Shown: positions 1-64,000 of the stretch, piece after piece
Layout: each line of letters opens with the position of its first letter
Numbering within the stretch: position 1 is the first letter of the stretch
Position numbers and translations under genes: made by a program
Notes under the pieces: model-generated
The model's input: the letters and a program-made list of their open reading frames with translations, nothing else
What the model was told of the DNA's origin: nothing
Databases searched by the model: none
Source: Sphingobium cyanobacteriorum
GTDB lineage: Bacteria; Pseudomonadota; Alphaproteobacteria; Sphingomonadales; Sphingomonadaceae
Reading direction: 5' to 3'
Length of the DNA stretch: 64,000 nt
Assembly: GCF_030580935.1 (NCBI RefSeq)
Contig: NZ_JAUQOM010000014.1
Span: 1-64,000 of the forward strand

Positions 1-62
1 TACCAGCGCACCGCCCACAGGATCACATCACCCTGGAAATGGCGCCACTTGAAATCCGTCAT
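1..62 (-). CDS. tnpA: IS6100 transposase, N-terminal fragment (continues outside window)
   Basis: Only the first 20 codons are present. They begin MTDFKWRHFQGDV and end ILWAVRW, as in the IS6100 DDE transposase. The enzyme makes cointegrates by replicative transposition. The N-terminal helix-turn-helix and the catalytic DDE residues lie beyond the window, so I cannot say whether the copy is intact. Confidence 0.92.
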   Translation of the reverse strand, partial: MTDFKWRHFQGDVILWAVRW

Positions 63-109
63 CGTTCCGTCCGTCCAATCTCCGCCAAGCATGCTCAAGC
101 TTCACGATT

Positions 110-123
110 TTTGCAACAGAGCC
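110..123 (-). repeat. IS6100 terminal inverted repeat
   Basis: The minus strand reads GGCTCTGTTGCAAA, the 14-bp IS6100 terminal repeat. It marks the exact junction with the traG remnant at 124. Confidence 0.92.
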
Positions 124-2690
124 ATCGTATCAACCCGAGTCTCGCGCCGGCGACGATCGACAATGTGCCGATGGGTCTGGGCGTGTTGGCGAGCTTCACC
201 ACCCAGGTCGGCGACTGGCTCACCCGCACGGCCGAGACCGTGTTCGTGATGCCGAGCGAGCTCAACTACTCGACGAACGGCATGGTCTATGGTGCGCGTC
301 TGTTCGACGCGACGCGCAATTTCGTGGTGAGGGACGCCGAATTCTCGACCAATCTCGAAAGCCACTTCAAGAACTGCGTCTTCGGGGATGTGATGCTCTA
401 CCAGAAGTCGCTCACCAATCTCGCCAAAGCGCCTGATCTTTGGGCGGCAATCGGGCCGGGGTCCGAGGCGCGCTCGCAGGAATGGCTCGAGCGGCAGGGC
501 GATGGCACCGTCCAGAACTTCATCGTCACCTGTCGGCAGGCCTATCAGGCACTCGACGCCCAATGGGCGCCGATGATCGAGGCAAACGCCCCGCTGTGGG
601 GCAAGGAGGTCTACCCCAAGCTGAGCAACGCCCTGGCTGCCGACAAGCTCAAGCACGACGTGCCGATCGCGAACACGGCCTTTACCGGATCGGGGAGCAA
701 TTTCACCGAAACGATGCGCCAGAACACGGCCATCAACGCCTTCATGCAGGCGCGCAACAGCATGGCCGGCGGGGCCGGCGCCGCGGCAATCGACACCTTT
801 GCGCAAACGAGGGCCGACATTCAGGCCCGCAACACCTACAACTCGATCGCGCAGCAGGCGATGGCCTGGGTGCCGATCCTGAACATCGTGCTGACCGTCG
901 TCTTCTTCGCGATGTTTCCTGTGATTTTCCCGCTGTTCCTCATGCCGCAGACAGGCGTCGGCACGCTCAAGGGCTATGCCATGGGGTTCTTCTATCTGGC
1001 GGCATGGGGTCCGCTCTACGTGATCCTGCACATGATCTGCATGACGAGGGCTGAGTCAGCGGCCAACGGCGTGGCCGGGGGAGGGGTGACGCTCGGCAGT
1101 TATGCCGGTATCGGCGCGGTCAACGGCGAGACAGCGACGATCGCCGGTTTCATGCTCATGAGCGTGCCGTTCCTGGCGGCCGGTCTTGCGCGGGGGGCGA
1201 TGTCGATCGCCGGCCAGTCCATGTCGATGCTGGCGCCCGCGCAGAACGCAGCCGAGGCGGCGGCGCTCGAGCAGACTACCGGCAACTATGCCTATGGCAA
1301 TGTGAGCTGGGCGAACTCGACGTCGAATATGCGCCAAGCCGATCAGTGGACCACAGCACCGAGCTATATGGGCGGCGCGCCCAGCGTGGGATGGCGCCAG
1401 GACAATGGCGCCATGATCAACGGGTTCGGCAATGGTCAGGAGGTGTTCGACACCTCCAGTGCGATCTCGCGCCTCGGCTTCACGCCGACGATGACGACGG
1501 GATCGGTCGCCGAATGGCGCGAGATGGCCAGCGAAGCGCACCGTCAGGCGCAAGCCTATGAGAATGCTGCGGCCGAGGTACTCACCGCAACCCACGCCAA
1601 TCGCAGCGCCTTTGGCACATCGACTGAACGGTCTTCCGGTTGGGATTCCAGCAGCGGACGGCAGGCGAACACCTCCGTCGATCAATTCGATCGGCGGACC
1701 GGAAGCAGCACACAGGGTCAGGAGGAACGGGACACGATCTCGCAAGGCCAGCGAATATCTCAGGGCCATGATCGCCAGGCGCAGACTAACGATCAGATCA
1801 TGGGATCGGTCACTGCAAATGTCGGCGGGAACCAAAATGGGGGGCGGGCAGGTGGTCGCGGCGGAGCGTTGGGAAGACTGCCGGGGATTGGCGGCAGCGT
1901 ATCCAAATCCGGCAGCCAGATCGATGGGCTCCGTTACGGGACGGAGGAAACCCGCGGCAGCGACAGCGCCAATACATCCTCAAGTGGCGTGCGGGACGAA
2001 CATTCAAGCGGAACCGGTGCGTCGATGTCCGACGGGACATATTCGCGCAGCGGCAGCTTCAGCCGGGCATCGGCCACATCTTCGGCGTCGGCTAGCACTG
2101 AAGATTCCCTGGCGCTTGCGAAGTCCTATTCGGAAACGGCCCGCCGCCTTGAGGAGCTTTCCCAGCAGTTGTCGCGTGATGCCAGCTATGCCGAGACGCA
2201 TGGCATGCAACTCAGCGAAAATCTGAGCCAGGATCTCGCTCAATGGTATCGACGCCAGCAGGTCGAGAATCCTGGGCTTGATGCGCCGGAGCTTTGGGCG
2301 ACCGACTTGACCGACCAGCAGCGGGTCGTGCGCCAGGAGATGATCACGCGCTGGATGCACGACAAGCAGGACGGCATTCGGGCCGAGATCGAAGGCCGTC
2401 TGCACGATCCGGACCTCGTCGACGTAAGCCGGCCGAGCATCTCAAGTGCGGCAGACGTGAGAGGGTCTTACCGGCCACATGGACCTGGGCGTCTGCCCGC
2501 GGGCCCCGGCGGGGGCGGCGACGTGGGCGCCGCCGCGATCATCGAGGCGGGCAAGACCGAACTCAGCGGCGATCGGGCTGCTGCGCAGACAATGCGAGGA
2601 CAGCGCGTTCAGGGCTCCACCGATCTCCAGCAGGAAGTGAACCGCGACCACGATCGTGGGTTCTTCCAAGACCCTAAGCTTCGCGAATAA
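124..2690 (+). pseudogene. traG: TraG-like mating-pair stabilisation protein, N-terminus removed by IS6100
   Basis: TraG is an inner-membrane and periplasmic component of F-type type IV secretion, needed for pilus assembly and mating-pair stabilisation. Homology begins right at the IS junction with RINPSLAPAT, followed by the conserved VGDWLTRTAETVFVMP stretch. Three hydrophobic segments follow at about 870-980, 985-1050 and 1090-1200. The distal half is a long Ser/Gly/Gln-rich region with coiled stretches and ends FFQDPKLRE. The frame stays open back to an ATG at 39, but that codon lies in IS6100 DNA. The native start and roughly the first 80 residues, including the first membrane segments, are missing. 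A fusion protein starting in the IS could be made, but it would lack the N-terminal topology. About 855 codons remain. Confidence 0.85.
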
Positions 2691-2693
2691 AGC

Positions 2694-2903
2694 TTAGAGG
2701 AGGTAGAAAATCGCTCCAACGAAGCCGGCCATCAGAAGATACGCAAGCGCGTAGCCGATCATTCCTCCGCGAGTAGGATTGCCGTGCTGATCGGTGAACA
2801 TCTCGATGTCAGCCAGTTCCTCTTCAACGACACCAAAGACGGGGCCTCCCGGGAGGTCTTTAGTCTGGTTGTATGTGTTGAGATCAAATTTGAGGATGCG
2901 CAT
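2694..2903 (-). CDS. Small C-terminally anchored membrane protein
   Basis: This 69-residue protein is not recognised as a named family. It has a polar N-terminus (MRILKFDLNTYNQ) and an acidic centre (VVEEELADIEMF). One C-terminal hydrophobic segment (YALAYLLMAGFVGAIFYLL) suggests an inner-membrane tail anchor. The ATG at 2903 is chosen because GGAG precedes it by about 7 nt; upstream in-frame ATGs at 2909 and 2951 are possible. It converges on traG with a 3-bp gap, so the two share a termination zone. Its role in transfer is unknown. Confidence 0.6.
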   Translation of the reverse strand: MRILKFDLNTYNQTKDLPGGPVFGVVEEELADIEMFTDQHGNPTRGGMIGYALAYLLMAGFVGAIFYLL

Positions 2904-3175
2904 GGCCATCTCCTGGCAGCGGAGAATAGCCGGTTCGAGCTTTGTTCGCAACGGATTGCAGGGGATTATTGGGAGATTGGCGAGTTTATGAAAAAGCCAT
3001 AGACTGCCGTAACCTCGCTATAGATCCATGACCGTGGGCTTCGCTGTGAGGCCATCGTCTCGGGACAGAGGGCGTCCGATATCTTGAATTATATGTCCCA
3101 AATATATCTCTGACATATTAGTTCATGAAATTCCGAGGGATTGAGGAACCTTGGAATTTATGCCAAAGATAGACC

Positions 3176-3949
3176 ATGAAGGTAGGTCGAACCGATAAAT
3201 TGAAGTCGTTGCTCGACGCTTGGGAGCCGCACACCGTGGCGACCAGCCCGCATCTCAAGGCGCTTGGGCTGACGGCGCAGGATCTGCAGAACTATACCGC
3301 CTCACAATGGCTGGTCTCGCTTGGCCGCGGAGCTTTCAAGCGCCCCATGGAAACCGTGACCTGGCAAGGCGCGCTATACAGCGTTCAATCGCAGCTCAAG
3401 CTGCCGGTTCATGTAGGCGCCCTGACGGGCCTCGAGATGACGGGGAACAGCCACTATCTGCGCTTCGGAGAGAGCAAGGCCTATCTCTTCTCTCCGCTGC
3501 ATGTCGTCCTGCCGGCCTGGTTCCAGACGCATTGGGGGGAAGAAGTTCGGCACATGCAAAGCAAGCTCCTGCCGAATGACCTCGGCCTCACCGAGCAGCG
3601 AAGTCCGGAAGGCTATCCACTGACCACGGCGACGCCCGAACGGGCCATCCTGGAGCTGCTGCACCTTGCGCCCAAGGAATTCGATCTCGTCGAGGCCGGC
3701 CAGATCGTCGAAGGCATGACGTCGCTTCGCCCCAAGCTCATGCAATCGCTGCTCGAGGCCTGCGCGTCGGTGAAGGTCCGGCGGCTGTTCCTCTATCTTG
3801 CGGAGCGAGCGGAACTCGCCGTCATGCGCCATCTGAAGGTGGAGCAGATAGACCTGGGTTCGGGTGATCGCAGCCTTGCGAAAATGGGGCGCTATGTCCC
3901 GAAATACCGACTGCTCTTGCCCAAGGAGCTCGTTTCGGGTGGCAACTGA
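3176..3949 (+). CDS. abiEi: AbiEi-family antitoxin of a type IV toxin-antitoxin system
   Basis: AbiEi proteins neutralise the AbiEii nucleotidyltransferase toxin without binding it and repress their own operon through an N-terminal winged helix. This 257-residue protein has the family's N-terminal domain (about 1-90), then the AbiEi_3-like middle and C-terminal region with TTATPERAILELLHL and a final KYRLLLPKEL. The toxin gene overlaps its end by 11 bp, the classic AbiE arrangement. The 220 bp upstream are AT-rich compared with the surroundings (for example atatgtcccaaatatat near 3091) and probably hold the promoter and operator. Family and operon form are established; regulation is inferred. 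Confidence 0.85.
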   Translation: MKVGRTDKLKSLLDAWEPHTVATSPHLKALGLTAQDLQNYTASQWLVSLGRGAFKRPMETVTWQGALYSVQSQLKLPVHVGALTGLEMTGNSHYLRFGESKAYLFSPLHVVLPAWFQTHWGEEVRHMQSKLLPNDLGLTEQRSPEGYPLTTATPERAILELLHLAPKEFDLVEAGQIVEGMTSLRPKLMQSLLEACASVKVRRLFLYLAERAELAVMRHLKVEQIDLGSGDRSLAKMGRYVPKYRLLLPKELVSGGN

Positions 3950-4862
3950 GCAATATCGCGATCAGGTCCGGCTCCTGCTGGACGTCCTGCCGCTGGTCAT
4001 GGCCGAGCCCGTCTTCGCGCTGAAGGGCGGCACCGCGATCAACCTGTTCGAATGGGATCTTCCACGCCTCTCGGTCGACATCGATCTGACCTACCTACCG
4101 ATCCACGACCGGGCCCAATCCTTGCGCGCGATCAGTGAGGCTCTCGCCCGGATCAAGGCGGACATCGAACGCCGCCTGCCACCGACCCGCGTGACCCAGA
4201 CACGCCAGGGCCAGGAAGGGATGGAGGTCAAGCTCAACTGCCAGCGCGGCAAGACCCAGATCAAGGTGGAGGTTAATCCCACCCTGCGCGGCCATCTCCT
4301 TCCCCTCCGCGACTTGCCATGTTCGGACCAGGTGCAGGAGAGGTTTGAGGCGTTCGTCGAGGCGCGATGCCTCTCGCACGGTGAGCTTTTCGGCGGAAAG
4401 ATTTGTGCCGCGCTGGACCGGCAGCATCCGCGCGATCTGTTCGACGTGAAGCGCCTGCTGGACGCAGAAGGGCTGGTCGACGAGGTTCGTCACGGCTTCG
4501 TCGGAGCGCTGGTAAGCCACGGGCGCCCGGTCGCTGAGCTGGTCAGCCCGAGCCGAAAGGATCAAAGCGCTACGTTCAAGGCTCAGTTCGAAGGAATGCC
4601 CTTCGAGCCATTCACCTATGAGGATCATGTCGAAACGCTCGATCGCCTTGTGCAGACGATTCATGCCTCGCTCGATGCCGACGATCGACAGTTTCTCAGG
4701 AGCTTCGAAGCTGGGGATCCGGAGTGGGAAAGCTTCCCGCTGCCCGCTGTCCGTGAGCTTCCAGCGCCGCAGTTCAAATTGATGAATATCCTTAGGTTCA
4801 GAGACGCGCAGCCCAAGAGGCATCAGGCCGGTCTGGCAGCGCTGGAAGCGGCGCTTTCGTAA
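3939..4862 (+). CDS. abiEii: AbiEii/AbiGii-family nucleotidyltransferase toxin
   Basis: The toxin is a 307-residue DNA polymerase beta-fold nucleotidyltransferase; AbiEii toxins cause growth arrest or abortive infection, in some cases by modifying tRNA. Motif 1 is seen as LKGGTAINLF (GG at 30-31) followed by LSVDIDL with the metal-binding aspartates D47 and D49. The later LFGGKICAALDRQHPRDLFDVKRL segment is also typical. The start is a GTG at 3939, 10 nt after GGAG and inside the abiEi 3' end; an upstream ATG at 3864 would make a long overlap and is less likely. Catalytic residues look intact. Confidence 0.87.
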   Translation: MATEQYRDQVRLLLDVLPLVMAEPVFALKGGTAINLFEWDLPRLSVDIDLTYLPIHDRAQSLRAISEALARIKADIERRLPPTRVTQTRQGQEGMEVKLNCQRGKTQIKVEVNPTLRGHLLPLRDLPCSDQVQERFEAFVEARCLSHGELFGGKICAALDRQHPRDLFDVKRLLDAEGLVDEVRHGFVGALVSHGRPVAELVSPSRKDQSATFKAQFEGMPFEPFTYEDHVETLDRLVQTIHASLDADDRQFLRSFEAGDPEWESFPLPAVRELPAPQFKLMNILRFRDAQPKRHQAGLAALEAALS

Positions 4863-4893
4863 CCAATCCATCTCGGTCGTGAACAGGGCGCAG

Positions 4894-5802
4894 CTAGGCC
4901 GGCAGTTGGTCCAATTGAAGGCGGTGCGTGTCATGGGCAGTGACGGCGTATTCAATCGCGCCGGGGAGCCAAGGCCGGGGGAGGGGATTGGCGGCGAGTG
5001 GATTGTGAATGACGTAATATGGCGGTTGGCCACAGAATTTGTCGCGGTCATCGGGAAAGGCATAGAAACCGGAGCAGCCGACGATTGCGCTGACGCAGCG
5101 ATAGTCCTCCTGGAGGAAGTTGTCGGTGGGAATCTCTTCGCCGTTGGCCTTGAGCACGGTGTCTTGCCATGAGAGCTGCCAGCCACCGAGCGGCTGACCT
5201 GTCTGCACGTCGACATGGGCCTGCGGGCTGCCGAAGGGAAGTACAGCCATAGCCGCGAGCGGGACGCCGCCAATGCCGAGGGTATCGCCGCCAAGCCGGC
5301 AGGTGTTCACCGCGATCACGAACGGGAGTTTCGGATCGACTGCCTCCTGCTCCAGACATTTGAGATAACCATCACGCTTGGCTTTGATGACAGACGTCCA
5401 GCGCAGGAGCATCTGATCGGTGGGAACCATACCGGCGCCGTTGGCGCCGCCATCCTGCCACTCCTGCGGCAAGCCGCCCTTGGCGGCGTCGCCCGGCTGC
5501 GCGGCGACCGCTTCGATATAGACCTGATCATCGATCAGGAAGTCTGGCCCCTTGTCCTCGCTGGCCATGTTCCAGCCGAGGTCCTGAAAGCGGCCATAGA
5601 GCATCGCTTCCCAGATCCGGCTCGCCAGCTTGCCGAGATCGCCGCGCTGGAACTCGACAAGGAAATGGCGGTCGCGGCAATCCGACCGCGCGAACCTCGC
5701 GACCATTGGCGTCAGATAGTTCGCGATGTCGGGATCGCTACTTGGCCAGATGCGCGAGAATGTTTCGCGAATGAGCGCAGTCAGTTCGTCGTTATCGCTC
5801 AT
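4894..5802 (-). CDS. Unknown protein with a PD-(D/E)XK-like motif
   Basis: This 302-residue protein is not a family I can name. Residues 84-99 read DKGPDFLIDDQVYIEAV: a PD at 86-87, then an E-x-A (97-99) at the end of a predicted strand. That spacing resembles the core of restriction-endonuclease-like folds, although the usual lysine is absent. There is no signal peptide or membrane segment. It converges on abiEii with 31 bp between stops and lies in a patch rich in abortive-infection genes. A nuclease role in defence is an inference only. Confidence 0.6.
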   Translation of the reverse strand: MSDNDELTALIRETFSRIWPSSDPDIANYLTPMVARFARSDCRDRHFLVEFQRGDLGKLASRIWEAMLYGRFQDLGWNMASEDKGPDFLIDDQVYIEAVAAQPGDAAKGGLPQEWQDGGANGAGMVPTDQMLLRWTSVIKAKRDGYLKCLEQEAVDPKLPFVIAVNTCRLGGDTLGIGGVPLAAMAVLPFGSPQAHVDVQTGQPLGGWQLSWQDTVLKANGEEIPTDNFLQEDYRCVSAIVGCSGFYAFPDDRDKFCGQPPYYVIHNPLAANPLPRPWLPGAIEYAVTAHDTHRLQLDQLPA

Positions 5803-5879
5803 TTCGTGCCGGGGCGACCATCAAGGCAGGGAAGGGGGCGACGCCTCGGTCCTCAGGGGGCTCGAGGCGTCAATCTCGA

Positions 5880-6155
5880 CTAGCCGTTGAGCTTGTCCTT
5901 GACGGCTTTCGCCACAGTGAAGGTAAGTTTCCGGGAAGCGGCGATCTTGATGGTCTCGCCATTGGCCGGGTTGCGGCCTTCGCGGGCAGGCACGTCTTTC
6001 ACCTTGAATTTTCCGAAGCCGTTGAGGCTTACTTCCTCGCCCTTGGCCGCCGCATCCGCGATCGCCGCGAAAACGAGATCGACCGCCTTGCGGGCATCCG
6101 CCTTGGTCGTGCCCGTCTGGCCGGCGAGGGTTTCAGCAAGCTCACTATTGTTCAT
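5880..6155 (-). CDS. hup: HU/IHF-family DNA-binding protein
   Basis: The 91-residue length and sequence fit HU. The N-terminal helices read MNNSELAETLAGQTGTTKAD, then comes the conserved SLNGFGKFKVKDVPAREGRN beta-arm with the RNP tip, then GETIKIAASRKLTF. HU bends and compacts DNA and supports replication, recombination and relaxosome assembly. The ATG at 6155 is preferred over an upstream ATG at 6170 because GAGG lies about 9 nt before it and it gives the family length. It is probably its own unit, 77 bp from the preceding gene's start codon. Confidence 0.92.
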   Translation of the reverse strand: MNNSELAETLAGQTGTTKADARKAVDLVFAAIADAAAKGEEVSLNGFGKFKVKDVPAREGRNPANGETIKIAASRKLTFTVAKAVKDKLNG

Positions 6156-6226
6156 TCGGATAGTCCTCATTTCAGTTGAAATTGCTCACTGCATAGCCGC
6201 CTGGACCGACCTGCGCCATCGGTGTG

Positions 6227-7363
6227 CTACGTCTGCATGAAAATGTCTGCCTTGTGGGTGTCCGACAGGCTCATCACACGATGGGCGAATGCTTCGTTTT
6301 CATCGGTCGCCTGATCAAACAGACGTGCGAGCTTTGCCAGATTTTCAGTCTGAAGGTCGCTGAGCGCCGCGCGATCAGCTCGAACGACGTCGATTTCGGT
6401 GCTGACGACATAGGAGAAGAACTTGCCCAACAGACCCGCGACGACGTCGCTGACCTGGATCAGCGGTTCGTCCTGCGAGTCCACGAACCTGAAGCTGTCG
6501 ACTGGCACGCCGTCACGCATGAGGGGATCGGCCAGCAACTGGCGGCGGACGACTTCCTCGAGGTCGAGAACATGCGTCGAGTTGCGCAGCAGTGCGATCC
6601 TGTGGCGGAAGAAGATGTCGAACCCCTCGATCAGGATATGCCGATCCTCATCGTCACCTTCGATGAACGGAAAGCTCTCACCCTGAATGGCGTCCTCGAG
6701 AGCCTGGGCAAGAAGCCTCCCATAGAAGGGATGAAGGTGATCTGCTTCCTCTTCGACCATCTGCAGCACGACATGATAGAATTGCGGGCCATCGCGAGGA
6801 TCGAGCGCGGGATAGTTGAAGAGCCGGAACAGGTCCGTGGTCGCCTCGAGGTCCCGGCGCAGGGCAAGGTTGAGCATATCCTTGAGAGCCGGTGCGACCA
6901 GCATCAGTTCTTCACGATCGCCCGCGATAAGTGCGGCGTCTACAATGTCGACGAGCGACCAGTAGATTACGTCCAGGCACTGGTAGTGGAGGAATAGCCC
7001 GTTGGCCGCGATCCAGTCGAGGAGGTCCCCCAGACGCCGTGAGCCCAGCAGGTCGAGAAAGTCGCCCTTGCCGATGTGCGCGAGCTTCATCTCCTTGGTG
7101 GTGGGCTGTAGTTTGAGAGCCGCGCGTAGAGGGGCGATGTCGATGGGTTTGCGAGGACCGCTATGGGCAACGCCGGCGAGGACAAAGCATCCCGGATTAT
7201 CGACGTTCAACCCATCGGCCGTGACGTGCAAACGGCGGATGTTGTTCGTCTCGTCATAATAGAGCGTATAAGGCGCGTCGGCGCGATCCAGCCCGTGAAG
7301 GTGAATGTCGAGCCCGCGCAGATCTTCGATATCAATTCCCTGTTTGCTCTCCGTCATCCGCAA
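6227..7363 (-). CDS. DUF3800-like protein (RNase H-like fold)
   Basis: This 378-residue protein has the two hallmarks of DUF3800. Near residue 34 is LYYDETNNIRRLHV, corresponding to the family's YxDES motif. Near residue 315 is FVDSQDEPLIQVSDVVAGLL, the QxxDxxAG motif. DUF3800 proteins are predicted RNase H-fold nucleases with no settled function and often sit beside defence genes. The gene starts 2 bp after the stop of a 68-residue gene, so the two are likely co-transcribed. Catalytic activity is inferred from the acidic residues. Confidence 0.7.
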   Translation of the reverse strand: MRMTESKQGIDIEDLRGLDIHLHGLDRADAPYTLYYDETNNIRRLHVTADGLNVDNPGCFVLAGVAHSGPRKPIDIAPLRAALKLQPTTKEMKLAHIGKGDFLDLLGSRRLGDLLDWIAANGLFLHYQCLDVIYWSLVDIVDAALIAGDREELMLVAPALKDMLNLALRRDLEATTDLFRLFNYPALDPRDGPQFYHVVLQMVEEEADHLHPFYGRLLAQALEDAIQGESFPFIEGDDEDRHILIEGFDIFFRHRIALLRNSTHVLDLEEVVRRQLLADPLMRDGVPVDSFRFVDSQDEPLIQVSDVVAGLLGKFFSYVVSTEIDVVRADRAALSDLQTENLAKLARLFDQATDENEAFAHRVMSLSDTHKADIFMQT

Positions 7364-7365
7364 TG

Positions 7366-7572
7366 TCAGCGTTTCGCGATCCTGAGGCCTGAAATGGCGC
7401 GTGCGCGAAACCGCGCGGCTCCGCCTGCCTCGCGCACCTTTCGAGCCTTTTCGGCATAGCGGCGCGCCATCTGCCGGTGCGCGAGAATGCGATCGATGCA
7501 GGTCGCCCGGCTAGCCGCACGATATTCATCCGTCGTGCGCAGCTCGTAATGTTTGAGACTGAAATCAGCCAC
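7366..7572 (-). CDS. Small basic protein co-transcribed with the DUF3800 gene
   Basis: The 68-residue product (MADFSLKHYELRTTDEYRAA at the start) is rich in Arg, Lys and Ala and is predicted helical. I do not recognise it. Its stop is 2 bp from the DUF3800 start codon and it begins about 30 bp downstream of a strong inverted repeat (7605-7652), which suggests an operon controlled from that site. It might be an antitoxin-like partner of the DUF3800 protein. Confidence 0.55.
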   Translation of the reverse strand: MADFSLKHYELRTTDEYRAASRATCIDRILAHRQMARRYAEKARKVREAGGAARFRARAISGLRIAKR

Positions 7573-7604
7573 GCTGGTCTCCGACAGTTTGCCATTGCCT
7601 TAGT

Positions 7605-7652
7605 GCCAACTGTGTCACTTTACCTCACGCCGGGTAAAGTGACGTAGATGGC
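7605..7652. repeat. Inverted repeat of a 17-bp motif, candidate operator
   Basis: The arms are 7605-7624 (gccaactgtgtcactttacc) and 7633-7652 (ggtaaagtgacgtagatggc) around an 8-nt centre. The inner 11 bp are perfectly complementary and the outer part matches except near the ac/gt step. Read outward, each arm is AAGTGACnnnGnTGGC. A third copy occurs at 8032-8050. The repeat lies upstream of the 68-residue/DUF3800 operon and downstream of atpI. Confidence 0.7.
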
Positions 7653-7657
7653 AAACG

Positions 7658-7981
7658 TTACGATCCGTCTGGCTTGCGGTTGGATATGCGGATGATGTTG
7701 ACGAAGGCCACGACGATGCCGAGGGCCATCACGATGAGCAGGCCCCAGGGACCGGTGCCGGCAAACCTGTCGATGATCCAGCCAAGCAAGGCACCGCCGG
7801 CAACGCCGCCGAGTAGTTCCGCCAGCACGCGATTGCCGAGGCTATAGCTGGCATCGGCACCTGTAGAGGCAGGGCGGGTTCGTTCCTCTTCGGCCGAATG
7901 CGCCGCCTCGAGGCGATCCTTCAGGCCATCCAATCGGGGATCCTCTCCGATAAGATCGGGGTCTGATTCATCTTTGCTCAT
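7658..7981 (-). CDS. atpI: F0F1 ATP synthase assembly protein AtpI/AtpZ, orphan
   Basis: AtpI/AtpZ proteins help assemble the c-ring of ATP synthase and transport Mg2+/Ca2+. The 107-residue protein has a charged N-terminus, then YSLGNRVLAELLGGVAGGALLG and a second membrane helix (GPWGLLIVMALGIVVAFV), the usual two-helix hairpin. atpI normally heads the atpI-atpB-atpE-atpF operon, but none of those genes follows here. Direct copies of a 17-bp motif flank it, which suggests acquisition or an unrelated regulatory context. Confidence 0.85.
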   Translation of the reverse strand: MSKDESDPDLIGEDPRLDGLKDRLEAAHSAEEERTRPASTGADASYSLGNRVLAELLGGVAGGALLGWIIDRFAGTGPWGLLIVMALGIVVAFVNIIRISNRKPDGS

Positions 7982-8030
7982 GGGGCGGGTCTAGCATGGT
8001 GTGAAGACGAGAAAAATGATGAGGAGGGGT

Positions 8031-8051
8031 GAAGTGACACGGATGGCAAAA
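8031..8051 (+). promoter_or_regulatory. Third copy of the AAGTGAC...TGGCA motif
   Basis: The sequence aagtgacacggatggca (8032-8048) matches both arms of the 7605-7652 inverted repeat. It lies between the divergent atpI and the winged-helix gene at 8122. It is a candidate binding site for that winged-helix protein. Confidence 0.5.
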
Positions 8052-8121
8052 GTGCCGTCTCGCGTCTCCATGAGCATTTTGGGGGATTCACAAGAGTCCA
8101 GCTTTGTGCTTGATTCGTTCC

Positions 8122-8730
8122 ATGATCCAGCAGGACCTCTTCGCGGCGACGCCCCAGCGAACGACGGGCATGCCCGATATCGTACGCATCATCGCCGAGC
8201 ACTCCGCGCGGCCGCGCTATACCTTCATGGTGCTTGATCTGATCGCGCGGGTTGCGCGGGCCAACGGGCAGGCGGGACCGCTCGTTCGCGAAGGCGAAGC
8301 GCTTGTGCCGATCCGCGAATGGCTGGCCGCGACGATCGCACCCAGCGGCGCGCGTCATCATCAGCGCCGCGCGACCGCCGACAAGGTTCGAGCTGCGCTC
8401 GTCGGCCGGGGAGAGTTTCCAGGTGATCCGGCCGAGGCCGACCGCCTGGTCGAGGCGGAAGTCAGTGAGCGTGTCCGCGAAACCGGCATGACGGCAATCA
8501 GCCGGGCGGTGTCGGAGCTGGTGAGGGCCGGGCTGATCACGCGGCACTACCAGGGGTTCTTCGTCGATCATGAAAACCGCGGCGCCCAGCGTCATGCGGT
8601 CTACACCGTGACCGACGCGGTCCGAGCCGCGCTTCACCCAAGCATCGCCATTAGCGAGCACCGGCGGCAACCCTATGTCCGCGGCGCGCATGGGCAGCCC
8701 CGGGCAGAGGCAGCGCGCGCCTCAGGCTAA
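8122..8730 (+). CDS. Winged-helix DNA-binding protein
   Basis: I do not recognise a named family in this 202-residue protein. Residues from about 110 read SERVRETGMTAISRAVSELVRAGLITRHYQGFF, followed by HAVYTVTDAVRAAL, a winged helix-turn-helix pattern. The N-terminal part is helical (YTFMVLDLIARVARANG). It could be a regulator or a small plasmid replication initiator; repeated short motifs upstream and around atpI are compatible with either. ATG 8122 gives a clean N-terminus, though a TTG at 8104 is also possible. Its stop overlaps that of the convergent Abi_C gene. Confidence 0.6.
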   Translation: MIQQDLFAATPQRTTGMPDIVRIIAEHSARPRYTFMVLDLIARVARANGQAGPLVREGEALVPIREWLAATIAPSGARHHQRRATADKVRAALVGRGEFPGDPAEADRLVEAEVSERVRETGMTAISRAVSELVRAGLITRHYQGFFVDHENRGAQRHAVYTVTDAVRAALHPSIAISEHRRQPYVRGAHGQPRAEAARASG

Positions 8731-9623
8731 ATCCCCGGTGCGTGCTGCGGCAGAGCGCGCTTTTCTTGGCGCTCCCAGGTCTCGATCAGGAACAGGGCCA
8801 GCGAACTGGCGGCGTTGATCGCGAGACGTGCGATGCGCGGGTCGATCCTCCGGAAGCCCTTTTCACGCCCGTGAGCGTCACCACCATGCGTTCGCAGCGC
8901 ACCGATGCCTTTTGCAACCGATGTCAGGCCGCTCAGGATCTGGCGGACGTCTGCTTCCACTTCGGCGGGCAGGTCGCTGCGCCCCGGCGACAGGTTCAGC
9001 GGCTCCTGGACGGCGCGGATAAGGCCGTCGATATCCTTGCGGGGCGGCAGCGGCAACCCGAGCTCGATGAGGATGGATCTGCAGACAGCCTCGATGAGCG
9101 AGCACGCGGCGGTTACCGCATCTTCGGGGTCATCCTGAAGATTGGGGAGGGCGCGCGCTATCTCCATCTGCACCGTGTCGAAGTCCAGTGTTTCGACTTT
9201 CTGGATGAAGGGTTCGACGATCGTCCCGGAGCTCTGGCGTCTGGTCAGCACGGCCTTGCCGCCGACGATGACCACCGCCAGCTCGTCCGCTGCGAGCGCC
9301 TTGTTGAGATGCTCGCGAACCGCGGTCGCCTTATCGGGCTCCGTCAGATATTCGCGCGGATCGCAGACCTTCTCAATGATCCGCGTGATGTAGACATCGC
9401 CCTGGCCGTCATAGTGATTGGCTGCCTGGCGCAGGAAATCCGTCGTCGCGGGTACGCGAGAGCTCGCGCCGATACGCATGTCGAGGCCGCAATCGAGGAA
9501 GAATTGTTCGATCTTCGGGCCCGACCGATAGATTCCGATCGCCGGGCTGTTATCATTGCCGGCGCCGCCCGTGATCGTGTCGACCAGCGCCTTGATGACA
9601 AAGGCAGAGAATTTGCCGCTCAT
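8727..9623 (-). CDS. Abortive infection family protein with Abi_C domain
   Basis: The C-terminal half (about residues 165-285) matches the Abi_C pattern: AACSLIEAVCRSILIELG, then LSGLTSVAKGIGALRTHGGDAHG with the conserved R-T-x-G-x-x-H-G, then a final helix ARLAINAASSLALFLIETWE. Such proteins are linked to phage-triggered growth arrest; the domain is related to HEPN-type RNases. The N-terminal 150 residues are a separate alpha/beta region. No membrane segments are seen. It is monocistronic, with toxin-antitoxin genes next upstream. Confidence 0.75.
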   Translation of the reverse strand: MSGKFSAFVIKALVDTITGGAGNDNSPAIGIYRSGPKIEQFFLDCGLDMRIGASSRVPATTDFLRQAANHYDGQGDVYITRIIEKVCDPREYLTEPDKATAVREHLNKALAADELAVVIVGGKAVLTRRQSSGTIVEPFIQKVETLDFDTVQMEIARALPNLQDDPEDAVTAACSLIEAVCRSILIELGLPLPPRKDIDGLIRAVQEPLNLSPGRSDLPAEVEADVRQILSGLTSVAKGIGALRTHGGDAHGREKGFRRIDPRIARLAINAASSLALFLIETWERQEKRALPQHAPGI

Positions 9624-9668
9624 GGCTTGTCTGCCGCGAGAGAGAAGGACGCGAGCTTCGGGCAGCCT

Positions 9669-10370
9669 TCAATCTTCACTACCCACATGCTCAGCCTTGT
9701 CCGAGAGTGATTCCGTCAGAATTCGATGCGTAATTGCTTGGGCTGCCGTGACCAGATGGCTGTATCTGTCGCGGTACAGGAGTTGACCGATGACTGTTTC
9801 GACGGCCTTCGGGTTGACCTTTTCTACGACGTCTAGCGCCTTTTGGCATCGCTCGCGGCCGCATTCGCGCAACGCTGAGACGAGATAGTCGTCTCCATGA
9901 TGCTCGGCGATTGCTGCCAAGTCGAACATGTCGCGTGGCTGCAAGTTCCAGCCCCGGAAATAGACCTTCTTGGCTGCGATTTCGGCCGGTGTCTCCAGGT
10001 CGACGATCTGCCCTCGCACATCGTGACGCTCGCTGGCGATATCGAGGATGGCGGAAGAGCAGATGAAGTCGATCTCGCCGAGTTCGTCAAAGGCCAGTTT
10101 GAGCGCCTGCGTCCCGTCGGTCTTATATTCGTCCGGTCGGCGGGTCATGGCGAAATCTTGGATCTGCGGATTGAGGAAGGGTAGGATTTGCGGATCATCG
10201 AGAAAGATGTCGATGTCGTGGCTTTCGCGATGGTCGATCTGGAGCATGAGAGCGGTCCCGCCGCCAAAGCTCCACGAAGGCGCAAAGCCTACGGTTTTCT
10301 CTAAATGGCCGAAGATTTCCATCGCGAGGTCGAACAGGACTGGCCACTGGCTCGGGCCCCGCTCGACCAT
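9669..10370 (-). CDS. AbiEii-family nucleotidyltransferase toxin (second copy)
   Basis: This 233-residue protein has SFGGGTALML (GGG at 36-38) and HRESHDIDIFLDD with S50, D52 and D54, the polymerase-beta nucleotidyltransferase core. AAKKVYFRGWNLQPRDMFDLAAI follows. It is shorter than the first AbiEii (307 residues) and its partner is an 87-residue protein instead of an AbiEi, so it belongs to a different subfamily. The partner gene precedes it by 3 bp. Catalytic residues look intact. Confidence 0.8.
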   Translation of the reverse strand: MVERGPSQWPVLFDLAMEIFGHLEKTVGFAPSWSFGGGTALMLQIDHRESHDIDIFLDDPQILPFLNPQIQDFAMTRRPDEYKTDGTQALKLAFDELGEIDFICSSAILDIASERHDVRGQIVDLETPAEIAAKKVYFRGWNLQPRDMFDLAAIAEHHGDDYLVSALRECGRERCQKALDVVEKVNPKAVETVIGQLLYRDRYSHLVTAAQAITHRILTESLSDKAEHVGSED

Positions 10371-10373
10371 ACG

Positions 10374-10637
10374 TTACGCTGCCAGCGGGAGCGCGTAGCC
10401 CGACAGGTTGGAAAACTGGTCTGCGACCGCGCAGACCTTATCGGCATCGACACCCATTTCCTGGACGAACTGCAACTGCAGAGCCGGGCTCACTTCCGAG
10501 AAAAAGGAGAACACGGGCGCGTTGAAGTCGCTCGCGCTCTTGGGGTCGGTGATCAGCGCGGCGAGTTGATGCGCGGAGAGGTTCGCCCCATAAGGAGCGT
10601 TCACCGTCGCCAACACCAAGCTTGCAGCCTTTGCCAT
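10374..10637 (-). CDS. Putative antitoxin partner of the second AbiEii toxin
   Basis: The 87-residue product begins MAKAASLVLATVNAPYG and is Ala/Leu-rich, with no motif I can name. It is called a partner because it lies 3 bp upstream of the nucleotidyltransferase gene in the same direction. The ATG at 10637 is preferred; the frame stays open to 10796 but that extension is Arg/Pro-rich and crosses a palindrome, so it is probably not coding. Confidence 0.55.
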   Translation of the reverse strand: MAKAASLVLATVNAPYGANLSAHQLAALITDPKSASDFNAPVFSFFSEVSPALQLQFVQEMGVDADKVCAVADQFSNLSGYALPLAA

Positions 10638-10787
10638 CTCACAACCTGTACCATGATCCCATCGATCACTCCGTCTATATAGCTCTGGGGCGTTATCAAA
10701 ACAAGAACGGGGCAATCTGACGAGTAGCTGGGTGAATGTAGGCGTCAGATTTCCGGCTTGAATCCGCCCTCCCCGCGCGATTTTCCC

Positions 10788-10816
10788 ACTTACCATAATG
10801 GGAGATTATGGTAAGT
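10788..10816. other. dif-like palindrome (candidate XerC/XerD-type recombination site)
   Basis: Perfect 12-bp arms ACTTACCATAAT and ATTATGGTAAGT flank a 5-nt centre (gggag). Read as Xer half-sites, ACTTACCATAA and TTATGGTAAGT are separated by 7 bp, close to the dif pattern (CATAA-6 bp-TTATGTTAA). It lies between a toxin module and a tyrosine recombinase gene, a context known for plasmid pdif modules. Function is inferred; the spacer is one base longer than the usual six. Confidence 0.5.
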
Positions 10817-10929
10817 ATAGGAGCGCGAAACCGGCAGGGAAGGGGCAAGTTCCGCAGATGAAGAAATTGCAGCAATCACGCGGCACAAATGTGCCGCGCA
10901 TTGTGCCGCAGGCGACCGAGCGGCTGGCG

Positions 10930-11664
10930 TCACTCGGCGTCGGACTCAGGAACCTCGAACAGTTCGACCGCGAAATCCGCGATCTGGTCGGCGGCCAGGT
11001 GCATCATGGCGATCGGCGCGCTCTCCATATCAACGCGCTCGATCTTCCCGTCCTTCATCTGGACCAGGAAGCGGTCGCATTGCTCGAGCACGACCATGCG
11101 AATCCCGTCATCCTCGTCGAGCGTCAGCCGACGCACGCTTCCTTCATAGGCGATCCAGGCTCCGTCATGGCCGCTGGTCGTCCGCACATAACCGACGGCG
11201 ACATGGCCGCCAGCCTCGACCTTCTGGACGATCGGCAACAGCCATCCGAAGCGCAACGGATCGGCCCTCGCCGTAATCGGCGATGTCCGGGCAATCGTTT
11301 CACAGATCCAGCCCATCAGCACCGCCAGTCCGAGGAAAAACAGCAGTTCCAGTTCGATCGCAAGCGAGGACAGCCCCTGTGGCGCATGGCCGCTGAGCAG
11401 CGCCTTATAAGGGTTGGGTTCGTAGGACAGCCTGATGAGTGGCTTCCAGGCCGCGATCAGTTCGTTGAGCGCGAAGATGCCAGCGCCGAAGACATGCGCG
11501 CCCAGCGCCAGCGCCACAACCAGGAAGATAGTGAGATTGGAGTTCGGCCGATCCGGTCGCGGCGAGACAAAATCGCGCGCTTCCCCGATCCGAAGTCCGA
11601 AATAACCAGCGAAGCCCGGAAGCAGCAGAACGAGCGCGCCGAGCAGCGCATATCCGAAGGTCAT
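10930..11664 (-). CDS. Integral membrane protein, possibly DUF6338-like
   Basis: The 244-residue protein starts with MTFGYALLGALVLLLPGFAG, a membrane helix with the LPG-x-x-G pattern of DUF6338 proteins. Further hydrophobic segments occur near residues 45-70 and 100-125. The C-terminal 110 residues are soluble (GHVAVGYVRTTSGHDGAWIAY) and look like a small beta domain. It starts 6 bp after a 55-residue gene and is likely co-transcribed with it. Function unknown. Confidence 0.6.
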   Translation of the reverse strand: MTFGYALLGALVLLLPGFAGYFGLRIGEARDFVSPRPDRPNSNLTIFLVVALALGAHVFGAGIFALNELIAAWKPLIRLSYEPNPYKALLSGHAPQGLSSLAIELELLFFLGLAVLMGWICETIARTSPITARADPLRFGWLLPIVQKVEAGGHVAVGYVRTTSGHDGAWIAYEGSVRRLTLDEDDGIRMVVLEQCDRFLVQMKDGKIERVDMESAPIAMMHLAADQIADFAVELFEVPESDAE

Positions 11665-11670
11665 GCCAGC

Positions 11671-11838
11671 TTAGGCCGTTTCGGCGGTCTTCTCGGCCCT
11701 GGCGGCGCGAATCTTCTCGCGGTCGATGACATAGACGCCGTTGCGCTGGACGGCCGCCTCACGCGCTTTCCTCCAGCTCCCGAAGGTTTCATGGACCTCG
11801 CGGCCCAGTTTCAAGGCTTGTGCCGAGTTAAGCTGCAT
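11671..11838 (-). CDS. Small hypothetical protein upstream of the membrane protein gene
   Basis: The 55-residue product begins MQLNSAQALKLGREVHETFG and ends in a charged Ala/Arg/Lys helix. GGAGG lies 5 nt before the second of two adjacent ATGs (11838), which is taken as start. The gap to the next gene is 6 bp. The region SWRKAREAAVQRNG could form a short DNA-binding helix. It is divergent from the recombinase gene, so it might regulate both. Confidence 0.55.
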   Translation of the reverse strand: MQLNSAQALKLGREVHETFGSWRKAREAAVQRNGVYVIDREKIRAARAEKTAETA

Positions 11839-11868
11839 CATGTCCTCCAGAATGACATATAGCGAGCA

Positions 11869-13068
11869 ATGGCTGAGAGTTCCACAAGATCCTCCGATAT
11901 GGAAATCATCGTCGTCAGAACCGAGGACGCCGCACTGCCGATGCGGTCGCGGAACGCGGACGCCGAAACGGTCGATATGCGGTTGCTCCGCACGATCGGC
12001 GGCATCGTTCCCACAGATCTGCCGCCGATCAGCCAGCTCGGGCTCGAGACGACGCTTTCGGCCATGGCCGACGCGACCAAGGCGGCGATTGCCGCCGATC
12101 TCGATTGCTGGCGTGACTGGTGCGGCGAGGAAAGCCGAAAACCACTGCCCGCCGATCCCGAAGATGTGGTGCGCTATGTGAATGCGCTCGATGCCAGGGG
12201 GAAAAAGCCCGCGACCCTCGCGCGACGTATCGCGAGTCTCGGTTCGGTCCACCGCATGATGGGACTGACGGGCGATGCCGCGCCCACCGACGCGCCGATG
12301 GTGCGGGCAGCGCTCAAGGCCGTCCGCAGGCGCAAAGGTGCCCTCCAGCGCCAGGCAGCGCCCTTGCGGCTGGGCAAGGCACTCGATCCTCATGCCGCCA
12401 AAGGTTTTACCCTTGCCGCGCTGCTCGATGCCTGTGGCGGCGATTTGCAAGGGCTGCGGGATGCCGCCCTGCTTTCGCTCGGCTATGATGCCGGCCTGCG
12501 GGTCAGCGAACTCACCATGGTGGAGGCAAGACAAATCGATCCACAGGAGGATGGCTCGGCGACGCTTTTCATCCCTTACTCCAAGACCGACCAGGAACAG
12601 GAAGGCGCCTGGGCATGGCTTTCCGCGGAGACGATGCGGCGCGTCGGCGCATGGCTGGTTGCAAGCGGCATCGAAGAAGGCCCGCTGTTCCGCAGGGTCG
12701 GGGTCGATCGACGTCGCGCACGGGAAACCGTACCGGAAACTGCGCTCGCACGAACGACCTATTCCATCGGAACGACATCTCTAACCCGGCAGGGCGTCAA
12801 CGGCATCTACCGCCGTGTGGCGCTCACGGCCTATGACAAGGGACTGGTTACGCTGGCTGTTGGCAAGCTGGACGACGCGATCCAGGCCTTGTCCACACAT
12901 TCGCTGCGCGTCGGCCTTACCCAGGATCTCTTCGCGGCGGGAGAGGATGGCGCTGGCATCGCGCAGGCCCTGCGCTGGAGTTCGCCAACAACCGCATTGC
13001 GCTATGGCCGCAAGCTCGCCGTGCGCAGCAATGTTGCCGCACGCGTCTTGTCGCGGGTCCGTAAATGA
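11869..13068 (+). CDS. Tyrosine-type site-specific recombinase/integrase
   Basis: The protein has a core-binding SAM-like N-terminal domain (about 55-150) and a catalytic domain. Catalytic residues are visible: R211 in YDAGLRVSEL, H344-x-x-R347 in THSLRVGLTQDL, W370 and the nucleophile Y379 in TALRYGRKL. That is the full R-H-R-W-Y set, so it should be active. The length of 399 is longer than XerD (about 300) because of an N-terminal extension; ATG 11899 is an alternative start. A dif-like palindrome lies 1.05 kb upstream and could be its substrate or that of host XerCD. Confidence 0.9.
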   Translation: MAESSTRSSDMEIIVVRTEDAALPMRSRNADAETVDMRLLRTIGGIVPTDLPPISQLGLETTLSAMADATKAAIAADLDCWRDWCGEESRKPLPADPEDVVRYVNALDARGKKPATLARRIASLGSVHRMMGLTGDAAPTDAPMVRAALKAVRRRKGALQRQAAPLRLGKALDPHAAKGFTLAALLDACGGDLQGLRDAALLSLGYDAGLRVSELTMVEARQIDPQEDGSATLFIPYSKTDQEQEGAWAWLSAETMRRVGAWLVASGIEEGPLFRRVGVDRRRARETVPETALARTTYSIGTTSLTRQGVNGIYRRVALTAYDKGLVTLAVGKLDDAIQALSTHSLRVGLTQDLFAAGEDGAGIAQALRWSSPTTALRYGRKLAVRSNVAARVLSRVRK

Positions 13069-13160
13069 GCTGCCAGCCCTGCCTTTCCAGGCCGGATTTG
13101 CAAAGACTCTCATATTGTTGGAGACTCCGACGAGGACGGTTTCCGAAGAAATCGAGGAGA

Positions 13161-13406
13161 ATGAGTTTGCCGACCATCACGATCGAATTGAGCAAAGAGG
13201 ATTCGGCGAACCTGGCCGAACTTACGCGGCGTTGTGTCGATGCAGATCAAGCACGAAATGGCGCAACGACTCATGGACCACTTGAGAGTGCCGCGGACCT
13301 TCTAACGATGCTGGCGCAGGATGCGGCGATGGTCATTCGCCGGCCCGGAAGCTGGGAAGGTGCCGGCATGGCTCGACTTCTCGCGGGTCACGGGTATGAG
13401 GTGTAG
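13161..13406 (+). CDS. Small hypothetical protein downstream of the recombinase
   Basis: The 81-residue product starts MSLPTITIELSKEDSANLAE, with GAGGAG just before the ATG. It has an amphipathic N-terminal half and ends MARLLAGHGYEV. I do not recognise the family. It follows the recombinase by 92 bp on the same strand and may be transcribed with it. The 203 bp after it contain no convincing gene. Confidence 0.55.
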   Translation: MSLPTITIELSKEDSANLAELTRRCVDADQARNGATTHGPLESAADLLTMLAQDAAMVIRRPGSWEGAGMARLLAGHGYEV

Positions 13407-13609
13407 CGCGCCCGCCAAAAGCGGGGCGAAGATCTCGAGAGCGAATGAACGGCTCGTCCGAAGCGCAGCGCCACATGTTGCGGCAAGTGGATACCTGACA
13501 GGACCATCACATGACCTAGAACGGGTCTGGGCCTGTCTTGCGGCGGCGATTGAGACGGTCCCGGTGTCGAACCCAGCCTGAAGCGAACGGACGAAGGATA
13601 GAGGAAGGA

Positions 13610-14605
13610 ATGTTCACGCTCGATGACGGTTTGGTCCACGCACAATCCGCCGGTACTTGCGCAGCCCTCTATTGTGCGAAACGCGTCCAACTTGGAGTGA
13701 AGGGGGATTGGAATATACCGCCGGTGATCGAGGCATGTCTGACGGGACCCTCTGCCCAGGCTTTGGCACTGGCCCACAGCATGCCTTACTGGAATTTGCG
13801 GAAACTTCACCGTGATAGGGCTCGCGTCGGCGTATATGCGCTCGTCCTGCGCTCGGGGAATCTGTCGGTTCGATGGCAGCCATTCGGTTGCGATTTCGAT
13901 AGCAATATCGCCAGATTCGATTTCGAGGGGGACGATGATACGGACTGGATCCGTTCACCGATCCTGGGCCCGCAGGTTATGCAACGGCCGGACAATGAAC
14001 TCTATTTCATCGAGGATTTCGCCGGCCTGATGCACCGCGTGGACCGAGCAGAGGAACTGTCGCCAAGGGAGCGGCTCCTTCTGGACATTGAGTGCGAAGC
14101 TCTCGTGGCATTGCTCAAGAATCTCATCGGAACCTTGTCCTGGTTCGTCAGGCCGATCTGGGAAGACACGATTGTCTGTCGATGGAAGCCCCGTCCGGAA
14201 GATAGCGGCAATAAGGGACTTCCAGCCTATCTTCTCCCTGGGCAGAGACACATTGCCGCGCTCGAGGTCCGAATGCGGCACGAGCTGGAGGCGAACTTCT
14301 TTGAGGGCATCCTGTCCTGGGCACTATCGCAACTGAAAATCGAAGAGGGAGATTTCTGTAGCGTGCTGGCTGACATCGATCCGAAAGAGCAGAGCCATCA
14401 TGCGCGCAGCCAGCGCGTGAGCACGGCCATCAAAAACATGACCGGTGCCGGCGGCCCCAAGCGCGTGGCCCGCGCGCTTGGGGCGCTGAAAGCCCTGAAC
14501 CGGCTTCCCAAAGGATGGTCTGAGGCCGTTGTCCCGAGAGAAGATGATCCTTGGGAAACCAGCATACAGCAGCACTTCGTGGACAGCATCAGCACAGCCG
14601 GCTAA
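13610..14605 (+). CDS. Hypothetical protein, 331 residues
   Basis: Not recognised. It begins MFTLDDGLVHAQSAGTCA after a strong GAGGAAGGA ribosome-binding site. It is soluble, with no membrane segment. A central part is rich in aromatic and acidic residues (FDFEGDDDTDWIRSP), and the basic segment HHARSQRVSTAIKNMTGAGG near residue 270 might contact nucleic acid. It is monocistronic; the next gene converges 168 bp away. Confidence 0.6.
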   Translation: MFTLDDGLVHAQSAGTCAALYCAKRVQLGVKGDWNIPPVIEACLTGPSAQALALAHSMPYWNLRKLHRDRARVGVYALVLRSGNLSVRWQPFGCDFDSNIARFDFEGDDDTDWIRSPILGPQVMQRPDNELYFIEDFAGLMHRVDRAEELSPRERLLLDIECEALVALLKNLIGTLSWFVRPIWEDTIVCRWKPRPEDSGNKGLPAYLLPGQRHIAALEVRMRHELEANFFEGILSWALSQLKIEEGDFCSVLADIDPKEQSHHARSQRVSTAIKNMTGAGGPKRVARALGALKALNRLPKGWSEAVVPREDDPWETSIQQHFVDSISTAG

Positions 14606-14772
14606 ATGCCAGTTGCGGCTCCTGGGCCACCGTACCTGCGTGGCGGTCGTAGACCCTCCTCATTGGATGAATGATAGACAGTAATTTCGCGCGCGACTTG
14701 GCGTCGATGGCGCGTTTCAACAGGCTGGCATTGTTCGTGGCCAGCACCTTGTTCCTGCCGCGGCCCACGCAA

Positions 14773-15690
14773 TCAGTTCGAACGCGCGATCATATGATCC
14801 CGAAATTGCGCTGCCTCGGGTGGAAGCCCCCGAAACCAGTAGCGCCGGACGGGGTAAGGGAGCCAGCGCATCGGCACTCTGCCGAAACCGAAGAACGCCA
14901 ATATGCACCCCGCAATGAAAGCCGTCATCACGCCGGTGCGGATCAGATCGCCCGCCTGTGTCGCCGGATAGACGGGGAGGTAGATGACGACCAACAGCAT
15001 GATCAGCACGGCGAGGGTCAGCCTGAATGAGAGCCGCCACCAGTCATCCATCCGATGCTCGAACGTCACCAGAAAGGCCTCCCGATCCGCACGCCCCTGC
15101 GGGCTGTCAAGATACACCATGTGGGGGTTCTCCGGCTCCGGCGCGGCCCCGACCGGCACCGGCGTTGGCGGATACCGGTCCGGCGGACACGGCGTCTTTC
15201 GCCAGATGACAAAGCCCAGAATCTCTTTCCGGTTCGCCTGACGCTTGCGGTACGGCCAGTAGATTTCGTGCCAGTAGGTCAGGTTCGATTTGCCTTGAGC
15301 GGCCAGCCACTCGTAAATCGGTTCTGGCGGCGTGGGTGCCGGACCGTAATCCGTCACTGCCCCAAAGGTGCAATGATAAACGAAGTGGAGGAAGGCGCCG
15401 ACGAACACGACCTTGGCGACCACGGTCGGAACGGCGCCGGCAAGAACCCCAAAGAAGGTCTGCCAAAGTTGTGGTTCGAACCAGCAGAGAAAACGCGCTC
15501 CCAGAATGACCGTGCTGAGCCCAAGCAGGAGCTGGCCAAGCCAGAATAGCGCGCGGCTGCGATTCAGCGGGCCATAGCGCGCGCGTTGCAGGGTGAGGAT
15601 CGCCGTGTCGATCTGGCGCTCCCCCTCGCCCGGATCGTCCGGAGCCAGATGGGCGGCCAGTGCGTCATAGGCGCGTGGTTGTCTGGTCAT
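14773..15690 (-). CDS. Four-helix membrane protein of unknown function
   Basis: The 305-residue protein has hydrophobic pairs at about residues 48-72 (LFWLGQLLLGLSTVILGARF), 77-102 and, near the C-terminus, LTLAVLIMLLVVIYLPVY followed by FIAGCILAFFGFG. A soluble proline-rich loop lies between them. The start at 15690 has AGGAG 8 nt upstream. It is the last of a minus-strand set running away from the transfer genes. I do not recognise the family; a role in mating or exclusion is possible only from position. Confidence 0.6.
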   Translation of the reverse strand: MTRQPRAYDALAAHLAPDDPGEGERQIDTAILTLQRARYGPLNRSRALFWLGQLLLGLSTVILGARFLCWFEPQLWQTFFGVLAGAVPTVVAKVVFVGAFLHFVYHCTFGAVTDYGPAPTPPEPIYEWLAAQGKSNLTYWHEIYWPYRKRQANRKEILGFVIWRKTPCPPDRYPPTPVPVGAAPEPENPHMVYLDSPQGRADREAFLVTFEHRMDDWWRLSFRLTLAVLIMLLVVIYLPVYPATQAGDLIRTGVMTAFIAGCILAFFGFGRVPMRWLPYPVRRYWFRGLPPEAAQFRDHMIARSN

Positions 15691-15831
15691 TTCTGTTTCT
15701 CCTGAAGGGCGCCGACAATTTTTGAATGCCTCGGGCAAGGCCCGCCTCGCGGAGTCCGGCCATCTCGTCGCGCCTGCGGCAGGAGCGGAACAAGGATGCC
15801 CGACACACGGGTATGGCTTCTGCTGCCTCCA

Positions 15832-16479
15832 TCAGAGGCTCTCAGGCCGGGTAAGCATGATGCGCGTCTTGAGATTGCCATCGGGCCGGCGATGCAGGTC
15901 GATGATATGCCCGGTCCGCGGCTCGAAGCTCATGAGCTCCGCAACCGTCTCATAGGATGTGTTCGATCCGAAAAAGTGCGCCGGGCCATGCCATTTCTGG
16001 CCCTCGATCAGCCGCATCCTGAAGGTGCCTTGCGGGACCGGAACGCGAATGCGGTCGTTTTTTGAGACATAGACCGAGATGATGTGCCGGCCTGATGCCG
16101 GATCGAAGAGCTGCACGACCGCGTTCGCATCCGCGGTTTCGATGGTGAGGAAGCTGGAAATGCGCTTGCGCGTGACCCCGTTTTCGACGGTGACCGAACC
16201 CGATTCCGGGAAAGGCATTGCCGCCGCGCCGTCAGGCAGCCATCCCGCCCTTTGGGCTTCCCCTAAAAAGGGAATGGCAATGAGGAGCAGGCTCAACGCG
16301 AAGGGCAACCAGCGCAGTGTCCCGCCGGCATTACCGCGCAGGCTCCAGTACCGGCTACGCTGATAGTCGAAGCCGCGGTTGACGGAATCGAACCAGGCGC
16401 CTTCCATCCGCCCGGTCGGGGTTTTCTTCGCACGGTCGCGATAGCGCTCGCGCATATAGTCGCGATCATCGAGTCCCAT
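15832..16479 (-). CDS. Single-pass membrane protein of unknown function
   Basis: The 215-residue protein starts MGLDDRDYMRERYRDRAKK. A membrane helix at about 56-72 (WLPFALSLLLIAIPFLG) puts the rest in the periplasm, where a beta-rich domain is likely (ASGRHIISVYVSKNDRIRVP). It begins 7 bp after the stop of the DUF2726 gene, indicating co-transcription. Function unknown. Confidence 0.6.
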   Translation of the reverse strand: MGLDDRDYMRERYRDRAKKTPTGRMEGAWFDSVNRGFDYQRSRYWSLRGNAGGTLRWLPFALSLLLIAIPFLGEAQRAGWLPDGAAAMPFPESGSVTVENGVTRKRISSFLTIETADANAVVQLFDPASGRHIISVYVSKNDRIRVPVPQGTFRMRLIEGQKWHGPAHFFGSNTSYETVAELMSFEPRTGHIIDLHRRPDGNLKTRIMLTRPESL

Positions 16480-16486
16480 GGCCGGG

Positions 16487-16990
16487 CTACCCGTTGATCG
16501 CGGCGGTCGGCGCCGCGTCGCGAAGATGCCCGATCACCCCGAATACGGCCTGGACGGTCGGTCCCGTACCGGCGGGAATCCGAAAGGTCCGGTAGCCGGC
16601 CCGGGCTGTCATGGCGTCGCGCTCCCGATCCTTTTCGGCATCATGCGAGCGGTCGTCGATCTCGATCAAAGCGATGACCCTGCCTGTGGTGGGATCCTCC
16701 ACCACGAAATCGACGATCTTGCGCGCGAAGGGATTCCAGTCTGCCGGGATGACCCGCCGGCCAGGCACGGAAGGCACCTTGAGGAGCGCACCCATCGCGA
16801 CCTGTGCATGGATGCGGTACATGGGCAGCACATGTTCGAGCGCCGCCAGCATGGCCTGTTCTCGTTGCGTCATGAACGGCCTGGCGACAGGCGCCAGAGG
16901 CTGCTGAGGGGTAATATTGCCCGACAGCCGCGACCAGCCGAGCGCCACGAGCCCGCTCACCAGCAGGAGCGAGGCCAGAAGTTGAAACAT
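16487..16990 (-). CDS. DUF2726 domain protein with N-terminal membrane anchor
   Basis: The 167-residue protein starts with a membrane segment (MFQLLASLLLVSGLVALGW). The DUF2726 core includes KIVDFVVEDPTTGRVIALIEIDDRSHD, the D-x(n)-E-x-D pattern of restriction-endonuclease-like folds, then a segment ending FRIPAGTG. DUF2726 is a predicted nuclease-fold family often found on conjugative elements. The start at 16990 has GGAGAG upstream. It lies between the small gene next to traI and a membrane protein gene, in one likely transcript. Confidence 0.75.
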   Translation of the reverse strand: MFQLLASLLLVSGLVALGWSRLSGNITPQQPLAPVARPFMTQREQAMLAALEHVLPMYRIHAQVAMGALLKVPSVPGRRVIPADWNPFARKIVDFVVEDPTTGRVIALIEIDDRSHDAEKDRERDAMTARAGYRTFRIPAGTGPTVQAVFGVIGHLRDAAPTAAING

Positions 16991-17007
16991 GTTCACAGCT
17001 CTCTCCT

Positions 17008-17208
17008 TCAGCCCCAGCCGTCGCGCCGACCTTCCCCGTTGTCCCGCAGATTCCGGCCATCGAGCGCCGAGCGGCGGATGTTGAGCTCGACCTCTTCGCC
17101 CTTGCGGGTGATCTGGACGTCGCGCGGATCGAGGCCGTTTCGCCGGGCATAGTCGTTTGCCGCCTTCTCGCTGCCGAACTTGCCGGCTTCCTCGAATTCC
17201 CAACCCAT
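17008..17208 (-). CDS. Small charged protein following traI
   Basis: The 66-residue product (MGWEFEEAGKFGSEKAANDY at the start) has an RNGLDPRDVQITRKGEEVELNI core suggesting a small alpha/beta fold and a Gly/Arg tail. It has no named family that I recognise. It sits 50 bp downstream of traI on the same strand. An AGAAGGAGA sequence gives a good ribosome-binding site. Confidence 0.55.
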   Translation of the reverse strand: MGWEFEEAGKFGSEKAANDYARRNGLDPRDVQITRKGEEVELNIRRSALDGRNLRDNGEGRRDGWG

Positions 17209-17258
17209 TGTTCATCTCCTTCTCTTGGCCGCCGGCACCGCGCCGGCGGCTTCTCCAT

Positions 17259-20200
17259 TCACAAGTCGAGGCCGAGGCTGCGTTCGGGCAGCGGCGGCAA
17301 TGGATCGCCGCGATCCGGCTTCAGATCGGACGGCGCTGGCGGGGCCTTCGCGGCCGGCATGGGCGCGGCGCCATCGGGCAGCGGCGGGAGGTCGGTCGGA
17401 ATCGGTGGAAGGTCCGAAAGGTCGATACCATCGATCGGGCCCGGGTCGAATTTCTCGAGGGTCTGAGCGCCCGGTCCCTTCTTCCCGTCGATGTCGAGGC
17501 GACCGAGCGTCTCGAGGGAGGAGGTCTTGTCACCGGGGTTCATGTCGAGCTGGCGGCCAAGCTTCTCCTTGTCGTCGACCACCATCGTGAGGGCATCGCG
17601 CACGCGGGTGACGAGGACGTTGAACAGACGCTGATTGGACAGGAAACGCTCGAATGACGACATCACACCGATCGCCTTGTCGGTGGTGATCCCCTGCGCC
17701 ATGTGCATGTTAAGGCTGTAGGCAAGGTCGAGCCGAGACAGCATCGGGTCACCGAGGCCGAGCGTCACGAGCGCCTTGTCTGCAGTCTCTACTTTCACGC
17801 CATCGGCATCGACGCCGACGACACGGGCGAGAGCGGCGTTGAGCATACCGCGTTCCTTGTCGTTGGCGGTCCAGCGGATGCGGTCGCCTTCGCGGAGTTG
17901 AAGGTCCTTCTTCTCGGAGAGCTGCAGCCGGTCGCGCTGCTCGGTCGGGGAAAGCTTCTGGGGATCGAACCGGATCCTGCGGCGACCGTCCGACAGTTCA
18001 ACCTTTCCGTTGGCATGGACTTTCAGGACGTCGTAGCGGCCCGCCTTGATGCCGACGTCCTGCGCACCGCCGCGGCCGACCTCCAGCGTCTGGCCCGGCC
18101 AGTAGGTCGACGCATAGCGCAGCTCCTCGCGGGTCGTATTGACGCGCTCGTATACGGTGAGGTGGATCGCCTCGCCCTTGACGCTGCCTTCGGCGATCAG
18201 TCCGTCCTGAATGCGCTGATTGATGATGGCGCGCGCATCGCGGCCCGACGCGAACACGGCGGTTGCCTCGCGCTCTTGCGGGTCAAGTCCGAGCCACATG
18301 TCGGCGGCAGCGGCCGCCGGGTCGGCTGCCTCGACGACACGCTCCCCCAGCACCTTCATCGCCGCGCCGGCCTTGCCGATATTGGCGAGCGCGGCGACCG
18401 TGCGCAGCTGGTCGGTGCGCTGACGGATATTCTGGTCCATGCGCGCCACGGTGCCACCGCCGACCTGGATCATGGCGAAGGCCTTGCCGGCATCGATCGA
18501 GGAGAGCTGCTGGCGATCGCCGACCAGCACCAGCTTGTCGACACCCAGGGCCGCCGTGATCTGGTGGAGCTTGAGCATGTCGTTGCTCGAGACCATCGAC
18601 GTCTCGTCGACCAGCAACATGGTGCCGGCGAGCTTCTCGCGCGCGGCGTCATATCGGGGCGTGTCACGCTCGGTGATGAAACGCTCATTGGCGAGGACGA
18701 AGGAGGCGATCGTCTGCGCCTTGATGCCCGCCCCTTCACCGAGGTCCGCCACCATTTTGTTCTGAAATGCGAGGCCGGTGATCGATCGGCCTTCGGCTTC
18801 GGCGACCCGGGCGACCGCCTGGAGCATGGTCGACTTGCCCGCGCCCGCAACGCCCTGGACCGACACGGTCCGATCTGTCGACGACAGGATCATTGTCGCC
18901 GCTGCAAGCTGACCCGGATTGAGGGGCAGAGCCACCGCTTCCTGCAAGCGCTGCGGCGCGTCTGCTGCCGCCACGATCGGCTCCGCTTTCCCTTTGCCTT
19001 CTTCGACAGCACCGAGGATCTTTTCTTCGGTCCGCAGAGCCTCCTGCGTGGTGCCCATGCGGCCCGTCCGATCCGCGGCGGTCGCAACGCCGGGGATGAG
19101 CTGACGGTTCTGCACCAGCCGATCGATCCGCTTCTCGATCATGTCGACGGTGACGCCTTTGAGGCCGAGATCGAGCGCGGTCTTGCTCAGCAGATTGACG
19201 GGCCAGGCGGCTTCGCGTTCGGAGAGCATGCGCACGGCAGACGCGACCGCAAGCTGCGCGCGTGCTTCTCCCGGCGACTTGACCGCCCGGGCGAGCGCGT
19301 TGTCCACCAGAGGATCCTGGGGACGAAGCAGCGCACCCAGGGTCTGGCGGGCGCCATCCACGGCATCGACGATGGCGCGGTAGCCGCGCTCCAGGGCGCT
19401 TTCCGGAGCCGCTAGCCCTGCGCGCGCCTCGGCCGCCGCCCGCAGGTCCTTGCCGTCGAAGCCGTGGGCCGCAGCCTGGTCGATCCAGCCCTGCTTGAGC
19501 GCCGCGCGATCCTCGACATCGAGTTTGGGATCGCGCGAGCGCTTGGTGATTTCGCGCAGGCCCTCGGGCGACTTGATGCCCAACCGCGTCGCGTGATCGA
19601 GGATCTCTTCGCGGCGCTGACTGAACTCGCCGATGACAGCCTTGGGGACACCCGATATCTCGAACGTGCCATGCTTGCCCTTGAGCTCAACCTGATAGCC
19701 GATCCGCTCGAGCCCGGCGCGCAGGAAGGCGTGGTAGATCGAGCCGATTATGCTGTTGTGGCTCCAGAGCTTGTCGGCATGGAGCGCCTGCCATTTGCCG
19801 TCGGGCATGCGCGTGAGATTGGCGATCACCGCATGGATATGCGCCTGGGGATCGAGCGCCCGGCTGGTGTCGTGCTGGAACAGCGCATAGACGAGATTGC
19901 CGGTCTGGACCGGCACCTTGCGGCCTTCGATGTCGCGCCGCCCCTCGGCGAGGTTCTTCTCGACCCACGCCATGGTCTGCTTGACGGCCGCCATATTGGC
20001 CTCAAGCACGCGCTTGTCGCCGGCGACATAGGCCATGATCGAGGCCGACTTCGGCATCGAGAAGGTGAGGTCGTAGCCCGCGCGCCGGTTCTCGACCTGG
20101 GCGACCGCTTCCCCGCTCGGAAGGATGCCATTGAGCACGCCCTCGAACGCGTCCTTGGACACCTCGCCGGACAGACCGAGGTCTTCCGACCCCTCCCCCG

Positions 20201-20303
20201 CCCACAGGCTGATCTCTGAGGATCCCTCGACCGTATAATAGTCGTCCTTCGCGAAATAGTTCGCGGCACCGGAAGCGGAGCGGACGCCGGCGACCGAGAG
20301 CAT
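17259..20303 (-). CDS. traI: MobF-family conjugative relaxase/helicase (TraI/TrwC type)
   Basis: The relaxase nicks oriT, stays covalently bound to the 5' end and pilots the strand, while its C-terminal helicase unwinds the plasmid. In 1014 residues, the relaxase domain (1-290) shows catalytic tyrosines Y22-Y23 (DDYYTVEG) and the metal-binding histidines H144, H155 and H157, spaced exactly as in TrwC. The helicase part has Walker A GVAGAGKST (about 485-493), Walker B LLVDETSM (about 567) and MHMAQGITTDKA late in the sequence. The tail is Pro/Asp-rich. Its ATG overlaps the traD stop (TGATG). It looks intact. Confidence 0.95.
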   Translation of the reverse strand: MLSVAGVRSASGAANYFAKDDYYTVEGSSEISLWAGEGSEDLGLSGEVSKDAFEGVLNGILPSGEAVAQVENRRAGYDLTFSMPKSASIMAYVAGDKRVLEANMAAVKQTMAWVEKNLAEGRRDIEGRKVPVQTGNLVYALFQHDTSRALDPQAHIHAVIANLTRMPDGKWQALHADKLWSHNSIIGSIYHAFLRAGLERIGYQVELKGKHGTFEISGVPKAVIGEFSQRREEILDHATRLGIKSPEGLREITKRSRDPKLDVEDRAALKQGWIDQAAAHGFDGKDLRAAAEARAGLAAPESALERGYRAIVDAVDGARQTLGALLRPQDPLVDNALARAVKSPGEARAQLAVASAVRMLSEREAAWPVNLLSKTALDLGLKGVTVDMIEKRIDRLVQNRQLIPGVATAADRTGRMGTTQEALRTEEKILGAVEEGKGKAEPIVAAADAPQRLQEAVALPLNPGQLAAATMILSSTDRTVSVQGVAGAGKSTMLQAVARVAEAEGRSITGLAFQNKMVADLGEGAGIKAQTIASFVLANERFITERDTPRYDAAREKLAGTMLLVDETSMVSSNDMLKLHQITAALGVDKLVLVGDRQQLSSIDAGKAFAMIQVGGGTVARMDQNIRQRTDQLRTVAALANIGKAGAAMKVLGERVVEAADPAAAAADMWLGLDPQEREATAVFASGRDARAIINQRIQDGLIAEGSVKGEAIHLTVYERVNTTREELRYASTYWPGQTLEVGRGGAQDVGIKAGRYDVLKVHANGKVELSDGRRRIRFDPQKLSPTEQRDRLQLSEKKDLQLREGDRIRWTANDKERGMLNAALARVVGVDADGVKVETADKALVTLGLGDPMLSRLDLAYSLNMHMAQGITTDKAIGVMSSFERFLSNQRLFNVLVTRVRDALTMVVDDKEKLGRQLDMNPGDKTSSLETLGRLDIDGKKGPGAQTLEKFDPGPIDGIDLSDLPPIPTDLPPLPDGAAPMPAAKAPPAPSDLKPDRGDPLPPLPERSLGLDL

Positions 20304-22609
20304 CAGATGCCCATATCCATGCCGTCATCGTCGCGGCCGCTGGCGAAAGCCTGGCGCAGCTCAACCAGCGTCAGATCCTCGACCTGCGGGCTGGTCTCGC
20401 CGTGCCGATGACCATCGCGGCGGTCATCCCTGTCGCGCGCGGAGACCGGCTGTTCTTCGCCGCCGGTGCGCGCCGCTGCCGCCTTGTCCGCCGCATGGGT
20501 GCCGGGCGTCGCCTGTTCGTCACGATCGTCGGCGCGCTGGGCCGCGCGCCGGGCGGCATCGTCCTCCTCCTCGACCTCGGCCGACAGGATGCGCGCGGCC
20601 AGATCGCGGGCGAGATTGGTGGTCTCGGCCACCTCTTCCACCACCTGCAACGAGCCGTCGCGCCCGCCTGCCTCCCCTGCCCCATCCTCGTCGAACGCTT
20701 CCTCTCCGCGCTTTGACCGCACCGGCCCGACATCGGGCCGTTGGACGAAGCCCTGGGCGACCTGGGGATAGTCTTTCCACTCGAGCAGGATCCGCGCCGC
20801 GGGAAAGCCGTCGGGGAACTTCACGAAGCCGTGCATCGAGGGCAGGTTGGTGATGTCGTCGGCGATGACGAGCGGCTCGACCTGTTTGCGCGGGGTCAGG
20901 GTCGAGGCGTCGCGGGTGTTGTTGTAGCCATAGCTATAGGCCTCATCCATCTGCCGAACCTCGCGGTTGCCGATGTAGCGGGCGCACTGCTCGGCCGTGT
21001 CGAGATCGGCGGTCGCGAGGATAAGCTTGGAGCGGGCAAGCGAGGCGAGATTGCGCGCTCCTTGCTCGCCATAGACTTCGACCAGTTTCTCGAAGCTATG
21101 GATGCCGAGGATCATAGCACCGCCGAACGCGCGGGCGGTCTGAAGACCATTCTCGATGGCGGGCAGGCGGTGGAGAGCGCCGAGCTCGTCGAACATGAAC
21201 CATGTGCGCAGGCTGCGCGTGCGCGGCAGCGTCATCAGCCGGTTGATGGCGAGGTCCATCCAGAGCGTCAGCAGCGCCCGGTTCATCGGCAGATCGACAT
21301 AGTTCGAGGTCACGAACAGGATCGAGCCGGGCTTCTTGTCGCGGGTGATCCAGTCGCGGATCGAGAAGGGCTCACCTTCGTCCGGCAGGAAGCGCAGGAC
21401 CTGCGCGTTGGTGTTGAAGACGGCGCGGATCGATTCCGCCATGCGGGCCGCTTCTGGGGCGGTCAGCGGATCGGCGATGGTGTTGGCGAGGAAGCGGTGA
21501 ACGCGCTTCAGGTCGGCCGTCATCAGGTTCTCGGACAGCGCGAGGTTGCTGGTCTGTCCCCGCTCCATGAGGCGGATGCACATCTCGATGAAGAGCGTGC
21601 GCGCGGCGAGCGCCCAGAAGGGTTCGGAGGAGCCGCCGTCAGACGGGATCAGCGCCGCCGCGGCGGCGGTGAACTCGCTGTGCGTGCGGCAGTCGTTGAA
21701 GATCGACCAGGCCGGGCAGCGCGCGTCCATCGGATTGAGGATCGTGTCGCGCGTGGGATCGTAGAAGGCTTCGACATAGGCCCCTGTCAGGTCGAAGATC
21801 ACCGCCGTGTCCTGACGCTCCCGCATCTGGGTGACGAGGCTCCTCAGCTCCGTCGTCTTGCCCGAGCCGGTGGTGCCGATGAGCATGGCATGCGACTGCT
21901 CGGTGCGGTGCGGAAAGGGGATGCCGGCGAGCGTGTAGGGATGATGGATGCCGGCTTCCTTGCGCGCGCGGAACGGGAGCGCCAGAACCTGCCGCGGGGA
22001 CAGGCTGGGGAAGAGGTCGGCGGCTTCCTCTTCGAACTTGATCCGGTTGTGCTCATTGATCTCTGCAAGGAGGACGGTGCGGTCGACCAGCATGGCCCCG
22101 CGTTCATGGCGTTCCTGAAGGATCGAACGCCCCCGCCGGTGCGAGATGTCGACGAACCAGATGGCCGCCGGAATGGTGATGAAGATCGAGACGAGGAAGG
22201 CGCCGATGAGGCCGCGCATCGCGACGGCCCAGGCGGTGATGACCTCGGGCACATAGGGCACCGCTTTCATCACGGTGCGCAGGATCTCGCCATTGGGAAG
22301 CGTGACGTTGACGCGCTTGCTCGGATTGAGATCGACCCAGTTCCAGAGCGTCGCGTAGATCTTCATGCAAACGAGCTGGAAGCCATGCTCATCGAGCTTG
22401 ATCGACATGATGATGAACCAGGCTGCGAGGAAGGCGAAGAACCACAGGATGAAGGGGAGTTTCGTGCCCGAGAACCACATCAGCATTTCGTGGGTAAGAA
22501 GCTGGCTGCCGCGGGTGAAATTACCGGCATTGCGCTGGACGCGGCCGCGCGCGGAATGATGGGTGAGCGGGACGGGACGCCCGTCCGTGCGGATGTCCTC
22601 ACGCGCCAT
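20303..22609 (-). CDS. traD: Type IV coupling protein TraD
   Basis: TraD is the hexameric inner-membrane ATPase that recruits the relaxosome and feeds DNA to the secretion channel. The 768-residue protein has membrane helices at about 49-70 and 125-152, Walker A GTTGSGKT at 245-252, Walker B FMFDELGAL near 473, and an acidic, charged C-terminal tail from about 640 that in F binds the relaxase accessory protein. It overlaps the upstream RHH gene by 11 bp and traI by 1 bp, so the three are translationally coupled. Confidence 0.95.
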   Translation of the reverse strand: MAREDIRTDGRPVPLTHHSARGRVQRNAGNFTRGSQLLTHEMLMWFSGTKLPFILWFFAFLAAWFIIMSIKLDEHGFQLVCMKIYATLWNWVDLNPSKRVNVTLPNGEILRTVMKAVPYVPEVITAWAVAMRGLIGAFLVSIFITIPAAIWFVDISHRRGRSILQERHERGAMLVDRTVLLAEINEHNRIKFEEEAADLFPSLSPRQVLALPFRARKEAGIHHPYTLAGIPFPHRTEQSHAMLIGTTGSGKTTELRSLVTQMRERQDTAVIFDLTGAYVEAFYDPTRDTILNPMDARCPAWSIFNDCRTHSEFTAAAAALIPSDGGSSEPFWALAARTLFIEMCIRLMERGQTSNLALSENLMTADLKRVHRFLANTIADPLTAPEAARMAESIRAVFNTNAQVLRFLPDEGEPFSIRDWITRDKKPGSILFVTSNYVDLPMNRALLTLWMDLAINRLMTLPRTRSLRTWFMFDELGALHRLPAIENGLQTARAFGGAMILGIHSFEKLVEVYGEQGARNLASLARSKLILATADLDTAEQCARYIGNREVRQMDEAYSYGYNNTRDASTLTPRKQVEPLVIADDITNLPSMHGFVKFPDGFPAARILLEWKDYPQVAQGFVQRPDVGPVRSKRGEEAFDEDGAGEAGGRDGSLQVVEEVAETTNLARDLAARILSAEVEEEDDAARRAAQRADDRDEQATPGTHAADKAAAARTGGEEQPVSARDRDDRRDGHRHGETSPQVEDLTLVELRQAFASGRDDDGMDMGI

Positions 22610-22889
22610 GATATTGCTCCAATCGCTTGTCGGTTTCGGCGATGATGCGATCGCGATATTCGGGGAATTGCTCGCGGATGATGATGTCGAGCGCGAGCTG
22701 CTGGAACTCGCTGATGCGGGCGATCCGGCGATGGCTGGAGCTCAGCAACTGGCCCGATCCCAGGAAGGCATCGACGGCCGCGCGCAGCAGGTCCGATGGC
22801 GTGCATCCGCGTTCCGCCGCGAGCGCGACGAGGCGATCATATTTGCCGCGGTCGAGCCGGACCGAGCAGTGCTTGTAGGGGATGGTCAA
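22599..22889 (-). CDS. Ribbon-helix-helix relaxosome accessory protein
   Basis: The 96-residue protein starts (M)TIPYKHCSVRLDRGKYDRL: a beta ribbon, then the helix-turn-helix ALAAERGCTPSDLLRAAVDAF typical of CopG/TraY/TrwA proteins. Those bind oriT and repress their own operon. A helical C-terminus follows. The start is TTG at 22889 with AGGAGG 6 nt upstream; no ATG fits. It heads the RHH-traD-traI operon next to the likely oriT, so it should bind repeats in 22.9-23.2 kb. Confidence 0.8.
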   Translation of the reverse strand: MTIPYKHCSVRLDRGKYDRLVALAAERGCTPSDLLRAAVDAFLGSGQLLSSSHRRIARISEFQQLALDIIIREQFPEYRDRIIAETDKRLEQYHGA

Positions 22890-22893
22890 ACCG

Positions 22894-22913
22894 AGCCTCC
22901 TAGCAGGGAGGCT
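22894..22913 (-). promoter_or_regulatory. Hairpin burying the RHH gene ribosome-binding site
   Basis: Perfect 7-bp arms (agcctcc / ggaggct) with a 6-nt loop enclose the AGGAGG at 22896-22901 that serves the TTG start at 22889. Folding would block translation of the operon's first gene. Confidence 0.5.
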
Positions 22914-23370
22914 GGTGGGGTCTCAGAAACCGGTCCGGGTTATAGCGCAATCGCTGTGGTGGAGCAAGGAAATCGGCTTCCCCGCAGCAAGCGTGTGCGC
23001 CTGTAACACGCGAAAATGGCGGATTTCCGTGGGTTTCGGGAACGGCGAAACCATGTCCCACAGTGTCCCACCGAGCGGAAACGCCATAACCGGTTGGAAT
23101 TGTTCCAGAACCTATGCACCGAAGGTGCGTTCGGTGTGCTTCTCTGCACCAGGGCTGAGTCCAGACCCTCGGAGCGTCCAGGACGCGTTCGGAATGGTTG
23201 GGATAGCGCCTCCGGCGGGGCTCCGTGCCGGCCTGCGGTCGGAAGGAAATGCCGGCTGGCGATTGACGGACCACGCGATCGCGGGTGCGTTTCAGCGCTT
23301 TCGGCAGGCTCGATGAGCGCCTATAGTCGGACCGTTCATAGCCCGATCAGCGTGAACCAAGAGGCCCATC
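22914..23370. other. Non-coding region, probable oriT
   Basis: No gene is visible. Three inverted repeats are present: GCGTGT/ACACGC (22991-22996, 23006-23011), GGTTTCG/CGAAACC (23032-23038, 23046-23052) and CACCGAA/TTCGGTG (23117-23123, 23130-23136). A direct repeat TGTCCCAC occurs at 23054 and 23064. The region lies between the relaxase operon and a divergent accessory gene, exactly where MobF origins of transfer are found. I cannot assign the nick site. Confidence 0.6.
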
Positions 23371-23589
23371 ATGGCACGCACATTGGAACAGGAAAGAGCC
23401 GCGCTTGAAGAAGAAGGCCGCAAGCTGGAAGAGCGGCGGCAACGACTGGAAGAGAAGGAACGCGAGGCCGCGATACAGGCGATCGAGAAGACCGGTCTTC
23501 TCAAGCTCGACGGCAAGCGATTGAGTGGGCTGGTCGCCCGCATAAAGTCGCTGGGAATCGAGGAAGTGGAAAAGCGCCTGACGGCCTGA
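23371..23589 (+). CDS. Small coiled-coil transfer accessory protein (TraD-small/MobC-like)
   Basis: The 72-residue protein starts with a strongly charged coiled coil (EQERAALEEEGRKLEERRQR) and ends with EKTGLLKLDGKRLSGLVARI. It resembles the small alphaproteobacterial conjugal-transfer TraD proteins of about 70 residues found beside relaxase genes. It is transcribed away from oriT, divergent to the tra operon. It is distinct from the large coupling protein TraD. Relaxosome assistance is inferred. Confidence 0.65.
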   Translation: MARTLEQERAALEEEGRKLEERRQRLEEKEREAAIQAIEKTGLLKLDGKRLSGLVARIKSLGIEEVEKRLTA

Positions 23590-23598
23590 ACAGCCCCC

Positions 23599-23653
23599 GC
23601 CGCGACCCTTGTCGCGGCACGGGCATGGGGGGCTCGATGCCCCTCATGCCCGT
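23599..23653 (+). terminator. Tandem hairpins after the accessory gene
   Basis: GCCGCGAC/GTCGCGGC (23599-23618) with a CCTT loop is followed directly by a near-perfect 14-bp stem (23619-23632 with 23640-23653). They begin 10 bp after the stop codon. No clear U-run follows, so termination strength is uncertain. Confidence 0.5.
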
Positions 23654-23673
23654 AACATCGCCACACAAAAAAA

Positions 23674-23699
23674 GGGGAGAGGCGCCCGCGCCCCTCCCC
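23674..23699 (-). terminator. Rho-independent terminator for the 23707 gene
   Basis: On the minus strand a GC-rich stem (12 bp, one mismatch) is followed by seven Ts (23667-23673 on the plus strand are As). It lies 8 bp past the stop codon. Confidence 0.75.
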
Positions 23700-23706
23700 G
23701 TCTGTC

Positions 23707-23931
23707 TCAGAATTCGTCAAGCCGCCCGCCCGGCACGCTATGGACGATCCGGTCGATGATCGTCATCGGCAGCGCGCCGTAATCCCCCTCGTCGATGGTG
23801 ATGTAGCCGGCCTCCTCGTCCGCCACGACATGCTGGTCGAAGTAGCTGTGAAGCGCGCGACGTTCGGCGTTCGCGATGGCGGCGAAGAAGGCGGCGTTGT
23901 CGGCGGCGGCGCTGGTCGAGATCATCTGCAT
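23707..23931 (-). CDS. Small acidic hypothetical protein of the leading region
   Basis: The 74-residue product starts MQMISTSAAADNAAFFAAIA and continues with an acidic segment (DQHVVADEEAGYITIDEGDYG). I do not recognise it. AGGAG lies 6 nt before the ATG but is part of a 9-bp hairpin. The leader also carries stem-loop element W. It ends just before a good terminator and is monocistronic. Its place next to oriT suggests early expression in recipients. Confidence 0.6.
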   Translation of the reverse strand: MQMISTSAAADNAAFFAAIANAERRALHSYFDQHVVADEEAGYITIDEGDYGALPMTIIDRIVHSVPGGRLDEF

Positions 23932-23936
23932 GATAG

Positions 23937-23964
23937 GCTCCTGTCTGTCTTGAATGACAGGAGC
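23937..23964 (-). promoter_or_regulatory. Hairpin enclosing the ribosome-binding site of the 23931 gene
   Basis: Arms gctcctgtc and gacaggagc (9 bp, perfect) around a 10-nt loop include the AGGAG used by the ATG at 23931. Translation would need the stem to open. Confidence 0.5.
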
Positions 23965-24022
23965 GGCGCGTCGGGCGGCCGAGGCCGGGTCAAGGATCGC
24001 GAAGCGACCGCGAAGCGGCGGT

Positions 24023-24120
24023 GGGGGTCACGATTTTCTTCGGCGGCCAGGACGCCGAAGGAGAAGCGCCGCGCCTGATCCGCCGGAGAAAATGGTGGGG
24101 CCCCGCCGTCCTTGAGGCGG
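24023..24120 (-). repeat. Leader stem-loop element W
   Basis: It runs from GGGGG (24023) through CGATTTTC (ATTTTC 24033-24038) to GAAAAT (24088-24093), then GGTGGGGCCCCGCCGTCCTTGAGGCGG-like sequence. A perfect 8-bp hairpin CTTCGGCG/CGCCGAAG (24038-24060) is nested inside. It starts 92 nt upstream of the ATG at 23931. The rest of 23965-24263 holds no gene that I can see. Confidence 0.55.
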
Positions 24121-24263
24121 TCTCGGGCGTCCGACAGAATGGGAAGTCTGTGAGAGATGTTTCCTCTCGTCGGGAGACCCCGGCAAGGCGTAGCGGCGTG
24201 CGGACCGACGGGTCCGCGCGGCACGCGAGCGAGCCGGGACTTGATGCCAGCGGCAAAAGAAAA

Positions 24264-24288
24264 GGGACCGAGCGCGAGGCCCGGTCCC
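24264..24288 (-). terminator. Terminator of the zinc-ribbon gene
   Basis: On the minus strand the GGGACCG/CGGTCCC stem with an 11-nt loop is followed by TTTTCTTTT, 9 bp past the stop at 24297. Confidence 0.65.
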
Positions 24289-24296
24289 GGATGGCG

Positions 24297-24788
24297 TCAG
24301 GGATGACGACCGCAGTGGCAGTAGTTCTCGTCGATGCCGCTGATCGAGCAGAGGCCTGGTCCGAAACCGGCGGCCATGATCTCGGGATCGTCGATATAGC
24401 CAAGCTCGGTGGCGATCGCGATTGCCTGTGACCGGAGCGCCGGATCGAGCTTGTCGATGGTCGGCTCCAGCGCCTCCGTGAACCACCGCTCATACATCTC
24501 GTAGCTGCCGCCGGCGGTCTGGTGCATCATCGCTTTCGAGACGCGGTCCGCCTCCTCCCGAAACTGCGCCAGACTATCCGATTGGGCGGCTGCGGATAGC
24601 GGATCGTCCTGCGGAGTGTGCGCCTGTTGTGGGCGGTGTTCGGCTGCGACCTGGTATGTCCTGCCGCAGTTCGAACAGCGGGCGCATTCATCGACTTCGT
24701 CATAATGCTCAGGATCGTAGAGCGTCGCGCAGTACGGGCAGATCGGAGCGTTGAACAGCGCCCGGAGATCGTCGGAAAGGTTGTCCAT
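24297..24788 (-). CDS. Zinc-ribbon protein of unknown function
   Basis: The 163-residue protein has CPYCATLYDPEHYDEVDE followed by CARCSNCGRTYQV: paired CxxC knuckles near residues 17-20 and 36-42, a treble-clef or zinc-ribbon site. A helical middle follows, and the C-terminus has a second Cys/His group (ENYCHCGRH). The ATG at 24788 is chosen because GGAGG is 5 nt upstream; earlier ATGs at 24800 and 24848 are possible. Its leader carries element X. It has its own terminator, so it is a single-gene unit in the leading region. Confidence 0.65.
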   Translation of the reverse strand: MDNLSDDLRALFNAPICPYCATLYDPEHYDEVDECARCSNCGRTYQVAAEHRPQQAHTPQDDPLSAAAQSDSLAQFREEADRVSKAMMHQTAGGSYEMYERWFTEALEPTIDKLDPALRSQAIAIATELGYIDDPEIMAAGFGPGLCSISGIDENYCHCGRHP

Positions 24789-24903
24789 AAGAGCCTCCAT
24801 CAGGATGATGCCGTGCTCCCCATCTCTCATCGATGAGGATGGGCTCATCGGGACGCGGTGTTGAGGCGGTCAGGGACGGCATGGCCGCCGCGAAGCGGGC
24901 AGC

Positions 24904-24977
24904 GGGGGAGCCGATTTTGTTGCCGGGTAGCGGAGCGGATCGGCGGCAAAATTGGGGGGACCGCTGATCCTTGACGG
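24904..24977 (-). repeat. Leader stem-loop element X
   Basis: GGGGG-AGCCGATTTT opens the element and CAAAATTGGGGGGACCGCT closes it; ATTTTG (24914-24919) pairs with CAAAAT (24947-24952). It shares both flanks with element Y at 27614 while the middle differs. It begins 116 nt upstream of the ATG at 24788. No gene is seen in 24978-25304. Confidence 0.65.
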
Positions 24978-25304
24978 CCGAGAGACACCCAGCGTCAAAC
25001 TGTGGCGATGAAGCTCCGTCTGATGCCGAGATGTGAGAGTGGTTTGGCTTTGCCCCCGAGCGTCGTGCGGGCGTCCGGATGGACCGCATCGCACGTCTAG
25101 GAGCGGCTCGCACAGAGGCAACTTGGTGTCGTTCCATCTCTGTGATAGGCGAGCGCTTGCGCCACCAAGGCCGTGGCGCCGGGACTGGTAATCCCGTCGA
25201 GAAAGGCAGCTCGGTGTGGTTTCACGCCGGGGTGCCTGCGCATATGTCCAGGTGCCTCGGTGCTAAAAGCGTAGGCGCATGTCTCGACGTGTTACCAGCC
25301 CCGG

Positions 25305-25351
25305 CTCCCGCGCCCAGAGCGCGGGAGTTTCGGCAAGGGTTTGGCCCTTGC
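25305..25351 (+). promoter_or_regulatory. Two adjacent perfect hairpins upstream of the 25370 gene
   Basis: CTCCCGCGC/GCGCGGGAG (25305-25327) and GCAAGGG/CCCTTGC (25333-25351) follow each other and end 18 nt before the ATG at 25370. They could terminate read-through or act in the leader. Confidence 0.4.
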
Positions 25352-25369
25352 GCATCCGGGGAGCGTGGG

Positions 25370-25621
25370 ATGAGCAAGTCAGGGCAGAAGGTGGAGTCTC
25401 GTCCGCCGGAGATGGCATCGCGAGCGGCTGAAGCGTCGGACGCGATCGACCATCTGAGAAACGATCCGGAGATCCGGCGCGCGCTGGCTCTGGTCCTGAT
25501 GCGGCAGGCGATGAAGGCGCTCGAAGAGGCCGAAGAAGACAGGGCCTGTTGTCATCTGCAGGCCGCGATCGACAGCCTTCTCGAGCGTTATGTCGATGGC
25601 GTTCCGTCGGCGACGAACTGA
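25370..25621 (+). CDS. Small helical hypothetical protein
   Basis: The 83-residue product starts MSKSGQKVESRPPEMASRAA. Its second half is an amphipathic helix pair with a Cys-Cys (EEAEEDRACCHLQAAIDSLL). No family recognised. It is one of few plus-strand genes in the leading region and converges on the next gene with 4 bp between stops. GGGGAG precedes the ATG by 5-9 nt. Confidence 0.5.
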   Translation: MSKSGQKVESRPPEMASRAAEASDAIDHLRNDPEIRRALALVLMRQAMKALEEAEEDRACCHLQAAIDSLLERYVDGVPSATN

Positions 25622-25625
25622 CCGT

Positions 25626-26192
25626 TCAGGCCCACGCAAACCGAGCGTCATCATGCGCCGGCGCGCTCGCGACGAGACGCTCGAGCCGGGGCAGATAATG
25701 ATCGACGCCGCGCAGTGCCGCCCGGCTCGGCGTGGCCGGATCGGACAGCCGGGCGCGGAGGAGCTCGACGGGAATGTCGCCGACGCTTTCCGCCTCGATT
25801 GCGAGGGCTTCGAGCAGCGCATAGGCATTGCCATAGGCGAGATCGAGTTCGAGGCCCTGATCCGATGTGAGGGCGACGCACAGCGTGATCTCGGCGCTGG
25901 CGGGGCAGTGATGGATGGCGATGCGCCGTCCTCTGAACTGGGCTTCCTCGATGACCGCGATCACGGCGGCGTCATGGTCGAAGATGCTGGTGATGGCGGC
26001 GAGCGCGAGCGGACAGACGCGCGCCTCGAAGCTGTCGCCGAGATACTCGTCGGGTTCAAGCAGCGCGACGCCGATGCGGTCTCCCTCGGAGCGGAGGAAC
26101 CGCCGGAGCGCCGCGAGTTTCCGCGCCGTGATGATAGCGCTGGGCGAGAGAGCATCGTCGGCCGGTTCGGTGATGCGAAACAGGATGGACAC
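25626..26192 (-). CDS. Hypothetical protein, 188 residues
   Basis: Not recognised. The start is GTG 26192 with GAGGAG 9 nt upstream. The frame is open further back to 26345, but that part is Arg/Pro-rich leader sequence. The protein has an alpha/beta pattern with GVALLEPDEYLGDSFEARV and a C-terminal RLSDPATPSRAALRGVDHYL. The adjoining leader holds a polypurine tract, and a strong terminator separates it from the DUF2493 gene. Confidence 0.55.
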   Translation of the reverse strand: MSILFRITEPADDALSPSAIITARKLAALRRFLRSEGDRIGVALLEPDEYLGDSFEARVCPLALAAITSIFDHDAAVIAVIEEAQFRGRRIAIHHCPASAEITLCVALTSDQGLELDLAYGNAYALLEALAIEAESVGDIPVELLRARLSDPATPSRAALRGVDHYLPRLERLVASAPAHDDARFAWA

Positions 26193-26220
26193 GGGCTTGG
26201 TCTCCTCGACTGAAGGCGCT

Positions 26221-26243
26221 TTGCCCCTCCCCTCTCCTCTTTC
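26221..26243 (-). promoter_or_regulatory. Polypurine leader tract of the 26192 gene
   Basis: On the coding strand this reads GAAAGAGGAGAGGGGAGGGG and continues CAA, 29-51 nt before the GTG start. It has three or more G-runs. Confidence 0.45.
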
Positions 26244-26352
26244 TGGCGGCCGCCCACGGTCAGCTTGTCGGGCCCGTCTTGGCGGGACGCTGCAGTCGCG
26301 GCGCACGGGGGTTCGATGCCCGCGTGCGCCGCTTCCTCGCAGCAAGAAAGAA

Positions 26353-26382
26353 GAGAGGCTCCGGCGGATGCCGGAGCCTCTC
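26353..26382 (-). terminator. Terminator of the DUF2493 gene
   Basis: Perfect 13-bp stem GAGAGGCTCCGGC/GCCGGAGCCTCTC with a 4-nt loop; on the minus strand CTTCTTTCTT follows. It starts 9 bp past the stop at 26392. Confidence 0.75.
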
Positions 26383-26391
26383 GAGGGTGCG

Positions 26392-27471
26392 TCAGCGACG
26401 ACGCTGGCGACCGCCGTTCACCATGTCGCGGTAGTAGTCATCCTGCGTCCAGGGATCGAACTCGTCGCGGGACTTCGGGAGATCGGTCTTGGGCTGGGCG
26501 AGCCGCGCCTTCACGGTCTCATCGAGCTTCACGACATGGAGAGGCACGCCTGCCTGCCGCAGCTTCTGGGCGAGGTTCATCTGGATGCCCGAGCCTTCGC
26601 AGACGACGGCTTCCACCGGCCTCAGGGCCAGCAGCCGGTCGTTGCGGACGAAGGCGGCCTTGGCGCCCAACCGGCGGTCGAGCTTGAACAGAATGACCTT
26701 CACGCCGCGCGCTGCCGCCCATGCCTGCGCAATCGCATCGCAGCCCTTGGTCTGGGCGGTCGTTGCGAGGATCATTTCCGGGATGCGCGCCTTGATCGAG
26801 TCGAGCCCGCGCCAGAGACCCTCATGGTCTTCCCAGACCTGCCCGCCGGAGAATGCGACAACCGGACCTTCGGGCGCGAACTGCTCGCGGCGCTCTCGAA
26901 TTCGGGAAGCGAGATAGTCGCGGGCATCGATCATCGACGCGGTGACGCCTCGGGACACCCGGCTGCCGCGGGTCGGCGAATAGGGCCGTCCGGTCTCGAC
27001 GCGATAGACTTCGGAGGCGTGGTCGCGCATGCACTCCATCGCATCGCGGCACCCTTGCAGCGTCTGGCAGAGAAGCTGGGCGTCTTCGAGCTGCGCGGCG
27101 TAGATCTCGCTCGGGTCAAAGTTGCGGGCGAGTTCGCCAAGCTCCTTCGCGGCATCGTCTTCTCGGTCGTTGATGCGCTTCGCGACGACGTGGAAGCTGT
27201 TCACGAAGCCCCAGGCGAGATCGGCTGCATAGGGTTCGAGGCGCGTGTCGCGGAACACATCGAACAGCGTCGCCATCACCATCTCAACGGCCACACGGGC
27301 CTGCTCCGGGTCGGGCATGTCGAGCTGCTCGGCCTCGTCGACCGGCGAGAGCTTCGCGCGTTCGTCATGCTCGATGAAAGCGTGTTCGTAAGTGGCGGCG
27401 CGGTCGTGGCTGTCCGTCTCGCTGGCGATGAAGCTGGCGAGATCTGCGAAGTTCGAGAAAGACTTGGTCAT
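26392..27471 (-). CDS. DUF2493 (SLOG-superfamily) protein
   Basis: The C-terminal domain (about residues 205-320) reads PVVAFSGGQVWEDHEGLW, then ILATTAQTKGCDAIAQAWAA, then RNDRLLALRPVEAVVCEGSG, the DUF2493 pattern: a Rossmann-like SLOG domain thought to bind nucleotides. The N-terminal 190 residues are helical and specific to plasmid versions. The 359-residue start at 27471 has GGAGG 5 nt upstream. It is flanked by element Y upstream and a strong terminator downstream. Such proteins are common beside ssb on sphingomonad plasmids; the biochemical role is not known. Confidence 0.8.
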   Translation of the reverse strand: MTKSFSNFADLASFIASETDSHDRAATYEHAFIEHDERAKLSPVDEAEQLDMPDPEQARVAVEMVMATLFDVFRDTRLEPYAADLAWGFVNSFHVVAKRINDREDDAAKELGELARNFDPSEIYAAQLEDAQLLCQTLQGCRDAMECMRDHASEVYRVETGRPYSPTRGSRVSRGVTASMIDARDYLASRIRERREQFAPEGPVVAFSGGQVWEDHEGLWRGLDSIKARIPEMILATTAQTKGCDAIAQAWAAARGVKVILFKLDRRLGAKAAFVRNDRLLALRPVEAVVCEGSGIQMNLAQKLRQAGVPLHVVKLDETVKARLAQPKTDLPKSRDEFDPWTQDDYYRDMVNGGRQRRR

Positions 27472-27613
27472 GTGAGCCTCCATGGGTTCTGGATGTCTCA
27501 TCCTCGGGATGAGGCCTGGCTCAGGGCATGCGGTGGTCAGGGAGGTCGGGCACGTTAACCGGGAAGCCGGCCGCTCGCGGCCGGACCCGGGTTAACGCCG
27601 CCGCGCGGGGAGC

Positions 27614-27688
27614 GGGGGAGCCGATTTTTTCGGGGGGCCGCGCCAGCGGGCGCACGCAAAAATTGGGGGGACCGCTCATGCTCGACGG
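27614..27688 (-). repeat. Leader stem-loop element Y
   Basis: GGGGG-AGCCGATTTTTT opens and CAAAAATTGGGGGGACCGCT closes the element; ATTTTT (27624-27629) pairs with AAAAAT (27658-27663). The flanks are nearly identical to element X. It begins 143 nt before the ATG at 27471. The leader also shares with X's leader the tctcatc..gatgag hairpin and the ggtcaggga segment nearer the start codon. Confidence 0.65.
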
Positions 27689-28244
27689 ACCGCCAACCCC
27701 GCATGCCACACTAGGCAGACACAAGAGAGGAATAGGAATGAAAATCCTTCCCCGCTCGTCAACCGCAAGTGGGATCGTGACCCGGCAGGGCGGAGACGAA
27801 GCTCCGCTTCGGCTCCGTGAGCTTAGCCGGGGCTCGCGCGGCACGCGCGGGCGGCGGCTTAGCGAATAGAGCCCCGGTCCCGTCCTTCGCCCGAGCGAAG
27901 GGCGGGATGCGCCAACCCTTCTTGGCCAGCCCTATCGCAGGACCGATGACCTGGACCTCGCCGGCCCCACACAGCCCGGTTTTCAGACGAAGTCTGATCG
28001 ATCGGTGAGATCCCGCAGCACGAGCAACTTACGCCGCAGCCAGCACGCAGCACCGCGCGGCACGCAGACGTGACGCGAGGCGACATTCGCTTTGAACCCG
28101 GTCCGGTCAGAGGCGGGTGAGCACGGCAAATGCCCGCGCCGCCATCGAGGGCGCCGCGCCGCGAGTTTCAGGGGATGCTGGGCGGGTGGCAAGCTCGCCC
28201 TAGGCACGGGGCGAGGCCGGCGTGTGCCGACCTCGCCGCCGGCA
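27689..28244. other. Intergenic region without a convincing gene
   Basis: A 43-codon reading frame at 27738-27869 (+) starts MKILPRSSTASGIV after agaggaatagga, but its Arg-rich remainder looks non-coding. GC-rich inverted segments and an Ala/Arg-coding pattern in several frames make it hard to support any gene here. It might hold promoters for flanking genes. Confidence 0.4.
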
Positions 28245-28847
28245 TCAGGTCGGCCTGATCCAGTCGGCGGCGAGCTGCCATCCAAGGATATCGCTGCCGC
28301 TGTCACCGACGGCATCGCCGGAGATGTCGCGCCAGGGCGAACGCGGCCGGTAGGTCGGCATATACCGTACCGTCATCAGCTCGAATGTGGAGCAGGTATA
28401 GCCGCTCAACCGGATCGCAAGCACCGGCTGGTTCTCGGGCGGCAAAGCACCGAAGATCGAGATGAAGCCCGAGGGGATCGGGTGCAGTGTCGCATCGATC
28501 ATCGCGCGCGCGAGCCGGGTCTCCAGTTCGCTGGCCTCGCTGCCCCAGGGATGGGCATCGATGTCGAACAGATCGGCGGCGCCGGCCGCGGGCACATAGG
28601 AGAATTCGCCGGACCAGCAGCGGCTGTCCGGATTGAGCGCGGCGATATCGTCGCCGAGGCGCGGATCGCCGGTCTCGCAGCGTAGCCAGTCGGCAAGGGC
28701 CGGCGTGAGCCGGCCTGAAAGCTTGCGGGCGCGCAGCGGGGTCGCATCGAGATCGGGAAATTCGACCAGCCACCAGGCGAGGCGGTGGTGCATGATGATG
28801 CCGAAGCAATGGTCGGCGGACCGGGCGGGCGTGGATTGTGCGTGCAT
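28245..28847 (-). CDS. Hypothetical protein, 200 residues, in the ssb operon
   Basis: Not recognised. It begins MHAQSTPARSADHCFGIIMH, contains WLVEFPDLDATPLRARKL and ends DILGWQLAADWIRPT. It is soluble. It starts 29 bp after the previous gene and the order ssb-109aa-200aa on one strand suggests one transcript, placing it with early-expressed plasmid functions. Confidence 0.55.
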   Translation of the reverse strand: MHAQSTPARSADHCFGIIMHHRLAWWLVEFPDLDATPLRARKLSGRLTPALADWLRCETGDPRLGDDIAALNPDSRCWSGEFSYVPAAGAADLFDIDAHPWGSEASELETRLARAMIDATLHPIPSGFISIFGALPPENQPVLAIRLSGYTCSTFELMTVRYMPTYRPRSPWRDISGDAVGDSGSDILGWQLAADWIRPT

Positions 28848-28876
28848 GAGCGTTGTCCTGTTGGAAGGCCGACGGG

Positions 28877-29206
28877 TCAATGGACCGACCCGTCGTGCGC
28901 GAAGATGGAATGGGGGACGATCAGTTGGTGCTCGCTGGCGACCAGCGACCAGGCCGCGGCAAGATCGTCATAATATTCGCAGTCGACGATCGCGTCGGCG
29001 CTGGCTTCGCCGAACTGCGCCTGCTCGAAGTCGCGGGCGTGGGCGGCGTCGGTCGCCTCGGTGATCGCCTGGCCAAGGCGGGCGGCGATCTCGTGGCGGC
29101 CCATGCTGTCGGCCGCGCGGCGGATGCGCTCGACCATGCAGGGGTTGGTGGTCTCGATGCCGTGGGCGATGCCGGCGATGTCGTCGAAGCTGGTGAGGGT
29201 GAACAT
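28877..29206 (-). CDS. Hypothetical protein, 109 residues, in the ssb operon
   Basis: The protein starts MFTLTSFDDIAGIAHGIETT and has a helical core (AARLGQAITEATDAAHARDF) with an aromatic-acidic middle (VDCEYYDDLAAAW). No named family. GGAGAG lies about 7 nt before the ATG. It lies 56 bp after ssb on the same strand. Confidence 0.55.
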   Translation of the reverse strand: MFTLTSFDDIAGIAHGIETTNPCMVERIRRAADSMGRHEIAARLGQAITEATDAAHARDFEQAQFGEASADAIVDCEYYDDLAAAWSLVASEHQLIVPHSIFAHDGSVH

Positions 29207-29262
29207 TTGTGCTCTCCATCGAAAGGTGGAGGGCGGCCGCGCGCGACCGCCCGGAAGGACGG

Positions 29263-29592
29263 TCAGAGGAATTCGATTTCCTCGGCGACGATGTCGGTGT
29301 TGTAGTAGGTGCGACCGTCGCGCTCGTTGCGGCTGTAGCGGATCTCGCCGACCACCAGGAGCTTGTCGCCCTTCTTCTTGTGGTTGGCGACCGACTTGCC
29401 GAGGCCGTTGAAGGCCTTGACCGTGTGGAACTCGTCGTAGGTCTCGGTGTAGCCGTTGTCGTCCTTCTGGACCTGGCCGTCCTTGATGACCGGCTTGGAG
29501 GTGACGAGGCTGAAGCTGACGCCGCCCTTGCTGTCCGTGCCGAAGCGGCTGATGTCCGAGGTGATGCGGCCCGAGAGAAAAACCTTGTTCAT
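29263..29592 (-). CDS. ssb: Single-stranded DNA-binding protein (plasmid type)
   Basis: SSB coats single-stranded DNA during replication and conjugative entry. The 109-residue protein starts MNKVFLSGRITSDISRFGT and shows OB-fold features: SFSLVTSKPV, DEFHTVKAFNGLGKSVANH, KKGDKLLVVGEIRYSRNERDGRTYY. It lacks the long Gly/Pro-rich linker and acidic tip of chromosomal SSB, so interactions through the tip are not expected. It heads a minus-strand operon with element Z in its leader. Plasmid ssb genes are classic leading-region genes. Confidence 0.85.
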   Translation of the reverse strand: MNKVFLSGRITSDISRFGTDSKGGVSFSLVTSKPVIKDGQVQKDDNGYTETYDEFHTVKAFNGLGKSVANHKKKGDKLLVVGEIRYSRNERDGRTYYNTDIVAEEIEFL

Positions 29593-29694
29593 GGCCTGAT
29601 GCCTTTCGCGTCTCACGCCAGCGGGCCGATCCCGCTGGGATGAACTTGTCCGAAGGCCCGTGATCGAGGGGACACCGCACCCGAGCGCCAGCGA

Positions 29695-29776
29695 GGGGAA
29701 ACCCCCATTTTTCGAGTGGTGCGGGCAGAGGCCGCCAGGCCTCAACACGGTCGGAAAATGGCGGGTTGCGGAGGCC
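29695..29776 (-). repeat. Leader stem-loop element Z (divergent copy)
   Basis: CCATTTT (29705-29711) pairs with AAAATGG (29755-29761), and a small hairpin GAGGC/GCCTC (29728-29743) is nested inside. It lies 113 nt before the ssb ATG. Sequence flanks differ from W, X and Y, but the geometry and position agree. Confidence 0.4.
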
Positions 29777-30235
29777 CCGCACGGGCGTAGCGTTCATCCA
29801 CTCAAGCGGATGGCCCACCGGCGATATCGCGAAGGCCCTCGCCATGGACGGTCTTCACTCGGGGTCAGCCAAAGCGAGACACCTGCCCTGCACGGCGGCG
29901 GCGCGTCGGATTGTCGGCCTCGCCCGAGCGGTCTGGGGACGGCCTCGTGTGCGGGATCGACAGGGCGCGGCGTCCGGGACGGCGAGATGCCATCAGGTCA
30001 TGCCGGCCAGCGGTCGGCGAGTGCCATGCACGAGGAAGGGCATGGCGCTGGATCGTCCGGCAAGAGGACAGCGCACCGCGGCACGGCGACGGGTGCTCCG
30101 GCTCGAGCGATATCAGCGGTCGGCAGGCAGAGACCTCGGCGACGCTTCCTGCGGTCGGGCCGGCCCGCCTGTCGCCAAGATGGTGGCTCGATGCGGCCTA
30201 TCGGCGAGGAAAGCCGGGAAGGACGGCGAGGCTAT
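29777..30235. other. Intergenic region without a convincing gene
   Basis: Long plus-strand frames run through here, but their products are Arg/Gly/Pro-rich and continue antisense into the DoxX gene. I see no ribosome-binding site with a plausible start and no conserved motif. It may hold the ssb promoter at its left end. Confidence 0.4.
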
Positions 30236-30628
30236 CTACCGCAGACGGGCGAGCCGGCCTGGCGGTATCCCGCGGAACAGGGAGAGGGAGCCCGCGCCGG
30301 TCGCGGCGATCAGGAAGAAGCCGCCCGCCATGGTCGCGTTCTTCAGGATTTCGGTGAGATTGCCCATGTGCGCCTGCTTGGCCGTGGCGAGACACCAGAG
30401 CCCGAGCAGGATGCCAACCGTGCGGACGGGATAACCCAGGACGATCGCGATCCCGCCGACAAGCTCGCAAAGGCCGATCAGATAGGCGAAGATCAGGGGG
30501 TCGGGCAGGCCGATGGCTGCAAGTCCGGGAACGAGGGCGGCCGCGCCGCCCATGAGCTTCATCGCACCCCATACGATGAAGGGGATGCCAAGGAACAATC
30601 GTGCGAGAAATAGCCCTCGGTCGTTCAT
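30236..30628 (-). CDS. DoxX-family membrane protein
   Basis: The 130-residue protein has four hydrophobic segments: ARLFLGIPFIVWGAMKLMGG, LIFAYLIGLCELVGGIAIVL, TVGILLGLWCLATAK and ATMAGGFFLIAATGAG. The E in GLCELVGG is a DoxX hallmark. DoxX proteins are small inner-membrane oxidoreductase partners of uncertain function, some linked to thiosulfate or redox stress. ATG 30628 has GGGG about 6 nt upstream. It appears monocistronic. Confidence 0.8.
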   Translation of the reverse strand: MNDRGLFLARLFLGIPFIVWGAMKLMGGAAALVPGLAAIGLPDPLIFAYLIGLCELVGGIAIVLGYPVRTVGILLGLWCLATAKQAHMGNLTEILKNATMAGGFFLIAATGAGSLSLFRGIPPGRLARLR

Positions 30629-30742
30629 GAGCATCCCCCTGTGATCGGCCTCGCCATGACAGGAGGACGCACGGAAAGGTCGTGCGTCTACCCGGGCGGG
30701 CTTCTTGAAGACTAGCGCCCGTGCGGGCGTGCAACAACGGGT

Positions 30743-30997
30743 CTAGTCCTGGACGGGCTTTCCGGACTTTTCTTCTTCGAAGGAGAGCGCGACGTCGGCG
30801 TTGGCGGAGAGGCGGACGCGGTCGCCTTCGACACCGGCGACCAGGCCGATGCTGATATAGTGGTGGTGGCCGCTGTGGGCGCCGTGGCTGTCATGTTTCC
30901 CGAGCTAGATCCGGTCGCCCTCGAGACGATCGACGGTGCCGACATGGACGCCATCGGCGCCGATGATTTCCATGCCTTCCTTGATGTCGTGAGCCAT
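30743..30997 (-). pseudogene. DUF2171-like gene with an in-frame amber stop
   Basis: The frame reads MAHDIKEGMEIIGADGVHVG, then TVDRLEGDRI, then TAG (30905-30907), then LGKHDSHGAHSGHHHYISIG and onward to FEEEKSGKPVQD and a TAG at 30743. Apart from codon 31 the 84-codon sequence is a complete DUF2171-type beta protein, where a Lys (AAG) is usual at that place. A single A-to-T change explains the stop. Good GAGAAAC-like upstream purines remain. It is either a recent pseudogene or a sequencing error. Confidence 0.8.
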
Positions 30998-31167
30998 CGC
31001 TAGTTTCTCCTTGATTGGCGGAGGTCGCGAAGCAACTCTCATGCCACCGGCATGATCCAGCGATGCACGTGCATAGTCAGCGACATGCGGCGATGCTCAA
31101 CGCAGGCGAACGACAGAATGTCCCGCATTGCGGGGCAAATTGTCCAAGGCAAACGGTACTCGTCCGT

Positions 31168-31476
31168 TCAATGCTTGCGGACGAATTCTGCGCGCAAGAC
31201 CAGCCCCTTGATTCCATCGTATCGACAGTCGATCTCCTGGGCGTCGCCGGTGAGTCGGATCGATTTGATCACGGTGCCCTTGCGCAGGGTCTGGCCTGCG
31301 CCCTTCACTTTGAGATCCTTGATCGTGATGACGCTATCACCATCGGCGAGAAGGTTGCCGACGGAATCGCGCACTTCGATCGCCTCGGCGGCGTGGGCAT
31401 TCGCGGCGGCCTCGGCCGGACTGATCCATTCGCCGGAGGCTTCGTCATAGACATAGTCGTCGCTGGTATCGGTCAT
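31168..31476 (-). CDS. PhnA/YjdM-like protein without N-terminal zinc ribbon
   Basis: The C-terminal 70 residues match the PhnA domain: VRDSVGNLLADGDSVITIKD, LKVKGAGQTLRKGTVIKSIR, then GLVLRAEFVRK. The N-terminal zinc ribbon of E. coli PhnA is replaced by an acidic 30-residue segment (MTDTSDDYVYDEASGEWISP). Despite the old phosphonate name, the role is unknown. It lies 15 bp after the pckG stop, so it may be co-transcribed. Confidence 0.8.
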   Translation of the reverse strand: MTDTSDDYVYDEASGEWISPAEAAANAHAAEAIEVRDSVGNLLADGDSVITIKDLKVKGAGQTLRKGTVIKSIRLTGDAQEIDCRYDGIKGLVLRAEFVRKH

Positions 31477-31491
31477 GGTCGGTCGCGCCCT

Positions 31492-33312
31492 TCAGGCCAG
31501 ACGCGCTTCGAGCGCGCCGAGTTCGGCGGTCAGCGCCGCGGGCAGGCGGTCGCCGAAGCGTGCATAGTCGCGGCGGATGCGCTCGGCCTCGGCGCGCCAT
31601 TCGTCGTGATCGACGGCGAGGAGGGCTGCCACGGCTGCGTCGGAGAGATCGAGTCCCGCCAGATCGAGGTCGTCCATCCTGGGAAGGCGGCCGATGGCCT
31701 TGTCCTCGGCCTCGACGCGCCCGTCCAGGCGATCGGCGATCCATTTGAGGACGCGGGCATTGTCGCCGAAGCCGGGCCAGAGGAAACGGCCGTCGACATC
31801 CTTGCGGAACCAGTTGACGTAGAAGATGCGCGGCAGCTTGGCCGCGTCCGACGCCTCCGCGCCCAGCTTTAGCCAGTGGGCGAAATAGTCGCCCATATTA
31901 TAGCCGCAGAAGGGCAGCATCGCGAAGGGATCGCGGCGCACGTCGCCGATCTTGGTCTCGGCCGCGGCCGTGCCCTCGGACGCGACGTTGGAGGCCAGGA
32001 ACACGCCGTGCTGCCAGTCGAAGGCCTCGGTGACGAGCGGAGCGGTCGTCGCTCGGCGGCCGCCGAAGAGAATGGCCGAGATCGGAACGCCCCTGGGGTC
32101 CTCCCATTCGGGCGCGATTGCCGGGCATTGCCCCGCGGGGCAGGCGAAGCGCGCATTGGGATGGGCAGCCGGCGTGCCGAGATCGGGAGACCAGGCCTGG
32201 CCGCGCCAGTCGGTCAGCCCGGCGGGCGGCTCCTTGGTGAGGCCCTCCCACCAGACATCGCCATCGGCGGTGAGCGCTGTGTTGGTGAAGATGGTGTTCG
32301 CGTCGAGGCTGGCGAGCGCATTGGCGTTGGTGGTCGCGCTCGTGCCCGGCGCGACGCCGAAGAATCCGGCCTCGGGATTGATCGCGTAGAGCCGGCCGTC
32401 GTCACCGAAGCGCATCCAGGCGATGTCGTCGCCGATGGTCTCGGCCTTCCAGCCCGGAATGGTCGGCTGCAGCATGGCGAGGTTGGTCTTGCCGCAGGCC
32501 GAAGGGAAGGCGGCGGCGACATAATGCACGCGGCCCTCGGGTGAGGTCAGCTTGAGGATGAGCATATGCTCGGCAAGCCAGCCATCGTCGCGGGCCATGA
32601 CCGAGGCGATGCGCAGGGCGTAGCATTTCTTGCCGAGCAGGGCGTTCCCGCCATAGCCCGATCCATAGGACCAGATTTCGCGCGTCTCGGGGAAGTGGAC
32701 GATATATTTGGTCTCGTTGCAGGGCCAGGCGGCGTCGGCCTCGCCGGGCGCGAGCGGCGCGCCGACCGAATGGACCGCGGGCACGAATTCGCCGTCCTCG
32801 CCCAAGGCGTCGAGCGCGGGCGTGCCCATCCGCGTCATCACGCGCATGGAGAGGACGACATAGGGGCTGTCGGTGATCTCCACTCCGAGCGCGCTGATCG
32901 GCGAGCCGATCGGGCCCATGGAGAAGGGCACGACATACATGGTGCGCCCGCGCATGCAGCCGTCGAACAGGTCCTTGAGCGTGCCGCGCATCTCGTCCGG
33001 CGCGCGCCAGTTGTTGGTCGGTCCGGCGTCGGCCTCGTTTTCGGCGCAGATGAAGGTGCGGCTTTCGACGCGCGCGACATCGCGCGGGTCCGAGGCGGCC
33101 CAGAAGGAGTTGGGGCGCTTCGCGGGATCGAGGCGGCGCAGGGTTCCGGCCGCGACCAGCTGCTCGGTCAGGGCATGCCATTCGGCCTCGGAGCCATCGC
33201 ACCAGTGGATATGGTCGGGTTTGGTGAGGGCGGCGATCTCGTCGACCCAGGCAGCGAGGCGGCGATGGCGAGTCGGAGCCGCCAGCGTTTCAGCGATAAG
33301 GGCGTCCGACAT
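31492..33312 (-). CDS. pckG: Phosphoenolpyruvate carboxykinase (GTP)
   Basis: PckG converts oxaloacetate and GTP into phosphoenolpyruvate, GDP and CO2 at the entry to gluconeogenesis. The 606-residue length is normal. Key motifs are present: the kinase-1a loop [13 protein letters not shown] with the reactive cysteine, [32 protein letters not shown] with [14 protein letters not shown], and [19 protein letters not shown] near the C-terminus. ATG 33312 follows GGAGAG. It is an unusual central-metabolism gene on a mobile element and would support growth on acids. It is divergent from the XRE/SulP pair. Confidence 0.95.
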
Positions 33313-33485
33313 CGAAACTCTCCGAATAACTGGGGCGTCGCGGCAAGCGCGCGCGGTTTGCGAGGGGGTTGATGCCCGGTTCGTTAGCAGTTTGAGGACG
33401 CCAGATGCAAGTTTAGGATCGCTATTCAGATAGTCAGCCTCGCTTCTGAGCAATCCTTGACGTCATTCCTGATGTATTTTACATC

Positions 33486-33800
33486 ATGGCGATGCTCACC
33501 CCAGCTCAGCTTCGCGCGGCGCGCGCGCTCCTCGGAATCGACCAGCGCACGCTCGCCGAGCGCGCCGGCGTCTCGCTGCCAACGATCCAGCGCATGGAAG
33601 CGACCAGCGATGGCTATGTCCGGGGCGTGGTGGATACGCTGACCAAGGTGGTCGATGCGCTTGAGCGCGAGGGGATCGAGCTGATCCGGGAGAATAGCAT
33701 CAGCGCGAGCGGCGGGCGGGGTGTCCGGCTGCGCGATCCCACCAGCCCGACCTTGCGCGAGCCCGTGCGGCGCACGCAGGACAATGCATCGGCGGCGTAG
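33486..33800 (+). CDS. XRE-type helix-turn-helix regulator
   Basis: Residues 6-60 form an HTH_3 domain: QLRAARALLGIDQRTLAERA, then GVSLPTIQRMEA. The C-terminal 35 residues are basic and disordered. It is 104 residues; ATG 33492 is an alternative start. Its stop lies 2 bp from the sulP start, so it probably regulates that transporter and itself. The upstream gtattttacatc gives an AT-rich promoter. Confidence 0.85.
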   Translation: MAMLTPAQLRAARALLGIDQRTLAERAGVSLPTIQRMEATSDGYVRGVVDTLTKVVDALEREGIELIRENSISASGGRGVRLRDPTSPTLREPVRRTQDNASAA

Positions 33801-33802
33801 GC

Positions 33803-35083
33803 ATGCCTGACGGTACGGCGACAGCCCATCTCTTCCGGCCGAAGCTCGTCACGGCCCTGAGCGAAGGCTATTCCCTCTCGTCGTTGCGCAAGGACGTGCT
33901 CGCTGCGGTGACGGTGGCGATCGTGGCGCTGCCTCTGTCGATGGCGATCGCCGTAGCCTCCGGCGTGTCGCCCGAGCGAGGGCTATATACAGCGATCATC
34001 GGCGGGTTCCTCGTCTCGGCGCTGGGTGGGAGCCGCTACCAGATCGGGGGACCCGCGGGGGCCTTCATCGTTCTGGTGGCTGCCACGACGACGAAGTTCG
34101 GTCTGAACGGGCTGCTCGTGACCGTGATGCTGTCGGGCGCGATGCTGACGCTGATCGGGCTTTCGCGCCTCGGCTCGCTGATCCGCCACATTCCCCATCC
34201 CGTGACCGTGGGGTTCACCTGCGGCATTGCCGTGACGATCTTCTCAGGCGAAATCCGGGATCTGTTCGGTCTGCATCTCGCGGGCGCGGAACCCGGCCCG
34301 CTGATCCCCAAGCTGCTGGCGCTCGGCAAGGCGGCAGCGACGGCGACGCCTGCGGCGGCGGTGCTGGGCCTCGGCTCGGCGGCGCTGATCTTCGTGCTGC
34401 GCCGGTATCGGCCCAACTGGCCCGGCATGTTGATCGCGGTGGTGCTGGCGTCCATCGCCGCCGCATGGATGCAGCTTCCGGCCGAGACGATCGGCAGCCG
34501 CTTCGGCGATATCCCGCGCGGCTTGCCGACGCCGCAGGCACCGGAGATGTCATGGGCGCTGGTGCTGCAGCTCCTGCCGTCGGCGCTCTCGTTCACCCTG
34601 CTGGGCGGCGTCGAGAGCCTGTTGTCGGCCAAGGTCGCCGACAGCATGTCCGGACGCAAGCATCGCTCCAACATGGAGCTGGTCGCGCAGGGTCTCGCCA
34701 ACATCGTCTCAGCCCTGTTCGGCGGGATCAGCGTCACCGGCACGATCGCGAGAACCGCGACGAACATCCGGGCTGGCGCGATCAGCCCGGTGTCGGGCAT
34801 GCTGCATGCGCTGTTCGTCCTGCTGTTCATGCTCGTGGCTGCGCCGCTGGCGCGCTATGTACCGCTCTCGGCGCTCGCCGGCGTCCTGCTGGTGGTGTGC
34901 TGGAACATGGCCGAGAAGGCCGAATTCCTGCGCCTGATCCGTAGCTGGCCCACGGCCTCGGTGCTGCTCGCGACCTTCGGCCTGACCCTGGTGAAGGACC
35001 TGACATTCGGGATCGTCGCGGGGTGTGTCGTCGCCGCATTGCTGGCGATCGTCCGGCGAAGGGTCCCGCAGGAGGGCGATTGA
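33803..35083 (+). CDS. SulP-family anion transporter lacking STAS domain
   Basis: SulP transporters carry sulfate, bicarbonate or other anions in symport or exchange. The 426-residue protein has the family core: VTVAIVALPLSMAIAVASGV, then GLYTAIIGGFLVSALGGSR, QIGGPAGAFIVLV and GGISVTGTIARTATNIRAGA. About 10-12 membrane helices are predictable. It ends soon after the last helix (RRRVPQEGD), so the cytoplasmic STAS domain of most SulP proteins (about 550 residues) is absent. It is coupled to the XRE regulator. Confidence 0.88.
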   Translation: MPDGTATAHLFRPKLVTALSEGYSLSSLRKDVLAAVTVAIVALPLSMAIAVASGVSPERGLYTAIIGGFLVSALGGSRYQIGGPAGAFIVLVAATTTKFGLNGLLVTVMLSGAMLTLIGLSRLGSLIRHIPHPVTVGFTCGIAVTIFSGEIRDLFGLHLAGAEPGPLIPKLLALGKAAATATPAAAVLGLGSAALIFVLRRYRPNWPGMLIAVVLASIAAAWMQLPAETIGSRFGDIPRGLPTPQAPEMSWALVLQLLPSALSFTLLGGVESLLSAKVADSMSGRKHRSNMELVAQGLANIVSALFGGISVTGTIARTATNIRAGAISPVSGMLHALFVLLFMLVAAPLARYVPLSALAGVLLVVCWNMAEKAEFLRLIRSWPTASVLLATFGLTLVKDLTFGIVAGCVVAALLAIVRRRVPQEGD

Positions 35084-35129
35084 AGGTGCGACGGTGCGGA
35101 GCAAGTGGCTTGCCCGCAGAACAAAAACA

Positions 35130-35164
35130 GGGCCTGCCTCGCGGGGAATGTGCGAGGCAGGCCC
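35130..35164 (-). terminator. Terminator downstream of the 35294-36418 gene
   Basis: A perfect 13-bp stem GGGCCTGCCTCGC/GCGAGGCAGGCCC with a 9-nt loop is followed on the minus strand by TGTTTTTG. It lies 130 bp beyond that gene's stop and 47 bp past sulP, so it could work for either. Confidence 0.65.
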
Positions 35165-35293
35165 TCAAGGGTCGTGCGCGGCCGGGAGGCGCGGGACCGG
35201 GCACGTCGGGGAGCATGTTGGAGGGCGGAAGAAGCGGTGGGACCAGGTTCGGGCCGTGAGCGCCATTGAGCGACCGCGTCGCGGTCAAAGGGT

Positions 35294-36418
35294 TCAATCG
35301 GTCAATGCGGAGAGCATACGCGGTGCCGAGGCCGATCCGATCGCGCTTGTGAGACGCGTCGCATCGGCAATGGTGGACGCCGTTCCGAGCCATTCCAGGG
35401 AGCCATCATGGCGTTCAGCATAGATGGCGTAGGAGGCGGGGACTTCGTCAGCGTTCTGCACGAGGGCATGTTCGCCGGACGCATCACGCAGGCCCGCGAT
35501 TGCGATCTGCCGGCTCCATGCGAGAGGAACGGGACGAAGCTCACCGCCAGAGGGCGACGTGGAAAAGTTCTCGGACCATCCTGGGCAGCGCTGGTCCACG
35601 AAGTCGATTGCGGCGGCGATCCGACCGTTGGTATCGCCATGGGCAAGGGCGAGACAGGCGGGCGCGGCTGCGATCATATCCGCCAGCTTCGCCGTAAAGG
35701 TCTCGAACATCGCATCGCTCTGGAAGTCGCCATCCTCCGGGGGCACGGGCCTTTCCTCCGTCAACACGATTTGCAGTTCGTGAAGCGCCGCGAAGGCCAG
35801 GCCGGACGCGTGTCCGGTGGTGAGGTCAGGCCTGTCGAAGATCAGGTCGTAGGGCCGGCCTTCCGGATCGGCGAAAGCCTGATCGAAGGTCAGGTGCGAG
35901 ATCGATTCCCAGGTCTCTCGGGAAATCTCGCGCGCATCGACATAATATTCGGGTGCGGGAAGGCCGAGACCCGCATCGAGACCATCGAGGCGCAGACGGG
36001 AAAGCTGGGCCGTTTCGCTATTCGGATGCTCTTGGCGTTCCAGCAAGGTCGCGAGATCGGTCTGGTCGAGCGCGATCCAGTGCGGGGCCGACGCGCCGTC
36101 GCGCGGAAACAGGCCACGGAGCTGGATCAGTCGCTCGATCTGCGAGGCGTCCCGCAGGTCATAGGCGCCGCCGAGGATTTCGGCGGCGATGTGGTGCCAG
36201 ACGTGCCAGGGATAGCTCGCGAAGGGCACAACATGGCGAGCAACCAGACAATCGTCATCCAGCATGCATTCCCGGCTGCCGTCACCGGCCCAGAATTTGC
36301 CCACGCTACCCTCGGCGGAAACGATCTCGGCGCTGGTGAGCGCGACGAAGTCGGCAGTGAGGCCGCACAAGTCGTGGGGCGATCGGGTCGGGAGACTGGA
36401 TTGGGCAAGTGAAGGCAT
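35294..36418 (-). CDS. Hypothetical protein, 374 residues
   Basis: Not recognised. The start at 36418 ([20 protein letters not shown]) has GAGG 9 nt upstream. It contains [20 protein letters not shown] and [20 protein letters not shown], and is acidic and soluble. The C-terminal part [20 protein letters not shown] resembles a small beta domain. It lies 50 bp beyond the DUF736 gene's terminator and is probably its own unit. Confidence 0.55.
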
Positions 36419-36469
36419 GGAGGGATCCTCGCTGTTGGTCGGCGTGCGGGTGCGCGCTGTCAAAAGAGA

Positions 36470-36504
36470 CAGGGCCCGCTTCGCGACGTGCGAAACGGAC
36501 CCTG
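36470..36504 (-). terminator. Terminator of the full-length DUF736 gene
   Basis: A 15-bp stem with two mismatches (cagggcccgcttcgc / gcgaaacggaccctg), followed on the minus strand by TCTCTTTTG, 49 bp after the stop at 36553. Confidence 0.65.
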
Positions 36505-36552
36505 CAAGGGGCCGCGCCCGGAGGCTGGGCGCGGCGGGGGAGATGGATCGCG

Positions 36553-37101
36553 TCAGGCGGTCGCGTCGGCGGTTTCGGCCGGTTCGGCGGCCTCGGAACC
36601 GTGCGGCTTGCGCTGGCGGCGACCGCCTTCCTGGGGCTCGCCACCGAAGGCATGTTCGGCGGAGGACTGGCCGAGGCCGGCCTCGGCGCCCTGGGTGGCG
36701 GGGCCGGCGGTCTCGTCGGCGCCGGGCAGCGGCGGCAGGCCCTCGTCGGCCTTGGGCGCCATCTCCGCGGCGAGATCGCGGCGACGCGTCGGGCGCGACC
36801 AGACGACGTTGTAGCTGCCGTCCTCCTGGCGGAACGCCGACACGTAGAGCGGCGCGGCCAGGCTCGGGTCCTCGATCTTGCCGTTGAGGAACGCCTCGCC
36901 CGTGCCGTTCGAGAACAGCTCGAACAGCGCACCCACCTGCACCCACGCCCGCGACGCCGACAGCGCCAGAACCTCGAACTTGGGCGCCTTGGGATTGGCC
37001 GAGTGCACCTCGCGCAGCGCAACCGTCATGGCGATCGCCAGCGTCGCGATCTTGCCGACGAAAATGCCGGCGTCATTCTGCTTGATCGAACCGATGTTCA
37101 T
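36553..37101 (-). CDS. DUF736 protein, full-length copy
   Basis: The 182-residue protein starts MNIGSIKQNDAGIFVGKIAT and includes GKIEDPSLAAPLYVSAFRQE and SYNVVWSRPTRRR, the DUF736 beta-barrel-like family seen on many alphaproteobacterial plasmids. The tail (from about residue 105) is Pro/Ala/Glu-rich and ends basic (GGRRQRKPHG). ATG 37101 follows GGAG. Residues 1-149 and the whole leader are duplicated exactly at 44482-45090. Function unknown, possibly nucleic-acid binding. Confidence 0.85.
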   Translation of the reverse strand: MNIGSIKQNDAGIFVGKIATLAIAMTVALREVHSANPKAPKFEVLALSASRAWVQVGALFELFSNGTGEAFLNGKIEDPSLAAPLYVSAFRQEDGSYNVVWSRPTRRRDLAAEMAPKADEGLPPLPGADETAGPATQGAEAGLGQSSAEHAFGGEPQEGGRRQRKPHGSEAAEPAETADATA

Positions 37102-37253
37102 GGGAAAGTCTCCTGAAAGCGGTCTCGAACACCGTGTCCGAGCCACCTTCCTCCTTCCCCACTCCCCTCCTCGGCCGTTCGGCCGAGCAGGCGCGCAAGC
37201 GCCCATCCGAGCGCCGCAAAAGCGGCCTCGGGTCGAAACGCGTTGGGCGCTGG
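36645..37253. repeat. 609-bp direct duplication, copy 1
   Basis: The segment matches 44482-45090 base for base over every line I compared, at a constant offset of 7,837. It covers most of the DUF736 coding sequence plus its leader. Copy 1 contains the intact gene, so it is taken as the source. Confidence 0.9.
37145..37172 (-). promoter_or_regulatory. Polypurine leader tract of DUF736 copy 1
   Basis: The coding strand reads GAGGAGGGGAGTGGGGAAGG and onward GAGGAAGG, 44-71 nt before the ATG. A hairpin CGGCCG..CGGCCG adjoins upstream. It is repeated at 44982-45009 in the duplication. Confidence 0.45.
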
Positions 37254-37318
37254 ATGGCGCTGACCGCCTGCGGGCGGTCAGTGCGCTAGAGGCAACGTCA
37301 CCGGCTGGCGGACGGTCG

Positions 37319-37885
37319 CTAAGTGGGCGGGAGAGCCTCGCTCGCGGTCATGCTGCGGTCGAAGGCCTCGACATGGCGGCGCGCGAGATCACGCTTGGCG
37401 ATGTTGTGCCAGTAATGATCGTCATGCCCTTCATAGTTGCCGCGACCGTCGAGCCGGATCGTGTCACCATATTGCTCGATCCGCTGACCGTCATAGGTGA
37501 GCAGCACCTCGCCCTGGGTCGTGCTGAAGCGCTTGCGCTCGATAACCAGCTTGGCGGGATCATAAGGCGGCGGCTGGCGCAGATAGTCGGGACGCTGGCG
37601 GTTCGCAGCGATCGCTGCGCAGAGGCGTTCAACGTGATGCGCGTCGTTCGAGACGATGATGAAGACATGGGATCGGTCGAAGAAGTTGCCGAAGAAGCTG
37701 ACGGCATTCTCGACCCCTTCGAGCCATTCGCCGCGCAGGTTGCGGGCATCCCGTTCGACGAAATCGCCATATTTTTCGAACAGGCGGTTGAGCGGATGAT
37801 CGTTCAGCATCTCGATCAGCGCGTCGATCGCGGCTTCGACGGTCTCGGAGCGCAGATGGCCGTTGCTCAGGACGATGGTCGTCAT
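37319..37885 (-). CDS. Hypothetical protein, 188 residues
   Basis: Not recognised. It starts MTTIVLSNGHLRSETVEAAI and includes FFDRSHVFIIVSNDAHHVER and GHDDHYWHNIAKRDLARRHV near the end. The mix suggests an alpha/beta fold; the His/Asp clusters might bind metal. It is followed by the DUF736 leader and preceded by a 145-bp gap, so it is probably monocistronic. Confidence 0.55.
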   Translation of the reverse strand: MTTIVLSNGHLRSETVEAAIDALIEMLNDHPLNRLFEKYGDFVERDARNLRGEWLEGVENAVSFFGNFFDRSHVFIIVSNDAHHVERLCAAIAANRQRPDYLRQPPPYDPAKLVIERKRFSTTQGEVLLTYDGQRIEQYGDTIRLDGRGNYEGHDDHYWHNIAKRDLARRHVEAFDRSMTASEALPPT

Positions 37886-38030
37886 GGTCGTTCCTCTCGA
37901 GTTTGGAGTTGATCGAGCGGGGACAGCCGCCGCGCCCGGTGGTATGTCGGCCTCGGCAGGCTTGTGGCGCGGTCCGGCGATTATCGTCTGCGGCGGAGCG
38001 CCACGACTGTAGCGGTCGAGGGACAGGCCG

Positions 38031-38444
38031 TCAGTTGGGCTCGTCGAGCCAGTTCTCGATTCTAAGGGCGCGGATGCGCGAGAACTCGCCGTAGTTGGCG
38101 GTCACAAGGACCGCGTCCAAGGCATAGGCATGAGCCGCGATGAACAGGTCGTTCGGGCCGATCGGCTTGCCCGCGGCCTCGAGCTCGGCGCGAATTCCGC
38201 CATATTCGGTGTCGGCCGGAACATCGAGGGCGAGAACCTGGATGCTGTCGAGGATCGCTTCGATCTGGGCCAGGAGGCGCGGCGATCCCTTCTTGGCGCA
38301 GCCGTAGCGGAGTTCGGCGGCCACGATGATGCTGACGCAGATGCCGTCAGGGCCGACCTCGGCGATCCGGTTCGCGATGGCCCCGTGCGGATTGCGCGCA
38401 AGCTCGGACACGATGTTGGTGTCGAGCATGTAGAGCGTGCTCAA
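38031..38444 (-). CDS. vapC: VapC-type PIN-domain toxin
   Basis: VapC toxins are Mg2+-dependent RNases that cut tRNA or rRNA. The 137-residue protein has the PIN acidic residues: D8 (MLDTNI), E44 (AAELRYG) and D99 (IGPNDLFIAAHA), with N10 nearby. The gene overlaps vapB by 4 bp (ATGA), so the pair is co-translated. Catalytic residues are intact. Confidence 0.92.
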   Translation of the reverse strand: MSTLYMLDTNIVSELARNPHGAIANRIAEVGPDGICVSIIVAAELRYGCAKKGSPRLLAQIEAILDSIQVLALDVPADTEYGGIRAELEAAGKPIGPNDLFIAAHAYALDAVLVTANYGEFSRIRALRIENWLDEPN

Positions 38445-38701
38445 AGGTCTATGGCCTTTGCCGGCAGCAGCGTATCGTCGACGTCCGGGAACTCGTCATC
38501 AGGTCCGAGCGGGTCGAGGCTCGCCAGGACTTCGAGAATATTCCGCCGGCGGATCGGCTCGAGAATGAGCCGCTCGCCGTCACGGTGGATCATGACGCTC
38601 GTTCCTGGAAGCTCGAAGTCGGCCGGGATACGCACGGCCTGGCTCTTGTTGTTGCGGAACAGTTTGGCTTCCCGCGAGGCTATCGGTTCGGATCGTGCCA
38701 T
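38441..38701 (-). CDS. vapB: VapB-type antitoxin (AbrB/SpoVT fold)
   Basis: The 86-residue protein has the swapped-hairpin pattern AKLFRNNKSQAVRIPADFEL, then SVMIHRDGERLILEPI, typical of VapB DNA-binding domains. The acidic C-terminal part (DDEFPDVDDTLLP) should wrap VapC. GGAGG lies before the ATG. A direct repeat in the promoter is the likely operator. Confidence 0.9.
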   Translation of the reverse strand: MARSEPIASREAKLFRNNKSQAVRIPADFELPGTSVMIHRDGERLILEPIRRRNILEVLASLDPLGPDDEFPDVDDTLLPAKAIDL

Positions 38702-38714
38702 GCCGTCCTCCTTG

Positions 38715-38735
38715 GATATACATAGACATATACAT
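38715..38735 (-). promoter_or_regulatory. vapBC operator-like repeat
   Basis: ATATACAT occurs twice (38716-38723 and 38728-38735), 12 bp apart, 14-34 nt before the vapB start codon. AT-rich repeats of this kind are the usual VapBC autoregulatory sites. Confidence 0.55.
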
Positions 38736-38788
38736 TGCGGTCGGCCATTTCAATGGCGGACAACAACAGGGGTTCCGGCCCTGGCGTC

Positions 38789-39691
38789 TCACACCGCGAG
38801 ATAGCAGTCATGGGCGAGCAGGCGCGGCTCTCGCGAGCCGGCCCAGATCGGACGGGGCAGATCGTCGCCCATGGCAAAGCGCCAGCGGGTGAGGCCGTTG
38901 GCGGCCTCCAGTACGAATCCGTCCTCGGTCGCGTTGAAGCGCTCTATGGTCGCCTTCTCGTCGCCGAAGTCGGGGATGTCGGCTATGCGTTCATGGCCGG
39001 CATAGCGATGCTCCCACGGCGTGAATTCCGCGATCTGGTCGGGATGCACGCCAAGGATGCGCTGGTCGATGGCAGCCCGGAGCGACCGGAAATCCTCGGC
39101 CGGAGTGATCTCCTCGCGCGTCAGCCAGATCCACCCGTCAGACCCGGTGAGCGGCAGAACGATCCATGAGCCGCGATTGCATTGCCAGCCCGAGAGGCCG
39201 ACGCCCCCTTGCCCATAGCTGCCGAGGTGGCTCGAATAGTCGGTGAGCATGCGGCCTTCCGGCCAGTCCGGCGGCATGGGACCGATGACGCTGTTGCCCC
39301 TGACGGCGCTGAACGAACCCCGGTCCCATATGCCGTCTCGGTTGAGGACCCGGCGCTTGGTTCTGCCGGTGCGAGGAAGGTCGAGCACGCGGCGTGCCTT
39401 CTCGAGCGGATCCTCGCCCTGACGGACGGTGACGGCGAGGCGGAGGGTGAGCGCTCCCGAGGCAGGGCTGGCGCTCTCCTCACAATCGAGCGCGAAAACA
39501 GCTTCGTGCTGGACCGGAGACTGGCTGCCTTCCGGCACGATCGTTCGCGCGGCGGCCCAGTCGATGCGCCGACGCTCGTACCAGCTTTGGGAAAGAAGCC
39601 AGCTGCGCGCACGGCGCGCATCCTCGGCCTCGGCTTTGGCGAGGATCCAGTCGGGGACGGGCGCCGTGAAGACGACGTCATAGGTCGGCAT
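38789..39691 (-). CDS. Hypothetical protein, 300 residues
   Basis: Not recognised. It starts MPTYDVVFTAPVPDWILAKA and includes LSGWQCNRGSWIVLPLTGSD and VLEAANGLTRWRFAMGDDLP. It is beta-rich with many Trp residues and is soluble. It follows the 231-residue gene by 60 bp on the same strand. Confidence 0.55.
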   Translation of the reverse strand: MPTYDVVFTAPVPDWILAKAEAEDARRARSWLLSQSWYERRRIDWAAARTIVPEGSQSPVQHEAVFALDCEESASPASGALTLRLAVTVRQGEDPLEKARRVLDLPRTGRTKRRVLNRDGIWDRGSFSAVRGNSVIGPMPPDWPEGRMLTDYSSHLGSYGQGGVGLSGWQCNRGSWIVLPLTGSDGWIWLTREEITPAEDFRSLRAAIDQRILGVHPDQIAEFTPWEHRYAGHERIADIPDFGDEKATIERFNATEDGFVLEAANGLTRWRFAMGDDLPRPIWAGSREPRLLAHDCYLAV

Positions 39692-39751
39692 GGCGAGATA
39701 CTCCGGCTTGAGGGTGTGAGCGCCGCGCTTGATGGCGGCGGTCCGGCGCGT

Positions 39752-40447
39752 TCAGGCGAGCGGCGCCGGCAGGGCCAGCCATTCCGGCTGGTCGCTTGCG
39801 ATCGGCAGATCGGTGTTCGAGGCTTCGGCCTCGGAGAAGACGGTCGCGGTTTCGAGCGAGCCGAAGCCCGCCTTGCTGTTCCAGAAGAGCAGGCCTTCCT
39901 CGCGATCCCGCGTGGCGATGACGAGGCCGTGCTCGGCCTCGCCGGGACGGCGGGTCAGCGCCTTTTCGAGGCCTCGGGCCGAGCCGCCGAATTCGATGTC
40001 GTCCTCGCGGATCACGACGAAGCCGCCGCCGAACTCACCCGGACGCATGCGATCACAATCGAGGGCATATTCGAAGCCGAAGGGAAGCGCGGAGCGTGCC
40101 GTGGCCTGGATCAGCGCCGCCGTCGCCTCGATGTCGACCTGCTCGCCGTGGATCCAGACGCCGACCGTGTCCCCGGTATCGGGAGGATCGACCTGCAGGG
40201 TGAAGCCGAGGCGGGGATAATCGGGATCGGGGAATATCTCGAGAAAGCCCGAGAACGGGTCGGCATCGGCCGGCGGAAAGCAGGCCGCGAAAGCCGGGCC
40301 CAACGCGGAGAACCGCGCGGTGCGCCCATCCGGTTCGAGCGAAGCATCGTCGAGGGCCTCGATGGCATCGTCGATCAGGCGGAGGACCTCAGCCTCGGCG
40401 GGCGTGACGGCGAGCGTGAAGCTCGCCTTGGTGAAGTGGTTGGCCAT
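39752..40447 (-). CDS. Hypothetical protein, 231 residues
   Basis: Not recognised. It starts MANHFTKASFTLAVTPAEAE and includes RLGFTLQVDPPDTGDTVGVW and LPFGFEYALDCDRMRPGEFG. The pattern of acidic turns and short strands suggests an alpha/beta fold similar to immunity-type proteins, but that is speculative. A G-rich leader tract precedes it. Confidence 0.55.
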   Translation of the reverse strand: MANHFTKASFTLAVTPAEAEVLRLIDDAIEALDDASLEPDGRTARFSALGPAFAACFPPADADPFSGFLEIFPDPDYPRLGFTLQVDPPDTGDTVGVWIHGEQVDIEATAALIQATARSALPFGFEYALDCDRMRPGEFGGGFVVIREDDIEFGGSARGLEKALTRRPGEAEHGLVIATRDREEGLLFWNSKAGFGSLETATVFSEAEASNTDLPIASDQPEWLALPAPLA

Positions 40448-40510
40448 GCTGACTCCTTGGGGAGAGGGATGCGGCGCAAGCCGCGTCCCCGGCCTCGGAG
40501 ACAGGCCCGG

Positions 40511-40537
40511 CCCCCTTCCCCTGCCCTGCTCCCCTTT
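40511..40537 (-). promoter_or_regulatory. Polypurine leader tract of the 40447 gene
   Basis: The coding strand reads AAAGGGGAGCAGGGCAGGGG and onward AAGGGGG, 64-90 nt before the ATG. Its four G-runs meet the simple G-quadruplex pattern. Confidence 0.5.
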
Positions 40538-40639
40538 GCATGCGCGGAGCGCGGACCGCAGCAGACGCGCGGAGGATTCCGCGGCCTTGGTCAGAGACGT
40601 TCGGAAGGTGCGGGCGGCGTTACCGCCCTATTGGCAAGT

Positions 40640-40837
40640 CTAGGCCGTGCGCTTGCGGCGGCGGGGAGGCCCGACATGGTCGGCGGACACTTCGAGGTCC
40701 ACCGCGAGCTGGGTGAGCGTACGCTGCGCGCCCAACCGCTGCAGCCCGTCCATACGACCGTCGAGCTTGAGCGTCTTGATCCGCGATCGAACGAGCGAAG
40801 CGGCGACGCGCAGCGTGTGGGGATCGAGCTCGGTCAT
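40640..40837 (-). CDS. Small basic hypothetical protein
   Basis: The 65-residue product starts MTELDPHTLRVAASLVRSRI and ends in a basic tail (PPRRRKRTA). It looks like a short helical DNA- or RNA-binding protein. No family recognised. It stands alone between leaders. Confidence 0.5.
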   Translation of the reverse strand: MTELDPHTLRVAASLVRSRIKTLKLDGRMDGLQRLGAQRTLTQLAVDLEVSADHVGPPRRRKRTA

Positions 40838-40878
40838 GGGACTCGATCATAGCGCGGAAGGCGCGTCGAGGCGAGCGC

Positions 40879-41190
40879 TCAGCCCTCGTCTGGAAAGTCG
40901 CGCCAACGGCGAACCAGCTCGATCATCTCGGCCTTGCGGCCGAAGGCATCGGGATAGATCGCGCCTTCATGCTGGCCGAGAAAGCCGATGATGATTGTCA
41001 TGTGGGTCGCGATCGTCGCGTCGACGCCGAACAGATCTGCGATAGGGAAATGACCGCAATCATCGCCATTCCACCAGGCAAGCAGGAAGTTCGCGACCCG
41101 CCGCGCCTGGCCGGTGTCGGATCGAGCGATCTCGATCAGCCGGTCGAGGGCATGGCGCGCGGCGGCGTCGCTGAAGGGTCCCTTGTCCAC
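40879..41190 (-). CDS. DUF7673-like protein
   Basis: The 103-residue protein contains ALDRLIEIARSDTGQARRVA, then NFLLAWWNGDDCGHFPIADL, the pattern I associate with DUF7673, a small family widespread on proteobacterial plasmids. It is the last gene of a minus-strand run 42584-40879 with very short gaps (4 bp to the DUF6915-like gene), so co-transcription is likely. Function unknown. Confidence 0.65.
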   Translation of the reverse strand: MDKGPFSDAAARHALDRLIEIARSDTGQARRVANFLLAWWNGDDCGHFPIADLFGVDATIATHMTIIIGFLGQHEGAIYPDAFGRKAEMIELVRRWRDFPDEG

Positions 41191-41194
41191 GGGA

Positions 41195-41596
41195 TCAGCC
41201 TATAGCAGCGAGATGCTCACGGGAACCGGGAACCGGAGCGCCAAACTCGGGATCGACACCCGGCGAGCCCGCCGGATTGCCGCGCAGGATCCACGGCATC
41301 GGCTGGATGAGACGCGCCCAGTCGGCAAACGACGGTATCCGCCCAAGATCTTCGGTGACATGCTGTTCTCCGACGAGCCGGACCGGGATGTCCCGGCCGT
41401 CGCTGTTGCGGATCGTCACGCCGAAGATCGTCTCGAGGAGAAAAATGCCTTCGGCATGATGCCTCAAGGCGCGGTGGCGCGGATCGGCGATGATCTTCTT
41501 GGACTCGTCGAACCACTGGTGAAGCGGCAGATAGTCCTCGGCATTACCGCCCCACCGGCGGACCGAGCTCAGCGCATGATAATGGCAATGCGACAT
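41195..41596 (-). CDS. DUF6915-like protein
   Basis: The 133-residue protein starts MSHCHYHALSSVRRWGG, continues YLPLHQWFDESKKIIADPRH and has RALRHHAEGIFLLETIFG, matching DUF6915. The His-rich segments (HCHYH, RHHAEG) could bind metal. Gaps of 2-4 bp to both neighbours show an operon. Confidence 0.7.
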   Translation of the reverse strand: MSHCHYHALSSVRRWGGNAEDYLPLHQWFDESKKIIADPRHRALRHHAEGIFLLETIFGVTIRNSDGRDIPVRLVGEQHVTEDLGRIPSFADWARLIQPMPWILRGNPAGSPGVDPEFGAPVPGSREHLAAIG

Positions 41597-41598
41597 CG

Positions 41599-42069
41599 CT
41601 AGAGCTCCGTCTCGCTGGTGTCATAGTCGATGAAGCGGGTGTTGTGCGTCAGTGTCACCGAGCCGGAAGCGACATCGATGCCGATGATGCCGTGGGCCCC
41701 TTCGCCGTTTTCCCAACCGCAATGATGGGTGCAGACCGCATTCTCGGCGAAAGCGCTCAGAGCATCTTCAAGGTCGACCGTCCGCGTGGTGACAGAGCCA
41801 TTATATTCGAGCGCGAAATGGTCGCACAGGATGGTCGGTAGCTCTGCGCTGGCGTCGTCGCGATAGGCGAAGACATCGCCCACGCTGCCTTCGTCGCCGC
41901 CGCCGTCATAGTGGATGTCAACGCGCGCGATGCCGTGTTCGCGCAGCAATGGAAGGAAGGCGGCCTTGCAGCGCGCCTCGACGTCTTGGACAGCGGTAAG
42001 ACCGGTCTCGATCTCCGCGACGATCGCGGCCTCGGTGACCGGCTGGTCGGAAGTGGGTTGCTGGATCAT
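41599..42069 (-). CDS. DUF6878-like protein
   Basis: The 156-residue protein reads VDIHYDGGGDEGSVGDVFAY, later AVCTHHCGWENGEGAHGIIG, matching my memory of DUF6878. The CTHHCGWENGEG motif with Cys and His could bind metal. It overlaps the upstream gene by 4 bp and is 2 bp from the next one, so translation is coupled. Confidence 0.65.
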   Translation of the reverse strand: MIQQPTSDQPVTEAAIVAEIETGLTAVQDVEARCKAAFLPLLREHGIARVDIHYDGGGDEGSVGDVFAYRDDASAELPTILCDHFALEYNGSVTTRTVDLEDALSAFAENAVCTHHCGWENGEGAHGIIGIDVASGSVTLTHNTRFIDYDTSETEL

Positions 42070-42584
42070 GCGTCGATCTCCTGGATCAGGATCTTCGCGG
42101 CCTCGGCGCTGGCCGGATAGGCGGCGGCGAGGTTGCGGTGAAGGGCTTCGAAGTCCGGGATGGCGAAGCGTCCGTCGGCATTGGGCCGGGTCGCCAGAAG
42201 CGCGCCGGTGACGATGTCGTCGATCCGGTCGCGATCGACTGTCGGGGCGCTGCCGTCTTCATAACGGACCGGTGGCGCGAACCCGGCCTCGACCCAGCTT
42301 TCGAGGCCGTCCTGCGCGGCCTCGGTATAGGCGGTAACCGCGGGATTACGCCGATAGGCAAGCGCATCGACCTTGAGGCCAAGCGAATAATAGACGCCGA
42401 AGTCGTGCCGGTTGGTGACCGACACGAGCGTGCAGCCATCGGGCGGCGGGCCGAAACGGGCAATGATGGCGGCGCGGTAGGCGGCGACTTCAAGCCGGTT
42501 CAGCCGCTCGAAGTCGGGCGTGTGCCCAAGCTGCGCGCAGTCCTCGTTGGCGGGGGCGCCGCCGAGGTCGATGATGTCGGACAT
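42066..42584 (-). CDS. Hypothetical protein, 172 residues
   Basis: Not recognised. It starts MSDIIDLGGAPANEDCAQLG and includes NRHDFGVYYSLGLKVDALAY. It is soluble. It is the first gene of a four-gene operon 42584-40879, with a polypurine tract in its leader. Confidence 0.55.
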   Translation of the reverse strand: MSDIIDLGGAPANEDCAQLGHTPDFERLNRLEVAAYRAAIIARFGPPPDGCTLVSVTNRHDFGVYYSLGLKVDALAYRRNPAVTAYTEAAQDGLESWVEAGFAPPVRYEDGSAPTVDRDRIDDIVTGALLATRPNADGRFAIPDFEALHRNLAAAYPASAEAAKILIQEIDA

Positions 42585-42618
42585 GATTGTCTCCCGTCAC
42601 GATTGGACAGGAGCCACG

Positions 42619-42634
42619 CTCCCCCTCCTCTCTA
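42619..42634 (-). promoter_or_regulatory. Polypurine leader tract of the 42584 operon
   Basis: The coding strand reads GTAGAGAGGAGGGGGAGC, 35-50 nt before the ATG, next to the hairpin-forming ccggccgaccggcc. Confidence 0.4.
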
Positions 42635-42732
42635 CGGCCGCAGGCCGGTCGGCCGGGATTGAAGCTGACAGGAAAGGGGCACGGCGTTAGACAGGGTGGC
42701 CGTCCCGACAAATCTGTTCAGAGGCTTCGCTT

Positions 42733-44361
42733 TTGGAAACCATCACGCTCGTCCTGACATTGCTGTTCGCCGTGGTGCTGAGTGGAATCCTGGCTCGCCT
42801 CTTGCCGTTTTCGGTTCCGCGTCCCCTCGTCCAGATCGCTCTGGGTGCCGCGATCGGTCTCGTCGCCGACTGGCGGGTGACGCTCGATCCGGACATCTTC
42901 TTCCTGCTCTTCCTGCCGCCGCTGCTGTTCCTCGATGGGTGGCGGATACCGCCCGACGATATGTTCAAGGATGGCGTCACGATCCTTGAGCTGGCCCTTG
43001 GCCTGGTCGTGTTCACCGTCGTCGGCATGGGTTTCCTCATCCACTGGATGATCCCGGCTATGCCGCTCGCAGTGGCTTTCGCGCTCGCGGCGGTGGTTTC
43101 CCCCACCGACCCGATCGCCGTGTCCGCGATCGCGCAGCGCACGCCGATCCCCAAGCGGATGATGCATATCCTGGAGGGGGAATCGCTGCTCAACGACGCG
43201 TCGGGCCTTGTCTGCCTGCGCTTTGCGGTGGCGGCCGCCCTGACGGGCAGCTTCTCGCTGGGGGCCGCGGCGCTCAATTTCCTGTGGGTCGCGATTGGCG
43301 GCATCGTCGTCGGCGCGGGCCTCACCTGGCTCGTTGGGCGGGCAAAGGAACTGGTCGCGCGGCGTCTCGGCGAGGAAAGCAGCTCGCAGATCCTGATCAG
43401 CCTGCTGATTCCGTTCGGCGCCTATCTCGTAGCCGAGCATCTCCATTGCTCGGGCATCCTGGCGGCGGTCGCGGCCGGCGTGATGATGGGGTTCATCGAG
43501 ACACGGGGCAAGGCGCTGGCCGTAACCCGCATCCGACGCACGACGGTCTGGGATCTCATTCAGTTCACGGCCAACGGCATCATCTTCGTGCTGCTTGGCG
43601 AGCAGCTTCCCACGATATTGGCCGGCGCTGCCGACAGCGTCAGGCTGACCGGCCATCATGGAGCCTGGTGGCTGGCCGTCTATATCGTCGCGATCAATGT
43701 CGCACTGGCGGCGCTGCGTTTCGTCTGGGTCTGGTTCTCGCTGCGCCTGACGTCTTTCCGCCGCGCGGAAGATAGCCCGAGGCCGAACTGGCGGTTGGTG
43801 GGGGCGATGTCTTTCGCGGGCGTCCGTGGGGCCATCACGCTCGCGGGCGTACTCACGCTCCCGCTCGCCATGGCCGACGGGACGGCGTTCCCGGGTCGCG
43901 ATCTCGCCATTCTCCTGGCAATGGGCGTCATCATCCTGTCGCTGATCGCGGCATCGATCGGACTGCCGTTGATGATGCGGGGGCTGGAGATGCCGGCGGA
44001 GCCATCGCGCGATGCGGAGATCGAAGAAGCCCGGAGAGCGGCCGCCGAAGCCGCGATCGCCGAGATCGAGCGCACTCAGCACCAGCTTGCCGAGGGGCGA
44101 AAGGATGCCGACGCCTATGTGAACGTCGCTTCCAGGTTGATGGACCTCTATCGCGAACGGATCGACAATCGCTCGAGCCTGCCCGAGGCGATGGCTTTTC
44201 TGCGGCGCGATGAGCGCATCGAGCGCGATCTTCGCCTTGCCGCGCTGAAGGCGGAACGCGGGGAAATTTTCCGCCGGGTTCGTCAGAGCGAATTGGGGAG
44301 CGAGGCGGCGCGCAAGCTGGTGCGGGAGCTCGACCTGCAGGAGGCCCGTCTGGCAGGGTGA
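42733..44361 (+). CDS. Na+/H+ antiporter of the CPA1/NhaP type
   Basis: The transporter exchanges Na+ or K+ for H+ at the inner membrane. The 542-residue protein has about 12 membrane helices and the CPA1 signatures AAVVSPTDPIAVSAIAQR and ILEGESLLNDASGLVCLRFA (ND pair), plus SFAGVRGAITLAGVLTLPLA. A 120-residue coiled cytoplasmic tail follows. The start is TTG at 42733, 8 nt after AGAGG. It is a lone plus-strand gene between the duplicated DUF736 blocks, which suggests it came in with that rearrangement. Confidence 0.9.
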   Translation: METITLVLTLLFAVVLSGILARLLPFSVPRPLVQIALGAAIGLVADWRVTLDPDIFFLLFLPPLLFLDGWRIPPDDMFKDGVTILELALGLVVFTVVGMGFLIHWMIPAMPLAVAFALAAVVSPTDPIAVSAIAQRTPIPKRMMHILEGESLLNDASGLVCLRFAVAAALTGSFSLGAAALNFLWVAIGGIVVGAGLTWLVGRAKELVARRLGEESSSQILISLLIPFGAYLVAEHLHCSGILAAVAAGVMMGFIETRGKALAVTRIRRTTVWDLIQFTANGIIFVLLGEQLPTILAGAADSVRLTGHHGAWWLAVYIVAINVALAALRFVWVWFSLRLTSFRRAEDSPRPNWRLVGAMSFAGVRGAITLAGVLTLPLAMADGTAFPGRDLAILLAMGVIILSLIAASIGLPLMMRGLEMPAEPSRDAEIEEARRAAAEAAIAEIERTQHQLAEGRKDADAYVNVASRLMDLYRERIDNRSSLPEAMAFLRRDERIERDLRLAALKAERGEIFRRVRQSELGSEAARKLVRELDLQEARLAG

Positions 44362-44422
44362 TGCCAACGACAGCCGGCAGGCACGGCGCGGCCGCGAGCT
44401 TTGGTTTCGGGACAAGGAAAAA

Positions 44423-44449
44423 GCCCCCGCTTGGGTGAAGCGGGGGCTG
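44423..44449 (-). terminator. Strong terminator of the truncated DUF736 gene
   Basis: Perfect 11-bp stem AGCCCCCGCTT/AAGCGGGGGCT with a 5-nt loop, followed on the minus strand by TTTTTCC. It lies 25 bp after the stop at 44474. Confidence 0.8.
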
Positions 44450-44473
44450 GGAGAGTTCGAACTGCCGTTTGCG

Positions 44474-44938
44474 TCAGCTCGCGAAGGCATGTTCGGCGGA
44501 GGACTGGCCGAGGCCGGCCTCGGCGCCCTGGGTGGCGGGGCCGGCGGTCTCGTCGGCGCCGGGCAGCGGCGGCAGGCCCTCGTCGGCCTTGGGCGCCATC
44601 TCCGCGGCGAGATCGCGGCGACGCGTCGGGCGCGACCAGACGACGTTGTAGCTGCCGTCCTCCTGGCGGAACGCCGACACGTAGAGCGGCGCGGCCAGGC
44701 TCGGGTCCTCGATCTTGCCGTTGAGGAACGCCTCGCCCGTGCCGTTCGAGAACAGCTCGAACAGCGCACCCACCTGCACCCACGCCCGCGACGCCGACAG
44801 CGCCAGAACCTCGAACTTGGGCGCCTTGGGATTGGCCGAGTGCACCTCGCGCAGCGCAACCGTCATGGCGATCGCCAGCGTCGCGATCTTGCCGACGAAA
44901 ATGCCGGCGTCATTCTGCTTGATCGAACCGATGTTCAT
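44474..44938 (-). CDS. DUF736 protein, C-terminally truncated copy
   Basis: The 154-residue product is identical to the 36553-37101 protein through AEHAF, then ends with AS and a stop. The last 30 residues of the full copy, including the basic tail, are missing. The DUF736 domain itself is whole, so the product may still work. It arose by the 609-bp duplication. Confidence 0.85.
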   Translation of the reverse strand: MNIGSIKQNDAGIFVGKIATLAIAMTVALREVHSANPKAPKFEVLALSASRAWVQVGALFELFSNGTGEAFLNGKIEDPSLAAPLYVSAFRQEDGSYNVVWSRPTRRRDLAAEMAPKADEGLPPLPGADETAGPATQGAEAGLGQSSAEHAFAS

Positions 44939-45090
44939 GGGAAAGTCTCCTGAAAGCGGTCTCGAACACCGTGTCCGAGCCACCTTCCTCCTTCCCCACT
45001 CCCCTCCTCGGCCGTTCGGCCGAGCAGGCGCGCAAGCGCCCATCCGAGCGCCGCAAAAGCGGCCTCGGGTCGAAACGCGTTGGGCGCTGG
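44482..45090. repeat. 609-bp direct duplication, copy 2
   Basis: Same strand and orientation as 36645-37253. It ends 2 bp before the stop codon (45093-45095) of the next minus-strand gene, so the join was made at the very end of that gene. Confidence 0.9.
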
Positions 45091-45092
45091 TG

Positions 45093-45419
45093 TTAGTTTA
45101 TCGAGCCGAAGAGACGCCTCTTGGCCGCTGCCTGATGCAGGCCGTCCTTGACGCCGACCGTGGCGTTCATGTCCGCCGCGAGATCGGCAGCCAGCGTCTC
45201 GGGAATATCGGCATAAGCTTCGACCACCCTGATGGCGATCTCGGGGCTGAGCAGCTCGCCCGGCTCGGTGCCAAGCCAGATCGTCGCCTCGCCTTCTTCG
45301 GGTTCCTCATCGGTCGGCGTGAATATCTGGGCGAAGAAGGTCTGAAGGGGTCTGTCCCAGCCAACCACCGCCTTGATGACCCCATTCCCCGGTCTCGGTT
45401 TCAGTTCGTAGCGGCTCAT
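45093..45419 (-). CDS. Hypothetical protein, 108 residues
   Basis: Not recognised. It starts MSRYELKPRPGNGVIKAVVG and includes PLQTFFAQIFTPTDEEPEEG and EATIWLGTEPGELLSPEIAI. The latter two segments look like a small beta sheet with an acidic loop. It overlaps the upstream 64-residue gene by 4 bp (ATGA). Its last codons abut the duplication boundary, and the final residues KRRLFGSIN may or may not be original. Confidence 0.55.
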   Translation of the reverse strand: MSRYELKPRPGNGVIKAVVGWDRPLQTFFAQIFTPTDEEPEEGEATIWLGTEPGELLSPEIAIRVVEAYADIPETLAADLAADMNATVGVKDGLHQAAAKRRLFGSIN

Positions 45420-45610
45420 GTCTGGCTCCGACGAATGCGATGATCGACGTGGCGGGCCGCGCCCTCGGCGCTGCGCAGCGCCTTGCGGACCGCGGCGGCG
45501 GCGCGCGGGGCGCCGCTCTGGGCAAGAAGGTGCCGCGCGCTGCGAAGCTGGTCAATCGCCTCCCACACGGCGTCGCGGTCTGCCCGCTTCGCGGCTCTGA
45601 TGGGTCGCAT
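45416..45610 (-). CDS. Small basic helical protein
   Basis: The 64-residue product starts MRPIRAAKRADRDAVWEAID and is Ala/Arg-rich with a helical pattern. AAGGGA lies 8 nt upstream. It lies 23 bp after the GHKL gene stop and overlaps the next gene, so all three are probably one operon. Confidence 0.55.
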   Translation of the reverse strand: MRPIRAAKRADRDAVWEAIDQLRSARHLLAQSGAPRAAAAVRKALRSAEGAARHVDHRIRRSQT

Positions 45611-45633
45611 GGGATTGGTCCCTTCGAGATTGA

Positions 45634-47295
45634 TCAGGATGCCGGCGACGCCGGGACGGTTTCGATGCGGACATCGATGGCGTTCCTGCCGATGATCGCT
45701 GAGAACTGGCGCCCTTCGGGAACGAACCATTGGGCGCGGTAGGCGATGATCGCCCGGAGCCGCTCCACCAGCGCCGCGTCGTCTCCAAGCAACAGTCGGG
45801 TGGCCATTTCTCTGGCATCGAGCAGGAAGCGATCGTTCTGCGTCTCCCAGCTATCGGCGTCGCGATCGTCGCTCGCGCAGAAGCATGAAGCCTCGAGCAG
45901 GTCGACCAGCTCGTCCGGGGATATCGCGCCGCGCGCGGCGAGAAGGACGTTCGCTTCCTCGAAACCCCAATGATGCGCGTCGTCATACTCGATGACGACG
46001 GGAGCCGCGACGGTCAGCGTCTCGGTTCTGGCGCCCCCGATCTCGACCACGAGATCGAGGCGGTCGACCGTCCCGCATTCGAGCCCGGACAGGGTCTCGC
46101 TGTCGAACAGATGGCGGGCGCCGTCGCGTTCGATCTCGAACCGAAGCGCTGTGATCCGGGGGAGTGCATCGTACCAGCCATATCCCGCCATCGCGTCGTC
46201 CGGATCGGCGAGGGAACCTTGGAGGCGGCCGTCGCGGGCGAGCGCGAATGCCGCGCATTGTTCGAGCGGCGCGCCGAAATTCTCCATGAGGACGAGATTG
46301 TCCGCCGGGATCAGGCCGGAACCCTCGCGTCCGCTGTTGAGATCGGACGTCGCCGGGGTCCAGCCTCGCAGGAGCGCCGTCGCCTCGGGAAGATCGATGC
46401 CGAGATTCCGGGCCTCGGTCCATTGGGCGAAGGACAGGCGGTGGCTGCCGAGAGATGCGATGTGGCGGAAGATGGTCTTGCGGACCAAGTCGCGGAGCGC
46501 TTCGAGCGCGGCGCTCTCGACCATTTCGGTCCGGGCTGGCAGCACAAGCTGTAGCGCTGGGGCATCGATGATGTCGACGCGCGCCCACCAGCTGCGATCC
46601 TTCTCGTCAATCGAGGGCAAGGCGCAGGGGACGGTGAGGCCGTGGAAGTTGATGCGCGGCTGGTAGTGAGTGGAGCGCGCCCCGTTATAGAGGCCGATGC
46701 GCACGCCGCCGGTCTCAACCGTGACCAGGGCGTCGGCGAGCCAGTCCGATTGGGCAAGCGGCGCGCCGTTGAATCGGATCGGCGTCGGACAATAGCGTGC
46801 GGCCGCGTTCGCGCTGGCCTCCAGGGATTTCGCCCAGTCATCCTGGAGTGGGAGACGGATCTCGGTGCCGAAGCGATGATCGCAGCGATAGACCGGGATA
46901 GGACCGCCCGTTTCCCAATCGCCGGGCGCGATCGAGATCCGCCAGGCGTCTCCGCCGGCGCGCGGACGGGACCGGATTTCGACATGGCGCCCGGCAAGGC
47001 TGAACACGCCCATGCCGGCAGGATCTTCACGGGCCGCGATATCCTCATCCCATCCCGAGCGCCCGAGCGCGAGAATGACCGCGGGATCGGCGATCCCCGC
47101 GCCGTCGTCGGCGATGACGAGCCACTGCCGATCGTCGGCTTCGGCGACATCGAGGTCGACGGTCGTCGCGCCGGCGCGGCGCGCATTCTGGATGAGCTCG
47201 GTCAGTATGGAACCGAGCGTATTATTGAACAGCCTCGTCACCTTGGTGATCGCTGCGGGATCGACCTGGCTGTGGACGACGGTGGGAAGGGGCAT
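45634..47295 (-). CDS. GHKL-fold ATPase (Hsp90/histidine-kinase-like)
   Basis: The 553-residue protein has the Bergerat ATP-binding motifs: N-box LTELIQNARRAGAT (N37), G1 VIADDGAGIADP (D63-G67) and G2 EDPAGMGVFSLAGR (G94-G96). Residues 150-330 may be a ribosomal S5-like second domain. No histidine-kinase H-box or membrane segment is seen, so it is closer to Hsp90/MORC-type ATPases. It starts an operon with two small genes, just after the PRTRC cassette, and its leader has a polypurine tract. Role unknown; DNA or protein remodelling is inferred. Confidence 0.75.
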   Translation of the reverse strand: MPLPTVVHSQVDPAAITKVTRLFNNTLGSILTELIQNARRAGATTVDLDVAEADDRQWLVIADDGAGIADPAVILALGRSGWDEDIAAREDPAGMGVFSLAGRHVEIRSRPRAGGDAWRISIAPGDWETGGPIPVYRCDHRFGTEIRLPLQDDWAKSLEASANAAARYCPTPIRFNGAPLAQSDWLADALVTVETGGVRIGLYNGARSTHYQPRINFHGLTVPCALPSIDEKDRSWWARVDIIDAPALQLVLPARTEMVESAALEALRDLVRKTIFRHIASLGSHRLSFAQWTEARNLGIDLPEATALLRGWTPATSDLNSGREGSGLIPADNLVLMENFGAPLEQCAAFALARDGRLQGSLADPDDAMAGYGWYDALPRITALRFEIERDGARHLFDSETLSGLECGTVDRLDLVVEIGGARTETLTVAAPVVIEYDDAHHWGFEEANVLLAARGAISPDELVDLLEASCFCASDDRDADSWETQNDRFLLDAREMATRLLLGDDAALVERLRAIIAYRAQWFVPEGRQFSAIIGRNAIDVRIETVPASPAS

Positions 47296-47320
47296 CGGGG
47301 TCTCCTCGGCAAGAGCGAAT

Positions 47321-47350
47321 GGCCCCCTCCCCGCCCTTCTCTCCTTTCGC
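47321..47350 (-). promoter_or_regulatory. Polypurine leader tract of the GHKL operon
   Basis: The coding strand reads CGAAAGGAGAGAAGGGCGGG and onward GAGGGGG, 26-55 nt before the ATG at 47295. Confidence 0.45.
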
Positions 47351-47388
47351 TCGGGGCTGCGCGTCCACGGGCGGCGGTGGCGCGGCTG

Positions 47389-47868
47389 TCAGGCGCAACG
47401 GCGCTCCTTCTCGGCCGGTGTCTCGATGTGGACATAGCGCTTGCCGGCCCGGCGGCGCTTGCGGATGCGGCCATCGACGAAGGCCTTGGCCCAGCGGTCG
47501 GCTTCGTCCACGCGGGCGGCGATGGCGCACTCGTCGGCCTGTTTGAACATCGTGTAGGCCAGCGCGTATTGCGCGCGCTCCGGCAGGCTGAGCAGTGTCG
47601 CGCTGATCGGCAGCGCGCTCTCGTAGAATTCGAGGATATGGCGGCCCCCGCCGTGGTGCATCAGGATGGCCAGGAGGCCCTTGTTTCCGGGACCGGTCGG
47701 CCGCGCGATCTGGATGTCATGCGACCCGTAGGTTACCCCGACCTGGGACGCCCCGCCCTCGCCGCGATGGAAGACGCGGTCCTCGCGGTTCGCCAGGGGA
47801 TGGGCGAGAACCTCATAGCCATCGAAGCTATCGACGCGGCGGATGCGGTTATGTCCGATGACGGTCAT
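47389..47868 (-). CDS. Hypothetical protein at the PRTRC cassette end
   Basis: The 159-residue protein starts MTVIGHNRIRRVDSFDGYEV and includes GLLAILMHHGGGRHILEFYE. The C-terminal tail is basic (GRIRKRRRAGKRYVH). Not recognised. It follows ThiF by 80 bp on the same strand and may belong to the cassette transcript. Confidence 0.55.
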   Translation of the reverse strand: MTVIGHNRIRRVDSFDGYEVLAHPLANREDRVFHRGEGGASQVGVTYGSHDIQIARPTGPGNKGLLAILMHHGGGRHILEFYESALPISATLLSLPERAQYALAYTMFKQADECAIAARVDEADRWAKAFVDGRIRKRRRAGKRYVHIETPAEKERRCA

Positions 47869-47948
47869 GACAAAATCTCCTCATGCCCCGGGGCGCAGGC
47901 CACCGGGGTTGGATGGGCACGGAAAGTGGTGGAGTGGCCGGCAGGGGT

Positions 47949-48707
47949 TCAGTCACCGCGCGGCAAAGGGATCGGGACGGCTTGGCCACTGGCGAGGTTG
48001 ATGAAAGCGCCGGCGTGCCCGATCGACCCGCGGCCGAGAAGGTCGAACAGCAGTGCGAGCGCGTGGCTCGCCAGCACCCGATTGACGAACAGGGACTGAC
48101 GTTCGAGCGCCTCGGCGACCGAGCAGGACGGGGCATCGTCCTCGGCCAGGGTTTCGTCGGCCAGCTCGGGAAAGGCCTCGAGGACAGTTGGCAGGCGCGC
48201 CTTGACGTTGCCCTTCGGACGGCATGGGCAACCGATCAGATATTGTCCGTCGCTGGCGCGATTGCCGAGGTCCATCCAATAGGTCGGCACGACCCTGCCG
48301 TCGCTAAGCGCCGCGCCGAGTGCCCGGCGCGCCGAAGCCGTGTCGACGCACGTGATGAGGATGTCGGTCCCTTCCGTATCGACGGCATCGGGCGCTCGGC
48401 CATGAACGGCTTTCCAGCCCAGGCCGTGGGCAAGGTTGATCCGCTCGGTTAGCGTGCGCGCCTTGGAGTTGCCGAGATCGCAGCGATAGAAGGGCTGGCG
48501 ACCGAGATTGGCCTCGGTCACAATGTCGTCGTCGACCACGGTGACCGCGAGCGAACGCGAGGAGATCGCGCGGAGAGCCGTGTCGAGCGAGGCAAGGCCC
48601 ATTAGCATCTGAGCGCCGTTTCCACCGCATCCCACGAGGAGGATGCGGATCCCGCGATTGTCGAAGGTGGCGGGAAGGAAGTGGCGCTGGAGCTTGTCAG
48701 GCTGCAT
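47949..48707 (-). CDS. PRTRC system ThiF/E1-like protein
   Basis: ThiF/E1 proteins adenylate a small ubiquitin-like partner's C-terminus. The 252-residue protein has the nucleotide-binding loop ILLVGCGGNGAQ (26-31), VVDDDIVTEANLGRQPFY with the conserved aspartates and R, and a putative ligand-binding ITCVDTASARRALG. CPCRPKG and CSVAEA supply cysteines that might act as metal or thioester residues. It forms a cassette with ParB, A, B, C, E and F. ATG 48707 makes a 106-bp overlap with the protein A frame. Confidence 0.85.
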   Translation of the reverse strand: MQPDKLQRHFLPATFDNRGIRILLVGCGGNGAQMLMGLASLDTALRAISSRSLAVTVVDDDIVTEANLGRQPFYRCDLGNSKARTLTERINLAHGLGWKAVHGRAPDAVDTEGTDILITCVDTASARRALGAALSDGRVVPTYWMDLGNRASDGQYLIGCPCRPKGNVKARLPTVLEAFPELADETLAEDDAPSCSVAEALERQSLFVNRVLASHALALLFDLLGRGSIGHAGAFINLASGQAVPIPLPRGD

Positions 48708-49351
48708 GGGGAATCTCCCGAAAATGGGCTGCGCGGCACGGCCAGGAACATCCCTCCGGCGCAGAGCCTGGCGGCCATGACCGGACCCGCCGGGTGGTCG
48801 AGCCGGCCGACGACGAGTGAAATCTTGGTGGCATGGGCATCGTCAGCATCGTCGGTCGCGCTGAAATAGGCCGGACCGCGCCCGTGACTGTGCATGTCGC
48901 AGACGACATGCCAACTAGGCTCGCAGGCCGGGGGCCGGTAGACGAGGCGCGTCGGCGTCGCTTCATCGATCTGCGGAAAATGCACGGTGAATTCGGCCGT
49001 CGCCTCGTTCCACAGGATGAAGGCGGCTGCCTCGTTGGGCAGGGCGGCACGGAAATGGTCCAGGACGGCCGCGAGATGCTCACCCGGGACCCGGCCGCAG
49101 CGCAATTCGGCCTGGGGGTCGCCCATGCTGCCATAGGGGAGATGGGCTGCGAATGGCGGCGACAGAGGCGCATCAAGCGCCAGCCAGGGACGACGCAATA
49201 TGAGCATCGCCCCATCGGCCCCCACGGCGAGCCCGTGTCCGGCCCGACTGCTGCGAAGCGCATCGAGCCCAGGCGATCGGCCTATGGGCGGAACAGGATA
49301 GCAGGGAACGGCGGCGAGCAGCGCGGCCGCGGTCGGATCATCGGCGAGCAT
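48602..49351 (-). CDS. PRTRC system protein A (JAMM-like)
   Basis: Residues 154-167 read HSHGRGPAYFSATD: H-x-H-x10-D, the zinc-binding JAMM/Mov34 motif of isopeptidases that release ubiquitin-like proteins. The N-terminal half is alpha/beta (HGLAVGADGAMLILRRPWLA). The last 35 residues (from about 215) are Ser/Pro-rich and lie over the ThiF 5' end in another frame, so a frameshift or a shorter native protein is possible. ATG 49351 has GGGAG 6 nt upstream and overlaps the protein B stop region. Confidence 0.8.
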   Translation of the reverse strand: MLADDPTAAALLAAVPCYPVPPIGRSPGLDALRSSRAGHGLAVGADGAMLILRRPWLALDAPLSPPFAAHLPYGSMGDPQAELRCGRVPGEHLAAVLDHFRAALPNEAAAFILWNEATAEFTVHFPQIDEATPTRLVYRPPACEPSWHVVCDMHSHGRGPAYFSATDDADDAHATKISLVVGRLDHPAGPVMAARLCAGGMFLAVPRSPFSGDSPCSLTSSSATSFPPPSTIAGSASSSWDAVETALRC

Positions 49352-49353
49352 GG

Positions 49354-50178
49354 TCATCTCCCGGCAGCCGCTGAAATCAGTCGGCCGACCGTGATCGCGT
49401 CGGCCGGCGGGCGCGCCTGTCGCAGACGGGCGGCGGGATTGAAGGGCCTGAGGCGTCGGACCGGGAAACGACTGGCCCCGCGCGCGGCGAGATCGTCCCA
49501 GAGTCTGACGAGGCCGCCCTTGCCGGTCACCGTCCATTCCTGTCCGGGATTGGGGTGCGTCGACCAGGAGTCGAACACGGCCCGTTCGAACTCCGGGATT
49601 GCGGCAACGCCGAGGGTTTTCGGCCTCGGGATATTGCCCCAGCAGAGCCGCCCTTCGATGAAGACATTGAGAATGGGCGAGTGCAGCACCGGCGTGTCAG
49701 CCACGGGGCGCTCGCTGGCCGGCAGCGCGTAGACCCCGAGCCCCGCGCGCGTGGCAATGAACAGATGCGCGGGATAGGGCACCGCGACCGTGGTGCGCCG
49801 CGCCAGCGCTCGAAGACCGTCGGGCGGCGATGAGAGCGCGAAATAGGCGGGGCGAACCTGTGCCGGCGTCCACCATGCGAGAACATCGGGATGGGAGACC
49901 AGGACGGTGTCGGGCAATATCTCGGGGATAGCCGTGCGGCCCAGCGCCTCGGTCCACTGGCGCAGCTGCGCACGCGACAAGGGAATGCCCGCAGCGATCG
50001 TGGGGCGGCCGTCTCCATCGAGCTCGACGGCGTGCATGCTGGCGAACGCCGCCACGTCGTTCCTGGGCGCGCCATAGGCGTTTGGGGTCCGGGACGTTCC
50101 GGCCTGATAGAGCAGGATGGCGTTGGTCAGGACGAGACCGCCGCCGGTGGCTTCGAAGTGGCTGCTGTGATCGGACAT
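49354..50178 (-). CDS. PRTRC system protein B
   Basis: The 274-residue protein matches PRTRC-B: MSDHSSHFEATGGGLVLTNA, PDVLAWWTPAQVRPAYFALS, then LHSPILNVFIEGRLCWGNIP and FDSWSTHPNPGQEWTVTG. It is a conserved cassette member whose biochemical role is not established; given the E1-like and JAMM partners, an E2-like or substrate function is an idea to test by fold prediction. It lies 7 bp from protein F. Confidence 0.8.
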   Translation of the reverse strand: MSDHSSHFEATGGGLVLTNAILLYQAGTSRTPNAYGAPRNDVAAFASMHAVELDGDGRPTIAAGIPLSRAQLRQWTEALGRTAIPEILPDTVLVSHPDVLAWWTPAQVRPAYFALSSPPDGLRALARRTTVAVPYPAHLFIATRAGLGVYALPASERPVADTPVLHSPILNVFIEGRLCWGNIPRPKTLGVAAIPEFERAVFDSWSTHPNPGQEWTVTGKGGLVRLWDDLAARGASRFPVRRLRPFNPAARLRQARPPADAITVGRLISAAAGR

Positions 50179-50185
50179 GGGGGCC

Positions 50186-51277
50186 TCACGGATTGGGTGG
50201 GTCGAGACGGACGAGATCCTGAGCCGCGAGCAGGAACTGGACGCCGAGCCTGAGGCTCGCGAACCAGGCGTCGATCCGGCTCACTTCGGGCAGCGGGCAG
50301 AGGCCGCAGAAATCCATGAAGCCCATTTCCATGCCGTGGCGCGCGACATCGTCGAGTTCGCGGGCGAACTCTTCGAACGGAACGAGCGTCAAGGGCGGAA
50401 GGGACGAGCATTCCTCGATGCCCGGCACATATTCGTAGAGGGCGTCGCTATCGAAGTGCCAGGCATTGCGGTCCGAGGCGAGGTGTTCGAGCGCCTTATG
50501 CGCGTCGCGAAGCCGGTGCAGCGCCTGCGCCAGCTCTTTCGGGAGGCATGCGGGCTTCGCTGCGTTCGCGCCGATCATCCAGTCGGGACGGCGCGCGTTC
50601 ATTTCCGAGGGGAGCGTCTGTTCCTCGATCTCTTCGGCGCTGAGACCCTGATAGGCGGCCAAGCTCCGGCGCGCGCTCTCGTCGTCGATCTCGCCGTCCC
50701 AATAATACATCGAGATTTCGTCGAAGAGGTCTTGGTAGCCGAAGACCGGAAGGGCGGTGCCGAGCGTCTCCCCGAGGGCCGCATAGGCGGCGGCGCGCCA
50801 GGGGATGGGAGCGTCGCCGGTTTCGATCCAGCCAAGATCCAGTTGGCCCAGGGTCTCGCAGACAAGGGCGATCGCGGGCGGATTATCGTCTTCGCCGACG
50901 AGGACGGCGACCCGCAGATCGACAAGCTCGATCGGCTCCAGGATTTCGAGAACCGCGGCATTGAAGACCTGCTCGATGCGCTTGCGGGCGCCGACGCGCG
51001 TGTACCGCTTGGAGGTTGCTTCCCGCGCGGACACCCAGCGGCCCATCAGCTTGTGGTGATTGCTGAGCGGCTGATCGAAAGTGGCGGGGATGTCGACGGA
51101 CAGCGCGACCGACCGCCCCGCGAGATCAACCGAGTGGGGCGAGCCTGAGGCCGGCGGGGGGCTGAAGCGGCTCCGCCGCTTCGCCTTTGTGATTGGCAGG
51201 GTCGAGGAGGATCCGCGCGTGGAGGGCCTGGGCCTGGGCGCTGCAGGGAGGCTGGGGGAAGCCGGTCGTGTTGCCAT
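50186..51277 (-). CDS. PRTRC system protein F
   Basis: The 363-residue protein resembles PRTRC-F through FDQPLSNHHKLMGRWVSARE, then RVAVLVGEDDNPPAIALVCE and SMYYWDGEIDDESARRSLAA. The first 45 residues are basic and low complexity. The start is uncertain: ATG 51277 overlaps the 74-residue gene by 152 bp, but no in-frame start with a good ribosome-binding site lies later. It is followed by protein B after 7 bp. Confidence 0.75.
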   Translation of the reverse strand: MATRPASPSLPAAPRPRPSTRGSSSTLPITKAKRRSRFSPPPASGSPHSVDLAGRSVALSVDIPATFDQPLSNHHKLMGRWVSAREATSKRYTRVGARKRIEQVFNAAVLEILEPIELVDLRVAVLVGEDDNPPAIALVCETLGQLDLGWIETGDAPIPWRAAAYAALGETLGTALPVFGYQDLFDEISMYYWDGEIDDESARRSLAAYQGLSAEEIEEQTLPSEMNARRPDWMIGANAAKPACLPKELAQALHRLRDAHKALEHLASDRNAWHFDSDALYEYVPGIEECSSLPPLTLVPFEEFARELDDVARHGMEMGFMDFCGLCPLPEVSRIDAWFASLRLGVQFLLAAQDLVRLDPPNP

Positions 51278-51350
51278 CGTCGTGCTCGATCCATTCGAGG
51301 AGCGTCTTGCGCGGAGCGGCCGGAATGGCCGCGCTCTGGGCGGGCGGCAT
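51126..51350 (-). CDS. Small protein between PRTRC C and F
   Basis: The 74-residue product starts MPPAQSAAIPAAPRKTLLEW. It begins 2 bp after the PRTRC-C stop, and its frame ends in the N-terminal part of protein F. No named family. Its position inside the cassette on the same strand supports it being real; it could be a cassette member of variable sequence. Confidence 0.5.
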   Translation of the reverse strand: MPPAQSAAIPAAPRKTLLEWIEHDDGNTTGFPQPPCSAQAQALHARILLDPANHKGEAAEPLQPPAGLRLAPLG

Positions 51351-51352
51351 GT

Positions 51353-51559
51353 TCAGCCCTTGGTGCCGACGGCGCGCCGATATTCGATGAGGTGGGCGTT
51401 GCCCGACACGCCGGCATCGACGATCTCGGCGTTGAGAATCGCCGGGAAGAGTGTCGCATGGTAGGAGCGCAACGCTGCCGGTTCTTCCGCGAGATGCGGC
51501 GGGACCGGGAGGTCGATGCCGTCGTATCGGTAAGTGCGGGTCAGGAGGTTGATCTGCAT
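51353..51559 (-). CDS. PRTRC system protein C (small, possible beta-grasp)
   Basis: The 68-residue protein (MQINLLTRTYRYDGIDLPVP at the start, ending YRRAVGTKG) matches PRTRC-C. Two short strands, a helix (PALRSYHATLFPAILNAEIV) and another strand suggest a ubiquitin-like beta-grasp, which fits the E1-like ThiF and JAMM partners; the fold is inferred. The C-terminus is GTKG and has no classical diglycine. Confidence 0.75.
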   Translation of the reverse strand: MQINLLTRTYRYDGIDLPVPPHLAEEPAALRSYHATLFPAILNAEIVDAGVSGNAHLIEYRRAVGTKG

Positions 51560-51601
51560 GATGGGCCTCTCGAATTGAGATGTTGGGCAAGTCGATGAAG
51601 G

Positions 51602-52030
51602 TCAGTCCCAGAGGCTGGCCGGTTCGTCCGCCTTGGCGTCGGCTGGCGGAGCGGCGGGGTTCGCAGCTTTTGCGGGACTCGTGGGCGCGGGCGTCTTCGG
51701 CGTTGCCGCCTTGGCCTTCGCGGCTTCGGCGGCGGCGGTGCGGGCCGCTTCGGCTGCCTGGCGTTGCTCCTCGAGCTGGTCGGCGAGCGTCTTGCGAGCG
51801 GCGATGAGCTGGCCGAGCGCACCGTCTTCGCCCTTGGCTAGTTCGGCGTCGATTTCCGCGGCGCTGGCGGTGAGCGAGATCGGGCGGGTTTCGCCGGTCT
51901 CGAGCTTGTGCGCGGCGCCTTCCTGCCTGCGGGGGATCACGGTCAGGGTGACGGTATCGTCCGGGCCGGCGACGAGATCGAAGCCGAGCGAGTAGCGCGC
52001 GAGCAGCGGGAGCAGGTTGGTAATCAGCAT
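51602..52030 (-). CDS. PRTRC system protein E
   Basis: The 142-residue protein starts MLITNLLPLLARYSLGFDLV, then TVTLTVIPRRQEG, and ends in an Ala/Pro/Lys-rich low-complexity region (about 85-135) closed by ADEPASLWD. This is the PRTRC-E pattern. It sits between ParB (34 bp upstream) and protein C (42 bp downstream). Function not established. Confidence 0.75.
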   Translation of the reverse strand: MLITNLLPLLARYSLGFDLVAGPDDTVTLTVIPRRQEGAAHKLETGETRPISLTASAAEIDAELAKGEDGALGQLIAARKTLADQLEEQRQAAEAARTAAAEAAKAKAATPKTPAPTSPAKAANPAAPPADAKADEPASLWD

Positions 52031-52064
52031 GGGGGCGCTTCCTTCTATGTGAGTGTTCGGGGGG

Positions 52065-53705
52065 TCAGGCGGCGAGTTCCGTGATCGCGGCTTCGGTCGG
52101 CGGCGCGGCCTTCACCGGCGGCGGTCCGTATTGGCCGTCGAGCGTCATCGAACTGGGGAGGCGTCCGGCCCAGTCGAAGCCGGGCCGGCCCAGCATGCCG
52201 GCGATGAGGTCGGCCTTCTTGGCGGTGAGGAGCTTGGCGAAGCCCTTTTCGCCCATGTGTGCGACGAGGCCGCATTCCTGGGCGATGAACTTGAGTTCAT
52301 CCTTGGTGTATCGCTCGAGGAAGGCCTTATCGACCTGCCAGACGTCGCGCAGGTCGACCGCGAAGGCCCGGGCGAGGTCGGCGACATGCCCGAAGGTGAG
52401 CACGTCCTTGGCATAGGCGGCGCCGACGGCGGACAGCACATTGGCCGCCTGCGGCTCCGAAAGGGCGCGGATCTCCGCGATCTTGTCGCCATAGGGAAGA
52501 TCCGGGAAGGTGGCGCCGACCAGGATGCCGGCACGCGCCTTCAGCGTTTCGGCCTTGATCTGGGGAAGCGTGCCCGACATGGCGGCGACGAGAATGGCGG
52601 TGTGGGCCTGGACGGCATCGGCCGCGAGCGCCCGGGCGACGGCGGTGCGCCACTTCGCCTCGCGCAGGTCGCTGGTACGGCCTGCGATCGATTTGACCGT
52701 GACAGTCGGCTTGTGCGCGGCGGAGCCGCCGCTCGTCGAAGGGAGCGGGGTCTGCGGAGCCGGGGCGCGCGGTTCGGCGCGGGTGGGAGCTTCAGTGCGA
52801 TCGCCCGGGTTCGCATCAGATCCGCCTTCGGTGTCGTCGAGGACGTCATCCTCGTCGTCATCGCGCTCGTCATCCTGCGCATCGTCAGTGGAGGGCGGAG
52901 CTGCAGCCCGTTCCGCCTTCTCGGCACGCTCCTGCTCCTCGAAGCGGATCGCCTCGGCGGTCTGGGTCTTCAGTTCGAAGCAACCGGGATTGGTGCAGTG
53001 TCCGTCGTCGACGTGGGTCTCGAACAGGGTTCGCTGGGAGGCCGAGTTGAACGGACAGGTGGTGCACTCGGTCTTGTCGAAGCAGGCAGCGGCGAGGTTC
53101 TGCGTCACCCGCATCAGCAATTCGCGAGTCTTGCCGACGTCCAGCCCGGCGGCGAGAATGGTCTCGAGGGCCTTGTCCTGCTTGTCGCCGGGTACGGCCG
53201 CCAGCAGCTCGGCATGGCCGACCTTGATCCGGCGTTCGTCGAGCGCGAGCTTCACGGCATCGGAAAGCTCGGCGAGCGCCAGGCGCCGATCGAGCTTCGC
53301 CCGGGACCAGCCAAGCCGTCGGGCGGCCTCGGCGCGATCGTTCTGGCAGGCCGCGAGATAGCGGACGGCGGCGTCAGCCTGCTCGGTTTCCGACGGATCG
53401 TCGCGGTCGTCATTCTCGGCGATCGCGGCGTCCAGCGCCTCCTGGTCCGTCATCTCGCGGATGATGACAGGCACTTCGCCATCGGGGCCGTAGGCTTCCA
53501 GACCGGCGCGGTAGCGGCGCTCGCCGGCGACGATCGCATAGACCTCGCCCTTGGGACGCAGGAGGATGGGCTGCAGGATTCCGCGCAGGCGGATCGAGGC
53601 GACAAGCTCGTCATGCTTCTTGCGGTCGAAATAGCGGCGCGGATTGTCGCCCTTGGTGATGAGGGAGAGCGGCAGCGTGGCGCGGATCGGTTCGGCAGGG
53701 GTCAA
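52065..53705 (-). CDS. PRTRC system ParB-family protein
   Basis: The 546-residue protein has the ParB/Srx N-terminal domain: IRLRGILQPILLRPKGEVYA, VAGERRYRAG and, later, RLGWSRAKLDRRLALAELSD as the helix-turn-helix. A cysteine cluster (CFDKTECTTCPFNSA, then CTNPGCFELKT) resembles a zinc-binding motif and is usual in PRTRC ParB. An acidic linker follows. ParB-like proteins bind centromere-like sites; this cassette's exact task is unknown. No ParA partner is seen next to it. The leader has a polypurine tract. Confidence 0.88.
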   Translation of the reverse strand: MTPAEPIRATLPLSLITKGDNPRRYFDRKKHDELVASIRLRGILQPILLRPKGEVYAIVAGERRYRAGLEAYGPDGEVPVIIREMTDQEALDAAIAENDDRDDPSETEQADAAVRYLAACQNDRAEAARRLGWSRAKLDRRLALAELSDAVKLALDERRIKVGHAELLAAVPGDKQDKALETILAAGLDVGKTRELLMRVTQNLAAACFDKTECTTCPFNSASQRTLFETHVDDGHCTNPGCFELKTQTAEAIRFEEQERAEKAERAAAPPSTDDAQDDERDDDEDDVLDDTEGGSDANPGDRTEAPTRAEPRAPAPQTPLPSTSGGSAAHKPTVTVKSIAGRTSDLREAKWRTAVARALAADAVQAHTAILVAAMSGTLPQIKAETLKARAGILVGATFPDLPYGDKIAEIRALSEPQAANVLSAVGAAYAKDVLTFGHVADLARAFAVDLRDVWQVDKAFLERYTKDELKFIAQECGLVAHMGEKGFAKLLTAKKADLIAGMLGRPGFDWAGRLPSSMTLDGQYGPPPVKAAPPTEAAITELAA

Positions 53706-53780
53706 GGCTGGTCTCCTCGGGGATTGGGGAAGGCAGGGTCCATCGAGCCCGCGCGCTCTCGGTCGGCGAGCCTGAAGCTC

Positions 53781-53801
53781 GCCCTCCCCCTCCCCTCTCG
53801 C
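53781..53801 (-). promoter_or_regulatory. Polypurine leader tract of the PRTRC operon
   Basis: The coding strand reads GCGAGAGGGGAGGGGGAGGG, 76-96 nt before the ParB ATG at 53705. Four G-runs. Confidence 0.45.
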
Positions 53802-53869
53802 TGCCCGGAGGGCCGGCGAGCCGATGCGCTGATTTTCATGGGGAATGGGGCTTGAGGGCTCGCTGGCGC

Positions 53870-54223
53870 TCAGTAGTCCTCGGCGAGCATGACGGTGAGG
53901 ACGCGCCGCGTGATCGAGGCGTCCGCCGGGTCGTCGGAGCCGAACTCGAGCGCCATGTCATAATAATCGATCTTGAAGAGGACCCTCTGCCCCTGCAGGT
54001 CGAAGGCGCCGAAATCGCGCTCGGGCCCGTCGCCGGGCTTGAACGCATAGCGGCGGACCGCCGCGAGCAGTTCGGCCTGCGCGAGCACCTCGGCGATGCC
54101 TTCGCCCTCGCCGGACAGCCGGGCAAGGCAATTGCGGGTGACCATGATGCGGGCATGGGCATCGAGGCCCTGCCGGCAGCGATCGTTGAGACGGGCGATC
54201 CGTTCGGTGGCGGGAATTGTCAT
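53870..54223 (-). CDS. DUF3768 protein
   Basis: The 117-residue protein matches DUF3768: RIARLNDRCRQGLDAHARIM, then DFGAFDLQGQRVLFKIDYYD, then DADASI-like DPADASITRRVLTVMLAEDY. DUF3768 is a common plasmid and phage small protein of unknown function. The gene overlaps the PP-loop gene by 4 bp (ATGA), so the two are coupled. Confidence 0.85.
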   Translation of the reverse strand: MTIPATERIARLNDRCRQGLDAHARIMVTRNCLARLSGEGEGIAEVLAQAELLAAVRRYAFKPGDGPERDFGAFDLQGQRVLFKIDYYDMALEFGSDDPADASITRRVLTVMLAEDY

Positions 54224-55188
54224 GCGGCCTCCAGCAAGCCGGCGTTGAAGGTGTCGAGCCACTCCGCCATTGCCGGTCGTTCGGGGAGCGGGACATGCGC
54301 GGCGACGTCCTGAAAGCGGATGAGGTCGGCGGGCGCATCGCGGATGATCGCGTCGATGTCGGCTGCGGGGAGCAGCTCCTCGGCGCGGATGAAGTCGGTC
54401 ATTCGGCCGGGTCTGGTCGAGGTAGACCGGCGCCACAGGCCTTCGACGGTACGCAGGCGCGGGGCCGCGCGGGCTTCGACCAGGACGATGAGCCGAAGGC
54501 ACCAGGCCGGTAGCGCCCGAACCTCGTCCGGCTTCATGGCGCCGCAGATGAAGCAGCTCGACTTGGGCGGCACGGGAAGGCCGGCAGCCTCGATGCGGGC
54601 GATGCAGGCGGCGCGGTCCCATTTCCATTCGCGAAGCGGGTATCGGCACTCGAAGAGATCATGCTCGATCGCGGAAGCATGGGCATGGCGCCGAGTATCC
54701 GCCGGCGAGGCATCATAGCCGATCAGGCGGATGACCTTCTGGCCGCGCGCCCAGGCCGCTTTCGCCGGCGCCCACTGTTTCAGGAACGCATCCTGGGGCG
54801 CCACCTTCCACTTAAGGGAGCACGAATGACGCCCCAGAGAAATGCTCGGCAGCGTCGCATTGGTGAGGACGTTGGCTAGCAGGTCGTAATAGGGCGGCCA
54901 GTGCTTGAACCGGCGCGGCGTGTAGCGAACGGTCTCGTAGCGGATGCCGCGCGCGGCCATCCAGGCGGCGATCATCTTCTGATAGGCGTAGGTCTCCGGC
55001 TTCTCGATGCCCGGGTCGCCGGTCAGGACGAGATCGGGCGGGGTTCCGCGGCTTTCGAGCTCGACGAGCAGCGCGGTGCTGTCGACGCCGATCCCGTAGG
55101 CGAGCACCACGGGGGCAGGTTCGGCGACGCGGATATAGTCGATGTCGCGAATATGCGCGGCGGGCGCGGAAGGATCGGTCGCCAGCAT
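54220..55188 (-). CDS. PP-loop ATP pyrophosphatase (PAPS-reductase-like)
   Basis: The 322-residue protein has an AYGIGVDSTALLVELESR PP-loop (30-38, a variant of SGGxDS), a DPGIEKPETYAYQ motif, LGRHSCSLKWKVAPQDAFLK with C-x(3)-K, and a late CFICGAMKPDEV. This pattern is that of N-type ATP pyrophosphatases such as PAPS reductase, DndC or phage enzymes. Candidate roles are sulfur transfer onto nucleic acid or another adenylation. It lies in a patch with a Mom-like protein. The leader contains a polypurine tract. Confidence 0.75.
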   Translation of the reverse strand: MLATDPSAPAAHIRDIDYIRVAEPAPVVLAYGIGVDSTALLVELESRGTPPDLVLTGDPGIEKPETYAYQKMIAAWMAARGIRYETVRYTPRRFKHWPPYYDLLANVLTNATLPSISLGRHSCSLKWKVAPQDAFLKQWAPAKAAWARGQKVIRLIGYDASPADTRRHAHASAIEHDLFECRYPLREWKWDRAACIARIEAAGLPVPPKSSCFICGAMKPDEVRALPAWCLRLIVLVEARAAPRLRTVEGLWRRSTSTRPGRMTDFIRAEELLPAADIDAIIRDAPADLIRFQDVAAHVPLPERPAMAEWLDTFNAGLLEAA

Positions 55189-55230
55189 GGAGGTGCTCCG
55201 TTCTCGCGCAGTCCATCTGCGCGCCGAACG

Positions 55231-55252
55231 TCCCCCCGCCTCTCCTCCTCGG
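55231..55252 (-). promoter_or_regulatory. Polypurine leader tract of the PP-loop operon
   Basis: The coding strand reads CGAGGAGGAGAGGCGGGGGG, 43-64 nt before the ATG at 55188. Confidence 0.4.
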
Positions 55253-55275
55253 CCCTGGGTGGTGAAAGCGCATCG

Positions 55276-55518
55276 TCACTCGGCGTCCTGAAGGCTGGAC
55301 TCCCGATCGTATAGATCGAGATGGACGCCGATCGCGGCCGCCGCGTCGGTCGTGAGGTCCCGGTGGTCATCGCCGTCGAGGGCGGTGGCCATCTCGATCA
55401 CCGGATGAACCGATACGACCTGGCCTGACGGAAGCCGGAAGAGGTTGGTCGATCCGTCGATTTGTTCGGTCCCGTCGGGGACGTCGAAGCGGCCATGGAT
55501 TTCGAACTCGACATGCAT
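55276..55518 (-). CDS. Small hypothetical protein, 80 residues
   Basis: It starts [20 protein letters not shown] and includes [20 protein letters not shown], a beta-rich compact pattern. Not recognised. GGAG lies 8-9 nt before the ATG. It precedes the PP-loop gene by 87 bp on the same strand, so a shared transcript is possible. Confidence 0.5.
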
Positions 55519-55637
55519 CAGACTGCTCCTCTGCTGAAGACGATATTGCGGCCCCACCGGCGGACGCGACGCCGCCGAAAGAGCAACGGCACGCGGATGC
55601 CGACCTCGAAAGGCGGCCCCCCTTGGAGATGAATTGG

Positions 55638-55874
55638 ATGAGCGACATCGCCGATCGAATTGCGGAGCTTGTGGCGGACCAGCTTGGTGCCGATCGCGAC
55701 AAGGTTACACCCGACGCCCATTTTATCGATGACCTCGGTGCCGACAGCCTCGACGTCGTCGAGCTCGTCATGGCTATCGAGGAAGAGTTCAATATCTCGA
55801 TATCGGATGCCGATGCCGAGAAAATCCAGACCGTCGGCGACGCAATCACCTACGTCGAAAGCGCCAAAGCCTGA
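55638..55874 (+). CDS. acpP: Acyl carrier protein, orphan
   Basis: The 78-residue acidic protein matches [23 protein letters not shown], then [20 protein letters not shown] with the phosphopantetheine-accepting S37, then [14 protein letters not shown]. It carries acyl groups in fatty-acid or secondary metabolism. No fatty-acid or polyketide gene is nearby, so it is an orphan on a mobile element. GGAG lies about 9 nt upstream of the ATG at 55638. Its 3' end overlaps the Mom-like gene by 25 bp in the opposite direction. Confidence 0.9.
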
Positions 55875-56659
55875 CGCTGGAATCGAGCCTGCGGGAGGAT
55901 TTTGGGATAGGGAAGCCTGGGCAGCGTCCGGCCGTTTCGGCGGGCGCTGCGGGTCAGCTCGAAACAATAGGTGAAAAGCCCGGCGGTGCGATGGCGGGTC
56001 AGGAGGCCTTCAGCCTGAAGACGGCGGAGCCAGGTTTCCGGCTGCTCCCGAAGTCCCGGGCCTGGCAGGCCGAGGCCGACGATCTGTGCGATCGCGCCAT
56101 CCATGCCCCGTTCGCCGAGCCGGATTTTGGAGAGCGTCCGATCGGAGATGGTGCGGTTCCCTACGCGAAGGACGATGCGCGGCCGGGAGACGCCCCGGTG
56201 CGCGCCGGACAGGGCAGCATAGACCCGGCCGACATGACCTGCCTCGGGATCGCTGTAGGAGACCACGGCCTCGATTCTGGGGCGTGCTTGACGAAGAAGC
56301 CGAAAGGCACGGGCGCAAAAGAAGCTTTCGCCATTCTGCGGAACGCTGTCGAGCAGGACCAGCCGCGCGAGGACGCATCCTTTGGCGGGATCGGTAAAGC
56401 CGGTATGCCGGGTGATGACGGCGTCGGTCGCCGGCACAGCAAAGACGGCCACACCTTCCAGCACCGCCTGGCGGCCGAAGAGACCTATCGCGACCTGAGC
56501 GGCCGGGTAGCTCGGCAGATAATGATGCTCGGCGATGAACGCGCGCGCGGCGGCGTGGTCGATGATGTCCGCCGAGTAGGCTTTCGGATTGATGACGAGA
56601 GAGTCGGTCGCCCATAGAGCGCGCCGCTCCCGCCAGCGCTGGCTGCGTGAGGTGTCCAT
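55850..56659 (-). CDS. Mom-like adenine modification protein (GNAT-related)
   Basis: Phage Mu Mom adds a carbamoylmethyl group to adenine to evade restriction. The 269-residue protein shows the Mom-family pattern: [60 protein letters not shown] and [20 protein letters not shown], and [20 protein letters not shown]. It would modify plasmid or host DNA. It has a polypurine tract in its leader. The family assignment is by memory of conserved blocks. Confidence 0.7.
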
Positions 56660-56710
56660 GTCGTGGCCTCGGGATGGAGAAGGATCGACGCCGCTTGGAC
56701 CTTCGACCTG

Positions 56711-56739
56711 TCTCCCCGGTCCATTCCCCTCTTCTTTGG
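56711..56739 (-). promoter_or_regulatory. Polypurine leader tract of the Mom-like gene
   Basis: The coding strand reads CCAAAGAAGAGGGGAATGGA then CCGGGGAGA, 52-80 nt before the ATG at 56659. It is the least regular copy. Confidence 0.35.
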
Positions 56740-56922
56740 ACAGGGATCGAGATGAATCGGTTTACGGAATGTTTGGGATTGGGCACGATCAGATATCGCA
56801 CATCCCCTGATTGGCGCCGGTGAGCTTATGTTCCTTTGAGGCCTTGCGAGCTTCACATGGCGTCATGTTCCCGGTAGCGAATAGTCCTCCGGGTTCTTTC
56901 AACCAAAGAAGGCAAGATCATC

Positions 56923-57414
56923 ATGAGCGAAGTATCGGAAGACGATAGCACGCTGATTACCCTGACCGCCGATATCGTCGCGGCACATGTGACGAACAAC
57001 AGCGTGGCGGTCGCTGATCTGCCATCCTTGATCCAGAATGTTCATGGAGCGCTGAGCAATCTCGGCAAAAGTGAACCGGCTGCCGAAACAAAGCAGGAGC
57101 CGGCGGTGTCGGTCCGGGCTTCGATCAAACCCGACTATATCGTCTGTCTGGAAGACGGCAAAAAGCTCAAGATGCTCAAGCGCCATCTCATGACGCATTA
57201 TCAGATGACGCCGGCTGATTATCGTTCGAAGTGGAATCTTCCGGCCGACTATCCGATGGTCGCACCCAACTATGCCGAGCAGCGCCGCACGCTCGCGAAG
57301 AGCATCGGCCTCGGGCGCAAGCCCAAGGCGGCCAGCGCCGCGCCGGCAAAGGCCACCAAAGCCGCCCCGGCTCGTCGCGGACGTGCAAAGTCAACCGAAG
57401 GGCAGCCTTCCTAG
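56923..57414 (+). CDS. MucR/Ros-family zinc-finger transcriptional regulator
   Basis: MucR/Ros proteins silence AT-rich and virulence or conjugation genes in alphaproteobacteria. The 163-residue protein has the zinc finger C75-x2-D78-x9-H88-x3-H92 in [20 protein letters not shown], then [20 protein letters not shown]. The C-terminal tail is basic ([12 protein letters not shown]) and could compact DNA. The 262-bp upstream region has no other gene and probably holds its promoter and autoregulatory sites. Confidence 0.92.
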
Positions 57415-57452
57415 CAGCATCAACGCGGCATTTCGGTTCGGAGACGTCGGGT

Positions 57453-58001
57453 TTGGAACAGGGACAGTCGGGTCAAAGTGCGCCGGCGCGGCGCGTGACA
57501 GCACCTTCAGGGCAGCCCGATGCACGTCCGCCGTCCTATCCCGGCACCGAGGCGTCGGTCGGCACGGTCGTGAGCCTGGCCGACGCCTATTGGGATGCCG
57601 CGCACAGGCTGTTGCCGCAGATCGAGAAGGGCCGGGGTGTCTCGTCCGCGCCTGCCAGGCTGTGCGCCATTCAATCGATCGAGACCTATCTCAACGCGTT
57701 CTTGCTCTTTCATTCGCTCGATCGAAAGCTGGTGCGGGGCCTGCAGCACGATCTCGCCGAGCGCACGCGCCTGGCGGTCGAAAAAGGGCTGTCGCTCCGC
57801 CGACGCACCGCAGAGCATCTGATCCGGCTCAGCGACCAGCGTGACTATCTGGTGGTGCGATATGGTCCAGAGCAGCTCGGCGACCTGTCAGAGATCAACC
57901 GGATGTTCGCGACGCTGAAGGAGATCGCAGAGAAGGTCCGGGCAGCGATCTTCGAGCAGCCCTATGATCGTGCAGACCCATGGTACAAGGTCTATTGGTG
58001 A
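57453..58001 (+). CDS. Hypothetical helical protein, possible HEPN-like
   Basis: The 182-residue protein starts at TTG 57453 after GGAG and is helical: HRLLPQIEKGRG, RLCAIQSIETYLNAFLLFHS, then QRDYLVVRYGPEQLGDLSEI. Helical HEPN-like domains have this look, but the RX4-6H motif is not clear. It follows MucR by 38 bp on the same strand, so it is probably in the MucR transcript. GTG 57570 is an alternative start. Confidence 0.55.
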   Translation: MEQGQSGQSAPARRVTAPSGQPDARPPSYPGTEASVGTVVSLADAYWDAAHRLLPQIEKGRGVSSAPARLCAIQSIETYLNAFLLFHSLDRKLVRGLQHDLAERTRLAVEKGLSLRRRTAEHLIRLSDQRDYLVVRYGPEQLGDLSEINRMFATLKEIAEKVRAAIFEQPYDRADPWYKVYW

Positions 58002-58060
58002 CCCGGAGACCTTGTCGCGCAGTGATGTCCGGTCGCGAGCGGCGAGGGCCAGCCTCCCAG

Positions 58061-58864
58061 TCAGAACAGGGTCAACTGCTCGCCGATCGCGCGGGGCTGT
58101 GGTTCACGCGCTGGCATGCGAGGAGATGGGCGCGCAACTGTCGTTTGCGGTAGGGAGCGTGCCGGCGGCTCGGCTGCGCGAGGTTGGGCCGCAAGCTTCG
58201 CACCCCAGCCTCCCAGGATATGGGCCGGAGTGAACCAGTGCTCGCGAACCTCGTTGCTGAGGGAGTTGCCGACCATGACATGGGCCGGGATATGGAGCAG
58301 CGAGAACTGGATATAGGCCATGTGGACGGCTCGGCTGTCGATATCGACCGCGGTCACATGGAGATGGCGCTGGTAATTGATGTCGGCTGCGAGCATCGCC
58401 TGCGCGAGCGCGATGACCATGGCCCCTGCACCGCAGGCGGGCTCCATCGCGCTGACGAACCCCTTGTCGGCGATCAGCGCCCGCGCGTCATCGGCGTTGC
58501 CGAGCGTGATTTCCGCCATCATCTGGCATACGGGATAGGGCGTGAAGAACTGGCCCCTGTTCTTGTTGTGGATCTCGAGCGCGGTGAAGATGCTGCCCAA
58601 GACATCGCCCGGCGCGGCTTCCAGCGCCAAGGTGATTTCGGCGAAGACCTGCGGAAACATCTCGACGGTCGGCCTGTCATATCGTCCCACGATCTCGAGG
58701 TAGCGCGCCTCCCGATCGGTCCGCGAGCGGCTGTCGACGCTGTTCGAGATGCTGATCGCGCAGAGCTCCATGCAATCGGAGAAGAGGCTGTAGCGATCGT
58801 GGCGATAGCCATGGGCGTCGAAGAGTTTGAGGACGTTCCTGATATGTCGATCCTGGGGCGGCAT
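58061..58864 (-). CDS. N6-adenine methyltransferase-like protein lacking motif IV
   Basis: The 267-residue protein has type I HsdM-like features: GQFFTPYPVCQMMAEITLGN, motif I EPACGAGAMVIALAQAMLAA, and VTAVDIDSRAVHMAYIQFSL with the acidic motif II. It then reads HVMVGNSLSNEVREHW, without the catalytic (N/D/S)PP(Y/F). The last 60 residues are Pro/Arg-rich. SAM binding may be kept while methylation is probably lost; it could act as an adaptor or antirestriction factor. It follows the seven-repeat gene by 88 bp. Confidence 0.7.
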   Translation of the reverse strand: MPPQDRHIRNVLKLFDAHGYRHDRYSLFSDCMELCAISISNSVDSRSRTDREARYLEIVGRYDRPTVEMFPQVFAEITLALEAAPGDVLGSIFTALEIHNKNRGQFFTPYPVCQMMAEITLGNADDARALIADKGFVSAMEPACGAGAMVIALAQAMLAADINYQRHLHVTAVDIDSRAVHMAYIQFSLLHIPAHVMVGNSLSNEVREHWFTPAHILGGWGAKLAAQPRAAEPPARSLPQTTVARPSPRMPAREPQPRAIGEQLTLF

Positions 58865-58952
58865 GAGGGTTCCCCGAGCGCCGGCCGTCTGGCGACCGCG
58901 CCTGCTGTGTCTGGTTGAAGGGTGGGAGGGTCCGCCGGCATCGACGGAGAGC

Positions 58953-60164
58953 TCACGCGGCGGCGAGCAGACCCTCGAGCGTCACGGCGCGTCTGGGCCT
59001 CCGCCCGAACTGGTAGCCGTGATTGGTCGCGTATTTGCTGACCGACATGGCCTTCCGGTCGAGAGCGAGCGCCAGATCGGCGATCGAAACCCCGGTGCGG
59101 AAGGCGATTTCGAGGGCGCGGGTCTCATCGTCGCTGAACGGGCGGATGTAGCCGTGGACCAGGCCCAGGACGTTGGCACGCGTGGTGATCGATGCCTTGG
59201 TCCGGCCCATGCTCGCTGCGAGGGTCTTGGTCGCGACACGGCCATAGTCTGCGCGCAGTCGCGCTTCCTCGGCCTCGGTCCAGTCCGGACCGATGCGCCA
59301 TCCGTTGCGGTTGGCATGGAGGCCGCGCAGCCCGAGATATTCGGCGCGGTGGCGCAGCGAGCCAGCGGTGCGGCCGAGCTGGCGCCGCAGCGGGGTCAGG
59401 CTTGTCCCCTCGGTATAGGCCTTGCCGAGGAACGCGTCCTCTTCGGGTGTCCAGGCCCGGCCCCATCCGCGGCCGTAGCCGAGCTTGCGGATGGCAAGGC
59501 CGAAGCCTCTGATCGTTCTATGCGGAAAGCCCTCCCCGACAAGCATCGCGACGATCGCCGTGTAGCGGTGCCCCGCCTCCGCAAGCTCGAGTGCGCGAGC
59601 CGTCTCCTGCTCAGTCCAGTCGGGCGGATGGTTTGCGTGCACGATGCCGAGATAGCCGGCGCGGCTGGACAACCCGCCGAAAGGCCGGCCGATCAGCGTC
59701 GCGATCTGGGCGAGAGGAACGCCGCGGCGATACCCCTCGGTGAGCTGGGCATCTTCCCAGGGTGTCCATTCGGGAGGATTGCCTTCGGTCAGGTCGAGAA
59801 GCCGGGCCCGGGCATAGACCGCTGAGCAGGAGCGAGCGAGATCCGAGGCGATGGTGGCGGTCGGCTCGGTGCCATAGCGGCGAGTGAGCTCTGCATCGTC
59901 GAATTCGGTCCACGACCGCGTCGAGTTGCGACGAAGCCCCAGCAGCGCGATCCGCTCGGATATCGCCCCCCTGCCCCTGCCGAGCGTGAGCGCCATATCG
60001 CCAATCGAGATGTCTTCGAGAAAGAGAGCTCGGAGCCTTTCACTCTCGGCCGGCGTCCAGGCGTCCGCGCGATAGGCCATTTCGCGCAGCGGCGGTGGCT
60101 GGGGGAAAGGGCCTGGCGCAGGCGCGAGCTCGACGACGTTGGCGTCCAGGTCGAGCGGGGTCAT
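58953..60164 (-). CDS. Protein with seven Myb/SANT-like helix-turn-helix repeats
   Basis: The 403-residue protein consists almost wholly of tandem repeats starting W36, W85, W133, W183, W238, W295 and a degenerate seventh at F343, about every 48-57 residues. A typical repeat is WTPEEDAFLGKAYTEGTSLT, then PLRRQLGRTAGSLRHRAEYL. This W-T-x-x-E-D...LGR...R-A-x-x-LG pattern is that of Myb/SANT-type DNA-binding helix-turn-helix units. ATG 60164 overlaps the ATPase stop by 4 bp (ATGA), so it is translationally coupled. I do not know a named family; a DNA-recognition subunit is inferred. Confidence 0.75.
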   Translation of the reverse strand: MTPLDLDANVVELAPAPGPFPQPPPLREMAYRADAWTPAESERLRALFLEDISIGDMALTLGRGRGAISERIALLGLRRNSTRSWTEFDDAELTRRYGTEPTATIASDLARSCSAVYARARLLDLTEGNPPEWTPWEDAQLTEGYRRGVPLAQIATLIGRPFGGLSSRAGYLGIVHANHPPDWTEQETARALELAEAGHRYTAIVAMLVGEGFPHRTIRGFGLAIRKLGYGRGWGRAWTPEEDAFLGKAYTEGTSLTPLRRQLGRTAGSLRHRAEYLGLRGLHANRNGWRIGPDWTEAEEARLRADYGRVATKTLAASMGRTKASITTRANVLGLVHGYIRPFSDDETRALEIAFRTGVSIADLALALDRKAMSVSKYATNHGYQFGRRPRRAVTLEGLLAAA

Positions 60165-61372
60165 GCCAGTGCCACCACGGGAATGTCGCTGATCTTGGCC
60201 CTGAGCCGGGCATGCAGACGGGCGATCCGGTCCTCCCCTCGCGGCATGGTGTCGACCGCTGCAATGGCCGCCAGCATGTCGAGCGCATTGTCGACGGCAT
60301 CGCGTGGGCAGCCGAGGTGGCCGGCGAGGTCGTTTGCCGTGGTCGCGTTGGGGGCGATGCGCCTGAGCGCGCCGATGATCGAGGCCGCGTGCGGCGCCGA
60401 CGGATCGAGCAGGAAGGCGTCCAGCGCGCGCGTGCCCTTGAGGGTCAGCGCCGTATCGCGCGAGCCGTTCGACACCTCGCGCAGCGCGGAAAGATCGAGC
60501 AACTTCTCGGCCTCGTCGCTGTCGATCGCAGCGGCCGCGGTCAGCTTGGGCGTCGCGCCGAGATGCTCGGTGATCGTCTCTTCCATATGGGCGAGAACGG
60601 GGAGCGGCGACATCGCCGGCCCCATGGCGAAGAATTCGCCGGGAGCGAGCTTGCGCAGGCGGTCGGCCTCCTTCGCCGAGAAACCGAGCAGATCGGCGGC
60701 GCGCGCAATGTCGCGGTCGAAGACGTTGAGGCCGACGAGGAAGTTCTGCAGCTCGGAGATCACCGAGGAGGAGAGCTTGGCGAGGCGCTGGGTGGCGATA
60801 ACCGGTGCGATGCCGCGCTTGCGGCCACGGGCGCAGAGGTCGGTGAGCGTGGCGACGCCGAGGCGGCGGGTCTCCGCGTCGCGGGCCGATCCCGCATGAT
60901 GCGGCGCGAGCAGATGGCCCTCGTCGATGCAGACGAGGACGGTGTGGCTCCAATGCTCGCGCGGCGCGCCGATCAGGCCGGCGAACAGGGCCGCCGCCTT
61001 GATGATGCGCTGGTCGGGATCAAGGTCGGTGAGATCGACATGGAGCGAGAGCCGGTGCTGGCGGGCGCGCGCGGCCGCTGCCGTCAGGCCGTCCGAGGTG
61101 AGTTCGCAGCCTTTGAGCGAGGTCGCGCCGATATGGGCTGCGAGATTGCCGAATTCGCCTTCGGGATCAACCAGCACGACGGTCGTGAAGTCGAACGCCT
61201 CCTCGATGATCTTGCGCAGGGTCCGGCTCTTGCCGGCGCCGCTGCTGCCCTGGATGAGCAGCCGGCCGGCGAGCAGGCGCTCGAGGTTGAGCATGAGCGC
61301 GCCGCGGCTGTGCTTGCCGATCGGCACGGACCATTGGTCGGCGGATGGGTCGATCGATAGGACTGTAGCCAT
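60161..61372 (-). CDS. HerA/FtsK-like ATPase
   Basis: The 403-residue protein has Walker A QGSSGAGKSRTLRKIIEEAF (42-49), VVLVDPEGEFGNLAAHIG, Walker B VLVCIDEGHLLAPHH (D150-E151), and GRKRGIAPVIATQRLAKLSS, as in HerA-type DNA translocases (DUF87). The C-terminal helical region (about 300-400) includes a winged-helix-like end. It heads the operon with the seven-repeat protein. The leader carries a polypurine tract. DNA translocation or loading is inferred. Confidence 0.8.
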   Translation of the reverse strand: MATVLSIDPSADQWSVPIGKHSRGALMLNLERLLAGRLLIQGSSGAGKSRTLRKIIEEAFDFTTVVLVDPEGEFGNLAAHIGATSLKGCELTSDGLTAAAARARQHRLSLHVDLTDLDPDQRIIKAAALFAGLIGAPREHWSHTVLVCIDEGHLLAPHHAGSARDAETRRLGVATLTDLCARGRKRGIAPVIATQRLAKLSSSVISELQNFLVGLNVFDRDIARAADLLGFSAKEADRLRKLAPGEFFAMGPAMSPLPVLAHMEETITEHLGATPKLTAAAAIDSDEAEKLLDLSALREVSNGSRDTALTLKGTRALDAFLLDPSAPHAASIIGALRRIAPNATTANDLAGHLGCPRDAVDNALDMLAAIAAVDTMPRGEDRIARLHARLRAKISDIPVVALA

Positions 61373-61415
61373 GATGGGATCTCCTGGGCCTGGCCTGTCT
61401 GGCCATCGCCCACTC

Positions 61416-61435
61416 GATCCCTCTTCCCTTTGCGC
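61416..61435 (-). promoter_or_regulatory. Polypurine leader tract of the ATPase/SANT operon
   Basis: The coding strand reads GCGCAAAGGGAAGAGGGATC, 44-63 nt before the ATG at 61372. Confidence 0.4.
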
Positions 61436-61477
61436 ATCGGGCGCCTGGCCGCGCTATTGCGGCGCCCCCGGGGGAGG

Positions 61478-62296
61478 TCAGCCGCCCGGCCGCGGTGCTC
61501 GATCCTTGTTGCGCTTGTCGGCGACATAGCTCTGGCCGTTCTCGCCCTTGAGGATCTCGAAAAGGCCCGTTCCCGTGAAGAGCGCGGTAAAGTTCTTCAC
61601 GCCGTAGTTGCGGGGATCGATGGGCGCCTGCCGCTTCGCCGCGCTGCCCGCCGCCGACATGAGCGCCCAGCCGTCCTCGCGCGCGGATGCCTCGACGGCA
61701 CCGCGCAGGATCGTCACGAGCTTGGTGTTCTGTGCCAGGGTCTTTTCGGTGGCCTTGCCCGCTGAAGGCTTGGACTTCGCCTTGGCCTTGGGCGCGGCGG
61801 GTGCTTCGGGAGCCTCGCTCTGAGACGCTGGCTGGCTCGGATCCTCGAGGCTGTCGAGATAGAGGAAGGTGGTGCAGGCGTTGACGAAGGGCGCGGGGGT
61901 CTTGCGCTCACCGAATCCGTAGACTTCATGACCATTGGCCTTCAGCTGCATGACCAGCGGGGTGAAATCGCCATCGCTCGATGCGATGCAGAAGGCGTCG
62001 GGCTTCTGCGTGTAGAGCAGTTCCATCGCGTCGATGACGAGCGCGATGTCGGTCGCATTCTTGCCGGTGGAATAGCTGAATTGCTGGATCGGCCGAATCG
62101 CGAAGTCATGGAGCTTGTCGGTCCATCCCTTGAGCGCGGGCTTGGCCCAATCGCCATAGGCGCGGCGAATATTCGCGGTGCCATATTTGGATAGCTCCGC
62201 GAGCATCACCGCGATCTTCGCATGGGACACATTGTCGGCGTCGATCAGGAGGGCGATCCGCCGATTGAGGCCGCGGGGCTTCTCGTCATTCTCCAT
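61478..62296 (-). CDS. NYN-domain (PIN-like) RNase with OST-HTH-like C-terminus
   Basis: The 272-residue protein has the NYN pattern: RIALLIDADNVSHAKIAVML (D19, D21), KNATDIALVIDAMELLYTQK (D83) and FCIASSDGDFTPLVMQLKAN (D108, D110). These form the PIN-like acidic site. The C-terminal 70 residues (NTKLVTILRGAVEASAREDG, then YGVKNFTALFTGTGLFEILK) look like an OST-HTH/LOTUS RNA-binding domain. An Ala/Lys-rich linker joins them. ATG 62296 is chosen because the N-terminal extension is low-quality. It may act in RNA turnover or defence. Confidence 0.85.
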   Translation of the reverse strand: MENDEKPRGLNRRIALLIDADNVSHAKIAVMLAELSKYGTANIRRAYGDWAKPALKGWTDKLHDFAIRPIQQFSYSTGKNATDIALVIDAMELLYTQKPDAFCIASSDGDFTPLVMQLKANGHEVYGFGERKTPAPFVNACTTFLYLDSLEDPSQPASQSEAPEAPAAPKAKAKSKPSAGKATEKTLAQNTKLVTILRGAVEASAREDGWALMSAAGSAAKRQAPIDPRNYGVKNFTALFTGTGLFEILKGENGQSYVADKRNKDRAPRPGG

Positions 62297-62395
62297 GTGG
62301 CAATCACCCTTCCTGTTCTGTCTCGTCGTCCGTCGCCGGCTGGACCGCAACCTGCGCATGTGGCTGCAGGCGTTCAAGTCATTGTCGCGGCTTCA

Positions 62396-62701
62396 TCAAT
62401 CAGCCGGACGCTCCGGCTTGTCCCGCGGCCTCATACCCCAGTCGGGCGCATAGTCCGGACCGTAGTTCGCGCTGCGGAGATATTCGGTGTCGCCAGCCTC
62501 ATCGACGAGATAGCCGGTCACTTCCTCGGCATAATCGGCGTCGAGCGCGCCTTCGGCGGTCGGGACCAGGCGCACGCCGAACCCCCTGGCGAACAGCGCC
62601 TCGTCGGCGGCGCGCATGGCGTCTTCATGGTTCGTGGCCGTGACCGCCATCTTGACGCGAACGGTCGCATAGACGTGAACGAAATGGGTGGGCTCCGACA
62701 T
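62396..62701 (-). CDS. Small hypothetical protein, 101 residues
   Basis: It starts MSEPTHFVHVYATVRVKMAV and includes YAEEVTGYLVDEAGDTEYLR. Not recognised. The second of two adjacent ATGs (62701) has AGGAG 7 nt upstream. It lies 99 bp upstream of the NYN gene on the same strand. Confidence 0.55.
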   Translation of the reverse strand: MSEPTHFVHVYATVRVKMAVTATNHEDAMRAADEALFARGFGVRLVPTAEGALDADYAEEVTGYLVDEAGDTEYLRSANYGPDYAPDWGMRPRDKPERPAD

Positions 62702-62799
62702 CATCGGTCTCCTGGGTCTGGCGTTGGGGATGTTGGACAGAATGGGGCCGAAGCGCTCGGCGAACGTCGTCCCGGCAATTTTAGAGTGGCGCCGCGCGA

Positions 62800-63126
62800 T
62801 CAGAGATCCATGATCGCTCCGCCCAGGACGGCATAAAGGCCGACCTCGAAGCGAAGGTTCTGCATGGCCCGAAACCTGGCGTCGCGCCGGGCCTCGACGT
62901 GGAACGCGCTGCGGCCGGTGTCGGCTTCCTTGATGCCGGTCGAGAGCGTGGGATAGGTCTTGCCAGCACGCGGACCCGTCATGATCTGGGCCGTAGAGCG
63001 GCAGTCCAGGGAGCGGTCGAGCGCATAACCGAGACCGCGCAACTGCCTTTTGATTTCGTTGAGCGTGACGGGATGCCAGCCATCGGCGGCGCGGGCGGCC
63101 AGTTCGTTGGCGAGGGCGGGGTTCAT
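62800..63126 (-). CDS. Small hypothetical protein, 108 residues
   Basis: It starts MNPALANELAARAADGWHPV and includes LRGLGYALDRSLDCRSTAQI and FHVEARRDARFRAMQNLRFE, a basic alpha/beta pattern. Not recognised. AAGGAG lies 9 nt before the ATG. It precedes the 101-residue gene by 98 bp. Confidence 0.55.
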   Translation of the reverse strand: MNPALANELAARAADGWHPVTLNEIKRQLRGLGYALDRSLDCRSTAQIMTGPRAGKTYPTLSTGIKEADTGRSAFHVEARRDARFRAMQNLRFEVGLYAVLGGAIMDL

Positions 63127-63205
63127 GGGCGAAGCTCCTTCGCGGTTGCATCGACGGATTCCCGAAGGTCCTCGGCCGAACGTTTGGGGAAATGCTGCGG
63201 CAGCG

Positions 63206-63640
63206 TCAGGCCAGCGGCACGTCGTAGGCCGGCTCGCAGCCCGGTTCGCCGGGATAGATCCCGGCCGCATCGCACAGCAGTACCTGCAGGACGTCATACT
63301 CCTCGTGGCGGAGATAGCGTCCTGCCTGGAGTGTGAAGCACTGGTGGGCCTTGGCGGAGGCGCGGCGGACCCGAACTGGGAACTGGCCGCCGACATCGAT
63401 GTCGCCTTCGAGCGGCCTGCGCGCCTCGCGCATTTTCCGGCCGAGGTCGTTGATGATCGAGCCCGCGACCCGGGGTGAGAAATTGCCGACGAGCAGGAGT
63501 TCCGGCAGGCCGTGCAAGGCGTTGCCGATGCTGTAGGCAAAGGCGGGTGTCTCGCCATCGGCGAAGACCAGGAACATATGCTGGCCGCTGCGCGCGATGT
63601 TGCGCTCGATCACGGCATAGAAGTCCGAAGCATCGGTCAT
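63206..63640 (-). CDS. DUF4262 protein
   Basis: The 144-residue protein matches DUF4262: RSGQHMFLVFADGETPAFAY, SIGNALHGLPELLLVGNFSP, with PDVLQ-like YDVLQVLLCDAAGIYPGEPG. DUF4262 is a small family that includes immunity or plasmid proteins of unknown function. It stands 28 bp from the 109-residue gene and may share its transcript. Confidence 0.8.
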   Translation of the reverse strand: MTDASDFYAVIERNIARSGQHMFLVFADGETPAFAYSIGNALHGLPELLLVGNFSPRVAGSIINDLGRKMREARRPLEGDIDVGGQFPVRVRRASAKAHQCFTLQAGRYLRHEEYDVLQVLLCDAAGIYPGEPGCEPAYDVPLA

Positions 63641-63668
63641 GAAAACCTCTATATCGGTTGGAGGGGAT

Positions 63669-63998
63669 TCACGCGGCGAGCGGCGGCGCCAGAACCTCCA
63701 GATAGGCGGTTTCGACGAGCTCCGTCTTCTGGCTTCGCTCGCGCCGCGACATGTCGAGCTTCACGTAGAAGCCGGCGAAATGAGTCTTCACGATCACGCC
63801 CTCGCGGCCGGCATAGCGGTCCCCGCCAACGCACGTTCGCGGCCGGATGCGGACCCGCGACCCGATCCGATGCTCGAGGACAGGTTCAGCAGGGGTCGTC
63901 CGCGCGGCGAGGAAGCGCGCCAGGCAGGCCGCGTCATCGAGACGGTCACCGTCCGCGCAGCAGGCCCGCGCGAGCATCGCCCATGAGCGGAGGCTCAT
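63669..63998 (-). CDS. Hypothetical protein, start at window edge
   Basis: The visible 109 residues start at ATG 63998 (MSLRSWAMLARACCADGDRL) and include GSRVRIRPRTCVGGDRYAGR, then EGVIVKTHFAGFYVKLD, an SH3/KOW-like pattern for nucleic-acid or ribosome contact. The true start may lie outside the window and no ribosome-binding site can be checked. It precedes DUF4262 by 28 bp. Confidence 0.5.
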   Translation of the reverse strand: MSLRSWAMLARACCADGDRLDDAACLARFLAARTTPAEPVLEHRIGSRVRIRPRTCVGGDRYAGREGVIVKTHFAGFYVKLDMSRRERSQKTELVETAYLEVLAPPLAA

Positions 63999-64000
63999 CG

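Follow-up and report, generated by a model that had tools for sequence, protein, structure and literature searches.

Cloverleaf elements of alphaproteobacterial plasmid leading regions, read as promoters on the entering single strand

Three elements (W, X and Y) in a 64,000-nucleotide stretch of Sphingobium cyanobacteriorum DNA, referred to here as the window, belong to a family that is widespread in the Alphaproteobacteria. Each member is probably a promoter that takes shape on the single strand being transferred, although transcription is inferred and no transcription data support it. Computation shows a conserved fold, covariation, strand preference, promoter hexamers, an end of pairing at the −10, gene spacing and orientation to transfer genes. 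The first-pass annotation had suggested that W, X, Y and a fourth element, Z, were comparable to the Frpo/ssi stem-loops, and this idea gains support from the T-strand fold, the covariation, the −35 and −10 within the fold and the orientation. Our best reading is a single-strand promoter that acts like Frpo/ssi, with no detected similarity to that of F.

All four elements were confirmed at the sites claimed for them, 5′ of minus-strand genes whose ATGs lie at 23931, 24788, 27471 and 29592 (Table 1), and both the described ATTTT/AAAAT pairs and the closely matching flanks of X and Y are present. The stem-loop originally described turned out to be only the tip of a larger fold, with the promoter hexamers in its closing stem and in the flank distal to the gene; the shared ggtcaggga is the 5′ arm of that closing stem (P1) on the + strand. 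The four elements had been called related, which holds for W, X and Y as one family, whereas Z has a comparable fold but is missed by the covariance model (R1). A 172-kb search with R1 in the + strand sense gave the scores listed in Table 1, and on the opposite strand of any copy the model reached at most 17.6 bits. The 57 training sequences of R1 include W as well as a copy (L098) with the same sequence as X, so that the scores of W and X are partly by construction; Y was absent from training and matched at E 1.9e-10. Folded with its flanks, W reaches −67.4 kcal/mol on the + strand versus −52.3 on the − strand, with corresponding values of −42.2 versus −32.7 for X and −67.2 versus −56.0 for Y. 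In the predicted promoter of W, the 17-nt spacer is paired at all but one base and CAGAAT at its first base only, and in X the spacer is partly paired and CAAACT is again paired at its first base only. Y departs from this pattern, having TCGACG in place of TTGA and a CACACT paired at three of six bases. The pLA4 homologue of the gene behind Y carries a DUF2493 annotation.

Table 1. Coordinates of elements, predicted promoter sequences and genes in the window
Feature	Coordinates	Strand	Remarks
Element W	23986..24119	+ (T-strand)	Cloverleaf P1, P4, P3, P2; R1 79.7 bits, training member
W promoter	24112..24144	+	TTGAGG 24112-24117 in P1; CAGAAT 24135-24140; then GGGA 24141-24144
Element X	24866..24978	+	R1 101.9 bits; identical copy trained on
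X promoter	24971..25001	+	TTGACG 24971-24976; 19-nt spacer; CAAACT 24996-25001
Element Y	27542..27689	+	Long P4; R1 64.7 bits, outside training
Y promoter, deviating	27682..27712	+	TCGACG 27682-27687; 19-nt spacer; CACACT 27707-27712
Element Z	29638..29798	+	Comparable T-strand hairpin; not matched by R1
Z weak hexamers	29766-29771; 29788-29793	+	TTGCGG; TAGCGT, the latter mostly paired; from sequence and predicted fold
Gene behind W	23707..23931	−	74 aa, acidic; without Pfam or NCBIfam match
Gene behind X	24297..24788	−	163 aa; two CxxC motifs, zinc-ribbon-like by eye; without Pfam or NCBIfam match
Gene behind Y	26392..27471	−	359 aa; PF10686 (YspA-like)
Gene behind Z	29263..29592	−	Single-strand binding protein; Pfam SSB 58.8 bits
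MobF/TrwC relaxase	17259..20303	−	Transfer gene
Coupling protein TraD/TrwB	20303..22609	−	Transfer gene
Presumed oriT stretch	22890..23370		Inferred from its position adjoining the coupling protein and relaxase; nic not determined

Within the taxonomic family to which the window belongs, 103 of 298 genomes contain these elements, which are carried by plasmids of sphingomonads, rhizobia and agrobacteria with relaxases of the MOBF, MOBQ or PF03432 type nearby. No Rfam family matched at gathering score in the window or in 13 loci, and the seven matches at a relaxed E-value all fell under the gathering scores. The copies analyzed for folding (84) comprised the unique elements among the 81 matches, out of 129, in which both flank motifs were present, together with hand-added copies; 57 of them made up the alignment (A1). 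Absence of covariation had been named at the outset as grounds for refutation, and it was not what was found: covariation was strong, at 0.278 versus 0.098 in shuffles, both-sided changes occurred at 16 of 37 pairs, and the share of cells paired was 93.4%, versus 81.8% in shuffles.

The fold also has a preferred strand. Minimum free energy was lower on the T-strand than on the mRNA strand in every one of the 84 copies, by more than in shuffles in 82, and among held-out copies the T-strand fold had the greater stability in most but not all (20 of 23). Wobble cells pointed the same way, with 81 G.T and 15 A.C, the mRNA strand reading A.C where the T-strand has G.T. The flank filter demanded TCAAGGA and TCC/T-T/C-TGA forms and so favours G.T at one P1 pair; this pair and the pair beside AAAAT, also touched by selection, were therefore left out of the count. 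At least two copies (L117 and L122) carry TCGAGGA/TCCTTGA, which puts an A.C mismatch on the T-strand. P1 is nearly palindromic, and the mRNA strand is also able to fold (mean z −2.1). These data support the view that the fold is a property of the strand complementary to the mRNA. That this is the T-strand is inferred from the side on which transfer genes lie and from an RSF1010-like oriT core on two plasmids.

Within this fold, a −35/−10 arrangement is predicted from the sequence and the modelled pairing. In a set of 36 copies, reduced from 80 with enough flank, an A2/T6 hexamer was found on the T-strand in all 36 versus 8 on the mRNA strand and in about a third of shuffles, and a match of at least 4/6 to TATAAT occurred in 23 versus none. 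The held-out set began as 60 matches, from which 14 identical to training and one near an end were removed, leaving 45 that were reduced to 23; here the A2/T6 hexamer was present in 22 versus 2 and the TATAAT match in 13 versus none. The −10 and P0 lay outside the model in this test, whereas TTGA and the cloverleaf helped define the copies found. The search was confined to spacings of 12–20 nt, so the narrow spacer range is partly imposed. Own flanks paired with the spacer better than swapped flanks in 34 of 36 copies and in 22 of 23 held out. The same is true of the mRNA strand (−12.9 versus −9.0), and pairing alone therefore does not choose the strand. The fraction paired to the gene-side arm was 0.97 for TTGA, 0.73 for the spacer, 0.26 for the −10 and 0.22 for the next four bases, with spacer pairing above −10 pairing in 31 of 36 copies. 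GGGA directly follows the −10 in 11 of the 36. The AAAAT of P2 was also considered as a −10 and was dropped because the variable tip offers no −35 at fixed spacing; by inference, it may be an UP-like tract.

Another feature of the family is its position. The gene starts 46–77 nt from the element in 74 of 84 copies, and 34–79 nt away in 40 of 45 held-out copies. A conserved start-site motif before the ATG, GTC[A/T]TC, looked convincing by eye but was present in just 16 of 74 copies, with the shorter GTC[A/T]T in 35 of the 74, and we place no weight on it. Transfer genes were mapped around 130 element positions in 68 genomes, drawn from the matches listed for the 75 genomes in which relaxases were sought. 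Either a relaxase or a coupling protein lay within 15–30 kb of 110 of these 130 listed copies, always on the 5′ side of the T-strand (81 of 81, 9 of 9 and 20 of 20), and in two plasmids the elements share their strand with an RSF1010-like oriT core. For the other 20 listed copies no transfer gene was found nearby, and the PF03432 relaxases omitted from the initial mapping, when checked, included none within 30 kb of these copies. One exception outside this set (G930) has a MobA/MobL (MOBQ) relaxase on the other side. The elements thus occupy leading regions, with genes read from what is inferred to be the T-strand, and they do not behave as the repeat dispersed away from such regions that would have refuted the original proposal. 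Many genes behind the elements are of unknown function, and some adjoin anti-restriction genes. Integrase genes lie near two copies that were looked at (L198 and L199).

Z is a separate conserved element, and only an architectural relative of the W/X/Y family. Within the window, R1 gave no match to it at E values up to 5, and its pLA4 homologue scored 14 bits (E 2.1). Similar DNA occurs in 18 plasmid records, and the T-strand fold was the more stable in all nine aligned sequences; in the window's own copy the advantage is just 2.8 kcal/mol.

The mechanism we propose would begin with the arrival of the T-strand (in the window, the + strand) in the recipient, where the region folds. P0 and P1 would be the closing stems of a cloverleaf made up of P4, P3 and P2, the last a long hairpin that bears the ATTTT/AAAAT tract. 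The 3′ arm would then serve as the non-template strand, presenting TTGA (−35) in P1, a largely paired spacer and [T/C]AnnnT (−10), and the 5′ flank would be the template. Pairing of the −10 is predicted to stop past its first base, so that the duplex would end where the open complex begins. A host σ70-type RNA polymerase could in this way transcribe into the gene, with its ATG some 50–80 nt off, before the second strand is made, and the RNA might additionally serve as a primer for the complementary strand, a role reported for Frpo. Initiation by polymerase, the start site, the identity of the sigma factor and the silence of a gene-directed promoter in double-stranded DNA are all inferred. It is conceivable, though we hold it only tentatively, that the promoter switches direction, the single-strand fold driving transcription into the gene and the same hexamers in the duplex facing away, with the gene off.

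Other uses of such a fold can be imagined. A site of the ssi/sso type, whose main task would be to start a primer for the complementary strand, with gene expression secondary, is compatible with a T-strand-specific fold; PMC7690428 reports both functions for Frpo and calls sso sites functionally comparable. The several copies, each about 50–80 nt ahead of a gene that has a ribosome-binding-like sequence, suggest gene control instead, and we regard priming as the main role as unlikely. We give somewhat less credence still to an ordinary double-stranded promoter facing away from the gene and making divergent or antisense RNA, with the fold serving something else. TTGA, spacer and −10 do read as a normal σ70 promoter in the T-strand direction, yet this would leave unexplained why the spacer pairs with the gene-side flank and stops doing so at the −10, and why the gene on the opposite side lies at a fixed spacing. 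On the away-facing side start codons are scattered, being found in 29 of 45 copies at 2–275 nt. Moreover, for 14 of 18 copies within annotated plasmid stretches (counted by eye, from incomplete gene tables), the closest annotated gene upstream shares its strand with the downstream one, so that a divergent RNA would be antisense there.

A structured RNA leader at the head of the downstream transcript, either riboswitch-like or acting in translational control, would suit elements that sit upstream of genes and whose mRNA strand is foldable. At positions with G.T on the T-strand, however, that strand has A.C mismatches, and it is the less stable in all 84 copies; no Rfam family matched at gathering score in the window or the 13 loci, and no −10 of at least 4/6 occurs 12–20 nt past its TTGAC/CTGAC (0 of 36, and 0 of 23 held out). 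The strand asymmetry and the absent sense-strand −10 led us to set this reading aside as very improbable. Least credible is an attC-type folded recombination site or a mobile repeat: a strand-specific hairpin and the integrases near two copies would fit, but strict orientation, gene spacing and promoter hexamers are ill-fitting for a mobile site.

The single-strand promoter reading has several points of contact with known systems. The study of Masai and Arai from 1997 is reportedly linked to the Frpo of F. The sigma single-stranded DNA aptamer motif, said to have been described by Feklistov in 2006 as a −10 followed by GGGA, resembles the unpaired non-template DNA of the copies with GGGA, the aptamer being an in vitro motif and the present elements natural. 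Frpo1 and Frpo2 of F share with our elements a leading-region position, a T-strand fold, a rebuilt −10/−35 and genes that include ssb (PMC9849209). The present elements differ in their predicted cloverleaf, with TTGA in its closing stem and an open −10, and in occurring in Alphaproteobacteria with the relaxase types named above. R1 had no match in F plasmid 46–68 kb up to E 5. The F Frpo controls were uninformative, the fold giving a small difference (−134.4 kcal/mol on the T-strand versus −128.4 on the coding strand) and the hexamer scan an empty output. The activity of ssi promoters of ColIb-P9 reportedly depends on single-strand secondary structure, judging from a cited title (PMC9849209 and PMC7314908). 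Rolling-circle elements, ICEBs1 among them, have an sso that likewise uses a folded single strand for initiation (PMC4595007); the present elements, in contrast, are numerous, and each is associated with a gene. In the papers cited here, single-strand promoters belong to enterobacterial plasmids, e.g., F and ColIb-P9, and a literature search that did not cover preprints or most subscription journals found no prior alphaproteobacterial example.

On this reading, the family would be a second, apparently unrelated design of single-strand promoter, with a clear consensus. Its R1 model is searchable and marks both T-strand direction and early genes, and a natural promoter whose −10 is apparently already open offers a direct test case for the reading of single-stranded DNA by sigma. 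Were the direction switch real, second-strand synthesis would itself be the off switch, and antisense RNA may arise over the preceding gene. If the reading as a whole is true, with transcription still inferred, leading genes could switch on in the new cell ahead of second-strand synthesis, and early expression from the entering strand would look like a general feature of conjugation.

All four stem-loop elements that the first-pass annotation had placed ahead of minus-strand genes, W, X, Y and Z, are present in the window. That the four are related was borne out for W, X and Y only; a search of the window with R1, a covariance model of the family trained on 57 copies in the sense of the T-strand (the strand read as the transferred one, + here), gave no match at Z, the element upstream of ssb. 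R1 matches the source genome (4.49 Mb) at eight places, distributed over contigs C4, C6, C13 and C23. C6 (64.6 kb) is covered almost completely by the window, and around the C4 copies there is a second TrwC relaxase, along with ORFs that resemble, by eye, the coupling protein, the Y-associated gene and ssb.

A crude pattern scan, in which each species was represented by one genome, yielded at least 118 stretches. Among 129 core matches within the listed stretches, 81 carried both flanking motifs, 10 carried one and 38 neither, the last including several from unrelated phyla and evidently arising by chance. With R1, whose E-values are rough, matches were found in 103 of 298 genomes of the window's family, 13 of 289 in a sample of the class, and 17 of 398 in a sample of the phylum that included an unstated number of genomes outside the class; all 17 belonged to the same class. 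Blastn, with partial matches counted, found W-like DNA in 197 PLSDB records, X-like in 280, Y-like in 11 and Z-like in 18. Because element copies are related, neither these counts nor those given below are independent events. At loci L141 and L204, two copies lie just 550 and 511 nt apart, and at L204 one precedes each of two consecutive short annotated genes.

Across 84 unique copies, the predicted T-strand fold is closed by a stem, P1, of the form GTCA[A/G]GGA...TCCTTGA, inside which follow hairpins P4, P3 and then P2, the last comprising an interior loop of G runs, an ATTTT/AAAAT tract and a variable tip. Structural covariation, the check proposed in the first-pass annotation, was indeed found: over 57 sequences and 37 pairs the score was 0.278 against 0.098 in shuffles, with a maximum of 0.080 for slid alignments. 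Both sides changed in 16 of the 37 pairs, and 93.4% of cells were paired (81.8% in shuffles). The fold also favors one strand. By DNA parameters the T-strand was more stable than the opposite, mRNA strand in 84/84 copies (mean z against dinucleotide shuffles, -4.0 and -2.1), and the strand difference exceeded the mean shuffled difference in 82. Read on the T-strand, G.T cells outnumbered A.C cells by 154 to 15 over the 37 pairs, and by 81 to 15 once two selection-touched pairs were dropped, where base composition alone predicts 1.33 to 1 (binomial p about 1e-8, related sequences being treated as independent). Anything working as mRNA would be expected to show the opposite bias.

All promoter and fold assignments here are inferences from sequence. 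On the T-strand 3' flank, the TTGA[C/G] of P1, a putative -35, is followed by a putative -10, [T/C]AnnnT. Searched at spacings of 12-20 nt and seen at 14-20, a hexamer with A2 and T6 occurred in 36/36 nonredundant copies (shuffled 34%) and in 8/36 on the mRNA strand; at least four matches to TATAAT occurred in 23/36 (shuffled 6.7%) and 0/36, respectively. GGGA directly followed the -10 in 11 of the 36. The spacer is predicted to pair with the gene-side (T-strand 5') flank at -15.75 kcal/mol, against -9.64 with swapped flanks, its own flank being better in 34/36; on the mRNA strand the values were -12.9 and -9.0. The share of bases that the predicted folds pair with the gene-side arm was 0.97 for TTGA, 0.73 for the spacer, 0.26 for the -10 and 0.22 for the next four bases, the spacer exceeding the -10 in 31/36 copies, equaling it in three and falling below it in two. 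Ungapped arm agreement was 0.47 at the first -10 base and 0.11-0.28 over the next five, although bases 2 and 6 are biased by the A2/T6 choice. The bubble of an open complex starts just after the first -10 base, which is where this pairing would end. In W and X the predicted fold pairs exactly base 1 and leaves the remainder open, while three of six -10 bases are paired in Y and four in Z.

These features recurred in held-out copies, which the model located in other genomes; their flanks were less than 75% identical to those of the first set and to each other, and the tested flanks lay outside R1 coverage. The A2/T6 hexamer was present in 22/23 on the T-strand (shuffled 33%) and 2/23 on the mRNA strand, and at least four matches to TATAAT in 13/23 (7.3% shuffled) and 0/23. 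Own spacer pairing beat swapped in 22/23 (-18.7 against -10.7), and the T-strand was more stable in 20/23. Variation in P1 was compensated, as GGC/GCC (L138, L184, L142), TGA/TCA (L186) and GAA/TTC (L134), beside a constant TTGA, with a few exceptions (e.g., L188 and L143). As for Z, the T-strand was more stable in 9/9 aligned sequences, with G.T/A.C of 28/4 on the T-strand consensus fold and 14/8 on that of the mRNA strand; its hexamers are weak.

On the gene side, 77/84 copies showed a start codon accompanied by a Shine-Dalgarno-like sequence, at 46-77 nt in 74; among held-out copies 40/45 had one at 34-79 nt, one had it at 334 nt and in four none was found. Far-side start codons occurred at scattered distances in 42/78 copies with enough sequence and 29/45 held-out copies. 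In annotated plasmid copies, judged by eye from incomplete gene tables, the gene start lay 51-77 nt off in 14/18; the other four were at 11 nt, 284 nt, overlapping and 1.7 kb. In 35/74 copies GTC[A/T]T preceded the Shine-Dalgarno-like sequence, at 15-42 nt from the start codon and perhaps near the transcription start; the longer GTC[A/T]TC occurred in only 16/74, and a start-site motif before ATG was dropped as an argument.

In the window, minus-strand genes behind W, X, Y and Z lie past the relaxase and coupling protein. In MobF systems oriT usually lies between the coupling-protein side and the leading genes. If so here (nic is undetermined), W-Z would occupy a leading region whose genes read toward oriT, and the T-strand would be +. 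An apparent tRNA-Thr among them was absent from all five related stretches (L005, L007, L207, L208, L209) and is probably a false positive. A long ORF directly adjoins the transfer and leading region, where there may be a junction to chromosomal DNA or else an integrated element.

Features of the transfer and leading region in the window
Feature	Position	Strand	Basis
MobF/TrwC relaxase	17259-20303	-	protein domain scan
TraD/TrwB coupling protein	20303-22609	-	protein domain scan
tRNA-Thr (probably false)	25149-25241	+	ARAGORN
Long ORF, presumably resembling GTP-dependent phosphoenolpyruvate carboxykinase	31492-33453	-	by eye

Orientation elsewhere was followed in 130 copies from 68 genomes of the window's family, among the matches listed. 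A TrwC relaxase lay within 15 kb of 81 (about 1% expected), always on the T-strand 5' side (81/81), as did a PF03432 relaxase within 15 kb of nine of the other 49 (9/9). A further 20 copies had TrwC at up to 30 kb, or else a coupling protein or MobA/MobL no farther than 25 kb away, again on that side without exception (20/20). For the last 20, none of these was found within the same distances. Stretches were taken for six of them and selected proteins scanned for three (L198, L199, L203), which hold the same kind of gene set: PF10686 genes in L199 and L203, with ArdC-type anti-restriction and ParB-type genes also in L199. At the chromosomal loci L198 and L199 the elements stand beside two tandem integrase genes, with no relaxase found nearby, an arrangement that resembles the leading region of an integrated element. 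Copy pairs within 10 kb shared a strand in 20/20. With MobA/MobL relaxases within 15 kb, 8/9 copies agreed in side, one of the eight (in genome G481) being also among the 130; the sole disagreeing copy, G930:C10:47385-47491, has its nearest such relaxase 14.5 kb away. An RSF1010-like core, ATTGCGCCCT, follows an inverted repeat between traC and traA in two plasmids, pAoF64/95 and one from Sinorhizobium, and lies on the elements' strand. Assuming that the RSF1010 nick position applies to this core, the T-strand there runs from core to elements. Applied to L210, L008 and L204, this search gave no core of the kind.

Earlier reports describe Frpo1 and Frpo2 of F as folding single strands in which -10 and -35 boxes are rebuilt, early recipient expression needing both (PMC9849209), and also ascribe complementary-strand priming to Frpo (PMC7690428). 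Another study used five known Frpo/ssi sequences as BLAST queries against leading regions and looked for candidates in selected islands through -35, -10 and UP consensus (PMC11541004); neither "Alphaproteobacteria" nor "Agrobacterium" occurs in its main text. R1 found no similarity up to E 5 in F plasmid 46-68 kb, the Frpo region, and on this comparison the present family is not classed as a homologous Frpo member; by features that can be tested in sequence, it would nevertheless share the working principle of F's Frpo.
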